Source: Branchiostoma floridae (lineage: Eukaryota; Chordata; Leptocardii; Amphioxiformes; Branchiostomatidae). Taken from it: a stretch of DNA of 64,000 bases. Position numbers and translations under genes: made by a program. The stretch covers positions 20,013,002 through 20,077,001 of the forward strand of contig NC_049990.1 in assembly GCF_000003815.2 (NCBI RefSeq), given 5' to 3'. Under the pieces are notes generated by a model. The model made no database searches. It was given only the letters and a program-made list of their open reading frames with translations, and was not told where the DNA came from. Below, piece after piece: positions 1 to 64,000 of this stretch (position 1 is its first letter; each line of letters begins with the position of its first letter).

Positions 1-973
1 TTAAAACTTCTAACCATAATCAACATGAAATCATTCTTATTTGATATTCTTCATGCGATAATGTCCCAGACGTTAGTAATGTATTGCCTTCCTGAAAAAA
101 AAGTTATTATATAACTGACCTTGACTTTTCAACACCTATCCACATATCAACTTTCAATACAATCCATCCAGAGGTTGTAAAGTTGTGCTGACTACAAGTA
201 TTCGGAATCACAAACAGACAGACACACAGAGACACCGAAATGCTTCAGAATCTATTTTTCATGGAGGTAACAATTATTGTGAAATAAAACAATACAGGAA
301 ACACAGAAATGTTTACTTAAATGTGATTACATGGACAAAACATGTCTCTAAATAATTTTGTCGGATTTTCTATCATGTCAACATGTCTATATTTGTATTG
401 CCCTTTCCTTTTAAAAGTCAAACTAAAAATGTGATGGACTTTGAATTTGATAATTGTTTTGTTTGGAAAAGTAGCAGCAAAACAACCTAGCTTATCAAAA
501 TCATCAAAATTCACCAAAAGCCATTCCCTTAGGTGTCTTCTTCCTAAACCTTACCAATACCGGTAAAATGCATGTGATCTGGTTACATTTATGCACCATT
601 CAGTGCAGACACATATCATTTTATCCAATTGGGATTTCTTTCTTTTTTACGTACAAAGATTAAAACATCTCGCTTTGTTCCAAATAAAACTAGTCAGACT
701 AATATATATGAATCTATGTGGATAATCAATTATTAGTACAAGAACCACGTATAAGCTTATATAATAAGACAAAAATAATCAGTACCAAGACAATCTGTGA
801 TAATTGTAACAAGCACATCAAACCGCAGTGATTATTGAAATTGTCTGTGGGGGAACAAGTTTTTTTTTTAAATCTTTTGTCCTGGTCAAAGGACAAAAAT
901 TTAAACAAAGGGCCTTACGTAAAAGCAAAACTTTGTGTGCCATCGGGCTGCGAATTCGACCCGACCCGCCCCT

Positions 974-1106
974 CAACACCCCCCCGTACGTGCCAGTACG
1001 GGCGACGCGCCTGTCCTGTATGTAACCTGAACGTTTTCAGAAATGCGTGTCGGACGTGGCCTCCCCCCAAAAAACCGTACGGATAAATTGCACGTACGGC
1101 GGGTTG
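974..1106. repeat. GC-rich fold-back patch
   Basis: The arm at 984-993 (CCGTACGTGC) is the reverse complement of the arm at 1090-1099, and the flanking C-rich and G-rich bases extend the match. The patch is strikingly GC- and CpG-rich against AT-rich surroundings. It is probably a small inverted-repeat element; no target duplication was identified. Confidence 0.4.
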
Positions 1107-3879
1107 TGCCCTTAGCTTTAGTGGTACCTAACCATCCACGTCAGTGTACAAGACTGAAATTAAAATTTGACAAGGACTCTATGAATGGTGTACAACCAGG
1201 CACGTTGTCACGATATTTCTGTCTTCTTACAAAATAAGATGTAGATTTGCATATCATCTGCATGTGCTAAAATTTCAAAAGGAATTTCCATTACATATGT
1301 ATTAACTAGAGATTATTTTTTTGGTCTAATTTTGTATAAGGCCATGTTTATTTGGTTGCTTAAATGACATCCGCTCAATTTTCATACACCCGTTCCTAAA
1401 ATCTGTTGGACCCTGCAATGAATCGTACAAAGCAGCTGTAAGATATTCTGTAGATTGAGTCAAAATATCGGACTGCAACATACATAGAATGCAAAGAAAA
1501 TCAAGTCAAAGAAGATGTGAAAGAACAAGAATGAAAAATTCAGTATACAATACTCCGTGTGCTTTGTCATTTGTTCAACTTCCCTGCCCACTTTGATTTC
1601 ATACTGAAGGCGACTTTTTTGGCCAAACTTTTTTTATTCGCACGCTCGCATCCTTTTTGGGGTTCCCTGAGCATGTCATCCATATAATCAAATCAACATG
1701 GCCTAACAGAAAATTTGAGAACTGATCACCTTTGTATGGCATAATTTAGCTGTAGCAAGTATCACATTATTTTGTCACAATAAACTGGATGCCATCATTA
1801 GTTTCAACATATCCAGTTTCTTGAGTTGTTCGTCATAATATACTGGAAGCCTTCTGCTTTTTCTTCTTCTTTAATCTTAGTGCAAGAAACTCTAGGTGAA
1901 AGAAATTTAATTTGCTGCCTGGACGGGATGTGTTGCAAATAGATTCTGACCACGAGAATAATTCTAGAAAGTTTGTTCCATTTAGCTACAATAAAAAAAT
2001 ATGGTTTCCGTATGCGGGAAAATACGGTTTCCGTAAATGTTCTCAAAACATAGATTTTTTTGTATTCAAAATAATGTGCATGCTGAAATATTGATTTTAT
2101 TTGTTTAAGAAAGAATAAGAAAATGATGCTTCAAATTTTGTTAACACGCATACCTATAATTAGTCTAACCAATCTCAACATTAATGATTCAGAAACTATA
2201 GCTTTTGCAGACCTAAGTGGCTTTGAGTCTTCAGTGTGCTGCTAAAAGGTACTGTAACAATAGAAGGAAAAAACAACAACAAATTGTTTAAGTAATGTTC
2301 TTATAAAACAAAAATGCAGTTCATGTTTCTGTTTTAAATGCTTTATTTCAATATGTATTTTGCATAAAAGGAACACAGATAGTCGACAAGAACAGAAAAA
2401 ACACATGATAATAGTTCATGTTCCACTTAGAATTCATCATTTCATATTACAAATCCATTTTCAACGTAACAAAATTGTTGCAGTTTAACTAAAAGGAAGA
2501 GCTTTCTTGATAAATCATGATTTATTAATATGACCATTGAGGTTTTCTATCAAATATGATAACTGACTTAACAAAGCCTGAACTGTTTATATTTGATGAC
2601 AACACAATAACTCTTGCATCACAAATATTTCATAGATGATTGTCAAAAATGTACAGATTCTGAAATCAATATAGTATTGCAAACATAACATGATTCTTCA
2701 ATTCTAATAAGCTAGCATATTGCTTTTTATACATCTCACTACAAACCCTGTAGCTACCATATATGATTATGTACAATTTTTTAAATATTGCAGCATAATA
2801 GGACTAAGTACAAGAGGTTTTACCTCATTTCTATCTAATATATATCTATAGATTCTAAATCCAAAATTTATCTATTTAGATTGAATTGCAATCAGCAATA
2901 TACAAGCAGGTAAATTGGAATGTTTTGTTGATATGGTCCATTCATGGAGTTTGTACTAGCCCCTAAAGCTAACCAGCTATAGGACCAATGGATAGATGGT
3001 CTGTTCCATTTCAAATCGGGGGGGGGGGGGCAAGAACATTTCTTACTTATTACAGACAAACTGATGCTTGTGATTTTGGGGAACAGGTGATTTTGGGTCT
3101 TAAGAAGAAATGGTATTAATAGTTTTCGGCCCCCTTGTATCTATTTTGTGAACTGCAGGGACCTTTTTTGTTGAAGTCTTTGGAATTTTTTAAACCCGAT
3201 TTCAAGACTGCCCTCTCGAGGTTTGAAAATGGAACAGAACTGATACTGACACAGACATCATACAAGAACAATGTCATGTTTAGCATACTTCGATTGTATG
3301 ATCTTTTAAGATAATTATTCCATTCAACAAAGTAATTAAACTTAATATTGTAGACAGACAATTCTGCAGCTTCTGTTTACTGATTGTATGATTGTATATT
3401 ATTATGATGGAAGAAAATTGATTATCTCATTATACATCTCGGTATCATGTATACATTTGTCAATTGATATCTAGTAAGTTCAACATATTACTTTATCTCA
3501 GCAAGGGTTTTACTCTAATTGCACACCTATATTCATACCTTTACCAAGTATATATAAACACAGATATGCATATTTTGCCCCAAAAGGATAATTGCAACCT
3601 AATGTAACAGTAATACTAACATACTAGTCTATTGATTCTTCCACTGGTACTTTGCAATACATAGTTATATACTTTCCACTAAATAAATTTCAAATATATT
3701 ACTAAACTGCATAGTAAAATACACACTTATTCAATGTTTGAAGTCCAGTACATTTCATGCACATGTAGTGTGTTGTTATAATGCAACATCATAAGAAAAC
3801 ATTTGCATAGCCCTTTCATAGAAAGGAGTTGTTCTCCTAACCAATCGGAGGGAAGACGTTCCACCACAGGGAGTTCAAC

Positions 3880-4083
3880 TAACGTTAGTTCACCTTTATC
3901 CGTTGGGTAACCTATATCTGTTGCTTTTAAAGACAGAGTATTTGGGGATATCACGTTGACGGACATTGGTTTAAAATTGCAACATTTTCTGTACATTGCG
4001 GTTTAAAACTACCACCCGTCGACACCCTGCTTTGAAAAACAACGGATATAGGTTACCCCGCAGATAAAGGTGAACTAGCGTTA
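3880..4083. mobile_element. MITE, copy 1 of the TTCACCTTTATC-TIR family
   Basis: The left end reads TAACGTTAGTTCACCTTTAT and the right end is its near reverse complement, GATAAAGGTGAACTAGCGTT. Subterminal sequence (GGTAACCTATATCTGTTG against CAACGGATATAGGTTACC) extends the inverted repeats. A second copy with the same termini lies at 15903-16145. There is no coding capacity. The superfamily cannot be decided from two copies. Confidence 0.65.
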
Positions 4084-4536
4084 CAAACCAAGCATTCTAT
4101 ATACACAATGGCTTCACTTTTTCAGCATTAGAATATGCTGATTCTGTTATATGAAAGACATCCATGCATGCATAAATTTTTGCTTTAAAAAAGTTTTCTA
4201 TCATACTGTGAATTGTACAAATTAAAGCAGCTACAAAATGAACAAATATGTGACATAAGTTGAAAAAATATTGTAAAACAGATACTAGTCTCATTGAATG
4301 AAAGAGTCAGTTCCAAGGCCAAAGGAGAAGATGTTATCAAACAAAATTAATGAAAGAACCCAGAATGGAAGCCATACTCGATGCATCTGATTTTATAGTC
4401 ATTTCTTCAACCTTAGTACTTAGATTTCATGATAATAGCAACTTTTTTTCTACAAACCAATTTGGGGTTCCCAGAGGATGTCATCCATACATTCAATCAA
4501 ACCAACATGGCCTTAGGAAGACAGTCATGGTAAATG

Positions 4537-4718
4537 CTAATCTCCAAGCATTTTCTTCCGGTGGCATTAAAACAGTAACATAAGCTGGGGAAGGAATTAG
4601 CCGGCAAGGGAGGATTATTTGCCACCGAGGTGGCCAATTTTCCCCTCTGCCAGCTGAAGTCCTTCCCCAGCTTATGTTACTGTTTTAATGCCACCGGAGG
4701 AATCTGCTTGGAGATTAG
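4537..4718. repeat. Long near-perfect hairpin
   Basis: The left arm begins CTAATCTCCAAGCA and runs to about 4603. The right arm ends TGCTTGGAGATTAG at 4718. The arms pair over roughly 65 bases, including the shared segment GTAACATAAGCTGGGGAAGG, around a loop of about 40 bases. It is probably a fold-back transposon. Confidence 0.6.
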
Positions 4719-4958
4719 GTAAATGCAGCCATTGAAGTTATGGTTACAGTAACTGTTACAACACCAATGTTCCTGTAAAAAATTTTGGTGACAATCTTAA
4801 AGATATACTGTGTAAATTATGGTACTGCATACTCATCATCATCATAGCATTCCGTGCCAGTACTGCAGCCAGGCCACGGCCTACATACTGCATACTGAAC
4901 TGAACTGAACTAAACTGTTGGAAAGGTAGAACTTTTACAAAATGTTCTAGCAAACAGT

Positions 4959-7900
4959 TTATCTCTTTTTGCGAAGAGCGGGCTGACTCTTGCAGTAACA
5001 GAACTGTCGTATGTTTGGGTTCAGGTCCATGATGCAGTGCGGCTGGTCGCCGTACTTGTTTATCCGGCTGATACCCTGTAACGTGTACGACTGGTGCTCA
5101 AAGGATACGGTTACTGTGGCTTCCAACAGCCCATTGCTGGGGGACGTCTCAATAATAACCTGAAAGTGGATGGTTTCAGTAGGTTATAATACTGCGCTAG
5201 ATTGAAAAATCTTATAAGGAATAGATTCAATGAGCTGTCTACATTAGGGCCACCTGTCCATTTTGACCACATGTTGATGAATAATGATTTGACATTAAGA
5301 ACAATGCCTATAGTGACCACTTGTTTGCATCTGAGTTCTCTGAGTGGTCTAATCTTTGAACCAGTCTTGTAACATCTTACCCTTGTCTTGTATACTATAG
5401 TATAGACAAAGGCAAGTTAAAACACCACACCGTTGTTGTTGTTAATAATGTTACCCTTGCAGTGCTTACTGCTGCATAGGCAGGCTTTTAGCTTAAGGAT
5501 TTGATAATAGGGAGTCCAAACTTATTGGTGAGTCGTGGTAAGTGACTATTGTAGGGGGGGTCCGGGGGCATCCACCTTCCATGGTGCAAAGTTTTTCATG
5601 ATTTTAAGTTAAAACAGTGCATTCTAAGGTATCCTAAGATGCAAAAATACTGTTCCAGAGGTCACAGTAGAAGACTGTGACCACAGATGACCTGGTTGCA
5701 TCCCTGGTCAATCAGAATTTCATGCATAAGAGGATTTACTCCCCAGTATAGGGAGTCCAGGGGCATCAAATTTCTTGTTATTCTAAGAAAAGGGAGTCCA
5801 GATGACTCGTTGACGCATGCCTGGCTAAAAGCCTGCGCATAGGTCATCAAGTTATGCTGTTTCTGTAGCAGGGTATATTTTCAAAGGAAAGGGCTTGCTT
5901 AGGTCTTCCCCTTTAACGTGCTCAAGACACCTCCTCAAAGAAAGGACCCACATTTTAAATCCCTTCCCAAAGACAGTTGCAGCCCCAACTGCAATGTCCT
6001 TTGCTGAAATATAACCTCAAGCTCAACTGTGAGGAGTGATACCAATTGAGCTACAAGTACCATACCAAAATAAAATAAAAAGTTATGTGTACCTGAATAT
6101 CTGCTTTCTTTACGTGCACCTCGTGACCGAACCTGGGCAGCCGTTGGTCTTCGTCCCGAGTGCCGTTGAACCTCAAGACCTGCTCGTTGGCTGTGACCAG
6201 GTCTGCTCTTTTGATGGTGCCAACATCCAACTGGGAGCACAGACTCCTGGGTGGGTAACAACAACACAACAAATGTCAACTACAGCAGGGAACTGATATC
6301 ATATTCAGGTTTTATACACATATAATGTATCTAAAGTAACCTCTATGTCACTGGAAAATAGCAGAAATCGACCAAACAGACACATAATTAAATGCCACTG
6401 GAGTTAGAAGTACAGTTGGCACATGTTGTTAACTCAACATATTCATCTGATAATTTGGCCAATTTGTATATATTGTTACTGTTAGTAGTTTATTTGAAGT
6501 GAAATTTTTATTTTTCAAAAAGATATTCCAAATGTGAGGGTAAACAAAGTTAGATTTTGTAGCAGCCATAAAATCCAGAAATTTTAAACTGCAGTTTTTA
6601 CATTTAATAAAAATCCTTATTGAGTGTTAAATTTTGCCTTGAGAAATGTGATATCGTCGTGAGAAAGAATATTAAATTGTTCTCCCTATGTTTTTTTAGT
6701 CTGAATATAATGTATGAAGTAAATGACACATAAAGAATATGGACTGGTGAAACTACAGTTACTATAGTATGCAGTTGGCAAGTTCTTGATAAACCTTTTG
6801 TTTGAAAGACAGAACAGGGTCCTCACCTATAGGGTAAGGTCTGCTCATTAATGAAGTCCACTACAGCCTTGCTGGCCTGGACCACATGGTCCTGGCTGGT
6901 GTCTAACTCCTCCCACTCCATACATGTGCACCAATGGGTGTCGATCCCCGCCTCTGTACACGTCATGTTCCCCGGAATCTCCCGGAATAAACTCTGGCCT
7001 CTGTACGGGTACGCAATCCCCGACTTGTAGTTCAGTATGTCCAACAAGGTGCTGTGTATGTTGAACGGTGTAGTCAACTTAGCTGCATTGCTTTGTAAAT
7101 TCTGTGCGATTTCCGGATACTCCTTTTGAAATTCTGTCGGCAACGTTATCGACATAAACGGAAGTCTTTCCTCCAGTCTACCCTGGAATGTTGAGCGAAT
7201 TTTACCGTATCTGGCCCCGTGGTCGCCAAAAAGGATTAGCATAGTGTTCTTTAAGTACCCCTCCCTGTATAGAGACTGTAAGAACTGTAGCATACTGTCG
7301 TCTGCGTAAGCAAGGGGGTTGATGTCACCGTGACTCAAGTCACTGAAAAATCCAAAACTAAACCTCCGCAAGTCTTTATATTTTTCCTGAAAGTCTTTCA
7401 GGTAATCAAGCATGACGTCGTGTTTGGGTTTCGAACCCAGACAACGTCCCTTGTCTAACTCGGAATAGCTCACTTCCAGCCAAAAGGGTCTCATGTAGTG
7501 GTCGGTTGGCTGTTTGTCGAATCCGTTCAACCTTAGGTTAAACACGCTCATCGTGGGTTGATCCTCTGCAAAGAGCGTCGCGTAGCCATTCTTCTTGAAT
7601 TCCTTCCACACTAGCGGGTATATGTCCACAGAGTGCGAAATGTCTTGGTTCTTACGCACCTCCGGTAACTCCATTTCTGTCTGCCCTGTCAGCATCGGAA
7701 TTAATGCCGCTGTCGTGGCATCACCGATAATATTATATCCCGTCAATACAACACTGCCAAGGATTTCGGTCATGTATTTATAAGTCTTTGGAAGTTTGCG
7801 GATAAAATTCAGCCTAGATGTCGAGTCGAATCCAAACATCAGAACGTTTAATCCCAGAGATGTCTCTGTCAACGGTTTCGTTTTCGCGTCGTCGAAAACC

Positions 7901-10900
7901 GTCGGCTTGGGATGGATGTGCGAATACAGCATTTCATACGCAACATCTCTCAGAGATGTGTAATCGTAATCATCATAGTCATGATAATTATAGCGACGAT
8001 ACCTTATAGAATAATCATCATCATCATTGTCTTCCTCTTCATCTCCCGCATCATCTTCATCTCTATCTGACCTTTCTAAAAGATTTCTGAGAATTTTTGT
8101 CTCGTTGTCTTGATCATCTCCAAACAGAGTGTCGGCAGTTTCTGTTACGTTTTTGGAGCTGTCCGTGTTTGGTACGTTATAGAGGTAACCGTCCGTGTAG
8201 TCGTGATGACGCGGGTTCTCCCCACAGGTGATCTCAAAGAAATCTACAGATATGAGATAAACAAACATAGCATAAGACCAAAATAATCTTAGTATTTTAT
8301 TGGTTTCCTGACTTTTGCAGAAAAATACAGGTGTGGGCGAGTAATGCAGTGCATGTCTTTAAGTTCTTTTTTATTGAATGTGCAGCCTATCTAAATCTAA
8401 ATGGACAACACAAATGTCAACACACAAGTTTGTTAAATTTTCAAACGATGAATTGAATAGAAGGTTTAACACCTAGAGAGTCTAAAGGAGTATAAGACTA
8501 CTAGTAGTTGTATATCCAGACCACCCATATCAATTTTTTAAATAGCTGTCCAGTCTTTTTCATTCTCTTATATAATAGGTTAAACTTTTGATACCAGGTT
8601 ATTTTAAGACCAATTACCAATTATTATAAGACTTCACTCACTCACTATCCAGTTTAGCGTCTTGCAGAGGTTGGACGTGTCAAGTTTTTAACTTGATCAG
8701 CATGATCCATAATTAATCGGTTCACCCCACCTTCACAAGTTATGTCCTTACCTGTGTCTATGTTGAAGTCCATCACTGCTTTAGTTGAGTCAGTGATGTT
8801 GATGATTTGCTCATGATCAAAATGTGTGTAGTCTTCATCTCTCCGGTACAGGGAGCGGAATATGCAGATGAATTCCTGAAAGGAAAACCACAAACTTTCA
8901 AACATTATCATGAAAAAGAAATGCTCAATTTGCGTGATACAAACTGATCTATAGAAAAGTACTACTCCACCCATAGAAACTCAAGGACATGCCAGCCTTC
9001 TGTCTGCTAAATACATATGTTCTCCTCCAGAAGTGATTGATTACTAGTACTATGATTTGTCCAAGAAATAAAGAGAACACATGGGAATCACAGTCTCTAA
9101 TTCGCAAAAAGGAAACCTTTCAGATATGTATCCTCTAAAACTCTTTAAACATTAGGAACCTTCTGACTATGGAAAAAGGGAGGATGCACACAGGAGATAT
9201 CTCCTTTTATGCTGGGTGTGTTTCTCCTGTGTTTCCCCTGAGTTTTAACCTTTAAACCAAGGTTTGGAAACTCAAAAGGCCGGCTACAAGCTCTATCGGC
9301 GAAATCTCAAAGGGCAGCTAATCAGACAGGCAGGTCGGTGCCTTAGCACTGGGCCGGGTTAAAGCACCCCAAAGCCGACCAGCGGAGAATGGTACCCAGG
9401 CTAGGAATTATCTGAACTACTCACATCAAAATCCTTCCTCATCTCCTGAAGAACGTCCAGGTCCATTTTGATGACATCGTTCTGGAAGTAGATCAGTTCT
9501 CGGCGCCCATCCTCATCGCACTTCAGCGGATCCACCTCGTGAAACCAGTGTTCGATCTCTGGCGTATAAAGTTCAAGTTCAGGTCGTCTACAGCCTGAAT
9601 GCTGGGGTTCCTCCTTCTTGCTATGTCCCTCCATACTTTGCCCTTGTCGTTTTCTTAAGAGTAGTTTCTTGAGAAACCCTTCGTGTCCTTTCTTGAAGAC
9701 ATCCTCGGTGGTGGTAGTTATTGCATGAGTGACTTGTCGGATGTCAAACCTGTTGTTACGAAACGTCGCCGGCTTGTCCCGGACTGTCGTGTCCCGTAGC
9801 GACGGGTAGACGGCGTAGATTGTCAGTGCAACAATGGCGAGGAATGTAACGAAGGGAGTCATGCCGTACTGGCCGATCTTGCGTCGCATCTTGATTCGTG
9901 CTTTATGCAGCACTCTGTACAGCAGACTCAGCTGGAATAACATTTAGAAGAAATATTACGATGTTAGACACTCAAGTAAAAATTACTTCTTAAAGCTATT
10001 TTCTGGTGCCTTCTTAAGTGTAATGGAATTAACTAGCCCCCTTTAGACTTGTAGATGGTGGTGATTATTTTGGGGGAGCACTGATTCACAATTTTCTACA
10101 TGGGTTAAGGTTTCCTATGCTGGGAAAGAGAGTTATGCTGCACCAGGTAAAAATCGCTTTCCAGGCATATAGTCAAGCTTAGCCCACATTGAAAATTTGA
10201 GAATTAGCCCTCCCAAAAATAAGGAATGCTGCCGCTCTAGATGTCTGTAAAAAGGCTAGAATAAACTGAGACATGGGCATTTTTTGAAAATGAGTAAGAT
10301 TTCCACTTTAGCTTGAACGAGATTACAGAGCTTTCCTCCATCCGGTTTGTTGTGTAGCTTTTACTTTTAGTGCCTCTTGCTAAAGTGTGTGTCTTGTCAA
10401 AACATCTATTTTCCATCAGTGAAAATTGCAAAGTAGCACAATTTTGTATTGACATTGTCAAGCATTTCTACTTCTAGCTCAAACAAGAGTAACAGAGCTT
10501 TTATTCCATTCCATTTGTGATTTGGTACTTACTTGTAATGCCTCAGTGCCAAAGTGCCTTGCAGTGCCAAAAAACCCATTTTTCCATCAGTGAACATTAC
10601 AAAGTGATACACATAATTTTGTCACTGACATTGTCAAACCTTCAGGGGCCATTTCACTTATAATTCACCATTCAGTACATTATAGTAAAAGGCACTTCCC
10701 ATGGTCCTTTTTATCCCCTGCTGAATTTTGAACGTGACTGTAGCCCATTAATAATGCAGAATTATGATAAGAGGGTTACGTAATGATATGATATGATATG
10801 AACTTTATTGCACGACATTTGCACATGGTACAAAGTATGGCAACGAATATTACACAAAGTACAAAGATAGGTATAAAGAAATATAATTAAAGTCTTAACA

Positions 10901-11672
10901 TCCTAAATAACATAATGAGGGCTAACACAAGTCTTTGATATAAGATAACAATGGAGTTGGGCTAATCATTAATTTCATTATTTTTTCTAATAGCAAAGCA
11001 GTCTTTGATATATTTGCCTATCTGTGCATTATGGGATTTGTGGCATCTAAAGATATATACAAATCTGTCTGTAACATCGAGTCTCTTGAAATCTGCTATA
11101 CTGGATTCGAGAAATGTGAATAATTCATTACGTAAAATAGCGTATCTAGAACATTCCATTAAGAAGTGAAATTCATCTTCAATATATGGTACTAGTACAC
11201 ACGTTCTTGTTGAATTGGGCCAGTTGGATGGCTGATTATGAAATTTGACATTATTTTTTGTGGTTCACATCTTGCCCTTGTTTATTTTCCACAGAGCAAA
11301 AAGGCTAACCTTCTTGCCAAAGTAGAAATATAAGCAAAGAGTGAAACCCATAGACAACAAGAAAGTCATACAAAATACCAGAAAAACCTAACATTAACAA
11401 AAGCAAGTTACACCTTACATCTACTTGGAGATTAAAGTCATACCATCTATTGGCCCTCTAAATTATTTCTAATTGGCCTGACCCAGATACAAGTAACTGT
11501 TTTTTTTTTAAACTTTGATTAATTTTTTAAACCCAAGAGAATAACGGAATTGTTATGTTAGCTTTGTTAGCTATTTGGCACACTTAGACTTCATCCAATA
11601 TGAATAAATAATTCAAAAGGTGTCTTTAAGTAATGATATAAAAGGGTTTGACACGCAATGGCCACTTACCAT
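4959..11672 (-). CDS. DUF229 family type II membrane protein (alkaline phosphatase/sulfatase-like)
   Basis: Coding exons on the minus strand are 11670-11672 (ATG only), 9425-9931, 8752-8875, 6827-8243, 6093-6246 and 4959-5159, giving 801 residues. A short basic N-terminus (MRRK) precedes one hydrophobic segment at about residues 27-45, so the enzyme domain should face the lumen or outside. An acidic Asp/Glu/Tyr-rich stretch spans about 270-307. The catalytic core starts at LNVLMFGFDSTSR (343-355), which has the expected nucleophile and metal position, and the second metal motif FGDHG is near 550-554. The C-terminal part (SRINKYGDQ, CYCK) is typical of DUF229. The family belongs to the alkaline phosphatase superfamily, but its substrate is unknown to me. 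The start is less sure: the ATG may be the last three bases of exon 11670-11737, or an ATG nine bases upstream of CTG-9931, inside the apparent acceptor. Confidence 0.88.
5160..6092. other. Last intron of the DUF229 gene, with a decayed inverted-repeat element
   Basis: No exon is seen. Related inverted sequences around 5470-5495 and 5820-5850 share GCAGGCTTTTAGC and its complement, suggesting an old inverted-repeat element of about 390 bases. Termini are not sharp enough to classify it. Confidence 0.35.
10290..10645. repeat. Degenerate tandem duplication of about 180 bases
   Basis: Two adjacent diverged copies share blocks such as TTTTCCATCAGTGAA, CAAAGT, AATTTTGT and GACATTGTCAA, in the same order and at about 180-base spacing. 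The repeat lies in the first coding intron of the DUF229 gene. Confidence 0.5.
10781..11225 (-). mobile_element. 3' end of a non-LTR retrotransposon (LINE), antisense
   Basis: On the minus strand, a frame across about 11000-11215 reads EDEFHFLMECSRYAILRNEL and then a cysteine/histidine-containing tail, which is the usual C-terminus of CR1/L2/Jockey-like reverse transcriptases. The element ends at 10781-10800 in short tandem TGATA repeats, a common LINE tail. It is heavily 5'-truncated and sits in an intron of the DUF229 gene. The clade is not decided. Confidence 0.7.
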
Positions 11673-12180
11673 GTTGTGTGCATCAGTGAAAAGTGCAGTC
11701 CCTGGTCTAGTTAGAGAGAAGTCCAGACTCGGAAAACCTGTTTTAATGAGGTAACATGAGACAAGAAAATCCAGTTAATTGCACAGAGGCGCCAATTTGT
11801 TTATCGGTTTAGCAAGTGCCACGTTTTGAAAATCAAATTGATTTCATTAGAAACACGTGCATTAAGCTATACAGTTGTGATCTGCACAGGCAAACAAAAA
11901 CACAAGACGTTGCAAGAAATAATTCGATAAGATTTCCACGTAAAAATGATATCAGTGGTTCAAATCATTTTCAATTTTCATTAGAAGTTTTGAAGCACAC
12001 CCTCCCTTTTAAAATGAAAGCACAAAAGCCCACAAACTCCAACATGTCAAGAAAAATATCTACTTAATTCTAAGAATCTTATTCAAAAGTGTTCATACCT
12101 TAAACCAAGATGGTCTACATGACAAGATAACCTCGGCACACTTTGCAGAGTCGCTGGACCAGTTTGAGCAGTTCCGGTAT
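11670..12180 (-). promoter_or_regulatory. Putative 5' exons of the DUF229 gene
   Basis: Two exon-like blocks lie upstream of the coding exons. One is 11670-11737, with a CAG acceptor and a GTAAGT donor directly after an ATG. The other ends at 12099 with a GTATG donor and may begin near 12180. The first would place the start codon exactly at a splice junction. The promoter would then lie between about 12.2 kb and the BRCC3 start at 12697. This comes from splice signals only. Confidence 0.4.
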
Positions 12181-12199
12181 GTGGCGTCTGGGTTGTGTT

Positions 12200-12696
12200 T
12201 TGGTTGTTGGGGTTATTAGGGGTTAACAAGCTGGCTTATTATATAAATAGGGGTGTTCAAATATATCTAGTGATCACTATAAATGTTTATATATTATACT
12301 ATAGACAGATTTTTAAGACAAAAATACTACTTGGGTTTTTATAAATTTTTAAAACTATATAATATTATATTAATACAATTTTTGACTTGAAAAATCAGCT
12401 GATAATATTCCCCTGTGTAACAGTGAAAACTTCCACAGCAGCTACACACAAAAAATGTTATCATATTCGACGATTTTACATAATACTACACCCACAGAGT
12501 TTCAAAATTGCCAAATAAGAACAAAATATGTATCAAATTTTTAAAGAGAGCTTTTTAGTCAATATTTTTCTGCAAAATCCTAAATGGTATAACTTCGTTC
12601 TCTTGCGGTCAATATTGGTGAAACCGGAAGCAAGCCGCCAAAAACGTTACTGATTCCATTTTTACTGTTCCCGGTAGATTTATCAGAGTAAACACG
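12200..12696. promoter_or_regulatory. Probable divergent promoter, DUF229 gene / BRCC3
   Basis: This gap of about 500 bases separates the likely 5' end of the DUF229 gene from the BRCC3 ATG. The BRCC3 side is more GC- and CpG-containing. It carries an ETS-type CCGGAAG at 12624-12630, about 70 bases upstream of the ATG. The DUF229 side is very AT-rich. No TATA box was assigned. Confidence 0.4.
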
Positions 12697-15600
12697 ATGT
12701 CAGTATCATCTGTGCACCTGGCAGCGGATGCCTACATGGTGTGTCTGACTCACGCGCTGTCCACGGAGAGGGAGGAGGTCATGGGGCTCTGTATCGGGGA
12801 GGTGAGTGACGTGATTTCATCATGAGAAGTTTGTCCTGTCTTCTTCAGAACCCCTCCCCAGTTTGATATTGGAGCAATGAGGTTATTTTTAACCTCCTTG
12901 ATTGGAGAAAAGAGTGGCAACTGTTATACAGTAAACACCCTAATGATTTTATGATCGATTGCGTTTTAGCCTGTAAAGTAATAAGCAAAACTATATTTGC
13001 GATTGATTAAGATATGATATTTATGATAAATCTGTAACGTTACTCCATTTTTTAAATCAACAAGGCTTTGTCTACAAAGGAGTTTTACAGGAGCACTGCA
13101 ACACCATGTCCTGTCCATGTGTCCCCTATTCTAGGAGAGCAGATCTTTTGACAAGCAAAGAATTCTATTCAATTTTATTTTATTCAAACAACGAGGGGGT
13201 AGGACTAGGAACAGAAATAATATTAATATTCTGACTCCCAGGATTCGAACCCGTGCCAAACCCGGGCAGCCAGATATCACAAACCCAACGTGCAAACCAC
13301 AACGCCAAAAACTCAGAGCTGTTGGTGTGGTCAGTTTGGCAGTGCTTGAATCCCACTGCTAAAATCCGTAACTGTGTTCCCCAGGTGGACCCCAACAGGA
13401 CGGTACACATCTCAGCGGTCATCATGCTCCGACGGTCGGACAAGAGAAAGGACCGTGTTGAGATCTCGCCGGAACAGCTGTCCGCTGCGTCCACAGAGGC
13501 GGAGCGTCTGGCCGTACAGCTGAATCGACCAATGAGAGTTGTCGGCTGGTACCACTCACATCCACACATCACTGTGTGGCCGTCACATGTCGGTAAGTTT
13601 GGAAAGAGACTACATGTACTACAATCTGGTTACAGTAACAGAAAAACTCAACCAATACTTAGTTATCAATACAGATATAGTTGCTGTTTATGTACGTAAA
13701 AACTTGAGTCAAACTTGTCAAAGATAACTCCCAGAGGACCATTGTAATGTAATATACTCAAACATATACATGTATGCCAATTAGAAAAAATACAAAAGGA
13801 AAAAAACTGCATTATTATTCATAGGTAAACATCACATATTTCTAAGGCATTTGTTGTTTATGTACAAAAAACTTATTGTGATATCTTACAAAGCCATGTT
13901 ATACTAATAGCTTATGAACAAAATAGATACGTTACAGAATGATTCATTTGGCCTTGAATTTATTGCAAGCTTGAAAGTGAGCTGACATTCTTTCTGCGGT
14001 AAAACTCTAATTATCATGAATCTTACTTTAGTCCATTATTGTTGTACATACTATAATAGCTGATTTTATAAAGCTGATTTGTTGTTTTCTTCCCTTCCTC
14101 TGCAGATGTTCAGACACAACAGTCCTACCAGTTCATGGACGACTGTTTTGTTGGGTTGATCTTTGCTGTCTTCAATGAGGACAAGGCCACAAAAGTACGT
14201 TTTTTGTTCTTGATGTAATTGAATATAATCAACAGAAAAGATATTATTTGTCAAATTTGGTTTGATTGGAAGTTTGTGAAAACACTATTGATGCAGTGTG
14301 TCTCTGAAATGAAGCTATTTATACTGTATAATGTTATTGCATGTTTTTCCCATCCAAATCTGTATGAAAAACTCTTACCAATTTGTACCACTAACAATTA
14401 TGCAATGTATATGTTCTCATTCCCGTCACACAGAGACACCAGGTGCAGGTCACATGTTTCCAGTCTATCAACCAGAGTCCAGAAGGGGAACCTCCTATGT
14501 AAGTTTTGCTTTGTTAACCTGGAGAATATCATATGCTTACTAAGGGTTTACAGTAGGGCATCGCACCTGCTCACTCATTTCCAATATTGCAAGGGTTGCC
14601 TATGACAATCTTTCCATTTCATATATATAGCTAGAACAAATTGTTGATTGAAAGATATGAAAAAGTATTTTGCTGCCAAGTAAGAATATGTGATATCTCC
14701 TTCAGCAAGGTCCAGTTTGCGACTAGAATTACTTGTCCATCTGGCATTATATAATGTATAATTATCATATTATTTGTTTGCTGTGTTGTGCAGGTATGAG
14801 AGAATAGAGATCCCACTCCACATCTTACCTAACGACACCATGAGTCGGCCGTGCCTGGAGTCTCTGGTGGAGCTGCCTCAGATCTTCTCACAGGAGGAAC
14901 AGGAGGCCTACAGCAGGACATTAGGGTAACAAATCTGTATCATGCATCAACTAGTGCAGTGTTTTAGCCAGCCTGAAATCGCTTTCCATCCCCTGGATTT
15001 TGAATAGAAATCTTGTCGAGTACCGAAGAGGCGTGACGATCCTAGGAGGTCTGAGGGCATGCTCCCCCAGGAAAAATGTTGAAATCTAGACCCGTTGAAA
15101 TGCTATTTCCTGCATTTTGGGAGGCAAAATTTGCTGGCAGACTCAGCTTGGTTCAATGCCATCTGTTTTGGTGAAAAAATCCACAGGGATTCCAGCTCAC
15201 AGAGGACGGAATGGGCAAAATTTTTGTCTGTCCTCAGTGGCAAAATTGGGAGGACAGATGCTGGCTAGAACCCTGATCTAGTGCCTTTTTCACTCTCACT
15301 CACTCACTCACTCTGTCGGTCATCAGCCAGTCTGATCAGCTGCACTGCCCTCTTTACTGACGACTTCTTGATATCACTGGCTTTCTTCAAACACGCGTAT
15401 AGGACCTCCTTAAAATATCCTGTCCAAAGGGACATCCATCAGAATGTCCATCAGAATATCTTAAGCACCAAGGTCTTAATGATTGCAATAATATTTGGTA
15501 TGCCTTAGGTAGGTGTTGTTGGCCTTAATAGTCCTCCTTGATTTTAGGGATGTTAGTGGTCGAACTCGTGTTTTATCTGTGTCACCTTTTTTGTTAGTGT

Positions 15601-15885
15601 TTCTGAATCTGTTTTTTTTTTTCATTGACACAACTTCTGCTTCTGTTCTGAACTCCTGCACATTTTTTTTTTCACAGGGAAGGGCTGGACCTCACCACCT
15701 GTATCCACAATGGTACAGTCTACATGCAGTCCCTCAGTCACCTGATGGAGGTGCTTAGTGGGTCTCTAGTGCAGACACTAGAGAACAGGGTACAGTACAA
15801 CAAGAACAAGGTAAAAAGACTGAAAGAAGAGAAAGAACAACTGGAGAAAGAGATAGAGGAATTCCATCAGAAGAACCCAAAATAA
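12697..15885 (+). CDS. BRCC3: BRCC36 deubiquitinase (JAMM/MPN+, K63-specific)
   Basis: Six exons: 12697-12801, 13385-13592, 14106-14194, 14434-14498, 14794-14925 and 15678-15885, giving 268 residues. BRCC36 removes K63-linked ubiquitin in the nuclear BRCA1-A complex and the cytoplasmic BRISC complex. The zinc site is complete: Glu27 in the STEREEVMGLCIGE context, then His92-Ser93-His94, Ser102 and Asp105, which fits H-S-H-x7-S-x2-D. The block RRSDKRKDRVEISPEQL is nearly identical to vertebrate BRCC36. The C-terminal 45 residues are a charged coiled coil, as expected for pairing with the Abraxas partner. The protein is shorter than the human one (316 residues), mainly because the loop after CIGE is missing, as in other short forms. 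It is tail-to-tail with COMMD2. Confidence 0.95.
13145..13315 (-). mobile_element. tRNA-derived SINE or tRNA pseudogene, antisense
   Basis: On the minus strand, an A-box-like TGGCGTTGTGGTTTGCACG is followed about 45 bases later by a B-box GGTTCGAATCC inside GGCACGGGTTCGAATCCTGG. An A/T-rich tail follows towards 13145. The tRNA-like region is too irregular for a functional tRNA. It ends about 70 bases before BRCC3 exon 2. Confidence 0.5.
14957..15275. mobile_element. hAT-like MITE in BRCC3 intron 5
   Basis: The termini are CAGTGTTTTAGCCAGC and GCTGGCTAGAACCCTG, imperfect inverted repeats. The flanks AACTAGTG and ATCTAGTG match at 7 of 8 bases, as expected for an 8-bp hAT target duplication. 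The ends resemble those of the elements at 19896 and 44429, so all three likely used related transposases. There is no coding capacity. Confidence 0.7.
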
Positions 15886-15902
15886 GTACTCAATATACAA
15901 GT

Positions 15903-16145
15903 TAACGCTAGCTAGTTCACCTTTATCCGTGGATTAACCTATTTCCGTTGTATTAAAAACTGGGTATTAGTATGTAGGGATATCTAGTCGATGGATGATG
16001 GTTTTGAAATGCAATATTTTGAAAATAATGCATTTTGACATAACAACAGATATAGGTTACCCCAATAGTTGAAAAAAAAATGTGCTGCAGTTTGAGACAA
16101 CAATGGATTTAGGTTACCCCCATTGATAAAGGTGAACTAGCATTA
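15903..16145. mobile_element. MITE, copy 2 of the TTCACCTTTATC-TIR family
   Basis: The left end is TAACGCTAGCTAGTTCACCT and the right end GGTGAACTAGCATTA. Internal GGTTACCCC blocks match the copy at 3880-4083. It begins 18 bases after the BRCC3 stop codon and so would lie in the BRCC3 3' UTR if the AATAAA at 16449 is used. Confidence 0.65.
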
Positions 16146-16448
16146 CTGTACAAAAATAGTAGAATTAGTATTTGAGCCACAATCTAAGACATGACACATT
16201 ATATATTTATTGTTGCATGTGAAATGCACATATTTCCATGTACACTATAGTAGTAGTAGATGTTATTGACTGCAGTTGGTGCTAAGTGTATGCATGTTAT
16301 ATTATATAGATCATGAACTTTAAACACATTTCATATATTCTATAGACCATTGTTTTATACATGCATTACGTCTGTAATAATATTTCAATTTGTCAAGTCT
16401 TACTAACCATTTTATGAATTACGAAATTATGAATTAGCTTTACTGTAC

Positions 16449-16454
16449 AATAAA
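16449..16454 (+). terminator. Candidate BRCC3 poly(A) signal
   Basis: A canonical AATAAA lies about 560 bases after the BRCC3 stop and before the convergent COMMD2 gene. A nearer signal was not obvious. This is a position-based call only. Confidence 0.4.
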
Positions 16455-17069
16455 GTGATATTAAACTGATTTTCAGTGTTTGAACATGTGCCTGTGTTTC
16501 TATGAAGGACTTTTTAATGAGAAATTTTATTGAATACAATGTAAAATTATGATACATTATGAAAAATTCATATTGCAGTAGAATACCTGTCAAGAACAAT
16601 CGTGTTATGAATCCACATTTTACATGTAGTTCATTCAACTCTATATCCCCCCCCCCCAAAAAAAAAGACTGGTAAAACATTGTTGTGAACATTGAATATG
16701 TTTATTATTAAACAATTCAGTGTCATTGATGAAAATTAATTCTTTTATCACAAAACATAATAAGGCATTGTAATATTCAAATAACTACAATGACTGTACT
16801 TGTAACAAGAAAGCTTGTGGTGTCATCGAACACAAACTGGGCAATCTACATTCCACCAGGACTGGTAAGTCTCAAATTATCAAATTAAATGATATCTCAT
16901 GTACAAAAATCAAGACAACCTTCATCCATTCTAATGAAGAATTAAACAGTCACTGACTTTATTGAGGGCTTAACTTTGAGACACCAGCCTCAAAAAGGAC
17001 ACATTCTTTAATATGTAAAATTTATTGTTTCAATAATGACGCTTTCTGATTAAAGTTTGAGCTGGAGAC

Positions 17070-20000
17070 TTATTTGATGTTCCTGACGATCCGTCTACAG
17101 TGTGTGGACTTCATCTCTGCCAGAGCGCCCTCTAGCACCCGTGTCATGTGCAGCAGGTTTACAGGGTCCGTCTGCAGCACCTGGACATCCTTTTCACCTG
17201 CAACAGATACAAAATAGCCTTCATATTGGTACATGACACAAGGGAGGTATAGACAAGTTATAGACAATATTATACAGTTTTATCTCGCTGGTGTGTTCAA
17301 AAAGAGCTACATTGTGAAGGAAGGGAAGGGCTAGTAAGACATGGGCATTGTCCAGCTGAACTCTCACTACACCACTCTCAGTCTCATACTTGTTCCACCA
17401 CACCACTTTGAGAGCTTTTCAGTGTAATGCCAGGTATTCCTCTAGCTCACATCATCACACTATTCAAATATAAGTCTCTGAGTCCTACATCATCATTTTC
17501 TTTCTAAACTGAAATTACGAAACTCTCCCTTGTCAAGTTTATGTTTCCTTTCAAATGCAACCCACAAGCCATATCAAAACCAACCTTCACCATGATCTAG
17601 CACAGTAAACCTAGTATACTACATGTGTCTCCAACCAACTTTATAGTTCAGTGCTCAACAGTTGTCTCTAGGCTTGAACTGAGCAATACCAACCATTAAA
17701 AAAGAGCATACTTTACTTGAACTATTTCCAGTATACCTGAGTCTTGGGTGTGCAGTTTCATCATAAGCCTAGGAGTGACTTGATGTCTCAGAGTCCTGCT
17801 GGCAACCTGCAACAACAGAATGTACAAATTATTCTTAATACAAGCGCAAGCAATTTACATACAGAAAGTGAACACAAAACCTCCATACTAGACTTTATCC
17901 TGGTCTTGGGGAATTTTCCCAAATACATGACATATGCATGGAGTAAATCAGCTAACTTGTCAAACCTCTTGCAAGAAACAGGTGATAAGTTTTTTTGCTT
18001 AGTTGAACATTTATCATGTATACCTGTCCTTGGTGCTGAAAACAACCTCCATGATAACCACTACTGAATATTGCATAAAACACAATATGTAAAGCTATTT
18101 CACACACTTATCTTTATTTCATAGAAGCAATTTGGAGTGCTTCAGGACACTGTGCTGACTTTTACCCCTATCAATAAGTGTGGGTTCTTTAATTTTTGTT
18201 CTTTGATCTAATTCCCTTCTTATGCATTGGAAAGGATGTCAAAAACATATTTTCAAATGAATGATGATGGAAAATTGGTGTTAAGTGAAAGTGCTCACAA
18301 ACCATTTTACTTCACTAAAGAGGTACTCATCCTGTCAGACAACAGGGGTCGTGGTAAACTAAGGAGATTATAAAAAAGTATTTCATCCTGATAAATGTCA
18401 GAGCAACCTACTACCCAAATGTTACTCTTTTGGCCACCATGTATTCTGCCTTACCGTGACCTCCAGCCTCCACTCCAGGTTGTGATAGTGAGGGAGGTCC
18501 ATGATCATCTCAGACAGGATGGTTCTGATCTCTGTCCTGTTGTATGTAGGTACAGCAAACTATTACCCAGATGATACATGTACCCAGACTACCCCTAATG
18601 TAACAGCCACCACGTATTCTGCCTTACTATAACCTCCAGTCTCCACTCCAGGTTGCGATAGTGAGGGAGGTCCATGCTCATCTCAGACAGGATGGTCCTG
18701 ATCTCTGTCCTGTTGTATGTAGGTACAGCAAACTACCCAGGCTACCCTTAATGTAATAACCACCATGTATTTTGCCTTACCGTGACCTCCAGCCTCCACT
18801 CCAGGTTGTGATAGTGAGGGAGGTCCATGCTCATCTCAGACAGGATGGTCCTGATCTCTGTCCTGTTGTCCAGGTACAGTGAACTATTATCCGGGTGGTA
18901 CCCAGGCTACTTAAAATGTCCACCCTTTAGTTTTCCTTACCGTGACCTCCAGCCTCCACTCCAGGTTGTGATAGTGAGGAAGGTCCATGCTCATCTCAGA
19001 CAGGATGGTCCTGATCTCTGTCCTGTTGTCCAGGTACAGTGAACTATTATCCGGGTGGTACCCAGGCTACTTAAAATGTCCACCCTTTAGTTTTCCTTAC
19101 CGTGACCTCCAGCCTCCACTCCAGGTTGTGATAGTGAGGAAGGTCCATGCTCATCTCAGACAGGATGGTCCTGATCTCTGTCCTGTTGTCCAGGTACAGC
19201 TGTAACAGCAGGGAGCGCAGATCCTCACTGAACCCCAGGGTCATGATGGAGTCCTGGAAATCTATCTCAGATATCTGGGGGGGAAGAGAATAACACAAAA
19301 AGTTTATTGCAAATACATGCCCTAGGCCTTATTGCAAGTACAAGCAACACATCACATAAAGTAATGAAAAATATTTGGTACCTGTACTGATGACTATATC
19401 TAGTGTTATGCTACATTTCTAAATATACATGGTGTTAGTTTTGTTGGGTTTGACTTCCTCTTTTAGGGCATCGGAAGACAAATTTGGACACTACCGCTAA
19501 GACAAGTACCATTAAACACAAATGCCATAAACAAAAGTGACTCCTCATTGAATGCAGCTACTAGTACAATGTACATTTTAAAAGTCCTTTGTAATCTCTG
19601 TATAACATGTATGTTGCGAATGAACCATGTAGCTAGGTGCCTGAGTATTTAAAGTAACAACATTTTGTACTTACCATGTACCTTGCTGCCTCCGTCAGTA
19701 AGAACATCAGTCCTTCCACCCCATGCTGTACTGTTTCTGATGCAACTGAAAGTTTTTCTACAAGGACAGAAAAATAGTTTCATAGAAATTCGAATTGATA
19801 GGGATTTGTTACCACAGAATCTGATACGTGTACATGTTTACTTGATCTGCATTTACAAATAAAGACTTTGATATCTTCCAATTTAAGCTACACACCAAGG
19901 CTCTAGCCAGCGTCTGTTTTTCCGTCAATTGACGGAAATTTGCTGCGTCTGACGGAAAAATTTTAAAACCAATCCGTCCACCTTACGGACAAAAATCCTT

Positions 20001-21578
20001 GGAGGAAGCTACAGGCGGCTTGGGGGGTTGGGGTTTTGTGCGCGCTAAAATTTGCGCGTTAAAACTTGCGTGTTAAAAACCTGCGCGTTAAAATATGCAA
20101 ATTAGCTGATTCCCTGGGGATCTGAAAACTTTTTTGCAGTTTTAAACTTAAAAGCTTGAAGACGATAACACAAAATGAAATTAAGTATCATATTGTTGCA
20201 TTCTAGAGTACAAATATCCCTTTCCAGGAGTTTTAAAGTGATTTTTAAATGTTAAGTTTTAACGCGCAACAAAAGTTGATATTTGCATGTGAAACAATCT
20301 GTTTGAGAAAAGATGAAATGAAGCTTGTAGAATGGAAAAAAGCCTCAAGCAGTTATATCATATGATATAAAACCTCACACTAGTAATTTTTCCATGTATT
20401 TGTGTCTAATTCAAGTGATTTTAAAATCTTCTGGATATGCAATTTAGCCTATTCCCAAGGGACCTAAAAATTAGGGGCTTTTCAAACCAAAAATTCAGGT
20501 AACAGATGTAAAATCATATAATGGGGTCACATTTTTCTGCCTAAGAATTTCTCAATGCACAACTTAATTTTTTAACGCGCAGATTTTTAACGCGCAGAAA
20601 ACCCGTTCCCGGCTTGGGGACGCTGTCCACGGCCGTAAAAGCCACACACTGTTTGTTTTGCTATTGTTATGATTGTTGACAAATTGTGTGTCGGCGCCCT
20701 TTCGCATACGATCATCTCATTAAAACCCATTTTTCAAGGTCTCAATGGCAACATTTACTACTTTGTAGTGTCATAGGAAAATCGAATTTTCGCGGTTTTC
20801 ACGACAATTAGAATTGGCTGACGGATAAAAAATCGAGCTGGCTACAGCCCTGCTACACACATAAAATTTATGACATAAAAGATGCAATAGCATTACATTA
20901 AATAATATCGTTGCATTTTTTTAGAAGTTTTCATGTATTCAGACAAATATGGACATTATAATTCATTCTTTTGCATTACTAGTAGTTTGGCATAAATAAT
21001 TGCATGTAAATGCTCCTTACGTGCGGCTGACTGGTAGAGTTTAGGATTAGGTCCGGACCTGATGAACTCCATGGCTATTCTGCAGAATTCACGGACAACT
21101 GCAAATACAAAAGGGTTATGATCACGCAAAATGGTACATGGCTATTGACAGGAACATCTGGTGAAATACTAAATAGCAGACAGAATTTTGCGGCATCTTA
21201 AAGGATTATGTCAGGGTCAACTGGATCATGAGGTGTCATTTGCAAGATTATAAAAAAAAACATCCTGTCAATAGAACAAAAATTCTTATTGACAGGAACA
21301 CAAAGTTCTTATTGACAGGACAATACTATGATCACATTATGTATACAATGGTGCCAAAAATATGACGCTGTCAATTGTGCAAAAATGTCTTATTGATAGG
21401 AATACCCTGTAAATAGACACGACCAAACAAATTATGATTTTGAAAAACTAAAAAGTTAGCAAATGAGGTCAACAACAAATACAAATTATGTACATGGCAA
21501 GCAACACAAACCTTCTACATCAACTTCATTCAAGAAGCCTAGATGCTCCTTATGCTCGTCTGCTAACACCAGAAGCAT
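17070..21578 (-). CDS. COMMD2: COMM domain-containing protein 2
   Basis: Six minus-strand exons: 21512-21578, 21021-21098, 19675-19757, 19101-19274, 17737-17806 and 17070-17197, giving 199 residues, the same length as human COMMD2. The N-terminus (MLLVLADEHKEHLGFL) and the HN helical domain are followed by a C-terminal COMM domain containing HNLEWRLEV and ending THCRRIVRNIK, as in vertebrates. COMMD proteins form the hetero-decameric ring of the Commander complex, which acts with retriever and the CCC complex in endosomal cargo recycling. The exon at 19101-19274 has tandem partial copies in the following intron. The start ATG is conserved in position. It is head-to-head with the CEP63 family gene. 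Confidence 0.95.
18453..19205 (-). repeat. Five-copy tandem array of the 3' half of COMMD2 exon 4
   Basis: The real exon end and its donor at 19101 are repeated at about 18457, 18629, 18781 and 18941. The last three units have a 160-base period and are almost identical. Each unit carries the coding part from about LDNRTEIRTIL to LEWRLEVT plus the GTAAG donor; in the 18629 copy the exon-end bases before the donor are altered. The copies lack an in-frame acceptor, so they are probably inert intronic duplicates. Confidence 0.85.
19896..20852. mobile_element. hAT-like MITE with a nested insertion
   Basis: The ends are CAAGGCTCTAGCCAGC and GCTGGCTACAGCCCTG. Identical 8-base flanks CTACACAC at 19888-19895 and 20853-20860 are the target duplication. 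Its sister copy at 44429-44781 is only 353 bases long. The difference is the separate element at 20026-20609 inserted within this copy. Confidence 0.85.
20026..20609. mobile_element. Mutator-like MITE nested in the hAT element
   Basis: Inverted termini begin GGTTGGGGTTTTGTGCGCGC on the left; the right end, read in reverse complement, begins GGAACGGGTTTTCTGCGCG. They are flanked by identical 10-base repeats CGGCTTGGGG at 20016-20025 and 20610-20619. The sister hAT copy at 44429 has one uninterrupted copy of this site. A TSD of 9-11 bases points to a Mutator-like element. The GCGCG-rich ends stand out from the AT-rich interior. Confidence 0.8.
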
Positions 21579-22392
21579 GGTTTGGAGGTCTAATCACCAC
21601 GAATTCAGCAAAATCCTCACGAAAAGCTACAAACAACAGAAACAACTCCCCCCCAGATGAACCCGGAAGTCCTGTGACTGCACGTGCCAATTTACGGCAA
21701 TAATTTACGACAAGTAGCCGATGCCACTAAAATAAAGGTAAGTTTAACAAATTATTCTCTTGAACCATTGAAACATAAGCAAAATCAATACTTTATGGTA
21801 CCTATAATATAAAACATAGACCTAATATTGGATATATCCTCTCAATAAACATAGTTTTATTCATATTTTAACATTTTTGCACCCCTTTCTAAAAGTGTAT
21901 TCATCCTCAGTTGTTTTCCCATGAATCTTAGCGGATTTGGAGGGAGGTCCGAGTTCGAAATGCACAGAGACGTAAGTCTTCCTAGATTTTCTCGCTTAAA
22001 ATCTTATTTTTACACCCTTAAGATGAAAATATAGAATTTCAGATATTGTCATATTCATGAGAGACTGTTACAAATAGATTAGAGTTAAGGAATGGTTGTG
22101 AAAAAGCTGTTTTAAGACAGACTAGCATCCTCGCTAGAGCACAGTTTAAAAGTTTGTTGTTCTTATCAATTTGATCACTTGTCGCGTCCTTGGAAACAAA
22201 AGAAAAGGCGGACTCAACACCTGTTACCGTATTATGGTACTTAAATGTGAATCAACTAAACAGCATCTCGGACAACACAAAACAACAGCAGGAAGATTAA
22301 TGAATAAGCGTTTCAGCTACTTTTCCTATCTTACTTTTACAGGTGTCAGTGGTTTTGTGAGTGTGAACGGTGATTGGTCGGAAAGACGTAAG
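21579..22392. promoter_or_regulatory. Divergent promoter COMMD2 / CEP63 family gene, with 5' UTR exons
   Basis: The two genes start head-to-head. An ETS-type CCGGAAGT lies at 21663-21670, about 85 bases upstream of the COMMD2 ATG. On the plus strand, candidate noncoding exon ends with GTAAGT donors lie at 21737 and 21971. The second contains an ATG at 21921 whose frame closes soon after splicing to the next exon, so it would be an upstream ORF and not the main start. The exon with the main ATG has an acceptor just upstream, near 22343. Confidence 0.5.
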
Positions 22393-25300
22393 ATGGACCA
22401 AAGAGCATTTTTACAGGGCCTGGAGAGGCAGATGGGAACAACGTAAGTATATTTAGTAGTTGCAGAAGGTAGCAACCCTGCAATTATCATACTGAAAATT
22501 AAAACTCTAATTTGATAGCGGCAATTATCCTTGCATGAGTTGCATCCCAGGCAAAATCTGATATTAAACTAAAGCAACTAAAGGTTATAGATAGATAGAT
22601 TGTAGCTCAACTAGTAGCAGCTTCACAGTTGAGCCTCTTGTTCCATTTAGTTGGTAACTGGGAGGCCCCGATATGGAAGGGCATCCTGTTTGGATCTTTC
22701 AAAAGGGATGTACATGTAAAAATGAATTGGTGGTCCTGTGTTTGAAGAGGTACCTTAAGGACATTACACTGGCATCAGTCTTACAGGAACCGTACCTAGT
22801 GGCTGCACTACTACAAGGTGCATTACCATCATCTGTGCCATATAAACCACCATACTTTGTGAATGTCAGTCTGAGAGCTCAAGGTCCTGCTAGTCTGTGT
22901 AGTACCTAACAACAACAACAAAAAACAAACGAAAAAACAAATAGAACTTGGCAGCTAATGTCCAAGGGAAAGCACATGAAACCAAGGCGTCAAAACAAAA
23001 TCAGTGTCCTTACATAAATCTTCCAAGGTCAAAACCAATAAATCTAGAAAAATTGTGTCCTGATGCATGAAAGGGTTTGTAATATTCCATACATATGTTT
23101 ATTTACTCTCCTTATACTTTATAGGCTGCCCAATACAGTCACCTCCTGCCAGTCAGAGCTCCAGGAGCTGATGAGACAGATTGACATCATGGTGAACAGT
23201 AAGAAGGCAGAGTGGGAGAGGGAACTGCAGGCCGTGCAGGTGAAGCTTGATGTCAGGGACAAGGAAGTCCTGATGCAGAGAGCTACACTGGAGGCCAAGC
23301 ACCAGGAGGTACCAGTACTGTGTGTTAAAAGTTTTCGAAAAACTAAACAAGTAGTATACTAATTGTTCTGATTTACATGTAAAGTAGGGGTGGGTACCGG
23401 TACAGAAAATTCAGGTACAGGTCTTAGGATAAGGTCCAGGTCCGGACCTGAACCTAGACCTGATTCAGTATGTGAAAACATGTGGATAGACAATACTAAA
23501 AACAATGGTATTTGACTCCCACTGGAGTTCTAAAATCCTACAAGACTAATTATAACTGCTTCTGTACGATTGACTGTGAAACTCTGTTGAAATGGCTATA
23601 AACTCTGCTTCGCTTCTTTATTGTTATTTTCTTCAACCAGTCCAGTAATCCCCCAAACATGTGAATTCCTGATCATATGATGTGCTTATTTTCTATTAGG
23701 TCCAACACTCGGTCCACCTAATTTATTTAGGTCCTGTTTTTCCGAACCAGTCCAGTAAGAAAAACCCACCCCTAATGTAAACCATGGGCATTGCCATCTA
23801 GGTCACCTGATACAGTCTGACCAATCATCACTGTTCCCATCACCTGAGTAAATCATGGCATTTAAGCTTTGATAGACCAAAGAAGACTGGGATGAGAGGT
23901 ACAGTTTGAAACTGTGAGATGAATTATTGTATTGCATTTATTACAATAAGAAATATTGAATTCTTTTCCAGATAGGGAATTTGCGTCAGCAGTTGGAGGG
24001 GTTTGAGAGAGCCCAGAGGGACCTTGTGGCCCAATATGAACAGCAAGTGTCAGGGCTGCGAAATGAGGTGAGTTAATGCAAACAATTTGAGTACATATAT
24101 TAGCATTACGTACATAATTATGGTAGATTTGAAAAGAGGAATTAGTGGTATTGTTATACATTTTTGTACTTAATAGCTAGTTCTAGTGTACATTTAGGTC
24201 AATACGATGATACTACTTAAAGTACAAAAGTTCTTGTACAAAATGTTCTTTTTGCATTGTAGTTTCTGGGAGACACAGATACTACTGTAAATGCAGAAAC
24301 TTTTGTGGTGGTTTAATGTTAGCAGTTTTCGTGGTGAACATTTCACAGCGAACTTTAAACCACCGCAAACATTTTTCCATGGCAGTAAGACTACTACTAA
24401 GAGACTACAGTGCATGGTGCTACCACGAACTTAAAATCACCGCGAAAAGTCCTTTGCCCTGCTACCGCGAAATTAAATCCCAGCGAACTTTAATGCATTT
24501 ACAGTAGTTTCCAGAAACAAATATTGCTATAAACGATAAATGATTTTTTTTCAATAAACCTCTCCCTTCTTGATACAGCTGACAAACCTAAAGACTAAGT
24601 ATGAGAAGCTCCAGCGGCACCAGCTGAAGAGGTCGTCAGGGTCGAGTGTGGAGAAGGACAGACTGTCTGCAGAACTGAGGGACAGCAGGACAGAGATAGA
24701 GGCACTCAGATCCAAAGTAGAGGTAAGAAAATACATCCAACAAAACAGGACAATATAGGGATCAACAATTGAAATAAAAGTTTCGTCATCTTCACGTTGG
24801 GCAGTCTGGATGTCTTTATTTGTAAAAGAGGGACAACTCTAATGTAGAAAATGTCTTGAAGTCACTTTGAAATGCAGTGAGTGAGTTTATGATAAAATAT
24901 CATCCAATCCTAATGTCACTCTTTACAACAAGGGCTGTCTCCAGGACCTAATCCCTCTGGGACAGAAGTTTGCTTCTCAGGATGGGAAAAAAATTACCCT
25001 GTCCGGCCAAAGTGCATGGCAGGATATTGATAAAAATGTGTTTATGTATACTTAGAGTCGATTCCATATTACCGAGAGGGTGCTTCTTGCCTTTTGTTCC
25101 AACATTTTGGAAATCTTTGTAACAATCTAACTGTGATAAATAACTGTTTAGAACTATTTATAACATCTATGTGACGTTCTAAATATTTCTATAGTATTCA
25201 AACATGTTAGAAACATTTCTAACATCAAATACATTATTTCTGTTAGTTTCTAAACTGTTCCAACATAGATGCATCATTTGTGATCACATGTTCGAACATG

Positions 25301-28201
25301 GAAACAATATGATGAAACTGGGTCAGTGGGCTGGGAATAGGGCAATTCACACATCCCTGCCAAGTGCAGGAAATTATGTCTGTCTGCCACCTTCTCACAA
25401 AAGACTCACCAGTGTATACTAAAGAAAGTCTAAAAATACAAGAGCCAAACAAAGGACCAAGCTTAGCAGCTTTGTTTATGGGGTCAATAAAAGTTTTTAT
25501 GGAGGGAAAAAATGACACAAAATGTTGGAACATGTTGGAACAGTAACAAAAACACATAGATATTTGAAAATTGTTCTAAATAAAGAGATAATTATATCAT
25601 TACTTTCCCAAATGTTCCAACACTTATAAAAAGGTTCAAACATGTTTAAACTTTCATTTTGAAATGTTTGAACAATTTCGAACTTAAGTGACTGAAATGT
25701 TCTTTTACTCAAAATAGTTCAAACTTATTACAAATATTTTTTTCAAAGCCATCTCGATGACTTGGAATTGACTCTATAAGCATTAAACAGATTTAACAAC
25801 AAATGTTAACAACATGCGCAGTCCCAAACAACAACTGGGACAGAAAAAGTTTGTAAATCATGTGTTCTGTACGCTTGTAGGACTATCGTGGACGAGGGAA
25901 GGACTGGGACAGTCAGCGCAGGTCACTCCAAGGTCAGATCCAGAGTCTGGAGGCACAGAGGAAGACTCTAGCAGAGAAGTGTGAACACATGCAGGTAGGT
26001 ACAAGGTAGACAAGGTTCAAAACTAAACCTTAATTAAAATTTGCACACCCAATTTGGGTGGGGTTGTAGGATTGAAATATGACATGAAAAAAGAAAAAAA
26101 TTGACTAAAGCACATTACCCAGAATAGTTTTGCAACACCTTGCAGCACTGTTTGAATTTTGAAAAGTTTAAAGAGTGCATCCTTTAATCAAAAGAACACA
26201 GTAGACAAGAAGTCCAGGACAAAAGAAACAAAACTTAAAGTTCTGCTGCAGTACCAAGATCAGTAACGAGAAGGCCCAAATTTGGCCTTGACCTTTGTAT
26301 CCACATGACACTTACCTAGTACATACCAATATCATCACAATCCATTCAGAGGTTCTTAAGTTATAATTGTTATAATATATCACTGTTGCAGAAGCACAGA
26401 CACGAAGTGGAACCAAAAAACAAAGGGCAAATGGTCTAATTGTTGTATTGATATCAGATGTAGTCTCAAGATCAAGTCTCTCAACAATTTCCTTCTGTTA
26501 CCATAGCAACAGAGTCTCAGTTACCAGTCCCAGCTGAACAAGCGGAGGCAGATGCTGGAGGGTGTGGAGTCGACTCACCAGGTGCAGCTGGCGCAGGTGG
26601 GGGAACAGCTGGAGAGGGCACGTGATGACATCAACATGCAGGAGGAGACCATCGAGAGACTCAAGGTCAGTTCCTTTGCTAGTCTATATGATTATTTTTT
26701 TATATCAACTAGGATTGATGTGTTCAAAAATGTGTATTTTCCCAGAACATCGTAGAGTAGAACTTGTTATCACCAAGTACAGTAGGGGCCTCTTCTCTGG
26801 ATAGTTCTAAAGAACGCTTGCAGATAGATTTTTTTTATATCAACTAGGATTGATCACAGTGTTCAAAAATTTGTATTTTCCGAGAACTATCGTAGAGTGG
26901 AATTTGTTATCACCAAGTACAGTAGGGGCCTCTTCTCTGTATAGTTCTAAAGAACTCTTGCAGATAGATGTGCAAAAGTTAGGTGTGACGGGTCGTTCAG
27001 TATAATAACCAGCTGCTGCCACGCCAAGTGCAAGCAAAGCTGGTGTGTTACGCCAAAGGGCGGTTATACCGGCTATTTAGATATAGATACAGAATCTGAT
27101 ACATATTCACAGAATATGCTCCATTTCTTGTTGCTCTTCTTTTTTCCAAACAAATAAGGTCAATGACCTGCACCAGACCAGACCAGCTGTCACCATGGTT
27201 ACAGGTCCTGGGGCTGTTAAGTAGACACCCTGTGATGCTTGATTATACAATGTAGCAAGTGGCAGGACAGAGCTGGAGGAGCTGGTCACCATATATATGA
27301 ATGTGTTTGAATAAGAATAAACAGAGCAGTAGTCTGTTAGGTTAGACCATGGGAAGGTGGACATTATTAAATAATGTACTATGTATTTGCTTGCTAATGT
27401 TCCCTTGCTAGTTTTCTTCAATGGACTTGGAAAAGAGAACAACAATCCTGAGTAAAACCTTTTTTGTCAGATCAGAGACTTTGTTGCTAAGTTTGGTCAT
27501 CTGGGCTGATCAGTCCAATTAAAGAATGACAAATACTATGCTATGTTGTTGAGGGAGCAATCTTTTATAAGTTGTAATAATGTCTGTTTGTTTGAAACCC
27601 AATTTCATGCTGATTCTATTTTCCAACCCTATCCCCTATAGGCTGAGCTGGATGATACCATCTCTTCCAAAGACCAACTCCTGGGGGAGAATGAACAGTT
27701 GAGGGAGGACCTGAGAAAATCACAGAGGGACAACAGGGTAGGGGCTTATTTCTTGTCTTTATTACTTGAAAAATAAAGAGGATTTTGAGAGACAAATAAG
27801 TACTGCTTTACTCCAACTGCAGTATCAATGTCACACACCAGGGGACCCAAAATAGACCTTAACCCTTAAACTGCCAAACCAGGATATATCCGGCACACAT
27901 ATACATGCCCTGTGTGCGGCGCCCGGATATATCCGGGATAGTGCATTCCCCTGAAGTAGCAGCTTTGCGCGCGAGTAGTGCATGAACCCCGGAAGTTAGG
28001 GACTTTGGCCTTGTTAGGGGGTTTCTTTTTGTAGGTCAGCGGCCAACCCTGGCACTTACAGCATTTTATAGGGCTGAAGCTCTGGCAGTTTAAGGGTAAA
28101 ATTTCAATCACAATTAACATACCAAGTATCATTACTAACAATAATTATTCATCCAATGGTTCTAAAGTTGTGCTGACCAGAAACATCTGGAAACACATTC
28201 A

Positions 28202-28248
<47 letters not shown>

Positions 28249-31200
28249 CAAAAGCAATACCTCTATTTTCATGGAGGTTACAGATGTTTCCAACTTGTTG
28301 CCTTATTGTAGAGGCTGGAGGACGAGGTGAATAGACTAAACCTGGAGCTGCAGTCCCGAGATGACCTGATCCAGGCTGCTGAGAGGGACCAGAAGAACCA
28401 CAGTAAGGACCTGTCACGACTGGAGGAGTCACTACACATGAAGGACAAGCTCATCAGGTATGGCTTATAGCACTACACATGGCACTACACATGTCACTAC
28501 ACAGAAGAACCACAGTAAGGACCTGTCACGACTGGAGGAGTCACTACACATGAAGGACAAGCTCATCAGGTATGGCTTATAGCACTACACATGGCACTAC
28601 ACATGTCACTACACAGAAGAACCACAGTAAGGACCTGTCACGGCTGGAGGAGTCACTACACATGAAGGACAAAGTCATCAGGTATGGCTTAGAGCACTAC
28701 ACATGGCACTACACATGTCACTACACAGAAAGAACACCGTAAGGACCTGTCACGGCTGGAGGAGTCACTACACATGAAGGACAAAGTCATCAGGTATGGC
28801 TTAGAGCACTACACATGGCACTACACATGTCACTACACAGAAGAACCACAGTAAGGACCTGTCACGACTGGAGGAGTCACTACACATGAAGGATAAACTC
28901 ATCAGGTATGGCTTATAGCACTACACATCACTACACATGTCACTACACAGAAGAACCACAGTAAGGACCTGTCACGGCTGGAGGAGTCTCTACACATGAA
29001 GGATAAACTCATCAGGTATGGCTTATAGCACTACACATGGCACTACACATGTCACTACACAGAAGAACCACAGTAAGGACCTGTCACGGCTGGAGGAGTC
29101 ACTACACATGAAGGATAAACTCATCAGGTATGGCTTATAGCACTACACATCACTACACATGTCACTACACAGAAGAACCACAGTAAGGACCTGTCACGGC
29201 TGGAGGAGTCACTACACTTGAAGGACAAACTCATCAGGTATGGCTTATAGCACTACACATGGCACTACACATGTCACTACACAGAAGAACCACAGTAAGG
29301 ACCTGTTACGACTGGAGGAGTCACTACACATGAAGGATAAACTCATCAGGTATGGCTTATAGCACTACACATCACTACACATGTCACTACACAGAAGAAC
29401 CACAGTAAGGACCTGTTACGACTGGAGGAGTCACTACACATGAAGGATAAACTCATCAGGTACAGCTAGAACTACACATGGCACTACACATGGCACTACA
29501 CATGGCACTACACATGATCTCATCAGGTATACAATACAGCTTACAGCACTACACAATGGCTAAGGGCAGGTTTTTTTTCAGCAAAACATTTTTTTCTTGT
29601 TGGGCTGGTCCAGAAGATTACCAGTTAAACTTTAATTTGTTGTTTACATGAAGATTGAATTTTAAGAGGCCTGATACTCCATCAAAGAGATTTCTTTGCA
29701 GCAAAATGGACCATTGTTTTGAGTATCGCCCATTCACAAGTTTTCACAAGTCTGACAATCAGGTCAGTGAATGGTAACTTTAAACATGTTCTGCACTTTC
29801 CATGCTCTTCACTCACTGTAGGTCACTTGAGGATGCCACCAGAAAAGAGGAGGCAGCTGAACTCAATCAACTCAGGGAAGAACTCAGTAGCTGTAGGTCA
29901 GAAGCCAGGTACATCTTGTTCTGTTGTATTTTATACATTAAACAATTTTTTTTCAGCAGAACACTGCGTGCAAATAGCTTTATTGAAAGTTAGACCAAGA
30001 TTTATACAACAGTCTAACATTGTTATTAACAATGACTAGAAGGGTGCCATCCTCTTTAGTAACTGCTGTATATTATACAATGTCATGTAGCTAATCGGGA
30101 TGATGGTATCCAGGCTAAGCAATTACATTTAGTCAGTAAGAAAATTTTTTTTTCAAGGTTACAATAATTATTATTATGGTGCTATATTCAACAAATATAT
30201 TTAAGTTCTTCTCAGTAGCCTCATTTTTGGACCATTGTTTTGAGAATCACTCACAATCAGGTTCAGGTTTGGACTGCCTGGACCTGATTCTTTGGACCTG
30301 AACCTGACCTGGACCTGAATTTGCTGCACTGGTACCCTGGTGACCCCTAGTACATGTAACAGTTACTATGAATAACTTCTATCCATGTTGCTGTGTATTC
30401 CTGTTCTCAGAGCCTGCAGGAAAAATGAACAGAGACTCAGAGAGGAGGTTGACAGGTTACAAGCTAGGTACAGTCACAGAGCCAGCATCTGATGCATGAA
30501 ACTCTCTCTCTGCACGTAGATCCCAAAGCATGCAATAATGATCACCCAATCCTATACTGCATGACAAATTCCTTCAAATTGAAAGTAGCTGTTAGTGTTA
30601 GCCTTTAAGTGAGAATCAGTTTGTCTGTCAATGATTTAGTTGTTAGCTGTTTAGTGAACCAATCAGTTGAATCAATTCTATTTCTTTAATTCCTGATCAA
30701 TCAAAATCATTCTTGTTGCTGTTACTATTACAGCAACATCCAGCGATGTATCATTTTTTTAAACATAATACCACACTGCATTGATTATATTGATGACATC
30801 CTCACATGCATTTTTTGGCTGTTGCCTAAAGAGAAAATTTGGGACCACACATAAATCGTTCAAATTAAACTGCTAAATGAGCACACAAGTGCTGTAAGTT
30901 AGAAACCTGTATAAAAGAAATGAATCTTAACCAATGTTATACAATCTCTCTTTTTCAATCGTAAAACGCACATTGCTTTTGTCATAAACTTTGCACATTG
31001 CACAAAAATAAAGAATTTAGTTGGATCTTTAGATAACATTCAAGGCAAATTTACATTTCTTTTGGCTCAACTATCATTTTCTATTGTCTCTGTCTGCAGG
31101 GCCCTTTGTAAAAGCCACAGGTTAGTTTGGCAACCTTGGCTGCCTGTGCTTAACAGCCAAACCAATAAATGATAATTAGATGAAAAAATGAATATTTTTT

Positions 31201-34200
31201 CACATACTAGAAGTAGTCTCACATCAATTTTGCTGTGCCTAGAAGATGTTATCCATATAATCAGATCAGTGTGGCCTACAGATTGATTGTACTAACTCTG
31301 AGCCCTCCCCCTCCTCCCCCTGTAGTCTNNNNNNNNNNNNNNNNNNNNNNNNNNNNNNNNNNNNNNNNNNNNNNNNNNNNNNNNNNNNNNNNNNNNNNNN
31401 NNNNNNNNNNNNNNNNNNNNNNNNNNNNTAATGCAGCAAACACCTTTTTTTTCCCTACTATGGACTCAAGTTCACAGCATCACAGCACCAACCATTTATC
31501 ATAAAGGCTTGGTTATTACTTGTTAGACTAAGTGGTGTTTTCGGTTTCTAATTTTTTTGTTCTTTTCCCTCAGGACTTGAGAGAGGCAGAGGTGAAGCTC
31601 ACAGAGTTACAGGGAAGCTATTCTGCCTCAGTTGCAAAACTTGAGGTACAAACATTTTTAAAAAGGAATGATAACGAAATGTTGAACACTTTTCTTGCTT
31701 ATTTGGAACAAACAAAACAATTACTACAGATACTACAGGGGAAATGGACACAACAGGGTGCAGGAATTAGAGGGGGTATGGATATAACAGGGTGGAGACA
31801 CCACAGGGGGTTCAGACAGTATAATGGGTACGGACACGACAGAGGGAACAGACACAAGATCTAGAGGGGATTAAGACAGTACAGGGGGGTATGGACACAA
31901 TAGGGGGCACAGGCACTACAGCAGGTATGCACACTAACAGGGGTACGAACACTACAGCAGGTATGCACACTAACAGGGGTACGAACACTACAGCAGGTAT
32001 GCACACTAACGGGTACGGACATTTCAGCAGGTACAAACATTGTTTGTTTGTTTGTTTATTTTTATTTAACCAGGGATACATATCGCCAATTTAGGCGTTT
32101 TTCAAAGTTCCCTGGGGGGCAACCCCGAAACATACATGCAACATAAAAGCGATATCAAGTAACATAAATGGTATCATAGCGAGTACTAACGAAAATTAAC
32201 ACAACTTAGCTTACAAATGATAAAGTAAAACAAATCAATTATACAACGTAAGCATAATATAACTCGAAATCATTATCAAAATGAAATAAATGGAAATGAA
32301 TAGAGATTTGCATACCAATGTGAACAAAATAAGAAAAGACATAATACGTTTGGGGTACAAACATTTGACACTACAGGGGATATGAAGCTTTGGAACAAGC
32401 ACAGTATTGAAGGGAACTAAATCTTAGCATGAAAGTTCATCTGTGTTGGTAGAATACATTATACAAATTGCTAAACTTTCTTTCCAACACTGAAATTAGT
32501 ATAGGGACTTACCCTAAATTTTCAGTCAAACTCCGTGGACCTTGTTCACAGACTTTCTGATACTTACATGTATGTATCATCATAAGTATCAGAAAGTCTG
32601 TGAACAAGGTTGACGGAGTTTGACCGAAACTTTAGGGTAAGTCCCTATATTAATTTCAGTGTTGGAAAGAAAGTTTAGCAATTTCTATAAGGAACTAAAT
32701 CTGTTTGTCTGAAACATATTACGATAAGCTCCTGTTCCTAAGAAAGATATTAGATAGTGATTTTGTTTGACTGTATTGTTTTCGTCTTATTGTCACTACT
32801 ACCTAATAGGTAGTTTTAGTCTCTTTCAGTCCGAATATGATGGGCAAATAAGGTACAATGTAAAGGATTAGTAAACACTATCTGCAAGGTTTAATCTTCA
32901 AGAGATATGTAGACCTGAAGGTCTTTTGATTTACCCTGAGCTATGTCTGTGCTGATAGGAGGAGAATCTCCGTCTGCGTGAGGATGTGTCCGGCCTGCGA
33001 GACCAGCTGGAGCTGAGTGAACAGACCAACCAGGAGAAGTACAGTGCTGCGCTCCGACAGACACAGCGCGCCATCACGGACCTCAGGAGTAAGGAGGACA
33101 GGTCAGAGTTCTTTTGCTACCACACAAGCTTGCATGCCTTACTGCCCAGTATTAACTTTCCGGGTTCGTGCCCTGAGCCAACAGACTGGGTTCCAGTTCA
33201 TCCTGCAGACAGCCTGTGACTCGCTTGACGGAGCTTTTGATGCATAAACATTGTGCAATGTTTCTGCTGGAAGCTTTTGATTTCAACACAAACTGAATGG
33301 CATTCAAGTATGTGAGTGTGAGGTCTATTTTGACTGATGAGATAACTGGGACAATACTGCTATTAGTTCTCATGCAGCAAATGACAAGGAAGAAAATTGC
33401 GTCATTGTCATGCGGAAGCACACTCCTGCTAATATGCTGAAAAAAAGGTGTAGGGTGAAGAGCGTTCTATGCCAGTCTGAAGTCATATATAAATTTGCAC
33501 AGTATTTAGATGTGTCAGTGTTCCAATCATTTGGGGATTTGGTCATTGTTTTCTTTTCTGCAAGTTGTGGAATGGCACCGGTACCAGCACCTGTAGGATT
33601 ATTCTTTCTGCAGTCCTTTTGTTTTACTTGACATGTACTACCCATGCATATATTGTTACACATCAATGGTTTAATTCATGCTGATGAATGTCAAGGATTG
33701 TCATTGTCATTTGACTAAATGGTACTGGATAGATGCAACAATTTTGTATCTTTTTATGGTCTTACCTTGTTCTCTTGCACACATTTTATTACAGTAACTG
33801 TTTATTAAAACCTGCCTAAGTCTCATTCAAGATCTGTATGTGTGTAATTTGCATTTTGTCTGATACCTACAGAAGAGTCCGTAGCATACAGGAGGAGAGT
33901 GACAGAAAGCTGCAGGCCCTGCAGGATAAACTAGACTCCACAATAGGCCGATACGAACAGGAGCTGGATGGTGGGAGGAGGAGGAGGGGAGGGTCACAGT
34001 CAGACTCTGTCGTCAGCTTCAGAGGTAATACCTAAAGACGGAATTTTTGTTTGTATTGAAATTTAAGGCTTAGCCTGGGTACCACCCGGATAGTAGTTGA
34101 CGCTCCTATGTTCACTTCTGCTATCTGTCTGGAGACCTGCAAATTCAAACTGTAAAATCAGTTAATGAGAAAATTACGGAATGGGTTCTAGAGCGCTCGT

Positions 34201-35319
34201 TCGATGGTAACAGGCCCTCCCGCAAGCAGACAGGAGGGCGTTTTGGGTCATGTGTTGGAACACCGGTTCAAACAATCTCTTGAACCCATTTCACGTTTCG
34301 TGACATTAATACATCACATTATACTGTGATAAATGATTCAAATTTTGATTCCAAAAGGTCAACTCAGTAAGAACAAATTGTCACCATTTAATAGAATCTT
34401 TTACAACTGACAAAAGACTTTTTCAACCAAATTTTCAGGCACTGATGGTGCTCACACAGGCAGCCCCATGGAGCACATCTGGGCCACTCCAATGCGTAAG
34501 GACAGTCAGGGACGAGAATCGCCTTATATATCAGGGATGGAGGTAGGTCTATAGTGTTCTCATTTCCTTTTTAAGTTAACATGTGGTTGTAAACAAAACT
34601 TTGGACATATCAGCATTGTAGTAAAGTCATGTAGTATCCAAATGAAAGCTCATCTGTGTTGGTAAATTTCATAGTGAAAAAGTTTAAACTTTGTTCCAAC
34701 ACAAAAAGGAACTCACCTTAAATTTTTGGCCGTAGTATTTGTCGTCCTCACCAAGGAGTCCTCACTAACTTGTTCATTGAATCATTACTTATTACAATAA
34801 TTGAAAGTGAACTACAGTTTGCTATGATGCAAAACTGTATGTTACATGTAACAGCATATTCTATCCCTGTCAGCAGATTTTTTATTGATCATTATCAGTA
34901 CTGCTTGCTTTTTCATTGCATCTCGTGTTATCTTTCATTGTATTTGGCCAAAGCATATTTTGTACGTACATGTATGATTGCATATTGATGATTTTGCATA
35001 ATCTTATTATGATGCCTTCCAATTAGTTTATCTTTACAGTCACGTACAATGTAAGGGTGTGTCAATGCAAGACATAATAGCATGATTATCTCATCCACTC
35101 ATATTCAGTTATACTGTATGATTCATTCTTAAGACTTGATTTTTAATTCCATTCCAGAGCCCTGTTCCGTCCAGACCCGAGTCCAGAGCTTCCGTCACAG
35201 CTCGATTCCTCGCAGAAGAGGAAAAACACGGATTAGAGCTGGAGAGAAAACTGGACTCACATATAACAGAGTTTAAAGACGCTGCAGATAAAACCATCAA
35301 GAAATACTCAGCCAGATAA
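22393..35319 (+). CDS. CEP63: CEP63/DEUP1 family centriole protein
   Basis: Exons: 22393-22442, 23125-23308, 23972-24067, 24579-24722, 25881-25994, 26507-26665, 27642-27737, 28312-28457, 29822-29908, 30411-30467, 31100-31120, one starting at 31326 and lost in the gap, 31574-31645, 32959-33101, 33873-34024, 34439-34542 and 35158-35319. That is about 595 residues plus the missing exon; human CEP63 has 703 and DEUP1 about 604. The opening block (SCQSELQELMRQIDIMV) is the family signature and is followed by almost continuous coiled coil. The C-terminus (SVTARFLAEEE, then LDSHITEF) matches the conserved CEP63 tail. The protein recruits CEP152, and through it PLK4, to the parent centriole; DEUP1 does this at deuterosomes of multiciliated cells. 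As a pre-duplication gene it could serve either role. All phases close except across the gap. Confidence 0.93.
22590..22760 (+). mobile_element. Decayed tRNA-derived SINE
   Basis: GTAGCTCAACTAGTAGCAGC resembles a tRNA A box region. The downstream block (TTTAGTTGGTAACTGGGAGG, then a GGCATCCTGTTTGGAT-like stretch) resembles the sequence at 55310-55450, which keeps a clearer B box (TGTTCAAGTC). Two related copies in one window suggest a SINE family. Confidence 0.4.
23385..23774. mobile_element. hAT-like MITE, GGTACC/GGTCC-rich family, copy 1
   Basis: The termini TAGGGGTGGGTACCGGTAC and CCCACCCCTA are inverted. The flanks ATGTAAAG and ATGTAAAC match at 7 of 8. The interior is dense in GGTCC/GGACC palindromes near both ends. 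Better preserved copies are at 51143 and 56195. Confidence 0.75.
24283..24506. mobile_element. MITE, TACTGTAAATGC family, copy 1
   Basis: It begins TACTGTAAATGC and ends GCATTTACAGTA. The interior has inverted CGCGAA/TTCGCG and GGTGGTTTAA/TTAAACCACC blocks. Related copies are at 45041-45347 and about 51776-51902. It lies in a CEP63 intron. Confidence 0.65.
25052..25778. mobile_element. Inverted-repeat element with GTTCnAAC subterminal repeats
   Basis: The left end TTAGAGTCGATTCCATATTA pairs imperfectly with the right end (TTGGAATTGACTCTATAAG read in reverse). Both flanks inside are packed with GTTCCAACA, TGTTCGAACA and GTTCAAAC-like half palindromes. No open frame looks like a transposase. 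The superfamily is not assigned. Confidence 0.55.
26190..26415. repeat. Dispersed repeat fragment
   Basis: It shares blocks with 100-240, 27810-28265, 53440-53820 and 60255-60580. These include a 'GCAGTACCAAGATCA' block, a 'GACCTTTGT...CCACAT' block, an 'ATCACAATCCATTCAGAGGTT' type block and a trailing CAGACAC run. The copies are old and in intergenic or intron DNA. Confidence 0.5.
26693..26970. repeat. Tandem duplication, 135-base unit
   Basis: TATATCAACTAGGATTGAT starts at 26701 and again at 26836. The two units stay closely similar through the shared block CAAGTACAGTAGGGGCCTCT. It lies just after a CEP63 donor site. Confidence 0.8.
27130..27365. repeat. Dispersed repeat, copy 1
   Basis: It shares AAGTGGCAGGACAGAGCTGG, CTGGTCACCATAT and TTAGNNTAGACCATG blocks, in the same order and spacing, with 43670-43870. 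Both copies lie in introns, of CEP63 and CEP295. The family is unidentified. Confidence 0.55.
27863..28095. mobile_element. piggyBac-like MITE
   Basis: The perfect inverted ends are CCCTTAAACTGCCA and TGGCAGTTTAAGGG. The left flank is TTAA and the right flank TAAA, consistent with a mutated TTAA target duplication. It is inserted inside the dispersed repeat copy spanning 27810-28265, whose GGGGACCCAAAATAGACCTT continues on the other side. Confidence 0.7.
28204..28247. repeat. (CA)n microsatellite
   Basis: It is an uninterrupted CA dinucleotide run of 22 units, at the tail of a dispersed repeat and 65 bases before a CEP63 exon. Confidence 0.98.
28391..29460 (+). repeat. Ten-copy tandem array of a CEP63 exon end plus splice donor
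   Basis: The last part of the coding exon ending at 28457 is repeated nine more times with a 110-112-base period. Anchors fall at 28401, 28513, 28625, 28737, 28849, 28959, 29071, 29181, 29293 and 29403. Every copy keeps the GTATGG or GTACAG donor. Within each unit a 54-base block, from the base after CACAG to the donor, has no stop and starts and ends in phase 2. Copy 4 has lost the AG (CACCG). Read straight through, the units soon hit a stop. Confidence 0.93.
29560..30350. repeat. Decayed fragments of the GGTCC-rich hAT MITE
   Basis: About 29600-29720 and 30225-30350 match parts of the elements at 51143 and 56195. Shared blocks include GATACTCCATCAAAGAGATT, AAATGGACCATTG and GGACCTGAACCTGACCTGG. 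A CEP63 exon lies between the two fragments, so they are probably separate decayed insertions. Confidence 0.4.
31326..31428 (+). other. 100-N assembly gap that swallows a CEP63 exon
   Basis: Ns run from 31329 to 31428, exactly 100, the usual placeholder for an unknown distance. Directly before it is a strong polypyrimidine tract ending in CTGTAG at 31325, followed by TCT. The upstream exon ends in phase 2 and the next visible exon (31574) starts in phase 0, so an exon that changes phase must lie between them. Confidence 0.85.
31735..32040. repeat. Degenerate minisatellite
   Basis: Repeats of the type GGGGTACGAACACTACAG plus CAGGTATGCACACTAAC run through the stretch. The last three units are nearly identical at about 35-base spacing, and those further left are diverged. 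It lies in a CEP63 intron. Confidence 0.85.
32425..32690. mobile_element. Fold-back element with long arms
   Basis: Arms at about 32465-32565 and 32585-32684 are near-perfect inverted copies of about 100 bases around a short loop. The direct repeats GGAACTAAATCT at 32413-32424 and again at about 32690-32701 flank it. A partial relative lies at 34640-34740 (shared CATCTGTGTTGGTA and CCAACAC). Confidence 0.7.
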
Positions 35320-36778
35320 TACAAAATGTCTGTAGAATGTCATCTAATAACACCAAAAAAATCTGGTCTTTCAAAACATGTATTTACTATTTCATCTAAA
35401 AAGTTTTTATTACCAAGACGTACTGTTGTTTAGGTGTTGATATTTTTTTTTACTCTATCCTGTATATTCATGACTGTATACACTTTTTCATATTGAATAT
35501 TAAAAATATGATTTGAGATGTACAATAAACTGTATACTGAAGTGTTTGAAATCTGTTTAAAATGTGTGTTATTTGGGACACATAAATGAAGACTGCCATT
35601 AAGCAATTTCCTTGTAACAATCTTTGATGTTGACCTAACTTTGCCTGGGTGGCATCCTTCATTCAATTTGATAGTATTCTTACTGCTGGCTCAATCGTTT
35701 TGCTTGGCATGGTTAGCAAGCAAAATGATTGAGCAAAAGCAGCTACTACAGAGGATGGCGCCAAGGATTGCAGTCACATACAACTGTACATGAAAAATGC
35801 TCACACACATACATGCTCTCACCAAGGAGGTTAAAAATCTTGCTCTCAAACACACTCACTTTCACACTTACATAATTCTTAATAATTTATATAATAGGTA
35901 CATATACCCGGTATATAGAGAGAGTTTGCCACCAGTACATATTAAGCAAAGCAGTAAAATATGGAAAACTTTAATTCAATTACTTTCAAGTTTCATTCAA
36001 TGTACATAAAATTATGTCTATGGTGTTAAAAAGATTTTGATATTATGGATAACAAGTTACATGCACATATTCCTCCAATAGCTGTACAATCATATATACA
36101 GGAAAGCTGTGTTTCAAGTATGGAACACTACTATCTGATACCTTCTTTCATCTACACAGTTTTTTATGGCTCAAGGTCTATATAAAAGTGTGCATACTTT
36201 TTACTCGGAAGATTTTCACATAATATTGCAATATATAATTGTCATAGATAAGATTCAAACGCAATAAAAAGGGTTTTACTGAAGGCTGTAAAACCAAAAT
36301 GTGGTGACATCTGGGGTTAGTCAAGAGGTTAGCGAGAAGATGGAAGGTGTGCAATGTGGAGCCAGTACCTACATACATGTACATGTACATCAGGACCCAT
36401 CAACCCTCTCCGTATCATAACAGTGGTAGATTCCGTCTTCCTTCTATTTCTGATACATTCCTGACATTATCACACCGTTGCTGGAAATTCAGCCTAGTGA
36501 ATCAGGCATCTGAGAGATTAACTTAAAATTCAAGGTTGGTATTTCTTTTGTGTTGGAACAAAGGTCAAACTGTTGAACAGACACTACACTCATTTGAACA
36601 TATAAGATCAGTGTAGCCTAAAAACCAGCCATGAACAAGGTGAACGCTATGCCTATTCTGCCCAGAGCTAATGTAAGATCAAGCGGATACAGCAATCATG
36701 GCTGGGTTCAGACTACAGTTATGGAATGAGCATTTTGTTTATATAATTAGGGATTGCTTCCACCTAAGGTGTTTGGGT
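35320..36778. other. Convergent 3' intergenic region, CEP63 / CEP295
   Basis: The stop codons of the two genes are 1.46 kb apart. A canonical AATAAA at 35524-35529, 205 bases after the CEP63 stop, is its likely poly(A) signal. I see no gene between. A fold-back of AATCGTTTTGCTTGGCAT/AGCAAGCAAAATGATTGAGC type lies near 35692-35736. Confidence 0.6.
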
Positions 36779-39700
36779 TCAGAATCTCCGACTGTCTTTC
36801 CAGGCAGATAAAGCCCTTTTGAGGGAGTCCATGGTGTCATCTGTGGTGGTCCCAGCTTTCTGCTGAGAAGTCCCAACAGGATCAGAACTGGGGTCTGTTT
36901 TTTCTTGTCCTGTGTTAGGAAGAAAATAAAACACAATGCTAAACATTGTCAGTACTTGCTTTACCAAAACAAAGATCAGCTCAATGATGACTAGTCTGTG
37001 CTAGGAAGATTTAATTCCCATAAAATTATAGTATTACATTTACGTCATTCTTATTTTCATTCCCAACCCTTGTATTTCATAAGCTAACAGCTGATCAGGT
37101 TAGAGTGTTTAAGTGTACATTTTTCCCCAGAACAAAACCAATATAAAACAAACCGTCAAAAGAAATTTTAAGGGTAAAAATCTTTGAAAAACTGCTGACT
37201 TTCACAATGCTCCCACCCCTTCCATACAGTTTGTCTTGAGTCGCCCTTAAACTGTGGGTATCTAATACTGTTTTTTTTTTTTTCCACCAGTAGAAAAGTC
37301 TGGGAGACAACCTGACCTGTATGAGTTGTTCCTCTTGCCTCTGCTTTTTCGTCACTGTTCTGACTGGACTCCAAACTCACAGAAAACTCATGCTGCTCAA
37401 ACGACATCAGGGATGGACTCTGGTCATCGCTGTGTTCTATTTCTTCTTGTAGGGTGTCCATCTCTCCTATCTGACCCTCTACTAAAGTCGACCCACTGTA
37501 CTCCCTTTTCTGTCCCTCCTCACGCAGTGTGTCGTCTTTTTCATCACCGATTGGCCCTTCTATCAGGGTGGACTCCACCAGGGTGAGATCAGACTCTTCC
37601 AGTATGCCTCTCTCCTCCTGGACAGGTGAAGATAAACACTAGTTGATAAAAGTTCTGTGTCATCCATATGAAAATACATGTATATAATAACGTCATTCAA
37701 AAAGGGGTGTTACAGAAATATGCATTATCAATTTTTAACACTCTAAGTTTGCTCTACATAGAAAACTGAACATAGGAATAAATGTGGTACAATGTACATT
37801 CCGCAAAATTACAATATGATGATAAAAATACTAGTGCATGATTCCTTTTAGTTCAGTGGTAATCTGTATTTTTTTTATCACTTCGACCAAGATTTAAAAA
37901 AAAGAAGAGAAAACCCTTACCAATTACCAGACTGATTACGTAACCCTATTGTTTTCAGGACTGTTACTGGAAACACAGCATGTTTTTTTCTAGGCCCTAA
38001 TGGTATTATTAAAAAAGGAGCTCTCAAACCTTTGGCAGAGAAGGCCCAAAGTCTTCTCTCTCCAAGTGTGAAAGAGCGCCCTCTAGCAGTATCTCCCTCT
38101 CCCTGCGATGACGCTCTCTCATCGCTTGAACGTCATCGCGTAGCTGCTGCGAGGAAACAACTCCACTCGTCTGCAAACCTGGTGTCCGTATGGTCTTCAG
38201 GGGTGAAGAGGTCATGACATTCGACCCTTGACCCATACCCTTTCCCCAAGAGGTCAAGCCCGGAAACCTTTGCCCTTTGACAGGTGACCCTCTGATGGAG
38301 GAAAAGTCGCTCAGATGGGATGAATCCAGGGTGGCATCACTGGATGGTTTAAGAGGCATGAAGCTACCAGGAGACGTAAACTGTTGTAGCGGTGGCTTTT
38401 CAACTTGCACATGGTCATGAAGAGAATCTAAGGTGGGGTCGAGTGCAGGTCTCAGGGGTTGGAAGTCATCAGAGCCAGAGCTGAAAGAGTTTAGACTTCT
38501 CTGTGTGAGAAGTGGGCCTCCCTGTTCACTCCCCATAGGAGACGAAGCACTAGAAGAATCCTCAGACTGAAACCCTTTCGCCGCCTGGCTACCATCATTA
38601 GTCATGCCTCCCTTGGATGTTTTAACCTCGACACTATCTTCTAGCTTTGCCTGAAGAGGGGCAAAGCTGGACTCGTGTAAGGACAGTGGTTTGACAGAGT
38701 ACTGGGGAAAGTTTGGGTTTCCGATATCTGAAACGTCCAACCCCTCACTAGACGACGAGGCAGCGTCTATCGTCGGGAAGTAACTCTGCGTTGCTAGTGA
38801 GGAGAACAGGCTTCTTGATTGGTCGATTCTGGCCTGCGACATGGTCCCTGGTTGGCTCGATAGAGGGGAAAACACAGTACTGATTGGTTGTGTGGCTAAT
38901 GAACGAGAAGTTGATGGCAACGACAACTTGTCGTCGATGAGTTGAGACAGCCGTTGAGCCAGATCGCTGTACTTGGTACCCTCCATTGAAAGGGTTGGTT
39001 GTGACGAGGGTACAGGTGCTGAGCTGGTCAACTGGCTTACAGTCGCTGTGGTTGTCGCAGGAGCCATTTGTTGTACTGGTTGTCTAAAAGAGCTGTAACC
39101 CAGCACCCCTCTCCCTATATCTGCTGCAAAACTTGGCACACTCCCTGTTACTGCATGTTCTGACTGTTCCGTTGCTGGGGGGACCCTTGAATACCCAACT
39201 GTTGATGAAGGGACAGCACTTGACAGTGCTGGTCGCAAAGTTGTTGCTGGTACAGCTGTCTCAATTCTGCTTGCTGTTGCCAAAGCACCACGGGTGGAGG
39301 AGATGGGTGGAGCGGTTGGCGGGGAAACGTTGTCCGTTGCCATGGTAACAGCGCTGCGTGGCTGGGTGGCCTCGGGAGGAGACAGGAGCAGGTCGTGCCA
39401 CGTCCTCCTCTGGCTCTGGGTCATGGACCCATCAAGGTCAAGGCTCATGGATCCAAGGTCATCCTGATGGGCAGATCTGCAGGTGATTAGATAGAATAAT
39501 TAATGACTTTCATGATATTCCCTTGCATATTTATCCCTGTGGAGAGCAGTTCAAGAGATTGCGGGAATTACGACTTGTCAACACAACTTTATCAGCATGC
39601 TCAAGGTTTAGAAAGCCTTGATATAGCAAGCAAGTTTGCTAATCCTATATACTATAGGTGAAAAAATTATGGCTTTTAGTGCATGTGGCAAATGTGCAGA

Positions 39701-42700
39701 TGTTGGCATACTTAATCCATACATGTGTTGGCACACTTAATCTATGTGTGTTTTTAAAGTGGTTTTTTTTAATGACTTTTAGTGCTTGTGGCAAATGTGC
39801 ACTGACGTTGGCAAACTTAATCCATGTGTGTTTTTTGGCACACTTTTAGACAAATCAGTTCAGGGGCTTGATGGGCGTCACTTCACGAGGAAAGTGGGGT
39901 GCCTTTCCCAAGGCCAAAACATCTGGCATGGGTATGGCGAGTATTGAACCTGAGTCCATTGCTCTAACCCTTAAGACACACCAACGCATCTTATGTGAAA
40001 ATCCTCATATCTTAGCCTATAGGATACCTCATTGTATCATCCAGTTCCTGAGCCAGAGCCATACTTCTGGCCATCCTTTCACTCCCAGGAGTATCCACCT
40101 CCTGTATGGTACTCAGCTCGTGTGTAGGGCCATCTCGGAAGTAATGTACCTACAACACATGAAACAAGGTAAAATTATAAGACACCAAAAGTTTAAACAG
40201 TTCTCCTTGTTATACAATGTACATAACCTGTGATGTATAACATTTATTTTAACAACCTGTTTCGTTACAATGATACTACAGTGACTGTGACAGTACAATA
40301 CATAACACAAAAAGATATCACCTCTCAATAGTGCCATGTACCTATAAACTTTGATCCAGATTCAGATGCATGTCCAGTGGTTCAGATCTAAATTTGGACT
40401 TGTACTATTGAGGTCCTGCACACCTTTGCATTCTTTAACAGCACAGCGCTGGCAACCAGTCTAACACTAACAGCAATGTTTCTAGCACAGTGTCATATTT
40501 TACTATCTATAGAAGGTTTTAGATGGTTTAAAACAAAAAGGAAAAAATAAGATCATAGTTTTTGCACAACGGTTTGGAACTGGTCCCAATGTTTAGGTTT
40601 ATTTTGGAACTGAAAGCCAGTTTCCGTCCAGTGTATGCATGGGTACCCAGCCCTAATCTCTCACTATTATCAATTTATATACAGGCATGTATTCCACCCA
40701 CCTGTCGTGACCATGCTGGTGGTGGTTTGGGTGGAAGAGCAGCTTTACGGATGGGTTCGCCCATGGGTTCCTCTGTACTGGGACCTTCTGCTTCCAGGAA
40801 GTCTTCTCTCTCATACCCCTCTTTTGGCACAGTATTGCTGTCCTCTTCATCAACAGATGTGGAAGCTTCAGCAAGCTAGATATAAAAACAGCGAAACATT
40901 AACATAAGCAGCTGTGATTGCATTCATTTGCCAAAAAAAAAATCCATAACATTTTCAATATTTGCAATTGGTGAAAGTCGATACAGATTTGCTTGGCATA
41001 AATGATACTTTTTATAAAATATATTATTTACCTGTTGTAATATGTAGAGCTGTTGCTGTTCCTCCAGATGCCTTTGCTGTTCCGACATCTGCTGTTCAAG
41101 CCAGAGCTGTCTCACTCTCATCTCTTCCTCCTGTTTTCTCTGATGCGCCAGCATTTCCTACATATAAAAGTGTAAACCAGTGTTACCGTACTGAATCTTA
41201 CTTGTTCTTTCTTATTTTCATATCTCTCAACAGGTAAAATTACTAAAAAGTATTCTATTCCACTATAGACATTGATCACCTTGCAATCTTGCAACTATAT
41301 TAAATAGCATTTTGTGGAATTTTTTCCCTTAGTGATTGGAATAGCGTACAAAATGTACAAGTGTGACTAAAAAGACAACAAAACAAACCATAAAAAGATT
41401 TGTCTTTTTATCTATGAAATTTGTTGACCTTTTTGTCAGATTGCTCGGTCACAATGTCATTCTCTTTCGTACAGTGAGGTTGCCTGGCCTCGTGGAATGG
41501 GCTTGCTGAATACAAAAATCTGTTCCACTATTAAACAGTCTAGTAATGCAGGACTGTGATGATTCATCTAACCACTCACACTAAAGTGTACTTTTGGGAG
41601 ACTTTTACTTACATGTATGTCTTCAGATATGTTAGAATGAACACACTTACTTCCTTCTGTCTTCTAACCATCTCCTGTTGTCTGATCAACTCTTCCTTCC
41701 TTCTCTGGATGTCCTCAAGTTCACGAGCCTTCTGATCAGTTAAAAAGGAGCCTGGCACTCCTGTATTTGATGGCACTGTTGGCAACCCTGGCTGCAGTGG
41801 TGTCCTCCCTTCATTCCTGGCTCCTGAATCAACCAACTGTAAGAGAACACAAGACACATGTGAACATTTGATCTAATACAAACACCACTCTACTACATAT
41901 CATGTACAATGTATTTTCAGACAGACTGTGAACAACGTATTACTAAAAACTATTTGACTCAGAGTTTGCACTAAGATCTCTCAAAAAAGAGCGGCAGAAC
42001 CTGACCACAGCGGATAACAGTTGAATCTTAGGTGTGCAGGGAAATACAATGGCCTTATATTTTTACCGTAAAGGTTGAATTAATTTCCTATACCTAAATC
42101 ATTACAGTAGCTAAATCTATAAATCAACCGAGATATTACATATTATTTGTGTCTTTTGTTGCATCACTGGTAATTCAGATTTTCACACTTTACTCTCTAC
42201 ATGAATTTTCAAGACTGCAAGATAGCTACATGAAATGCAGGTCTACAGAAGGCATCTTTTGCTAGCATAAATAGCAAACATAGCTACCTGATCATGAGGT
42301 TGTCTTATGGCTGAGGCTTGAGCTACCTCGGTTGGCTCCTTGTGTAACCTGCTCTGTGGAACTCCCATAGAACTTGTCCAAGGTTGTAGTTTTGGCACAA
42401 CAATGTCCCTGTCAGTAACAGCAGGTACCTGAGCTGTCCTTCCCGGCTGTCTCTGACTGTGCTGTTCCAGTTTCTCCTGTACCTTCTTCACAGCCTGCTG
42501 TCTGGCATGGTACTGTTCCAACAGCTTCTTCTGATGACGCCGAATGGTGATGAGCTGATCATCTATTGGTGGAGGCTGTGGACCAATCACAGATCGCCTT
42601 TCATCTGGGACAACAGGCTGTTGACCAACTGTGGGCTTCGTTTCATCTACACTAACTGTAGTAGGATGACCAATGGCAGCTTCTTTACTAATGGGAACCT

Positions 42701-45700
42701 GACCAATAGCAAAAGGTCTTGCATCTTCTCTCTGACCAATCAGGGTAGTTTTTTCATTCTCCTGACGCTGGAGAAGGTTGCGCTCCAGGAATTGCTGGCG
42801 CTGTTCATGGGCAGCACGTTCCTGTTCCAGCTGTTCCAGGAGCTGTCTTCTCTGCTGTTCCAGCTGCTGCATGAGGTTCAGCTGTTCCTGTTTCTGATGC
42901 TCAAGGTCAGCCATCATCTGAGATAGATGAGCGTAAGAAAAATCTTTTAAATTAGATGACTGAGACTGAAAGAAACATCGAACAGGAACAGGCCACACTT
43001 TCATTTTGGACAAACACTCTAATTCTGGACTAAATATTTCTAAATAATGAACATGGTTATTAGGGATATGAAGGTAACATTGCTTGGTCCTCTTGGACTT
43101 GTCAAACCTGCAAAAGGGAAATAGTCTCATTCTAATGTTTAATGTCTTGACATTACCTGAATGTGTGTTGTGTGTACTTTTTAAACTTATAAAAGTACTG
43201 AATCAAATTTCTTGTGTTTGACGTGAATGGTAGTATGCTTGAGCTTGTATGAGTATCAATACTGTAACTTACAGTAGAATAAACTAAATGGATAAATTTA
43301 TTTCTAATATTGTACCTACCTCCTGCCTTTTGGCAGCCTCTGCTCTGATCCTCTTTGCCTCCTCCCTGGGGTGCAGCAAGGCTGTGCTTCCTGCAACAAT
43401 GGTGTCTCCTGTTGTGTCCTGGGAGGTAGAAGCGCCCCCTGCACCTGCAGTACCAGCCTGGACCACTTCAGCTGTAACCTCTACCCCTTCTCTGTCAGGC
43501 TGGGAATCCCCTTCAGCTGGGCTGTCCTCCCTCTTTGGGGTCACTTCTTGTGAAGAAGACACTAGAGAAAAAGAAGATTCAGTTATCAAATAAAGAAAAC
43601 ATTATACATTAGACTTCCCCCTCACTACGTTTAACGTTACACAAGGAAAAAATAATTTAGTTTTTCCGTCTTTTTGTTCTCCAAACAAAGAAATGGTCAA
43701 TGACCTGGCCTAGACAATGTGAACATAGTTACTGGGAGCCCCTGGTGTTCAATTATTATATTACATGTATGTAGCAAGTGGCAGGACAGAGCTGGAGGGG
43801 CTGGTCACCATATGAATGTATTGAATGTGTTTGAACAGAGCTGTAGTTTGTTAGCCTAGACCATGTATTGTAAAGGTAAATATATATATAATATTACTTT
43901 ACAACTGAGTAAAACTATGCATTTGCATGTAACTGTTACCTTAGTAAGTTTTGAAGGGCCAACTTCGTTAGCTCCACCTCTCAAGAGGATGATAGATGAT
44001 GATGATGATGTTACCTTAGTAAGTAAGTAGTTTGTCTTTTCTCACTCTGCCTCACCATTGTGTTAATGTTAAATGCGAAAAGAAAATGTTTTAGAGTTTG
44101 ACCATTACATTAAGCTACAGTATAACACAAAAATCAATTTGTCCCTTTCTTTGATTTTCTCCAACCTACCTGTGTCTGTAATGCTACCCTCTTCAATGAC
44201 ATCCTTAGGCTCCTTTGGCCGAGTCTTCTCCTCAACCAACAATGGACCCTCCCTGTCCATTTCTCGTACAACAGGAAAAGGAACCACAGTACTGGCAGAG
44301 TCGGGTTCTGGAGCATCCTGGGAAGCTCTGGTCACCCATTCGTCTCTCTGGTTCTTGATCTTGTCCAGTAACCGCTTCAGGTTTTCTGCAGGATTGAAGA
44401 CTTTTTTTAAAGTGAAGTGTCTCCAACACAGGGCTCTAGCCAGCGTCCGTTTTTCCGTCAATGGACGGAAATTTGCAGCGTGTGACGGAAAAATTTTCAA
44501 ACCAATCCGTCAACTTTGACGGACAAAAATCTGATAAAAGCTCCTTGGTGGAAGCTACAGGCTGCTTGGGGACGCCGTCCACGGCCGTAGAAGCCACACA
44601 CTGTTTGTTTTGCTATTGTTATGATTGTTGATAATGTGTGTCGGTGCCCTTTTGCATACGATAATCTCATTAAAACCCGTTTTTCAAGGTCTCAGTTCAG
44701 TCTCTCTAACTCCTGTAATAGTGTTTTCGCGACAATGGGAATTGGCTGACGGAAAAAAATGTCGAGCTGGCTAGAGCCCTGCTCCAACATGTACATTGTA
44801 TACAAGCATGTACATGTATTGACCTCTAACATCGGTATAAAAACTTACAAAGAAAGTGAGTTTGATATCATTGCATTCCATGCAGACTTTCTGAAGATAT
44901 TTGGCTCGAGATGTCTTTTTGACAAACATTTTTTTAGACGTTTTTGTCAGCCTTTTTTACTGTCTTCTTTATGTCTACCTGCAAACAAAAATGCCTAAAA
45001 AGTAATAAAAAAAGAAGCAGATCAGAGTAAAGAAATTTAATACTGTAAATGCATTAAAGTTCGCCGGGATTTAATTTTGCGGCAGCGGAAAAAGGACTGT
45101 TCGCGGTGGTTGTTTAAAGTTCGCGGTAGCACCATGCCATATAAAAAATGTTTGCGGTGGTTTTAAGGGGCGGTATAACCCGTCGTTGTGCGAACATGTC
45201 CGAACATTGAAAATCAGTTACTACGTTAACTGAAGGGACTACCCTAAAAGATCAATAAATAAATAAATAAGTTCACGGTAAATTTGCAACCCAAAAAACA
45301 CAAATAAGATAAAACCATGTGACAGTGAAAATTTCAGCATTTACAGTCTCTCACAATATATGTAGGGTCAGTACAAAGCAAAACTTAATCTTAAATTGTT
45401 GGTGATAGTTGGTTGAAGGTACTTTCCTTATCTTCTAATTCTACATGTATTAGGGCCAAAGTTCGTTCATTCCATTCATTCAGTCATTTACATGTACCTT
45501 CTCTCCGTACAGGTTTGGAGTCTCTCCCAGGACTTTTCGGACCCTTCTCTCTCAGAGACTGGGCAGCTCTCGCCACACGGACCTCCTGGGGGGTCTCCTC
45601 CCCTGGCTCCACCGACAGGTCCAGCGAGGGGTCCCCTCCCGTGGGGGTGGCAGGAGGGGGGTGGGGATCGAGGGCTAGACTCACGTCCCCAACATAACCT

Positions 45701-48700
45701 AGGGGAAATCGATGGTCAATTTGTAACTCAATGAGAAGGCACATTGCATTGCAATTATTGTGCTTTCTTTGTGTTGTAATGTGCTGCAAGATGTATAGTG
45801 CATATTGCAAAGCATTCTAATGCAATTTTCTTTTGTATTGGGTTGCATAGTGTTCTTTTGCATCGTATTGTGCTGTGTTGTACTATGCTCTGCTGTGCTG
45901 TGCTGTTCTGCACTGTGTTGTGCTATGCTGTACCATGCTTTGTTGAGCTGTGCTACATTGTATACAGTCTGTGCTGCCCTATTCTACATATTGTATGTAA
46001 GAATACAATGTAAGTGTAACAAAGTGCTATTTATCATATACATGTACATTGTATGCTGTGCTTTGCTGTAATGAATAGCAAGTACTAGCATTGTTTCTTT
46101 CCCTGTATCTTGACCTACTGATTTCAGAAACAGCACTGTCAGTCTGAGTCTCCATTGCTTTGTTTAATTGTCTCTTTGCACAGATAGTTAAGGAAGAGGA
46201 TACCCACCAGTCTGTGCCATGTACATGTCCTCAAATGCCTGCTCCATGTCCTGCTGTCCTTCTTCCTTCAACTCTAGCCGCTGGTGGGGGGGCCGGAACA
46301 AGTTAGCCTGCAGAAAGTCATTATAATATTAGTAACTACGGTAATTGTTATCTCCTTTGTATGAGATATCTTCGATAGGCTTTTACATCACACTCATTGT
46401 TCAACATAACATACATATATAAAGCAAGTCTTCAAAATATACTTGGAGGGACGTGGACTGCGAAATTAGGAAACAGACAACTTTCTAATATCACGAACAC
46501 AGTGCTAACACATTTGCAAACGCAGTGCCCAACCTGAAATTTTGCAGTTGGAATTCAATACCACTTTTCCCCAAACTACATACTGTACATGCACAATTGC
46601 CTTTGTATATATTTTAATCTTGACAACAAACACAAGACTTAGTAGTCACATGTGATGTAACTTGAGGTAAAGATAACGGATATAAGTATATAGCTGCTGC
46701 GTTTTATGAAAAAAGTAACTTAGGGGACAACCTGACAAAATGATGGTGCAACCTGGCTTTCAAGTCAGGTTGCCCAGGCACTGAAAAAGGATTTTGAGCA
46801 CTCACACACAAAACAACTTGTATTTAATCGTGCATTATATGACTTGCGGACTGACCGGCATGTTGGCGATGACCTGACGTCGATGCTGGCGGTCCTGGCG
46901 CTGAAGGTCACTCAGGTCATGCAGCAGCTGTTCATGATCCTGAACAGCACAAAAGAAGATTATCAAAGCAAAAGATTATCAATACCACTTATCAGTACAT
47001 TAAGATGTACAATATTCTTAATTGCATGTAATTTTCCACTGCCTTAACAAACTGTTTTCTATGACCATTTAATTCTTATTGTTTATCAGCTTCCTTTTGA
47101 CAATTGATATTTAATTCATAAGAGAACTCTCCACTCTCTACATGTATATAGAATGGCCATGGTGAAAAGTCACCAGATCTAGCCTAAGACGGTAGGAGTA
47201 TTACCTTGTCTAGTTTCACACGATGGAGAGCATGTTTGTGTCTGAGCCGAGCCTTCTCAGTCTGTTCATGTTTTACTCTTTGCTCCTGGTCTTCCAGATC
47301 CTGTAGTCTCTCAAACTCCTCCACTGCAGCTGTTTTAGCATCACCCTGGGGAACATAAACCTTACCATTAACAAACAACACACTAATTGCAATGAGGTGA
47401 AACAGCATTTTGTATCTAAAAATTAAAATGCAAACATAGGAAACGGACCTCCCTTTAGAAATTATCATCATGATGGTTATGTTTGAGATGTGTTTGCATT
47501 GCACCTGGCTCAAGAAAAACAATTTCTTGCCGGGTTTAGTTCTCCGGGGTGTAGTACAACTTGTACTACAAGACGCCATGTTTACAGTGAAGGAAGAAGT
47601 GGAAGCGATTCATCGGAATGACGTCATGTATATCTTTAACGTCTCGGTTGAATTCGCAGCCTGATGTCCAAAATCGCACTTTTTGAAGACGTTTTAACAT
47701 AACTTCGCGACTAAATTGTGGCATGGCAAATATCTCATTCTAATCGCAAAGAAAAGAACATCTAGAATTAATAGAAAATTATACAAATTAAAAAAAATTT
47801 CCCCTTCATTTTGCCAGTTCTTTAAAAATTTCAGAGTGTTTCTCTTTGCCTATAGGTACTAGTCGTTGTTTGTTTGTTATAAATCAGAAAGTAACCAAGG
47901 TCAGTAGCAAAACCTCTGCTTGGAGAGTAGCTATGTAAGTAGCTCCAGACATTGAGTTCTTGCGTTGTAAAGGCTAACATTAGGTGAGCAATGTTTCAAT
48001 GGGTTGCATACTACTTTCAAAATAGTGGCGTCATTCTATAATTCTGCATCCCCTGAAAATACAGCTAGTGCTACAAGTAAATTGCTCAAAATTGCAATGC
48101 ATATCCGATTCGGTACATCAGTTACTACCAACAAATTGCCATACCTCAAACAAATCCATCAAAGGGATCTTGAGTTATAGATAAAAAGACACAAAAACAA
48201 TGAGCTGATAAAGAAAGTTACACTTCAAGTTCAACTGTTCTGTTTGAAACATATAAAACCTCCTCTTACCTGTTCTTGTTCTTCAGCTTTCTCAGCATAC
48301 CCAGTAGGCATGTGGAAGTGTGTTGTGGACAGGGCGTCGGCATCTGTGAACCTCACTGGACGGCCAAGCTGCTTCAGGTCTATGTCCTGCAAAAAAGCAA
48401 TTATTACAAATAAAATAAAAAAGAACAGAAGACTTATATATTATATAGGGCTTGTTCTACTCAATTAATCAGTTAACAGTTCCTCAAGCAACTGGGTAGA
48501 TTTCACGTCTGACAATTAAAAAAATATTTCCAATTGCTTGAATGAGTAACTTTTGAATTGTGTGTAAAAATAAGACCATTATCCTACTAGGTAGATTTTT
48601 GTACCAAGAATGTTATGTTGAATGCCTTTTTTGTTACCTGTATTTAAGTACAACCATTTGATTTTATACCTGTAGGGGGTCGGGTTTTGGAGGTGGAAGG

Positions 48701-51700
48701 CTTGCCATGTGAGCTGCTCTTTCTTTCTCCTCATCAAGTGCTGCTTTTCTGTAAGACATCAACAAAAAGCTTCCTTTACTTCCTACCTTCTTAATAATTA
48801 AGTTAAAAGCAAGAAAGGAAAGAAGGTGTTCAAACAAGTTTGAAGTACATGTCTTTAACCTCTAGCAGCTTCAGTAACAAATGAAATACAGTACTGGTAA
48901 TAATTGCATCACACTGCATACTGTAAAAACATTAATTTTATTATCACTGGGCTTTATTTTCTTACTTTGCACTTCATACTGCAAATTCTTGACACGAGAA
49001 AAACTACATATAAATTTCCCTTCCTCTTGAATCACAAACTTTTATTTAAAAAAACGATTCTAACAGACTATTCTAATTATTCTCATTATCATATTGGTCA
49101 GTTATTACTTATATAGAATAGTTGATTAGGAATACCATCCATACCTTGAGACAATGTGAGCCTTCTCCTTTTGCTCCTGGTGTTCTCTAAGAACCCGTAA
49201 GGCCCTCACAGCTTTAACATGTCTCTCATCTGCCTTCCTCTGATCTTCCACAGCCATGGCAAACCTCAGGTCATAGTCTGGCACCTTGGTGGGGATACAA
49301 AATGTATGTCATAACAAAGGTGAATACTTAGACATCATAAATGTACAATGTATATGGTAAATATTGTCCTTTGTGCCATGTGTTGTGAAATCAATGCAAA
49401 AGTGATCTCAAACCAGTTTAGCTCAACAAACTCAATTGACCATTAAGCCACTCTTACGTATATGTAGTTACTAGTATACTGGTCGTGACAGTGTACTTCA
49501 ACGTTCAAGGTAGGTGCTATATACAGTACTTGCATGTATTTACACTAAAATTCCCCTTGACATATGCAATGAACAGTGACACTTTCCAGTAGCAAATGCT
49601 GCATGCAAGTTGGTTATCAGTAACAACAACCGAGACTCAAACTTAGGATCTCTTGGTCTAGACTCGGGAGGAAGGGTCGACTATGGATTTCTTGAAGACC
49701 TTTAAGTTTAAGCAACAAAATAACACAAAATAAGGAAAACAAACATCAGGTAAATATGAAACTTTTTAAGTTAAAACATGAAGGGAAGTCAATCTGCACA
49801 TACTTAAACATTAATCTTACATTTTCTTTGGCCTCCTGGTGTGCTTCCCCTACTTTCTTGACACTGCTGTCATACAGGGTCTGTAGGGACCTCTGTTTCT
49901 CCTGCTGTTCATGATGCCACTCTTCCTGCAAAGGCCATTCATTCACATACAGGTAATAAACTTATACTAAAGGATATTTTATCAAATACAATTAACTAGT
50001 TAGAACATTAATACTAGAAGTACTAGCCTAAGATGTTACTAGACAATAAGTACATGACGGAGCTTTTCTGATCCATCATGAACCCTGGACAATATACAAA
50101 AAAACATGTACCTAATAATAATATACTAATATACCTTATGCATTACTAATTACTTAATACTATTACAATGAAAATATAGTCTGAGTAATGATGGGGCTAC
50201 ATTTCTAATCCGGGTCCTGGTCATTTAGGTTTGGCAACTGAAAAGAATGATATAATTTATAAAAGACGAGCAAAGAACGCGAAACGTACTAAAAATCCTT
50301 ATGTTCCAGAGCAAAATAATATTATATTGTTTGATGTAAACTTCACTTCTTCAGTTCCACAAACAGCCTGACCGGGCCCCGAGTGGGACATGTGACCCTA
50401 GCATAACTGCAATGACAAACTTATAATCTAGTAGTTATACAACTTGTTGCAGTATACATATATACTGTGTGTCTACAAGAAAATATCTACTAGTACTGTA
50501 GTGTGTAGTTCTTAATGACTAAAATGATCAATGTACATGCAGCAGGAGGAACAAACCTTCAGTTCTGCTGCTATCTTGCTGATCTGTTGTTCCTTCCTAT
50601 CCTTCACATCTTTCCTCACCTGACTGGCAAACGCCTTCTCCTGTTGTCTAACCTGCATTTAATAGTAATGATGCAAATTTTGCTAAATCCAAACACAAAT
50701 ATACAACAATATTGTCACAGATGTCGTCATGGACAGATAATCACTGTACTAAGGGCATGGCTATTGACAGGATGTTCCTGAACAAAAAATCATGTTATTG
50801 CAATTGGCACGGCAGGATACGCAGGTACATGTACTAGTATTAGAATGAATCACCATACTTCCATTCAATGCAATACTGCATTATGGCTAACTCAGTAGCA
50901 TGTAAGGCTGCTAAACATGATATCTTTTAGCCTGAGTACCATCCTTCATAGTGGCCGCTGGCTCAAACTTTTCTCCAAGGCTAATAACAACCCAAGCCAA
51001 AAGATTGTCTCGGCAGTCACTACAGAGGATAGTACCCAGGTTAGACATCTTTCATCTCTCAAGAAGGAGCCTGTTCACAATATTATTCCGGCTAACAAGT
51101 AAAGAGAAAGAAGGAAACAAAGACTCTAAATCTAGTCACATTTAGGGCTGGGTGTTTTTCTTATTGGACCGGTCCAGAAAAACCGGACCTGAAAAAATTA
51201 GGTGGACCGGATGTTGGACCGGTTAGAAAATTAACAGATTATTTTATCAGGCTTTCACATGTTTTGGGCTTGCAGGTGGAAGAAAATAACAAGAGTGAAG
51301 CAGAGTAGAGTTTATAGTAATTTCTACCAAGTTTTACAGCCAATTGTACAGGTGCAGTTAGCGTTGAAGGATTTTAAAACGCCAGTGTGAGTCTAATACT
51401 CCACCAAACAGATCTCTTTGTAGTGAAATGGACCATTGGTCCAGGTATGAATCATACTGCATCAGGTCCAGGTTCAGGTTCGGACCTGGACCTGATCCTT
51501 TGGACCAGAACCGGACCTGACCCTGAATTTTCTGTACCGGTACCCAGCCCTAGTCACATTTAACATGTAATTGTTTTTTCTCTACTGTACCTGTTGTAAC
51601 CTAAGTTTCCTCCTCCTTTCCTTCTCCTCCTGTATAAGCCTGGCCTCCTCGTTTGGACTGAGCCTCAGCAGCCGCCCGGCTACCTTACGTTTCACCTTGG

Positions 51701-51710
51701 ACTGGTGCAT
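36779..51710 (-). CDS. CEP295: Centrosomal protein CEP295
   Basis: Twenty minus-strand coding exons: 51591-51710, 50557-50652, 49821-49925, 49145-49284, 48670-48748, 48270-48386, 47205-47345, 46856-46939, 46208-46307, 45498-45698, 44170-44385, 43320-43561, 42288-42917, 41651-41836, 41032-41157, 40702-40875, 40028-40149, 38030-39476, 37317-37617 and 36779-36909. They give 1585 residues against about 2600 in human. CEP295 acts in centriole-to-centrosome conversion and sits at the proximal centriole lumen. The N-terminal blocks LRLSPNEEARLIQEE and RRRKLRLQQV, then EAHQEAKEN, and later LLHPREEAKRIRAEA match the vertebrate protein. Residues 1-350 and 548-860 are charged, Gln-rich coiled coil; about 960-1442 is one long Ser/Pro/Gln-rich exon. 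Exon 38030-39476 could read on to a stop two codons later, but the GTTTGA donor gives in-phase splicing to two further exons. Confidence 0.92.
39850..39980 (-). mobile_element. tRNA-like SINE fragment, antisense
   Basis: On the minus strand, GGTTAGAGCAATGGACTCAG is followed by GGTTCAATACTC, which together resemble the A/D-arm and B box of a tRNA-derived SINE. It lies in a CEP295 intron. The boundaries are approximate. Confidence 0.4.
43660..43870. repeat. Dispersed repeat, copy 2
   Basis: It is the counterpart of 27130-27365, sharing GTCAATGACCTG, the GTAGCAAGTGGCAGGACAGA block, CTGGTCACCATAT and GACCATG in order. No target duplication was recognised. Confidence 0.55.
44429..44781. mobile_element. 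hAT-like MITE, empty-site sister of the 19896 element
   Basis: The ends CAGGGCTCTAGCCAGC and GCTGGCTAGAGCCCTG are perfect inverted repeats. The flanks CTCCAACA at 44421-44428 and 44782-44789 are an exact 8-base target duplication. The interior matches 19896-20852 apart from the nested insertion there. Confidence 0.9.
45041..45347. mobile_element. MITE, TACTGTAAATGC family, copy 2
   Basis: It begins TACTGTAAATGCATTAAAGT and ends CAGCATTTACAGT. A block at about 45166-45271, containing GGCGGTATAACCCGTCG, is not in copy 1 and looks like a further insertion. CEP295 intron. Confidence 0.65.
45835..45965. repeat. Degenerate TGTGC/TGCTG simple repeat
   Basis: This is a diverged five-base repeat (GTGCT, GTTGT, ATGCT variants). 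The uninterrupted frames it creates on the plus strand are low-complexity and not coding. Confidence 0.85.
47505..47660 (-). promoter_or_regulatory. Candidate internal promoter and alternative first exon of CEP295
   Basis: In the intron before coding exon 47205-47345, the minus strand has a perfect CRE (TGACGTCA, 47619-47626). About 40 bases on is an ATG in good context (AACATGGCG, 47577-47579), then 25 codons and a GTGCAA donor at 47504. The small exon ends in phase 0 and the next CEP295 exon starts in phase 0. It would give a CEP295 form lacking the first six exons. Transcription is not shown by sequence alone. Confidence 0.45.
51143..51552. mobile_element. hAT-like MITE, GGTACC/GGTCC-rich family, copy 2
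   Basis: It starts TAGGGCTGGG and ends TACCGGTACCCAGCCCTA. An exact 8-base target duplication, GTCACATT, lies at 51135-51142 and 51553-51560. Internal AACCGGACCTGAAAAA and GGACCGG motifs are dense. It inserted about 40 bases from the donor of the first CEP295 coding exon. Confidence 0.9.
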
Positions 51711-51775
51711 GTCAGAGGAGATTTAGTCCTATTCTGAAGAAACGAACAGTTACATGCCATTATTAGGCATTAAGT

Positions 51776-51902
51776 TGTAAATGCAGCAACTTTCGCGGTA
51801 GTTTAATGTTTGCAAACACACACACAGCAAAAAGTCCTTTTTCTCGGTACCACGAAATTGAATCCCCGCGAACGTAAAAGTTAAATGCATTTAACGTTAT
51901 AG
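51776..51902. mobile_element. MITE, TACTGTAAATGC family, copy 3 (short)
   Basis: TTGTAAATGCAGCAACTTTC opens it and ATGCATTTAACGTTATAG closes it, with CGCGG/CCGCG-type inverted blocks inside. It is deleted internally relative to copies 1 and 2, and lies in the 5' region of CEP295. Confidence 0.5.
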
Positions 51903-52518
51903 TACTATCTTATTTTTTGTAGCATTCAAGTTTACAGTTGTACTTGTAGAAAATACTTGTATACTCCTCCAACAACTCTCAAGCACAAGGAACCAAGAGT
52001 TAAATAACAAGAGAGACTATTGACTCTAAAGCGAACCATGTGTTACTCAGCACCAAGAGACCACGTCTAGCGAAATAATAGACGTTAAATGAGGACAACA
52101 ACAACAACAACAACATAGCCAGTGATAACATTACTGTACTAGTAACTATACCATCTGGAGTTTGCCGCTATCCCAGCTTGAGTCAGTAAAAATCTCACCT
52201 TTACAAGTACAAGTTCAACTACAAGGAGGTTGAGTAATCCCTTAAAAAATAAATTGTGTTTGAAATTTGATGACAGTTGACCAAACGAGTTTCTATGGTT
52301 TGAAATTTTGAGATGATGACACCTTCTTTTACCTCCTCTTCCCCGTGGGATTACATGCATTGTTAGTATCTACTGGAACAGAGAAGTTCCGCCTCCCCAA
52401 CCAAGGAATAATTTTGCTCAACTTTTCTCTAACGTTACTAGTGTGGGGAGGGGGGCGACTTTAGCAAATTTTCGATATAACTCGATTGACAGTAAATATG
52501 AGCTTCTATGTGATCTTA

Positions 52519-52930
52519 CCTCGTATGACAGGTACCTTCTTCGTCTTAGACATGTTTGAGATATAAAATAAGTGATATTTGATTCAGAAATTCACGAGAT
52601 CACGTCCATTTTCGTCTCGGACAGTTCTGGCGAAATCGTTGGGTTTGAAAATGGCGTTTCAAAACACCCGCTTTGATTTTACGACAGTTTTTTAGTCGTA
52701 AATGTTATTTCGGTCTAAAACATTAAGGTATATTCACTTATACTATTATTTTAAGAAATATGCATGCATCTTCAATGATATGGCTTATGCTTTCATGGAA
52801 AACTGAGGAAATTTAAGACAAGAAAGCCTTTGATTACTAACTTTGTTGTTGTTTATTTTGAACGGTTTGCGGTAATGTTTCCCACTATTCTTTGCGCAGT
52901 GTAGACAACAAGTTTTCGGAACGTTTTGGT
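52519..52930. promoter_or_regulatory. Divergent promoter CEP295 / SMCO4 with noncoding first exons
   Basis: On the minus strand, an exon ending at 52519 (donor GTAAGATC) splices well to the acceptor near 51731. It has its own ATG, MSKTKKVPVIRG, but that frame meets a stop just after the junction, so it is a short upstream ORF. On the plus strand, an exon ending at 52928 with a GTGAGT donor is a likely SMCO4 first exon. The stretch between, about 52.56-52.88 kb, is the probable shared promoter. Confidence 0.45.
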
Positions 52931-53439
52931 GAGTTCACGAAGTTATTTTTCAGAAATTAGCTCTAAATGTAGAGCAGAAAGGTAGTTTAGTTGCTCTTAA
53001 GCATATATCGTTTCCCAGTGTGTGACATATTTGGCTCAAAAGCTGTTTGAGCGGTTTGTATTTTTTAGAACAAACGTAGTGTGACGGAAGGGGGAGGGGG
53101 TGCACTGCTTTCGCAACACGTAGCATCAGATGTAACATCTGAAACTTTGACATATGGTTTGTAAAGTCTGTCATATCAAGAGATAGATTGCCTAGCAGTG
53201 CTAGCCAATGGGACATTTAAGATGTGGACTACATATACGCATTGTAATTGTTGTGTTAACTGTACCATATTGCATACATGTGCAATTGTGAAAAAAAAGA
53301 ATTAAAGTCGATAAAAATTAGCAAGGAGGTAAGTCTGGTAAGTATAGTTCCACCAACCACCTAGACATGTTCTATACATTCTATACATACATACTGTGAT
53401 TCGTTTTTTTTTAGATCGGGCTGGGGTCTGGTATCCAGG

Positions 53440-53820
53440 CTACAATAACACCAGTTTTCGTACTGCTCGAGGGGTAGTTCCAAAAAAGCCGTTAATAGTA
53501 GGGGGCCCAAACTCACAGAAATCGCCCTCTGCCCCAAGGCCTATCTACCACTCAAAAATCATGACCACAGCATGTCCAGAACACGAGATATCAAAAATTG
53601 AGGTTCTGTTGCAGTACCTTAGCAAGCCGCCAGGGGGTCCATAATCGAACTTTGTTTTCCCGACCCGTATCCACCTACCAAATATCATCAGCCGCTGATG
53701 ATATTTGGTAGGTGGATACGGGTCGGTAGGTGAAAGAAGCCTTCGATAGACGCTGATGATCAGCGTCTATCGAAGGCTTCTTGAGTTATACTGTTCACAG
53801 ACGTACAAGCCTTAAACATA
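53440..53820. repeat. Dispersed repeat copy broken by a double palindrome
   Basis: The outer parts match the dispersed repeat family (AATCATGACCACAGCATGTC, the GCAGTACC block, CCGTATCCACCTACC). In the middle lie two perfect hairpins: 32-base arms at 53661-53692 and 53694-53725, and 24-base arms at 53734-53757 and 53759-53782, each with a one-base loop. SMCO4 intron. Confidence 0.85.
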
Positions 53821-54229
53821 ACCTTTAAGCCATTCTGGCAAAGGTAAATATGGTAGTTTTTTTTTTATGTGCTATTGAGGTATGTCTCTCCCGAAACAAA
53901 GGGCGTCTCCGAACAGAAGCTAGGTACTACATGTACTCATTTTCACCAGAGTGAAGTGATGAAGGTCATATGAAGTGCCCATCGGCTTTCCAAAGGCAGG
54001 ACATGTCAGGAGATCAGAGCCCAGCAACTCCAGGGTCTGGGCTAAACACTATATGCCATTACATTATACACTGCAGTTTTTTCTACAACCAAGTTTATCA
54101 TTATTTGTATTGTGTAGGGGAATGTGAAAATTAACATTGTATATAACAAAATGTATGTTATCATAAGGTATGGCCACAGTTCTGTATATCCAACTTTCAT
54201 CTCACTGTATTCTAATTTTCATTTTTCAG

Positions 54230-54275
54230 ATTATGATGTGCTGACAGGAAGTTTCAAAGACAACAGATATTTATT
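54230..54275 (+). other. Candidate SMCO4 5' UTR exon
   Basis: TTTTTCAG at its left edge and GTAAGA at its right edge delimit 46 bases without a useful start codon. It fits between the first exon near 52928 and the coding exon at 54616. Support is splice signals only. Confidence 0.4.
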
Positions 54276-54640
54276 GTAAGAAAAGAAGGGCTACGTCTAA
54301 CAAATAGTGAGTCAATCATGTAACATGCATTTTCAAATTTATTATGTAAATGAGGATAAATGTGTGTACAATGCAAAATTCAATGTAACTCACGATGCAA
54401 GTGTACTATTATTAGATTTCAGTACAATAATAATAACCGTTACATGTATATCACATGCAGCCATCAGTAAAATCATCACATGCAGCCAAAAACTTCCACT
54501 GAACACACACACATGTCCATGTGTTACCAAGAAGGCTATATATAGTCCTTATCCCCTCTTTGGGATTACCGTGTCGTCATTTGTGTTGATTGTTGTTATT
54601 TTTTTCCCTTTGCAGTATTACTACCAAACTGAAATAGAGA

Positions 54641-55668
54641 ATGAGGCAGCTGAAGGGCAAAGCAAAGAAAGAAACCCGCCGGGACAAGGAGGAGAGGAAA
54701 CAGACATTCCATGAGGCCAGGAATCAGGTAAGATGTCACTGATCATGTCAGGTGTAGATACTGATGACAGCTGGATGTTGGATGCTTCAGCCCTTTACCA
54801 AGCTGGCCCATGGCTAGTCTGACCCGCTCGGTCCAACAACTGGGTCACCTTAGCCCAACACCCTGATCACCTAAACATATCCATAACCCTGTCCGAGTTG
54901 ACCAGGGTGTTTGGCCTAGTTGACCAGAGTGTTGGGCTATCTAAACTGGGCCAAGTTTGTAAAGGGTTGAATTGTCTTGATCCCCAGATACAAAATGTAG
55001 TTACCTCCATTTGCAGGACCGGTACAATGTACTACTAGTATGTCAAGCCTATAGAATCATGCTAACAATGTTAACTACTAGTATGGCCACTTATCTATAT
55101 CTATGTTGTCCGTACAGTAGTACTACATATTGTGGTTCGTTGTACTTTATTACTTTTCGTTTCAAGTTGATAAGTTTTAGGCATGGCCCAACAAAGTATT
55201 TTTGCTCATTCACCAGCTTTTTATTTTGTATTTTCATTTATCAAGTGATCAGTACTATCAGCCTTGTCTACAGGATATATTGTTGTCTGTTTAGGATGTC
55301 CCTGGTAGCATCCTCACAGTTGAGCTGGTTTCAATCATTTGGTAACAGGGAGACCGCTGTTCAAGTCAGGGAAAGGGTATTTGGTTGGAGTTGCATTTTG
55401 ATTTTCCGAAGGGATATACAATGGGGTCAGTGCATGTTACAACAGCTTCTGTTACTGAGTTACTCAGATGGATACATCTTTAGTACAAAGTGAATTTACA
55501 GTGTGATGTTATTGTACTACAGTCTGTATGTCTACATCAATGAAACAACATAATGTCTAATGTACACATTGTATTCCTCAGGTGGTGACCATTGTCTTGC
55601 CAGTGCTTGGGGCGATCGTCCTGCTCATCACTCTTTTTGTCTACGTGAACACCAGGCCAAAGGCATGA
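54641..55668 (+). CDS. SMCO4: Single-pass membrane and coiled-coil protein 4
   Basis: Two coding exons, 54641-54727 (exon from 54616) and 55582-55668, encode 57 residues; human SMCO4 has 59. The basic N-terminus MRQLKGKAKKETRRDKEERK is almost the vertebrate sequence. One hydrophobic segment (VVTIVLPVLGAIVLLITLFV, about 30-49) is followed by the conserved YVNTRP end. It is a tiny tail-anchored-like membrane protein whose role is unknown to me. Coding parts are too short for ordinary gene finding. In human, as I recall, it lies between DEUP1 and CEP295. Confidence 0.93.
55300..55460 (+). mobile_element. tRNA-derived SINE
   Basis: GTAGCATCCTCACAGTTGAG and, about 55 bases on, CCGCTGTTCAAGTCAGGG resemble an A-box region and a B box. 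Its downstream part shares GTAACNGGGAG and TTTTCNGAAGGGATNTAC-like blocks with 22590-22760. It lies in the SMCO4 intron. Confidence 0.45.
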
Positions 55669-56194
55669 GCTAGACACCATTTCTCTCCTTGCCTTGCGTG
55701 ATGACCATCACACAACCACATAGGGGGAATGCTGCTTTACTACAATGTGACAAGACACTATAAGCTTAGTTTTGGTAAGCTAGAGAACATAGAAGAGTTA
55801 AGTCATTTGCAAGAAAACAGATACTAGATCGATTTTGGAATCGGTCAGACATTTCAGGCAGTGTCCACTTAAACTGACAAAAGAAAGATGCTAAATTTTT
55901 AGAACTGTCAGATGTTTTAGGTATCGTCCACTACCTTTTGTAAGTGACAATGAAGAAAGGTTACTATAGTTGATACCATTTCCAAAGTCTATCCACTTGC
56001 TTGGGTAATTGCTATCTTGTATATCTTATCACCTGGATGTTTAATATTCATTCATGAGGCCATTTACATATTAGTCAATAATGCAGAGTTCAAAGGTCAT
56101 ACCACCATGAGATTCTTACAAAGCATTCTGAGATTAGGAACCGGAGGAGTTTTGCTCAGAACAATCTTGCCAGCATAAACCCTATAGTATGAAC

Positions 56195-56634
56195 TAGGGC
56201 TGGGTATCGGTACAGCGTACCGGTACAAAACCGTTTTTTCTTATTGGACCGGTCCAGAAAAACTGGACCTGAAAAAATTAGGTGGACCGGATGTTGGACC
56301 GATTAGAAAATGAACATATCATTTTATCAGGCATATTCACACGTTTTGGCGCTTGCAGTTGGAAGAAAATGATGAGAGTGAAGTAGAGTAGAGTTTAAAT
56401 TATAGTAATTTCTACCAAGGTTTACAGTCAATCGTACAGGTGCAGTTAGCGTTGTAGGATTTTAAGACGCCAGTGTAAGTCTTATACTCCACCAAACGGA
56501 TTTCTTTGTAGTGAAATGGACCATTGGTATGAGTCATACTGAATCAGGTCCAGGTTCAGGTCCGGACCTGGACCTGATCCTTTGGACCTGAACCGGACCT
56601 GGACCTGAATTTTCTGTACCGGTACCCAGCCCTA
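56195..56634. mobile_element. hAT-like MITE, GGTACC/GGTCC-rich family, copy 3
   Basis: It starts TAGGGCTGGGTATCGGTAC and ends TGTACCGGTACCCAGCCCTA. An exact 8-base duplication, GTATGAAC, lies at 56187-56194 and 56635-56642. Its interior is closely similar to 51143-51552, implying recent activity. The second copy of the lectin 3' flank near 62 kb appears to lack it. Confidence 0.9.
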
Positions 56635-57160
56635 GTATGAACTATAACTATGTTAACATTGCTGGTAAAAGATGTTTAATACATACAACTCAAGGGTAAA
56701 TTTACACATTAGTACTGTACGAAATAGAAAAAAAGCTTTATTGCTGCAATGTAACAGATTGTATTTGACTAGATTTACTTATTTGAGAGTGTCATGTACT
56801 ACTAGTATGTACTAGGAAAAAATGCATTGTGCCATAGCCATGAGATTATCTACCATTTTGTGAATCCAAAGCCACACTTGAAGAGAAATATACATGTGTT
56901 GTCAGTTCAAGTACAATAAGGGTATAGCTACGTGGGTACAGTGGCATGGATTTTCAACCATATTACTACAAAAAGCTCATGAGGACAGAATGTACAGCTG
57001 TGATTTACTGTCCCTTAGTGCTGTAAAGTTTTCTACAATATACTTGTCCTATTGGACAAGTACATGTCCAAACCAACTTTTCACCTGCCAGAAATTTAAA
57101 ATACATTTTTCTATATATGTACTTAGTAAGCTTTCATTTCCAGTAATAGAATTCTTTTAA

Positions 57161-57669
57161 TACACTACCAAATATGATTTTTTTGTGTATCTTGTTTTTC
57201 TTCATCACAGAAAATTTATCTTCCAGGAAGAAAATTATTCTGTCCCCAAGAAATCTTAGAAAAACAAGCTTGTCCATGGGGCAAGCAAATTTTTGCTTGA
57301 ATTTTTGAGACATTTTTGAGATTAATATTCTTACACCAAGAATACTTTACTTACATCAAGAGCAAAAATTCTTGTATTTCTTAAGAGTTATAAAAAAACA
57401 AGCATTTCTCGAATTTTTTTTCTTGCATCATGAGAAAGAAACAAGAAGATTTTGTTTAAAGATCCAAAAAATTCTTAGGTGTGAGAAAAATTTTCTTCAC
57501 CAAAGAAGATTAAGAAAATTGTTCTTTGCGTGAGAATTAAGATTTTTTGATAGATTCTTGTTTTGCTTAGAATTTTATTCTACATTTTCTTCTTGCAAGA
57601 ATATTTTTCTTCATATAAGAAGTGTTCATGGGGTAAGAAAAACAAGCAAAAATAATTTTTGGTAGTGTA
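57161..57669. mobile_element. Mariner-like MITE with TA duplication
   Basis: The ends are TACACTACCAAATATGATTT and, inverted, AATAATTTTTGGTAGTGTA. TA flanks both sides. The interior is filled with AAGAA/TTCTT runs and TTTTTCTTGC/GCAAGAATATTTTT-like imperfect palindromes. No transposase frame is present. Confidence 0.7.
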
Positions 57670-58436
57670 TGTGGTCTAAGTTGCTTGATGTGAAAAGCAT
57701 ATAACATCTCAAGTGTTACTTACTTACTCAGGCAAGTGGCGTAGGACATGCACTTGCCCAATTGGCACTTTCCCTTGTCAGGTGGACACTTTCACTCGCT
57801 AGGGAAAATCAGACTAGTGGACTTGTCCAACCCTGGCTCTTTGTTCATTAATGTTTGAACTTGGACTAAGGTTTTAGATTGGGAGGTTTGCATTATGTGT
57901 CCTATTCCAAAGACAATTCTTTCAAGCAGTAGAAAGAGCCGTACTTTAACTTTCTGCATGCTAAGGTAACCATTTGGTATTACATTTTGTATTGGTTATG
58001 GGGTTTTCAACATAGAGAAGGTTAAATGGTCATGAAACTGTTTGTAATACAGCATATTTTCACACTCTTCTGTGTATTGGTCTCAAATTATTGTTAAGGT
58101 TAAAGGAAAAGTTTCAATGCAGAGCTTGTGTGATACACTATCTATGAAGAAACTGACTCAACCTTAGCAATTGCTGCTTTATAAAATAAAAGTGATAGTA
58201 CAACATGTAATGACACACCTCTGATTACTGAGTTACCATTTTGGTGAAGCACATCTTTACTAAAACCACATCATACTGTTACTAGTGCTTTACTTTAAAA
58301 AGAAGCTGATTTTATATAATGATTGATATATTTATGGTGTTTACTGGAATACATGGGTACATAAGAGCATAAACGCAGTTACAAAGACATTGGTCTTCCC
58401 CTTGACTTTGAGTCACATGGAGCCCTTCTTATCTGT

Positions 58437-61400
58437 CTAAGCAATGAACTCACAGATGTAGTAGATAGAGCTTGGGCATGGACCATCATTCCAGCGGTAG
58501 TCCCTAGTAGGCTTGATGTGAGCACAGTTTTCCCTTGTGCCACCGTTTGGTTCGTCAGTCGCCCATATCCCATCACCAACCAGTGAAGTACCATCATCCC
58601 AAACCCACAGCCCCTCTGCCTCTTGATCACTCAGCCCGATCCAGGTGTTTGCTCTAGTTGTAGCTCTCACGTGATTGGTCAGGAAGTCGTGTGTCTCCTG
58701 ATCCTTCACTGTTGCTAGGCGACCACCCTCTCCATGACAAATGGCCCGTGCCTCGCTGTACGGTTTCTGATCAGTGGAGAAACGATAGCAGGTCCTCTGG
58801 AACCGCTGGTAGCCAACCGGACAAGCTGTTGGGGTGTGAGATGAGTGTGGGGTGTGAGATGAGAATTAATTTGTTTCCAAAACTTTACCTTACAATTTGA
58901 AACCATACACATGTCTTTCATAATGACCAACCTGATCACTAGTACTGTGGACACTCCCCCCCCCCAATTTTGTCCATACAATTTAAATTTTTATATAGCC
59001 TATATTTTTTTAATGCAAGAGCCTACAAGTTTGCGATTTTCAACTGGGCTGTCTAATGCCGACAGTTTTTGCGCTGGAACTTTAGCCCGGTGCCCATTAA
59101 TCAGTACCCCCCCCCCCTCAAAAGGGTACAAGCCAGTGCCGCAAACGTGGCTCAGTTGTTAACAGATAACCAACTTTTGCAGTCTTTATTATTTTATCCA
59201 TCCTTGCCTTAGGTTAAACACACAAGAGAAGAGAGTGCATTATGTATCTGCCAAGAAAAGATCATATACCTGTGTCTCTGTTTCTCTCCTCAAGTTGTGC
59301 AACTCTCTCCTTCAGACTGTCTGTGATGTTCTTCTGTTCGGCCAATAGATGTGACAAGCGACTGATCTGCATAATAGCTCCAAACTATCAGGTTCAATTG
59401 TGATGGTGCATAGGGTACGCAATATGCGATACACGGAAAGGTCAGATGCACTGTGACATGCATTGTGGCTAATATGTCAAAGTTGAAGGTCCTATAGATG
59501 AAACAAGTTGGTGGAATTCACATATCATATTGCGTACAATGCATCTCTTCTTCTTCTTCTCTTCACGTGTCTTTACTTAAATTTCTTAACCAGCCGATCA
59601 AGATTGTTTCAGATGTCTGTGATGGAATAATATACCTGGCCTGGTGTTTCAGGTGTGCCGACTGTGCAGGATGAACAACATGCACCTGGTGCACCTGGCT
59701 GTCCGTCTCTTCCAGGTAAACCTGGTTGTCCGTCCCTCCCCGGAACACCAGGTGGGCCCTGGGATCCTTGAAGGCAACCTGAGAGTAAATAGCATTTATG
59801 ATTTGCTACTTTTATCATCATGTTAACACAGTAACAGAATGCAATTAAGATAACAAGAGTTTGGATATATACATATCTCTATGAAATATTCTGATTATGC
59901 AACTGACTTTCACATCTGCATAATCTATGCTTGGTTATGTTCAACTTAAACTTACACAGGTCACAATGATGACAATCCTATCATCGCTGCATGTACTTGG
60001 ATTAAATATGACAGTTTCACGTTTATCATACAAATTAGGGAGTTATTATCATAATTGGTATCTGGTAATCTTCCACCTGCCACAAACTACATATGTTAAA
60101 TGTATTTGAAGCCTACAATTATGGAAAACACTAAATGTAGATTTCCCTCATTAATTATGCAAATTAAGTTCAAATTTGCACTTCTTTATGTACATCTCTG
60201 CCAAAGATACCTAATAGTATGCTGGAAATTCATTGTTCCTATGTTGTGTTATGCTCCTTGGAAGAGTTTGAGAAAAATGGCCCTGCAGTCACAGAGCAAG
60301 CTGCAATGGGGCCCAAACATACATCGCTTCTTCCTTACATCACAAGTTAACCGTCACCTAAAAATCAAGACCATAGCATGTCCAGGTCAAAAGATACAGA
60401 AAAATGAAATTCTACTGCAGTACCAAGATCACACACCAGGGGCCCTAAAATGGACCTTGACCTTTGTCTTCCCAACACCTACCCACATACCAACTATAAT
60501 AACAATCCATTTATAGGTTTTATGCTGACACAAACATCTGGAAACACAGACACACGGAAAACTATACCTTCATTTTTTCATTGAATTAGTTATTTGCTAT
60601 TGGAAACCTCGAGTGAGAACTTACTTCCAAAAGGTAGAGTAACGCTGTTGGGGGATCTCTTGGTCCTCAGGTGGCTCACCTTTCCCTCCCCACTCTGTTT
60701 CCCGCTGTATTTGGCAGTGTTTGTGCCAGGTTCTGGGCCCTCGGGGGGCTAGCAATAAAGAGGAGGAAACGTGGTGTTTATTGTGGTGTGAAAAATGTGT
60801 TGACTAGCAGGCCTTCTGTTATAATATACCAACAAATTAAGGCTCTTGTTTGGCCGATTTGTTTCTAAATTAGACTAACTTAGACTTACGTTTGTGATAC
60901 ATGGAACTGTTAGGACTTAACAGCCATCTTCAAGTTGGCTCAGGTCGTATATATCCACAAATTTAGAGTCAAAGTTACCTTTAAGTTTTCAATTTCACTA
61001 GTTCATTGTCTATAAACACTCTTAATCTGCTCGAAAGGAAGAACTAAGACCTACGTATGAGATAGTGAGTGTGGTTGTCACTTTGGGCTGTTTGAGCTAG
61101 AGAGCATTTTTGCTGTTTCTGTTACAATAAACGTTCAGTTATGGACATAATGTCTTGAGATAATTTTCCCCCTGTATAAACAAATTTGAATATAGAGTTC
61201 ACAACAGTTGCTTTTTTTACTATTGTACTAGTCTAGTTCTTTGTGGGACTTCCATTTGCAAATTACTGGCCATCATATGGCTTACCCATACTAAAGCCAT
61301 ATCTATTGTCCTACAGTGTATGACAAGGTCGTTGAGATTGATTTGTTATCATGCCAATTTTTGAATGAAAAAAAAACTCACAAAATTGCCAAACCAGCAG

Positions 61401-61731
61401 CACACATTTTTGTGCCCATTGTTGTCTTGTCTTTAATAGATAATACAGTAATAGGTGTCCCAGCCTACTACTAAAATTACGTGTATACACTAATTGCGTG
61501 AATTAGACCGGTATCCTTACTGACCTTGTCGTCCATGGGAGGCTGTTCATAGCTGCCCAGAACTGCTTCCATATTCTGCATTTTTGTCCCAATCTCTGAT
61601 CTCAAGTCTTTCACTTCCATAATCAACAAAACCAGCGTCAACATTGTAGCAATGCTCAGAATACAGACTGCTATGCAACCAATGGTCATGAGCCACCCAT
61701 ACTTAAGTGCAGAATGCTTTGTAGGTAACAT
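58437..61731 (-). CDS. Type II membrane collagenous C-type lectin
   Basis: Five exons: 61525-61731, 60625-60748, 59636-59778, 59270-59366 and 58437-58825, giving 319 residues. Order of parts: short cytoplasmic tail, membrane segment about 12-40, juxtamembrane helix, linker with a RTKR site at 97-100, nine to ten Gly-X-Y triplets (about 115-143) ending in a CCSSC cluster, a coiled-coil neck (about 159-190), and a C-type lectin domain (191-319). The lectin domain has WIGLSD, an EPN motif in DEPNGG and WND in YRWNDGPC. In the lectin family these bind calcium and favour mannose/GlcNAc-type sugars. This is the layout of membrane collectins such as CL-P1/COLEC12 or soluble collectins, but orthology is not claimed. 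A likely role is microbe or glycan recognition. Confidence 0.87.
60255..60580. repeat. Dispersed repeat copy in the lectin intron
   Basis: It is a relatively complete copy of the family also at 26.2, 27.8 and 53.5 kb, with CCTAAAAATCAAGACCATAG, TGCAGTACCAAGATCACA and ACACACGGAAAACTATACC blocks. It lies in the intron just downstream of the lectin exon 60625-60748 on the minus strand. Confidence 0.6.
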
Positions 61732-63469
61732 TTTCTCGGAATACGCCCAGTGCTCGTACTATAGCCGGCGCTCAGACACTCACTGTGCAAGTTTGCTGAA
61801 TTTATGAAGTGGAAGATATTTAAGAGGGTAGACAGGTTACTGGCAGTCAGCTTGGTTACTGCCAGAGGCAGTGTTCGTCAAAGTTTGACCTCTTTTTTTG
61901 TGACTCTCAGTTAATTCTTATCATTGGATCAATGATACTGGGATTTTATGACTCCTTGGTTATATTTTCAGGTCAGTGTTTGTGGAGACTGTGTCTTTGT
62001 GTTTTAGTATAATAATCATGATAAGTAGCAATTGATCAGTTCTATTGCAATACAACATAGTTATTACACTGTTGTAATACAACAGATTGTTTTGACTAGA
62101 TTTGTTTATTTTGACAGTGTCATGTAGGAAAATGAAATGTATTGTTCCAAACGTTGTCATTTGTGTATTTTATGTCCAGGAAGATCAGCATTGTACATTG
62201 TTTGTATCTCTGCTAATGGACGAATAAAGCCTCTAAAGCCAAAGGCATAAAAAATAAAGGGGTGATTATCGTGTAAGAGATTATTTTCCATTTTGTGAAT
62301 CCCTAATCTGCATTTGAAGAGAAATATACATGGCTGTATAAAGTTTGTACAATTACAATGTGGGTACAGCTACATGGGTATAGCTGTATAGGGCTGCAAC
62401 CATGCTACTACAAGTAGCTCTTTAGGACAGCAACAGCAGAATGTACAGGTGTGATTTCTGTAAAACGACTGCCCCTTTGCTCTCAGCCTAGGTTTGGACA
62501 AGTTTTCTAAAATTCACTTGTCCTATTGGGCAAGTACATAAAAATTACGCTTTACCAAATTAAACCAGCTCAAAATCTAAAGGACTTTTTGTATGCATGT
62601 TCACTTCTATGTATATTCACAATTATGGAATTCTTTTATTATGTGGTTTAATTTTCTGTGTTGACCTAGCTATGCTTGGTGCCATGACCGTGAAAAGTAA
62701 CAAGTACATGTACATCAAAATCTCCCTCATGGAAAAATCTTACATGCCCAATCGGGCAAATGGGGTATACTGGTAGGACGTGCGCTTGATCAGCACTTTG
62801 ATTTGCTTGGGAAATTGGACTAGTACAGTGGACTTGTCCAACCCTGACTTCTTTCTTTACAATTGTTTGAACTGGGACTAACGTTTGAGATTGTGACGTT
62901 TGCATTTTGTGTCCTATTCCAAAGACAATTCTTTCAAGCAGTAGAAAGAGCTGTTCTTTAACTTTCTGCAAGTATTAAAGGTTACCGTAGCCATTTGGTA
63001 TTACATTTTGTATTGGTTATGGGGTTTTCAACATAGAGAAGGTTAAATGGTCATGAAACTGTTTACAATACAGCATATTTTCACACTCTTCTGTGTATTG
63101 GTCTCAAATTATTGTTAAGGTTAAAGGAAAAGTTTCAATGCAGAGCTTGTGTGATACACTATCTATGAAGAAACTGACTCAAACTTAGCTTGTAATTGCT
63201 GCTTTATAAAGTACTACCTCTGTGCCTTATAAGATACATGTACACACCTCTGATTAGAGAGAGAGAGTTACCATTTTGGTGAAGCACATCTTTACATGTT
63301 AAAAACACATCATACTGTTAACAGTTCTTTAGTTTAAATAGAGGCTGATTAAGTCTATTTGTGGTGTTTACTGGAATACATGGGTACATAAGACTAAGCA
63401 TAAACGTAGTTACATCAAGACATTGGTCTTCCCCTTAAGTCACCTGGACCCCTTCTTACAAGCATCTGT
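61732..63469. other. Region between the two lectin genes
   Basis: The right part (about 62850-63469) is a diverged copy of 57700-58436, including the shared TTGGTTATGGGGTTTTCAAC and TTCACACTCTTCTGTGTATT blocks. About 62080-62400 matches 56740-56900. The left part should hold the promoter of the first lectin gene. No other gene is seen. Confidence 0.6.
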
Positions 63470-63921
63470 CTAAGCAAGGACTTCACAGATGTAGTAGTAA
63501 GAGCTTGGGCATGTACTATCATTCCAGCGGTAGTTATGGTGTCCAGGGTAGATCTGAGCACAGTTTTCCCCTGTGCTACCGTTTGGTTCGCCTGTACCCC
63601 AGATCCCATCACCAACCAGTGAAGTACCATCATCCCAAACCCACAGCCCCTCTGTCACCTGATCACTCAGCCCGATCCAGGTGTGGTCTCTAGTTGTAGC
63701 TCTCACGTGATTGGTCAGGAAGTCGTGTGTCTCATTATTCTTCACTGTTGCTAGGTGACCGCCATCTCCATGACAAATGGCCCGTGCCTCGCTGTACGGT
63801 TTCTGATCAGTGGAGAAGCGATAACAGGTCCTCTGGAACCGCTGGTAGCCAACTGGGCAAGTGCCGGACGAGTCTGTGGGCTGAGATTCTGTGATGAGGG
63901 AAGACGTGGTTTCCATGCTTG
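63470..63921 (-). CDS. C-type lectin paralogue, last exon only (5' part outside window)
   Basis: One exon (acceptor TTCTAG just right of 63921) encodes about 20 Ser/Thr-rich linker residues and a complete C-type lectin domain starting at CPVGYQRFQRTCYRF. The domain has WIGLSD, EPN in GEPNGS and WND in YRWNDSTC, so calcium-dependent sugar binding is expected. It is very close to the domain at 58437-58825; the largest difference is in the loop after EPN (AQIYPGHHNY against AHIKPTRDY). Exon phase 1 at its start matches the lectin exon of the first gene. Whether it has a membrane or collagen part cannot be seen. An ATG lies at 63914-63916, but the acceptor suggests upstream exons. Confidence 0.85.
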
Positions 63922-64000
63922 CTAGAAGTTAAAAGAGAACTTTAGTTGGGCGCCTATGTTAAAAGTCGCAAGTCAGCGCTTACCACAAGAATAAAAAACA

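Follow-up and report, generated by a model that had tools for sequence, protein, structure and literature searches.

Within a stretch of 64,000 nucleotides of Branchiostoma floridae DNA (the window), the end of one CEP63 exon is present in ten tandem copies, the first of which is the real exon end, and we conclude with a probability of roughly 0.88 that this array is a lancelet mirage in CEP63, i.e., a minisatellite across an exon–intron boundary, whose extra copies leave with the intron. We make this assignment because the anatomy of the array matches that which defines a mirage, a tandem unit across an exon–intron boundary, the exon edge in this case being a predicted one.

CEP63 gene model and location of the array

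The plus strand of the window, which lies at C12:20013002–20077001 of the genome, carries a coiled-coil gene, the joined exons of which, from 22393 to 29908, encode 304 residues. This joined model, from which a probable exon near 27642–27740 is omitted and to which one base was appended to complete the last codon, matches the Pfam CEP63 family PF17045 with an E-value of 2.3e-49 (score 169 bits, cut-off 33; best stretch, residues 56–271); judged by this sequence match, the gene is CEP63. When the exons with 20-base flanks were compared with the plus strand of the window (E 0.01), only one of twelve, that at 28312, proved to have a repeated edge, and no extra copies of the other 11 exon edges, some of which are approximate, were found on that strand at the same threshold. 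A (CA)22 microsatellite at 28204–28247 lies shortly before the exon with the repeated end, within the preceding intron.

The features of the region are listed below. Splice-site scores, here and throughout, derive from approximate vertebrate frequencies, which are not lancelet-trained, and only differences between scores are meaningful.

28312..28457, plus strand: real CEP63 exon, 146 bases; acceptor 3.7, donor CAG|GTATGG 4.6; predicted edge
28390..29459, plus strand: mirage-type array, ten units (TRF and unit alignment)
28390..28457, plus strand: copy 1, the last 68 bases of the real CEP63 exon, within 28312..28457
28516..28569, plus strand: exonic part, copy 2; unit identical to copy 1 (112/112)
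28628..28681, plus strand: exonic part, copy 3; one L to V change
28740..28793, plus strand: exonic part, copy 4; L to V as in copy 3; altered leader, CACCG, without an AG acceptor
28852..28905, plus strand: exonic part, copy 5; 110-base unit
28962..29015, plus strand: exonic part, copy 6
29074..29127, plus strand: exonic part, copy 7; 110-base unit
29184..29237, plus strand: exonic part, copy 8; one M to L change
29296..29349, plus strand: exonic part, copy 9; 110-base unit; one S to L change
29406..29459, plus strand: exonic part, copy 10; S to L as in copy 9; weak donor CAG|GTACAG (0.9); diverged tail
29471..29516, plus strand: 12-base minisatellite (ACTACACATGGC) after the array
29822..29908, plus strand: next CEP63 exon; acceptor 4.8

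Anatomy and proposed origin of the array

A sequence-only reading of this DNA had described a ten-copy array of a CEP63 exon end with its donor, in units of 110–112 bases, and the measurements agree with it. The array occupies 28390–29459 with ten units, of 112 or 110 bases, that follow one another head to tail; in each, the last 68 exon bases recur with the donor and the first bases of the intron. TRF places the array at 28390–29502 (period 112, 10.0 copies, 95% matches, score 1972), which is far above chance expectation, and also fits a unit of 222 bases to it. Successive unit starts are 112, 112, 112, 112, 110, 112, 110, 112 and 110 bases apart; the 110-base units are copies 5, 7 and 9, where GG is absent from the intronic 12-mers. 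The whole array has at least one match in the genome (a lower bound, from a search of 513,431,437 bases in 431 contigs).

Every unit begins with a 14-base leader, followed by a 54-base exonic part and then a tail. In copies 1–9 this tail comprises 42–44 bases, has the donor first and consists mostly of CACTACACATG-type 12-mers, while the tail of the last copy has diverged. The 12-mers of the minisatellite behind the array (ACTACACATGGC, 29471..29516) also make up most of the intronic sequence of every unit, and because the exon at 28312–28457 itself contains TCACTACACATG, the intronic 12-mers and the exon have sequence in common.

The flanking exons proposed earlier, 28312–28457 and 29822–29908, hold together with their phase, and so does the description of the exonic part as a 54-base cassette in phase 2 at both ends and without stops: the ten exonic parts all measure 54 bases, contain no indels and are open in that phase. 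The potential acceptor CACAG|T is indeed found in nine of ten copies (copy 4 has CACCG|T); however, the nine include the real exon end (copy 1), which leaves 8 of the 9 extra copies as separable cassettes.

The relationships among the copies are ordered. The first two copies agree at all 112 bases, copies 3 and 4 have the same exonic part and tail, and copies 9 and 10 are identical in the exonic part. Thus, at the 5' edge copy 1 has not diverged from copy 2, while at the 3' edge it is the tail of copy 10 that has diverged. We infer that the intronic 12-base repeats, which resemble part of the exon, supplied the homology for a first duplication, and that unequal exchange and conversion would then have enlarged and homogenized the array. 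The identity of copies 1 and 2 suggests that the real exon end took part in this homogenization, and the paired identities, the alternating 110-base units and the 222-base fit together form the pattern that unequal exchange of paired units, along with conversion, would leave behind.

Splice sites within and around the array

The donor is well kept. The exon at 28312–28457 ends ATCAG|GTATGG, and nine of the ten copies, the real one included, have the donor CAG|GTATGG with a score of 4.6, which only 1% of the 3941 GTs in the window equal or exceed and which falls within the range of eight predicted CEP63 donors (2.0 to 7.3); the donor of copy 10, CAG|GTACAG, scores 0.9.

The proposed acceptor is another matter. 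That CACAG|T lacks a clear polypyrimidine tract had been named in advance as the weak point of the cassette proposal, and it is a real one: in the eight extra copies that have the AG, this site scores -9.3, a value that 73% of the 3913 AGs in the window equal or beat, and its context has 38% pyrimidines, with no pyrimidine run longer than 2. For comparison, scores between 0.0 and 12.1 are reached by the 13 CEP63 acceptors, known or probable, that serve as controls. The first eight alone score 2.4 to 12.1, a range biased upward by the fact that six of these eight had been found by the same scheme at a threshold of 0; the five probable acceptors that were added are 32959 (0.0), 27642 (2.6), 30411 (4.9), 33873 (4.9) and 35158 (5.6), the last four being starts picked by hand among AGs near open coiled-coil stretches. 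Even after the lower end of the control range had thereby moved from 2.4 to 0.0, the cassette acceptor remained 9 bits under the lowest control. The sequence-only reading had proposed that the cassettes could be included singly or in series; that their inclusion is likely is not supported by an acceptor that lies below all 13 controls and in the range of ordinary AGs.

The best AG inside the array lies 11 bases upstream of CACAG and scores -1.3 (18.5% of window AGs are as good), not far below the weakest control acceptor, 32959 (0.0). No acceptor between 28458 and 29822 scores higher than the real one, which stands at 29822 (4.8), and the runner-up (1.0) lies outside the array. Since exon definition would pair the acceptor at 28312 with the donor nearest to it, and there is no strong acceptor within the array, the spliceosome would be expected to join 28457 to 29822 and to discard copies 2–10 with the intron. 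Read-through past each of the ten donors reaches a stop within 3 to 20 residues; a message spliced from a later donor would include such a stop and would probably be degraded.

Two further kinds of cassette were considered and rejected. A 65-base cassette starting from the AG 11 bases upstream breaks the frame and has an in-frame TGA in all nine copies checked. Longer in-frame cassettes, for which any AG from 28478 on and lengths of up to 330 bases were allowed, number nine, of 99, 120 or 126 bases, with acceptors that all score -4.1 or less.

Variation among the exonic parts

Seven of the 54 exonic columns are variable, four of them synonymously and three with amino acid changes. The synonymous share (4/7) compares with 0.23 to 0.31 expected at random (P between 0.054 and 0.136, according to the transition bias assumed). 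Seven random changes would create no stop with a probability of 0.63 to 0.74, and the chance that both of the indel-like events in the array (two by our own count) would miss the exonic part is 0.27. In the intronic tail of copies 1–9, one of 44 columns varies, in addition to one 2-base indel. The exonic part (7/54 variable columns) is thus, if anything, more variable than the tail (1/44; Fisher P 0.07), in a count that covers the exonic parts and the tails of copies 1–9 but neither the 14-base leader, which copy 4 has in altered form, nor the diverged last tail. For selection on the copies, as judged from synonymous share, stops, indels and exonic versus intronic variation, no P below 0.05 was obtained.

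The variation of the exonic parts can be explained, as far as the sequences go, without constraint by a young homogenized array; weak constraint would fit them as well. The open frame and the kept donors are what a young and homogenized array would show in any case.

Alternative explanations

The copies might be alternative cassette exons, with CACAG|T as the acceptor, and lengthen the CEP63 coiled coil by one or several segments of 18 residues. What makes this worth weighing is that the 54 bases are a multiple of three with phase 2 at both ends, that they are stop-free, that 8 of the 9 extra copies provide an AG, and that the real donor recurs unchanged in all but one of the 9. An insert of 18 residues can, moreover, be read as 7+11, and by eye the hydrophobic spacing is even across the joint, so that the helix could tolerate it; by the same inspection, this makes inclusion tolerable rather than likely, and heptad counting breaks down even in the normal protein, where the exon has its best register at 0.71 and the next exon follows another register at 0.44. 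The acceptor, however, at -9.3, is matched or bettered by almost three-quarters of the AGs in the window and is preceded by no pyrimidine run longer than 2, the better AG (-1.3) 11 bases upstream breaks the frame, and the exonic parts are no better kept than the intronic ones. Exons of 54 bases alternating with introns of 56–58 bases would also be unusually tight for an animal. We therefore regard cassette use as very unlikely, even though many mirage repeats are described as keeping AG/GT signals and as potential cryptic sites (PMC3087553). We see just as slim a prospect that a polymorphic exon-edge array contributes 18-residue coiled-coil segments, in varying number and at a low level, to the spliced message; were it so, the birth of exons from a minisatellite would be visible, and a centrosome scaffold could vary in length from one individual or cell to another.

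All ten unit ends of the array carry AG|GT, and each CAG|GT could in principle be a dual-specific or ratchet site, used as an acceptor and then as a donor, by which the intron would be removed stepwise and possibly without a trace in the mRNA. Tandem arrays of such sites are in use in human UBC, according to PMC10809524, and the CEP63 array resembles that of UBC in having AG|GT at each unit edge. Scored as acceptors, however, the ten CAG|GT sites reach only -7.4 to -9.7, and whereas the UBC monomers are described there as coding and frame-keeping, the CEP63 units contain intron sequence and, if retained, would contribute stops. Such use of the sites is, in our estimation, highly improbable. 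A different concern is that the array could be in part an artefact of assembly, with a true copy number other than ten, as the number of mirage copies in PGBD5 is reported to depend on the assembly (2 versus 7 and 3 versus 6; PMC3902484). Here, the copies differ at seven exonic columns and in length, in an ordered pattern, and the array matches at least one place in the genome, a count that is a lower bound; we consider an artefact unlikely. The preferred reading thus remains that of a mirage whose extra copies are removed with the intron.

Comparison with known lancelet mirages and related systems

Mirages are described in PMC3087553 as minisatellite-like tandem duplications of exon–intron boundaries in lancelet globin genes, which had been found earlier in Adh3. 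According to the same source, their units measure 10–160 bases, haplotypes of one globin gene carry 6 and 3 copies, and somatic instability is cited for the Adh3 mirage. PGBD5 was later added to the mirage genes in a report that also cites troponin C (TnC) (PMC3902484). Arrays of this kind at exon edges are therefore already known in lancelet genes, as these accounts document, and that in CEP63 is a further case. Like the mirages of Adh3, the globin genes BflGb6 and BflGb9, troponin C and PGBD5, it consists of minisatellite-like copies of an exon–intron boundary with its splice signal (PMC3087553, PMC3902484), its units of 110–112 bases fall within the published range, and the identities between neighbouring copies may point to homogenization within the cluster. 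It differs from the published mirages, as far as these are described there, in the gene concerned, in its ten copies, and in having behind CACAG an exonic part whose length is divisible by three and which stays open throughout the array.

With respect to splicing, the Adh3 data and globin RT-PCR are presented as suggesting normal splicing despite the mirages (PMC3087553), and in PMC3902484 the Adh and TnC repeats are stated to yield no aberrant mRNAs, the same being inferred for PGBD5. At the same time, it has been proposed that mirage copies may turn into new exons (PMC3087553), and the cassette idea is close to this published exon-birth model. As in the cases treated in PMC3443670 and PMC4974935, a duplicated segment that bears AGGT can offer new donor and acceptor sites; unlike in those cases, as they are described, the duplicated part in CEP63 has no polypyrimidine tract, and the new splice sites are here candidates only.

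Together with an adjacent second case, the CEP63 array extends a phenomenon that has so far, in the reports cited above, been described gene by gene. Its nine identical donors in series constitute a natural test of how the splicing machinery selects the first one, and because its exonic parts preserve the frame, it is a reasonable site at which to look for the exon birth of the published model. If the mRNA proves to be only normal, the CEP63 array is an ordinary one.

A second exon-edge array and other features of the window

The second case is found on the minus strand of the window, in a gene with a COMM domain (PF07258, E 1.2e-7 for the joined piece), which we take to be COMMD2, probably:

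18454..19274, minus strand: exon-edge array of the COMM-domain gene, five copies including the real one; the end of exon 19274–19101 with its GTAAGG donor, followed by four repeats down to 18455

Over an 86-base exonic core of our own choosing, and with intronic gap columns (13 to 20 per pair) kept outside the mismatch counts, the real copy differs from copy 3 at 1 of 86 exonic versus 10 of 44 intronic positions (P 8e-5) and from copy 4 at 6 of 86 versus 15 of 56 (P 0.002), while copies 3 and 4 differ from each other at 5 of 86 versus 8 of 49 (P 0.07). Extending the core by 18 bases upstream, into the copy joint, gives 6/104 mismatches for copies 1 and 3 and 10/102 plus 4 gap columns for copies 1 and 4, and the contrast is weaker. 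The exonic core of this array is far better kept than its intronic part, for which conversion by the real exon is one possible cause, whereas the CEP63 array shows the opposite tendency. In the genome, the COMM array matches its own locus and at least two short stretches elsewhere, of 36 and 45 bases, these counts being lower bounds.

TRF applied to 264 kb (the window with 200 kb flanks) returned 49 rows with a period of at least 25, in which a single array can occupy several rows. Among these 49 rows, no further boundary array was recognized beyond those of CEP63 and the COMM-domain gene, a result that, as the flanks are without gene models, is not a census.

Other repeats are present in the introns of CEP63. 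A two-copy tandem repeat of 140 bases at 26695–26969 starts 30 bases past the CEP63 exon end at 26665. Two intronic minisatellites on the plus strand, at 31727–31811 (34-base unit) and 31914–32033 (36-base unit), lie downstream of the exon near 31574 and contain donor-like motifs such as CAGGTATG and GGGTACG; they are possibly worn boundary arrays. Elsewhere in the window, the minus strand has C-type lectin open reading frames at 58437–58709 and 63470–63916, the latter of which matches Pfam PF00059 (E 5.6e-24), while the former is alike by eye.
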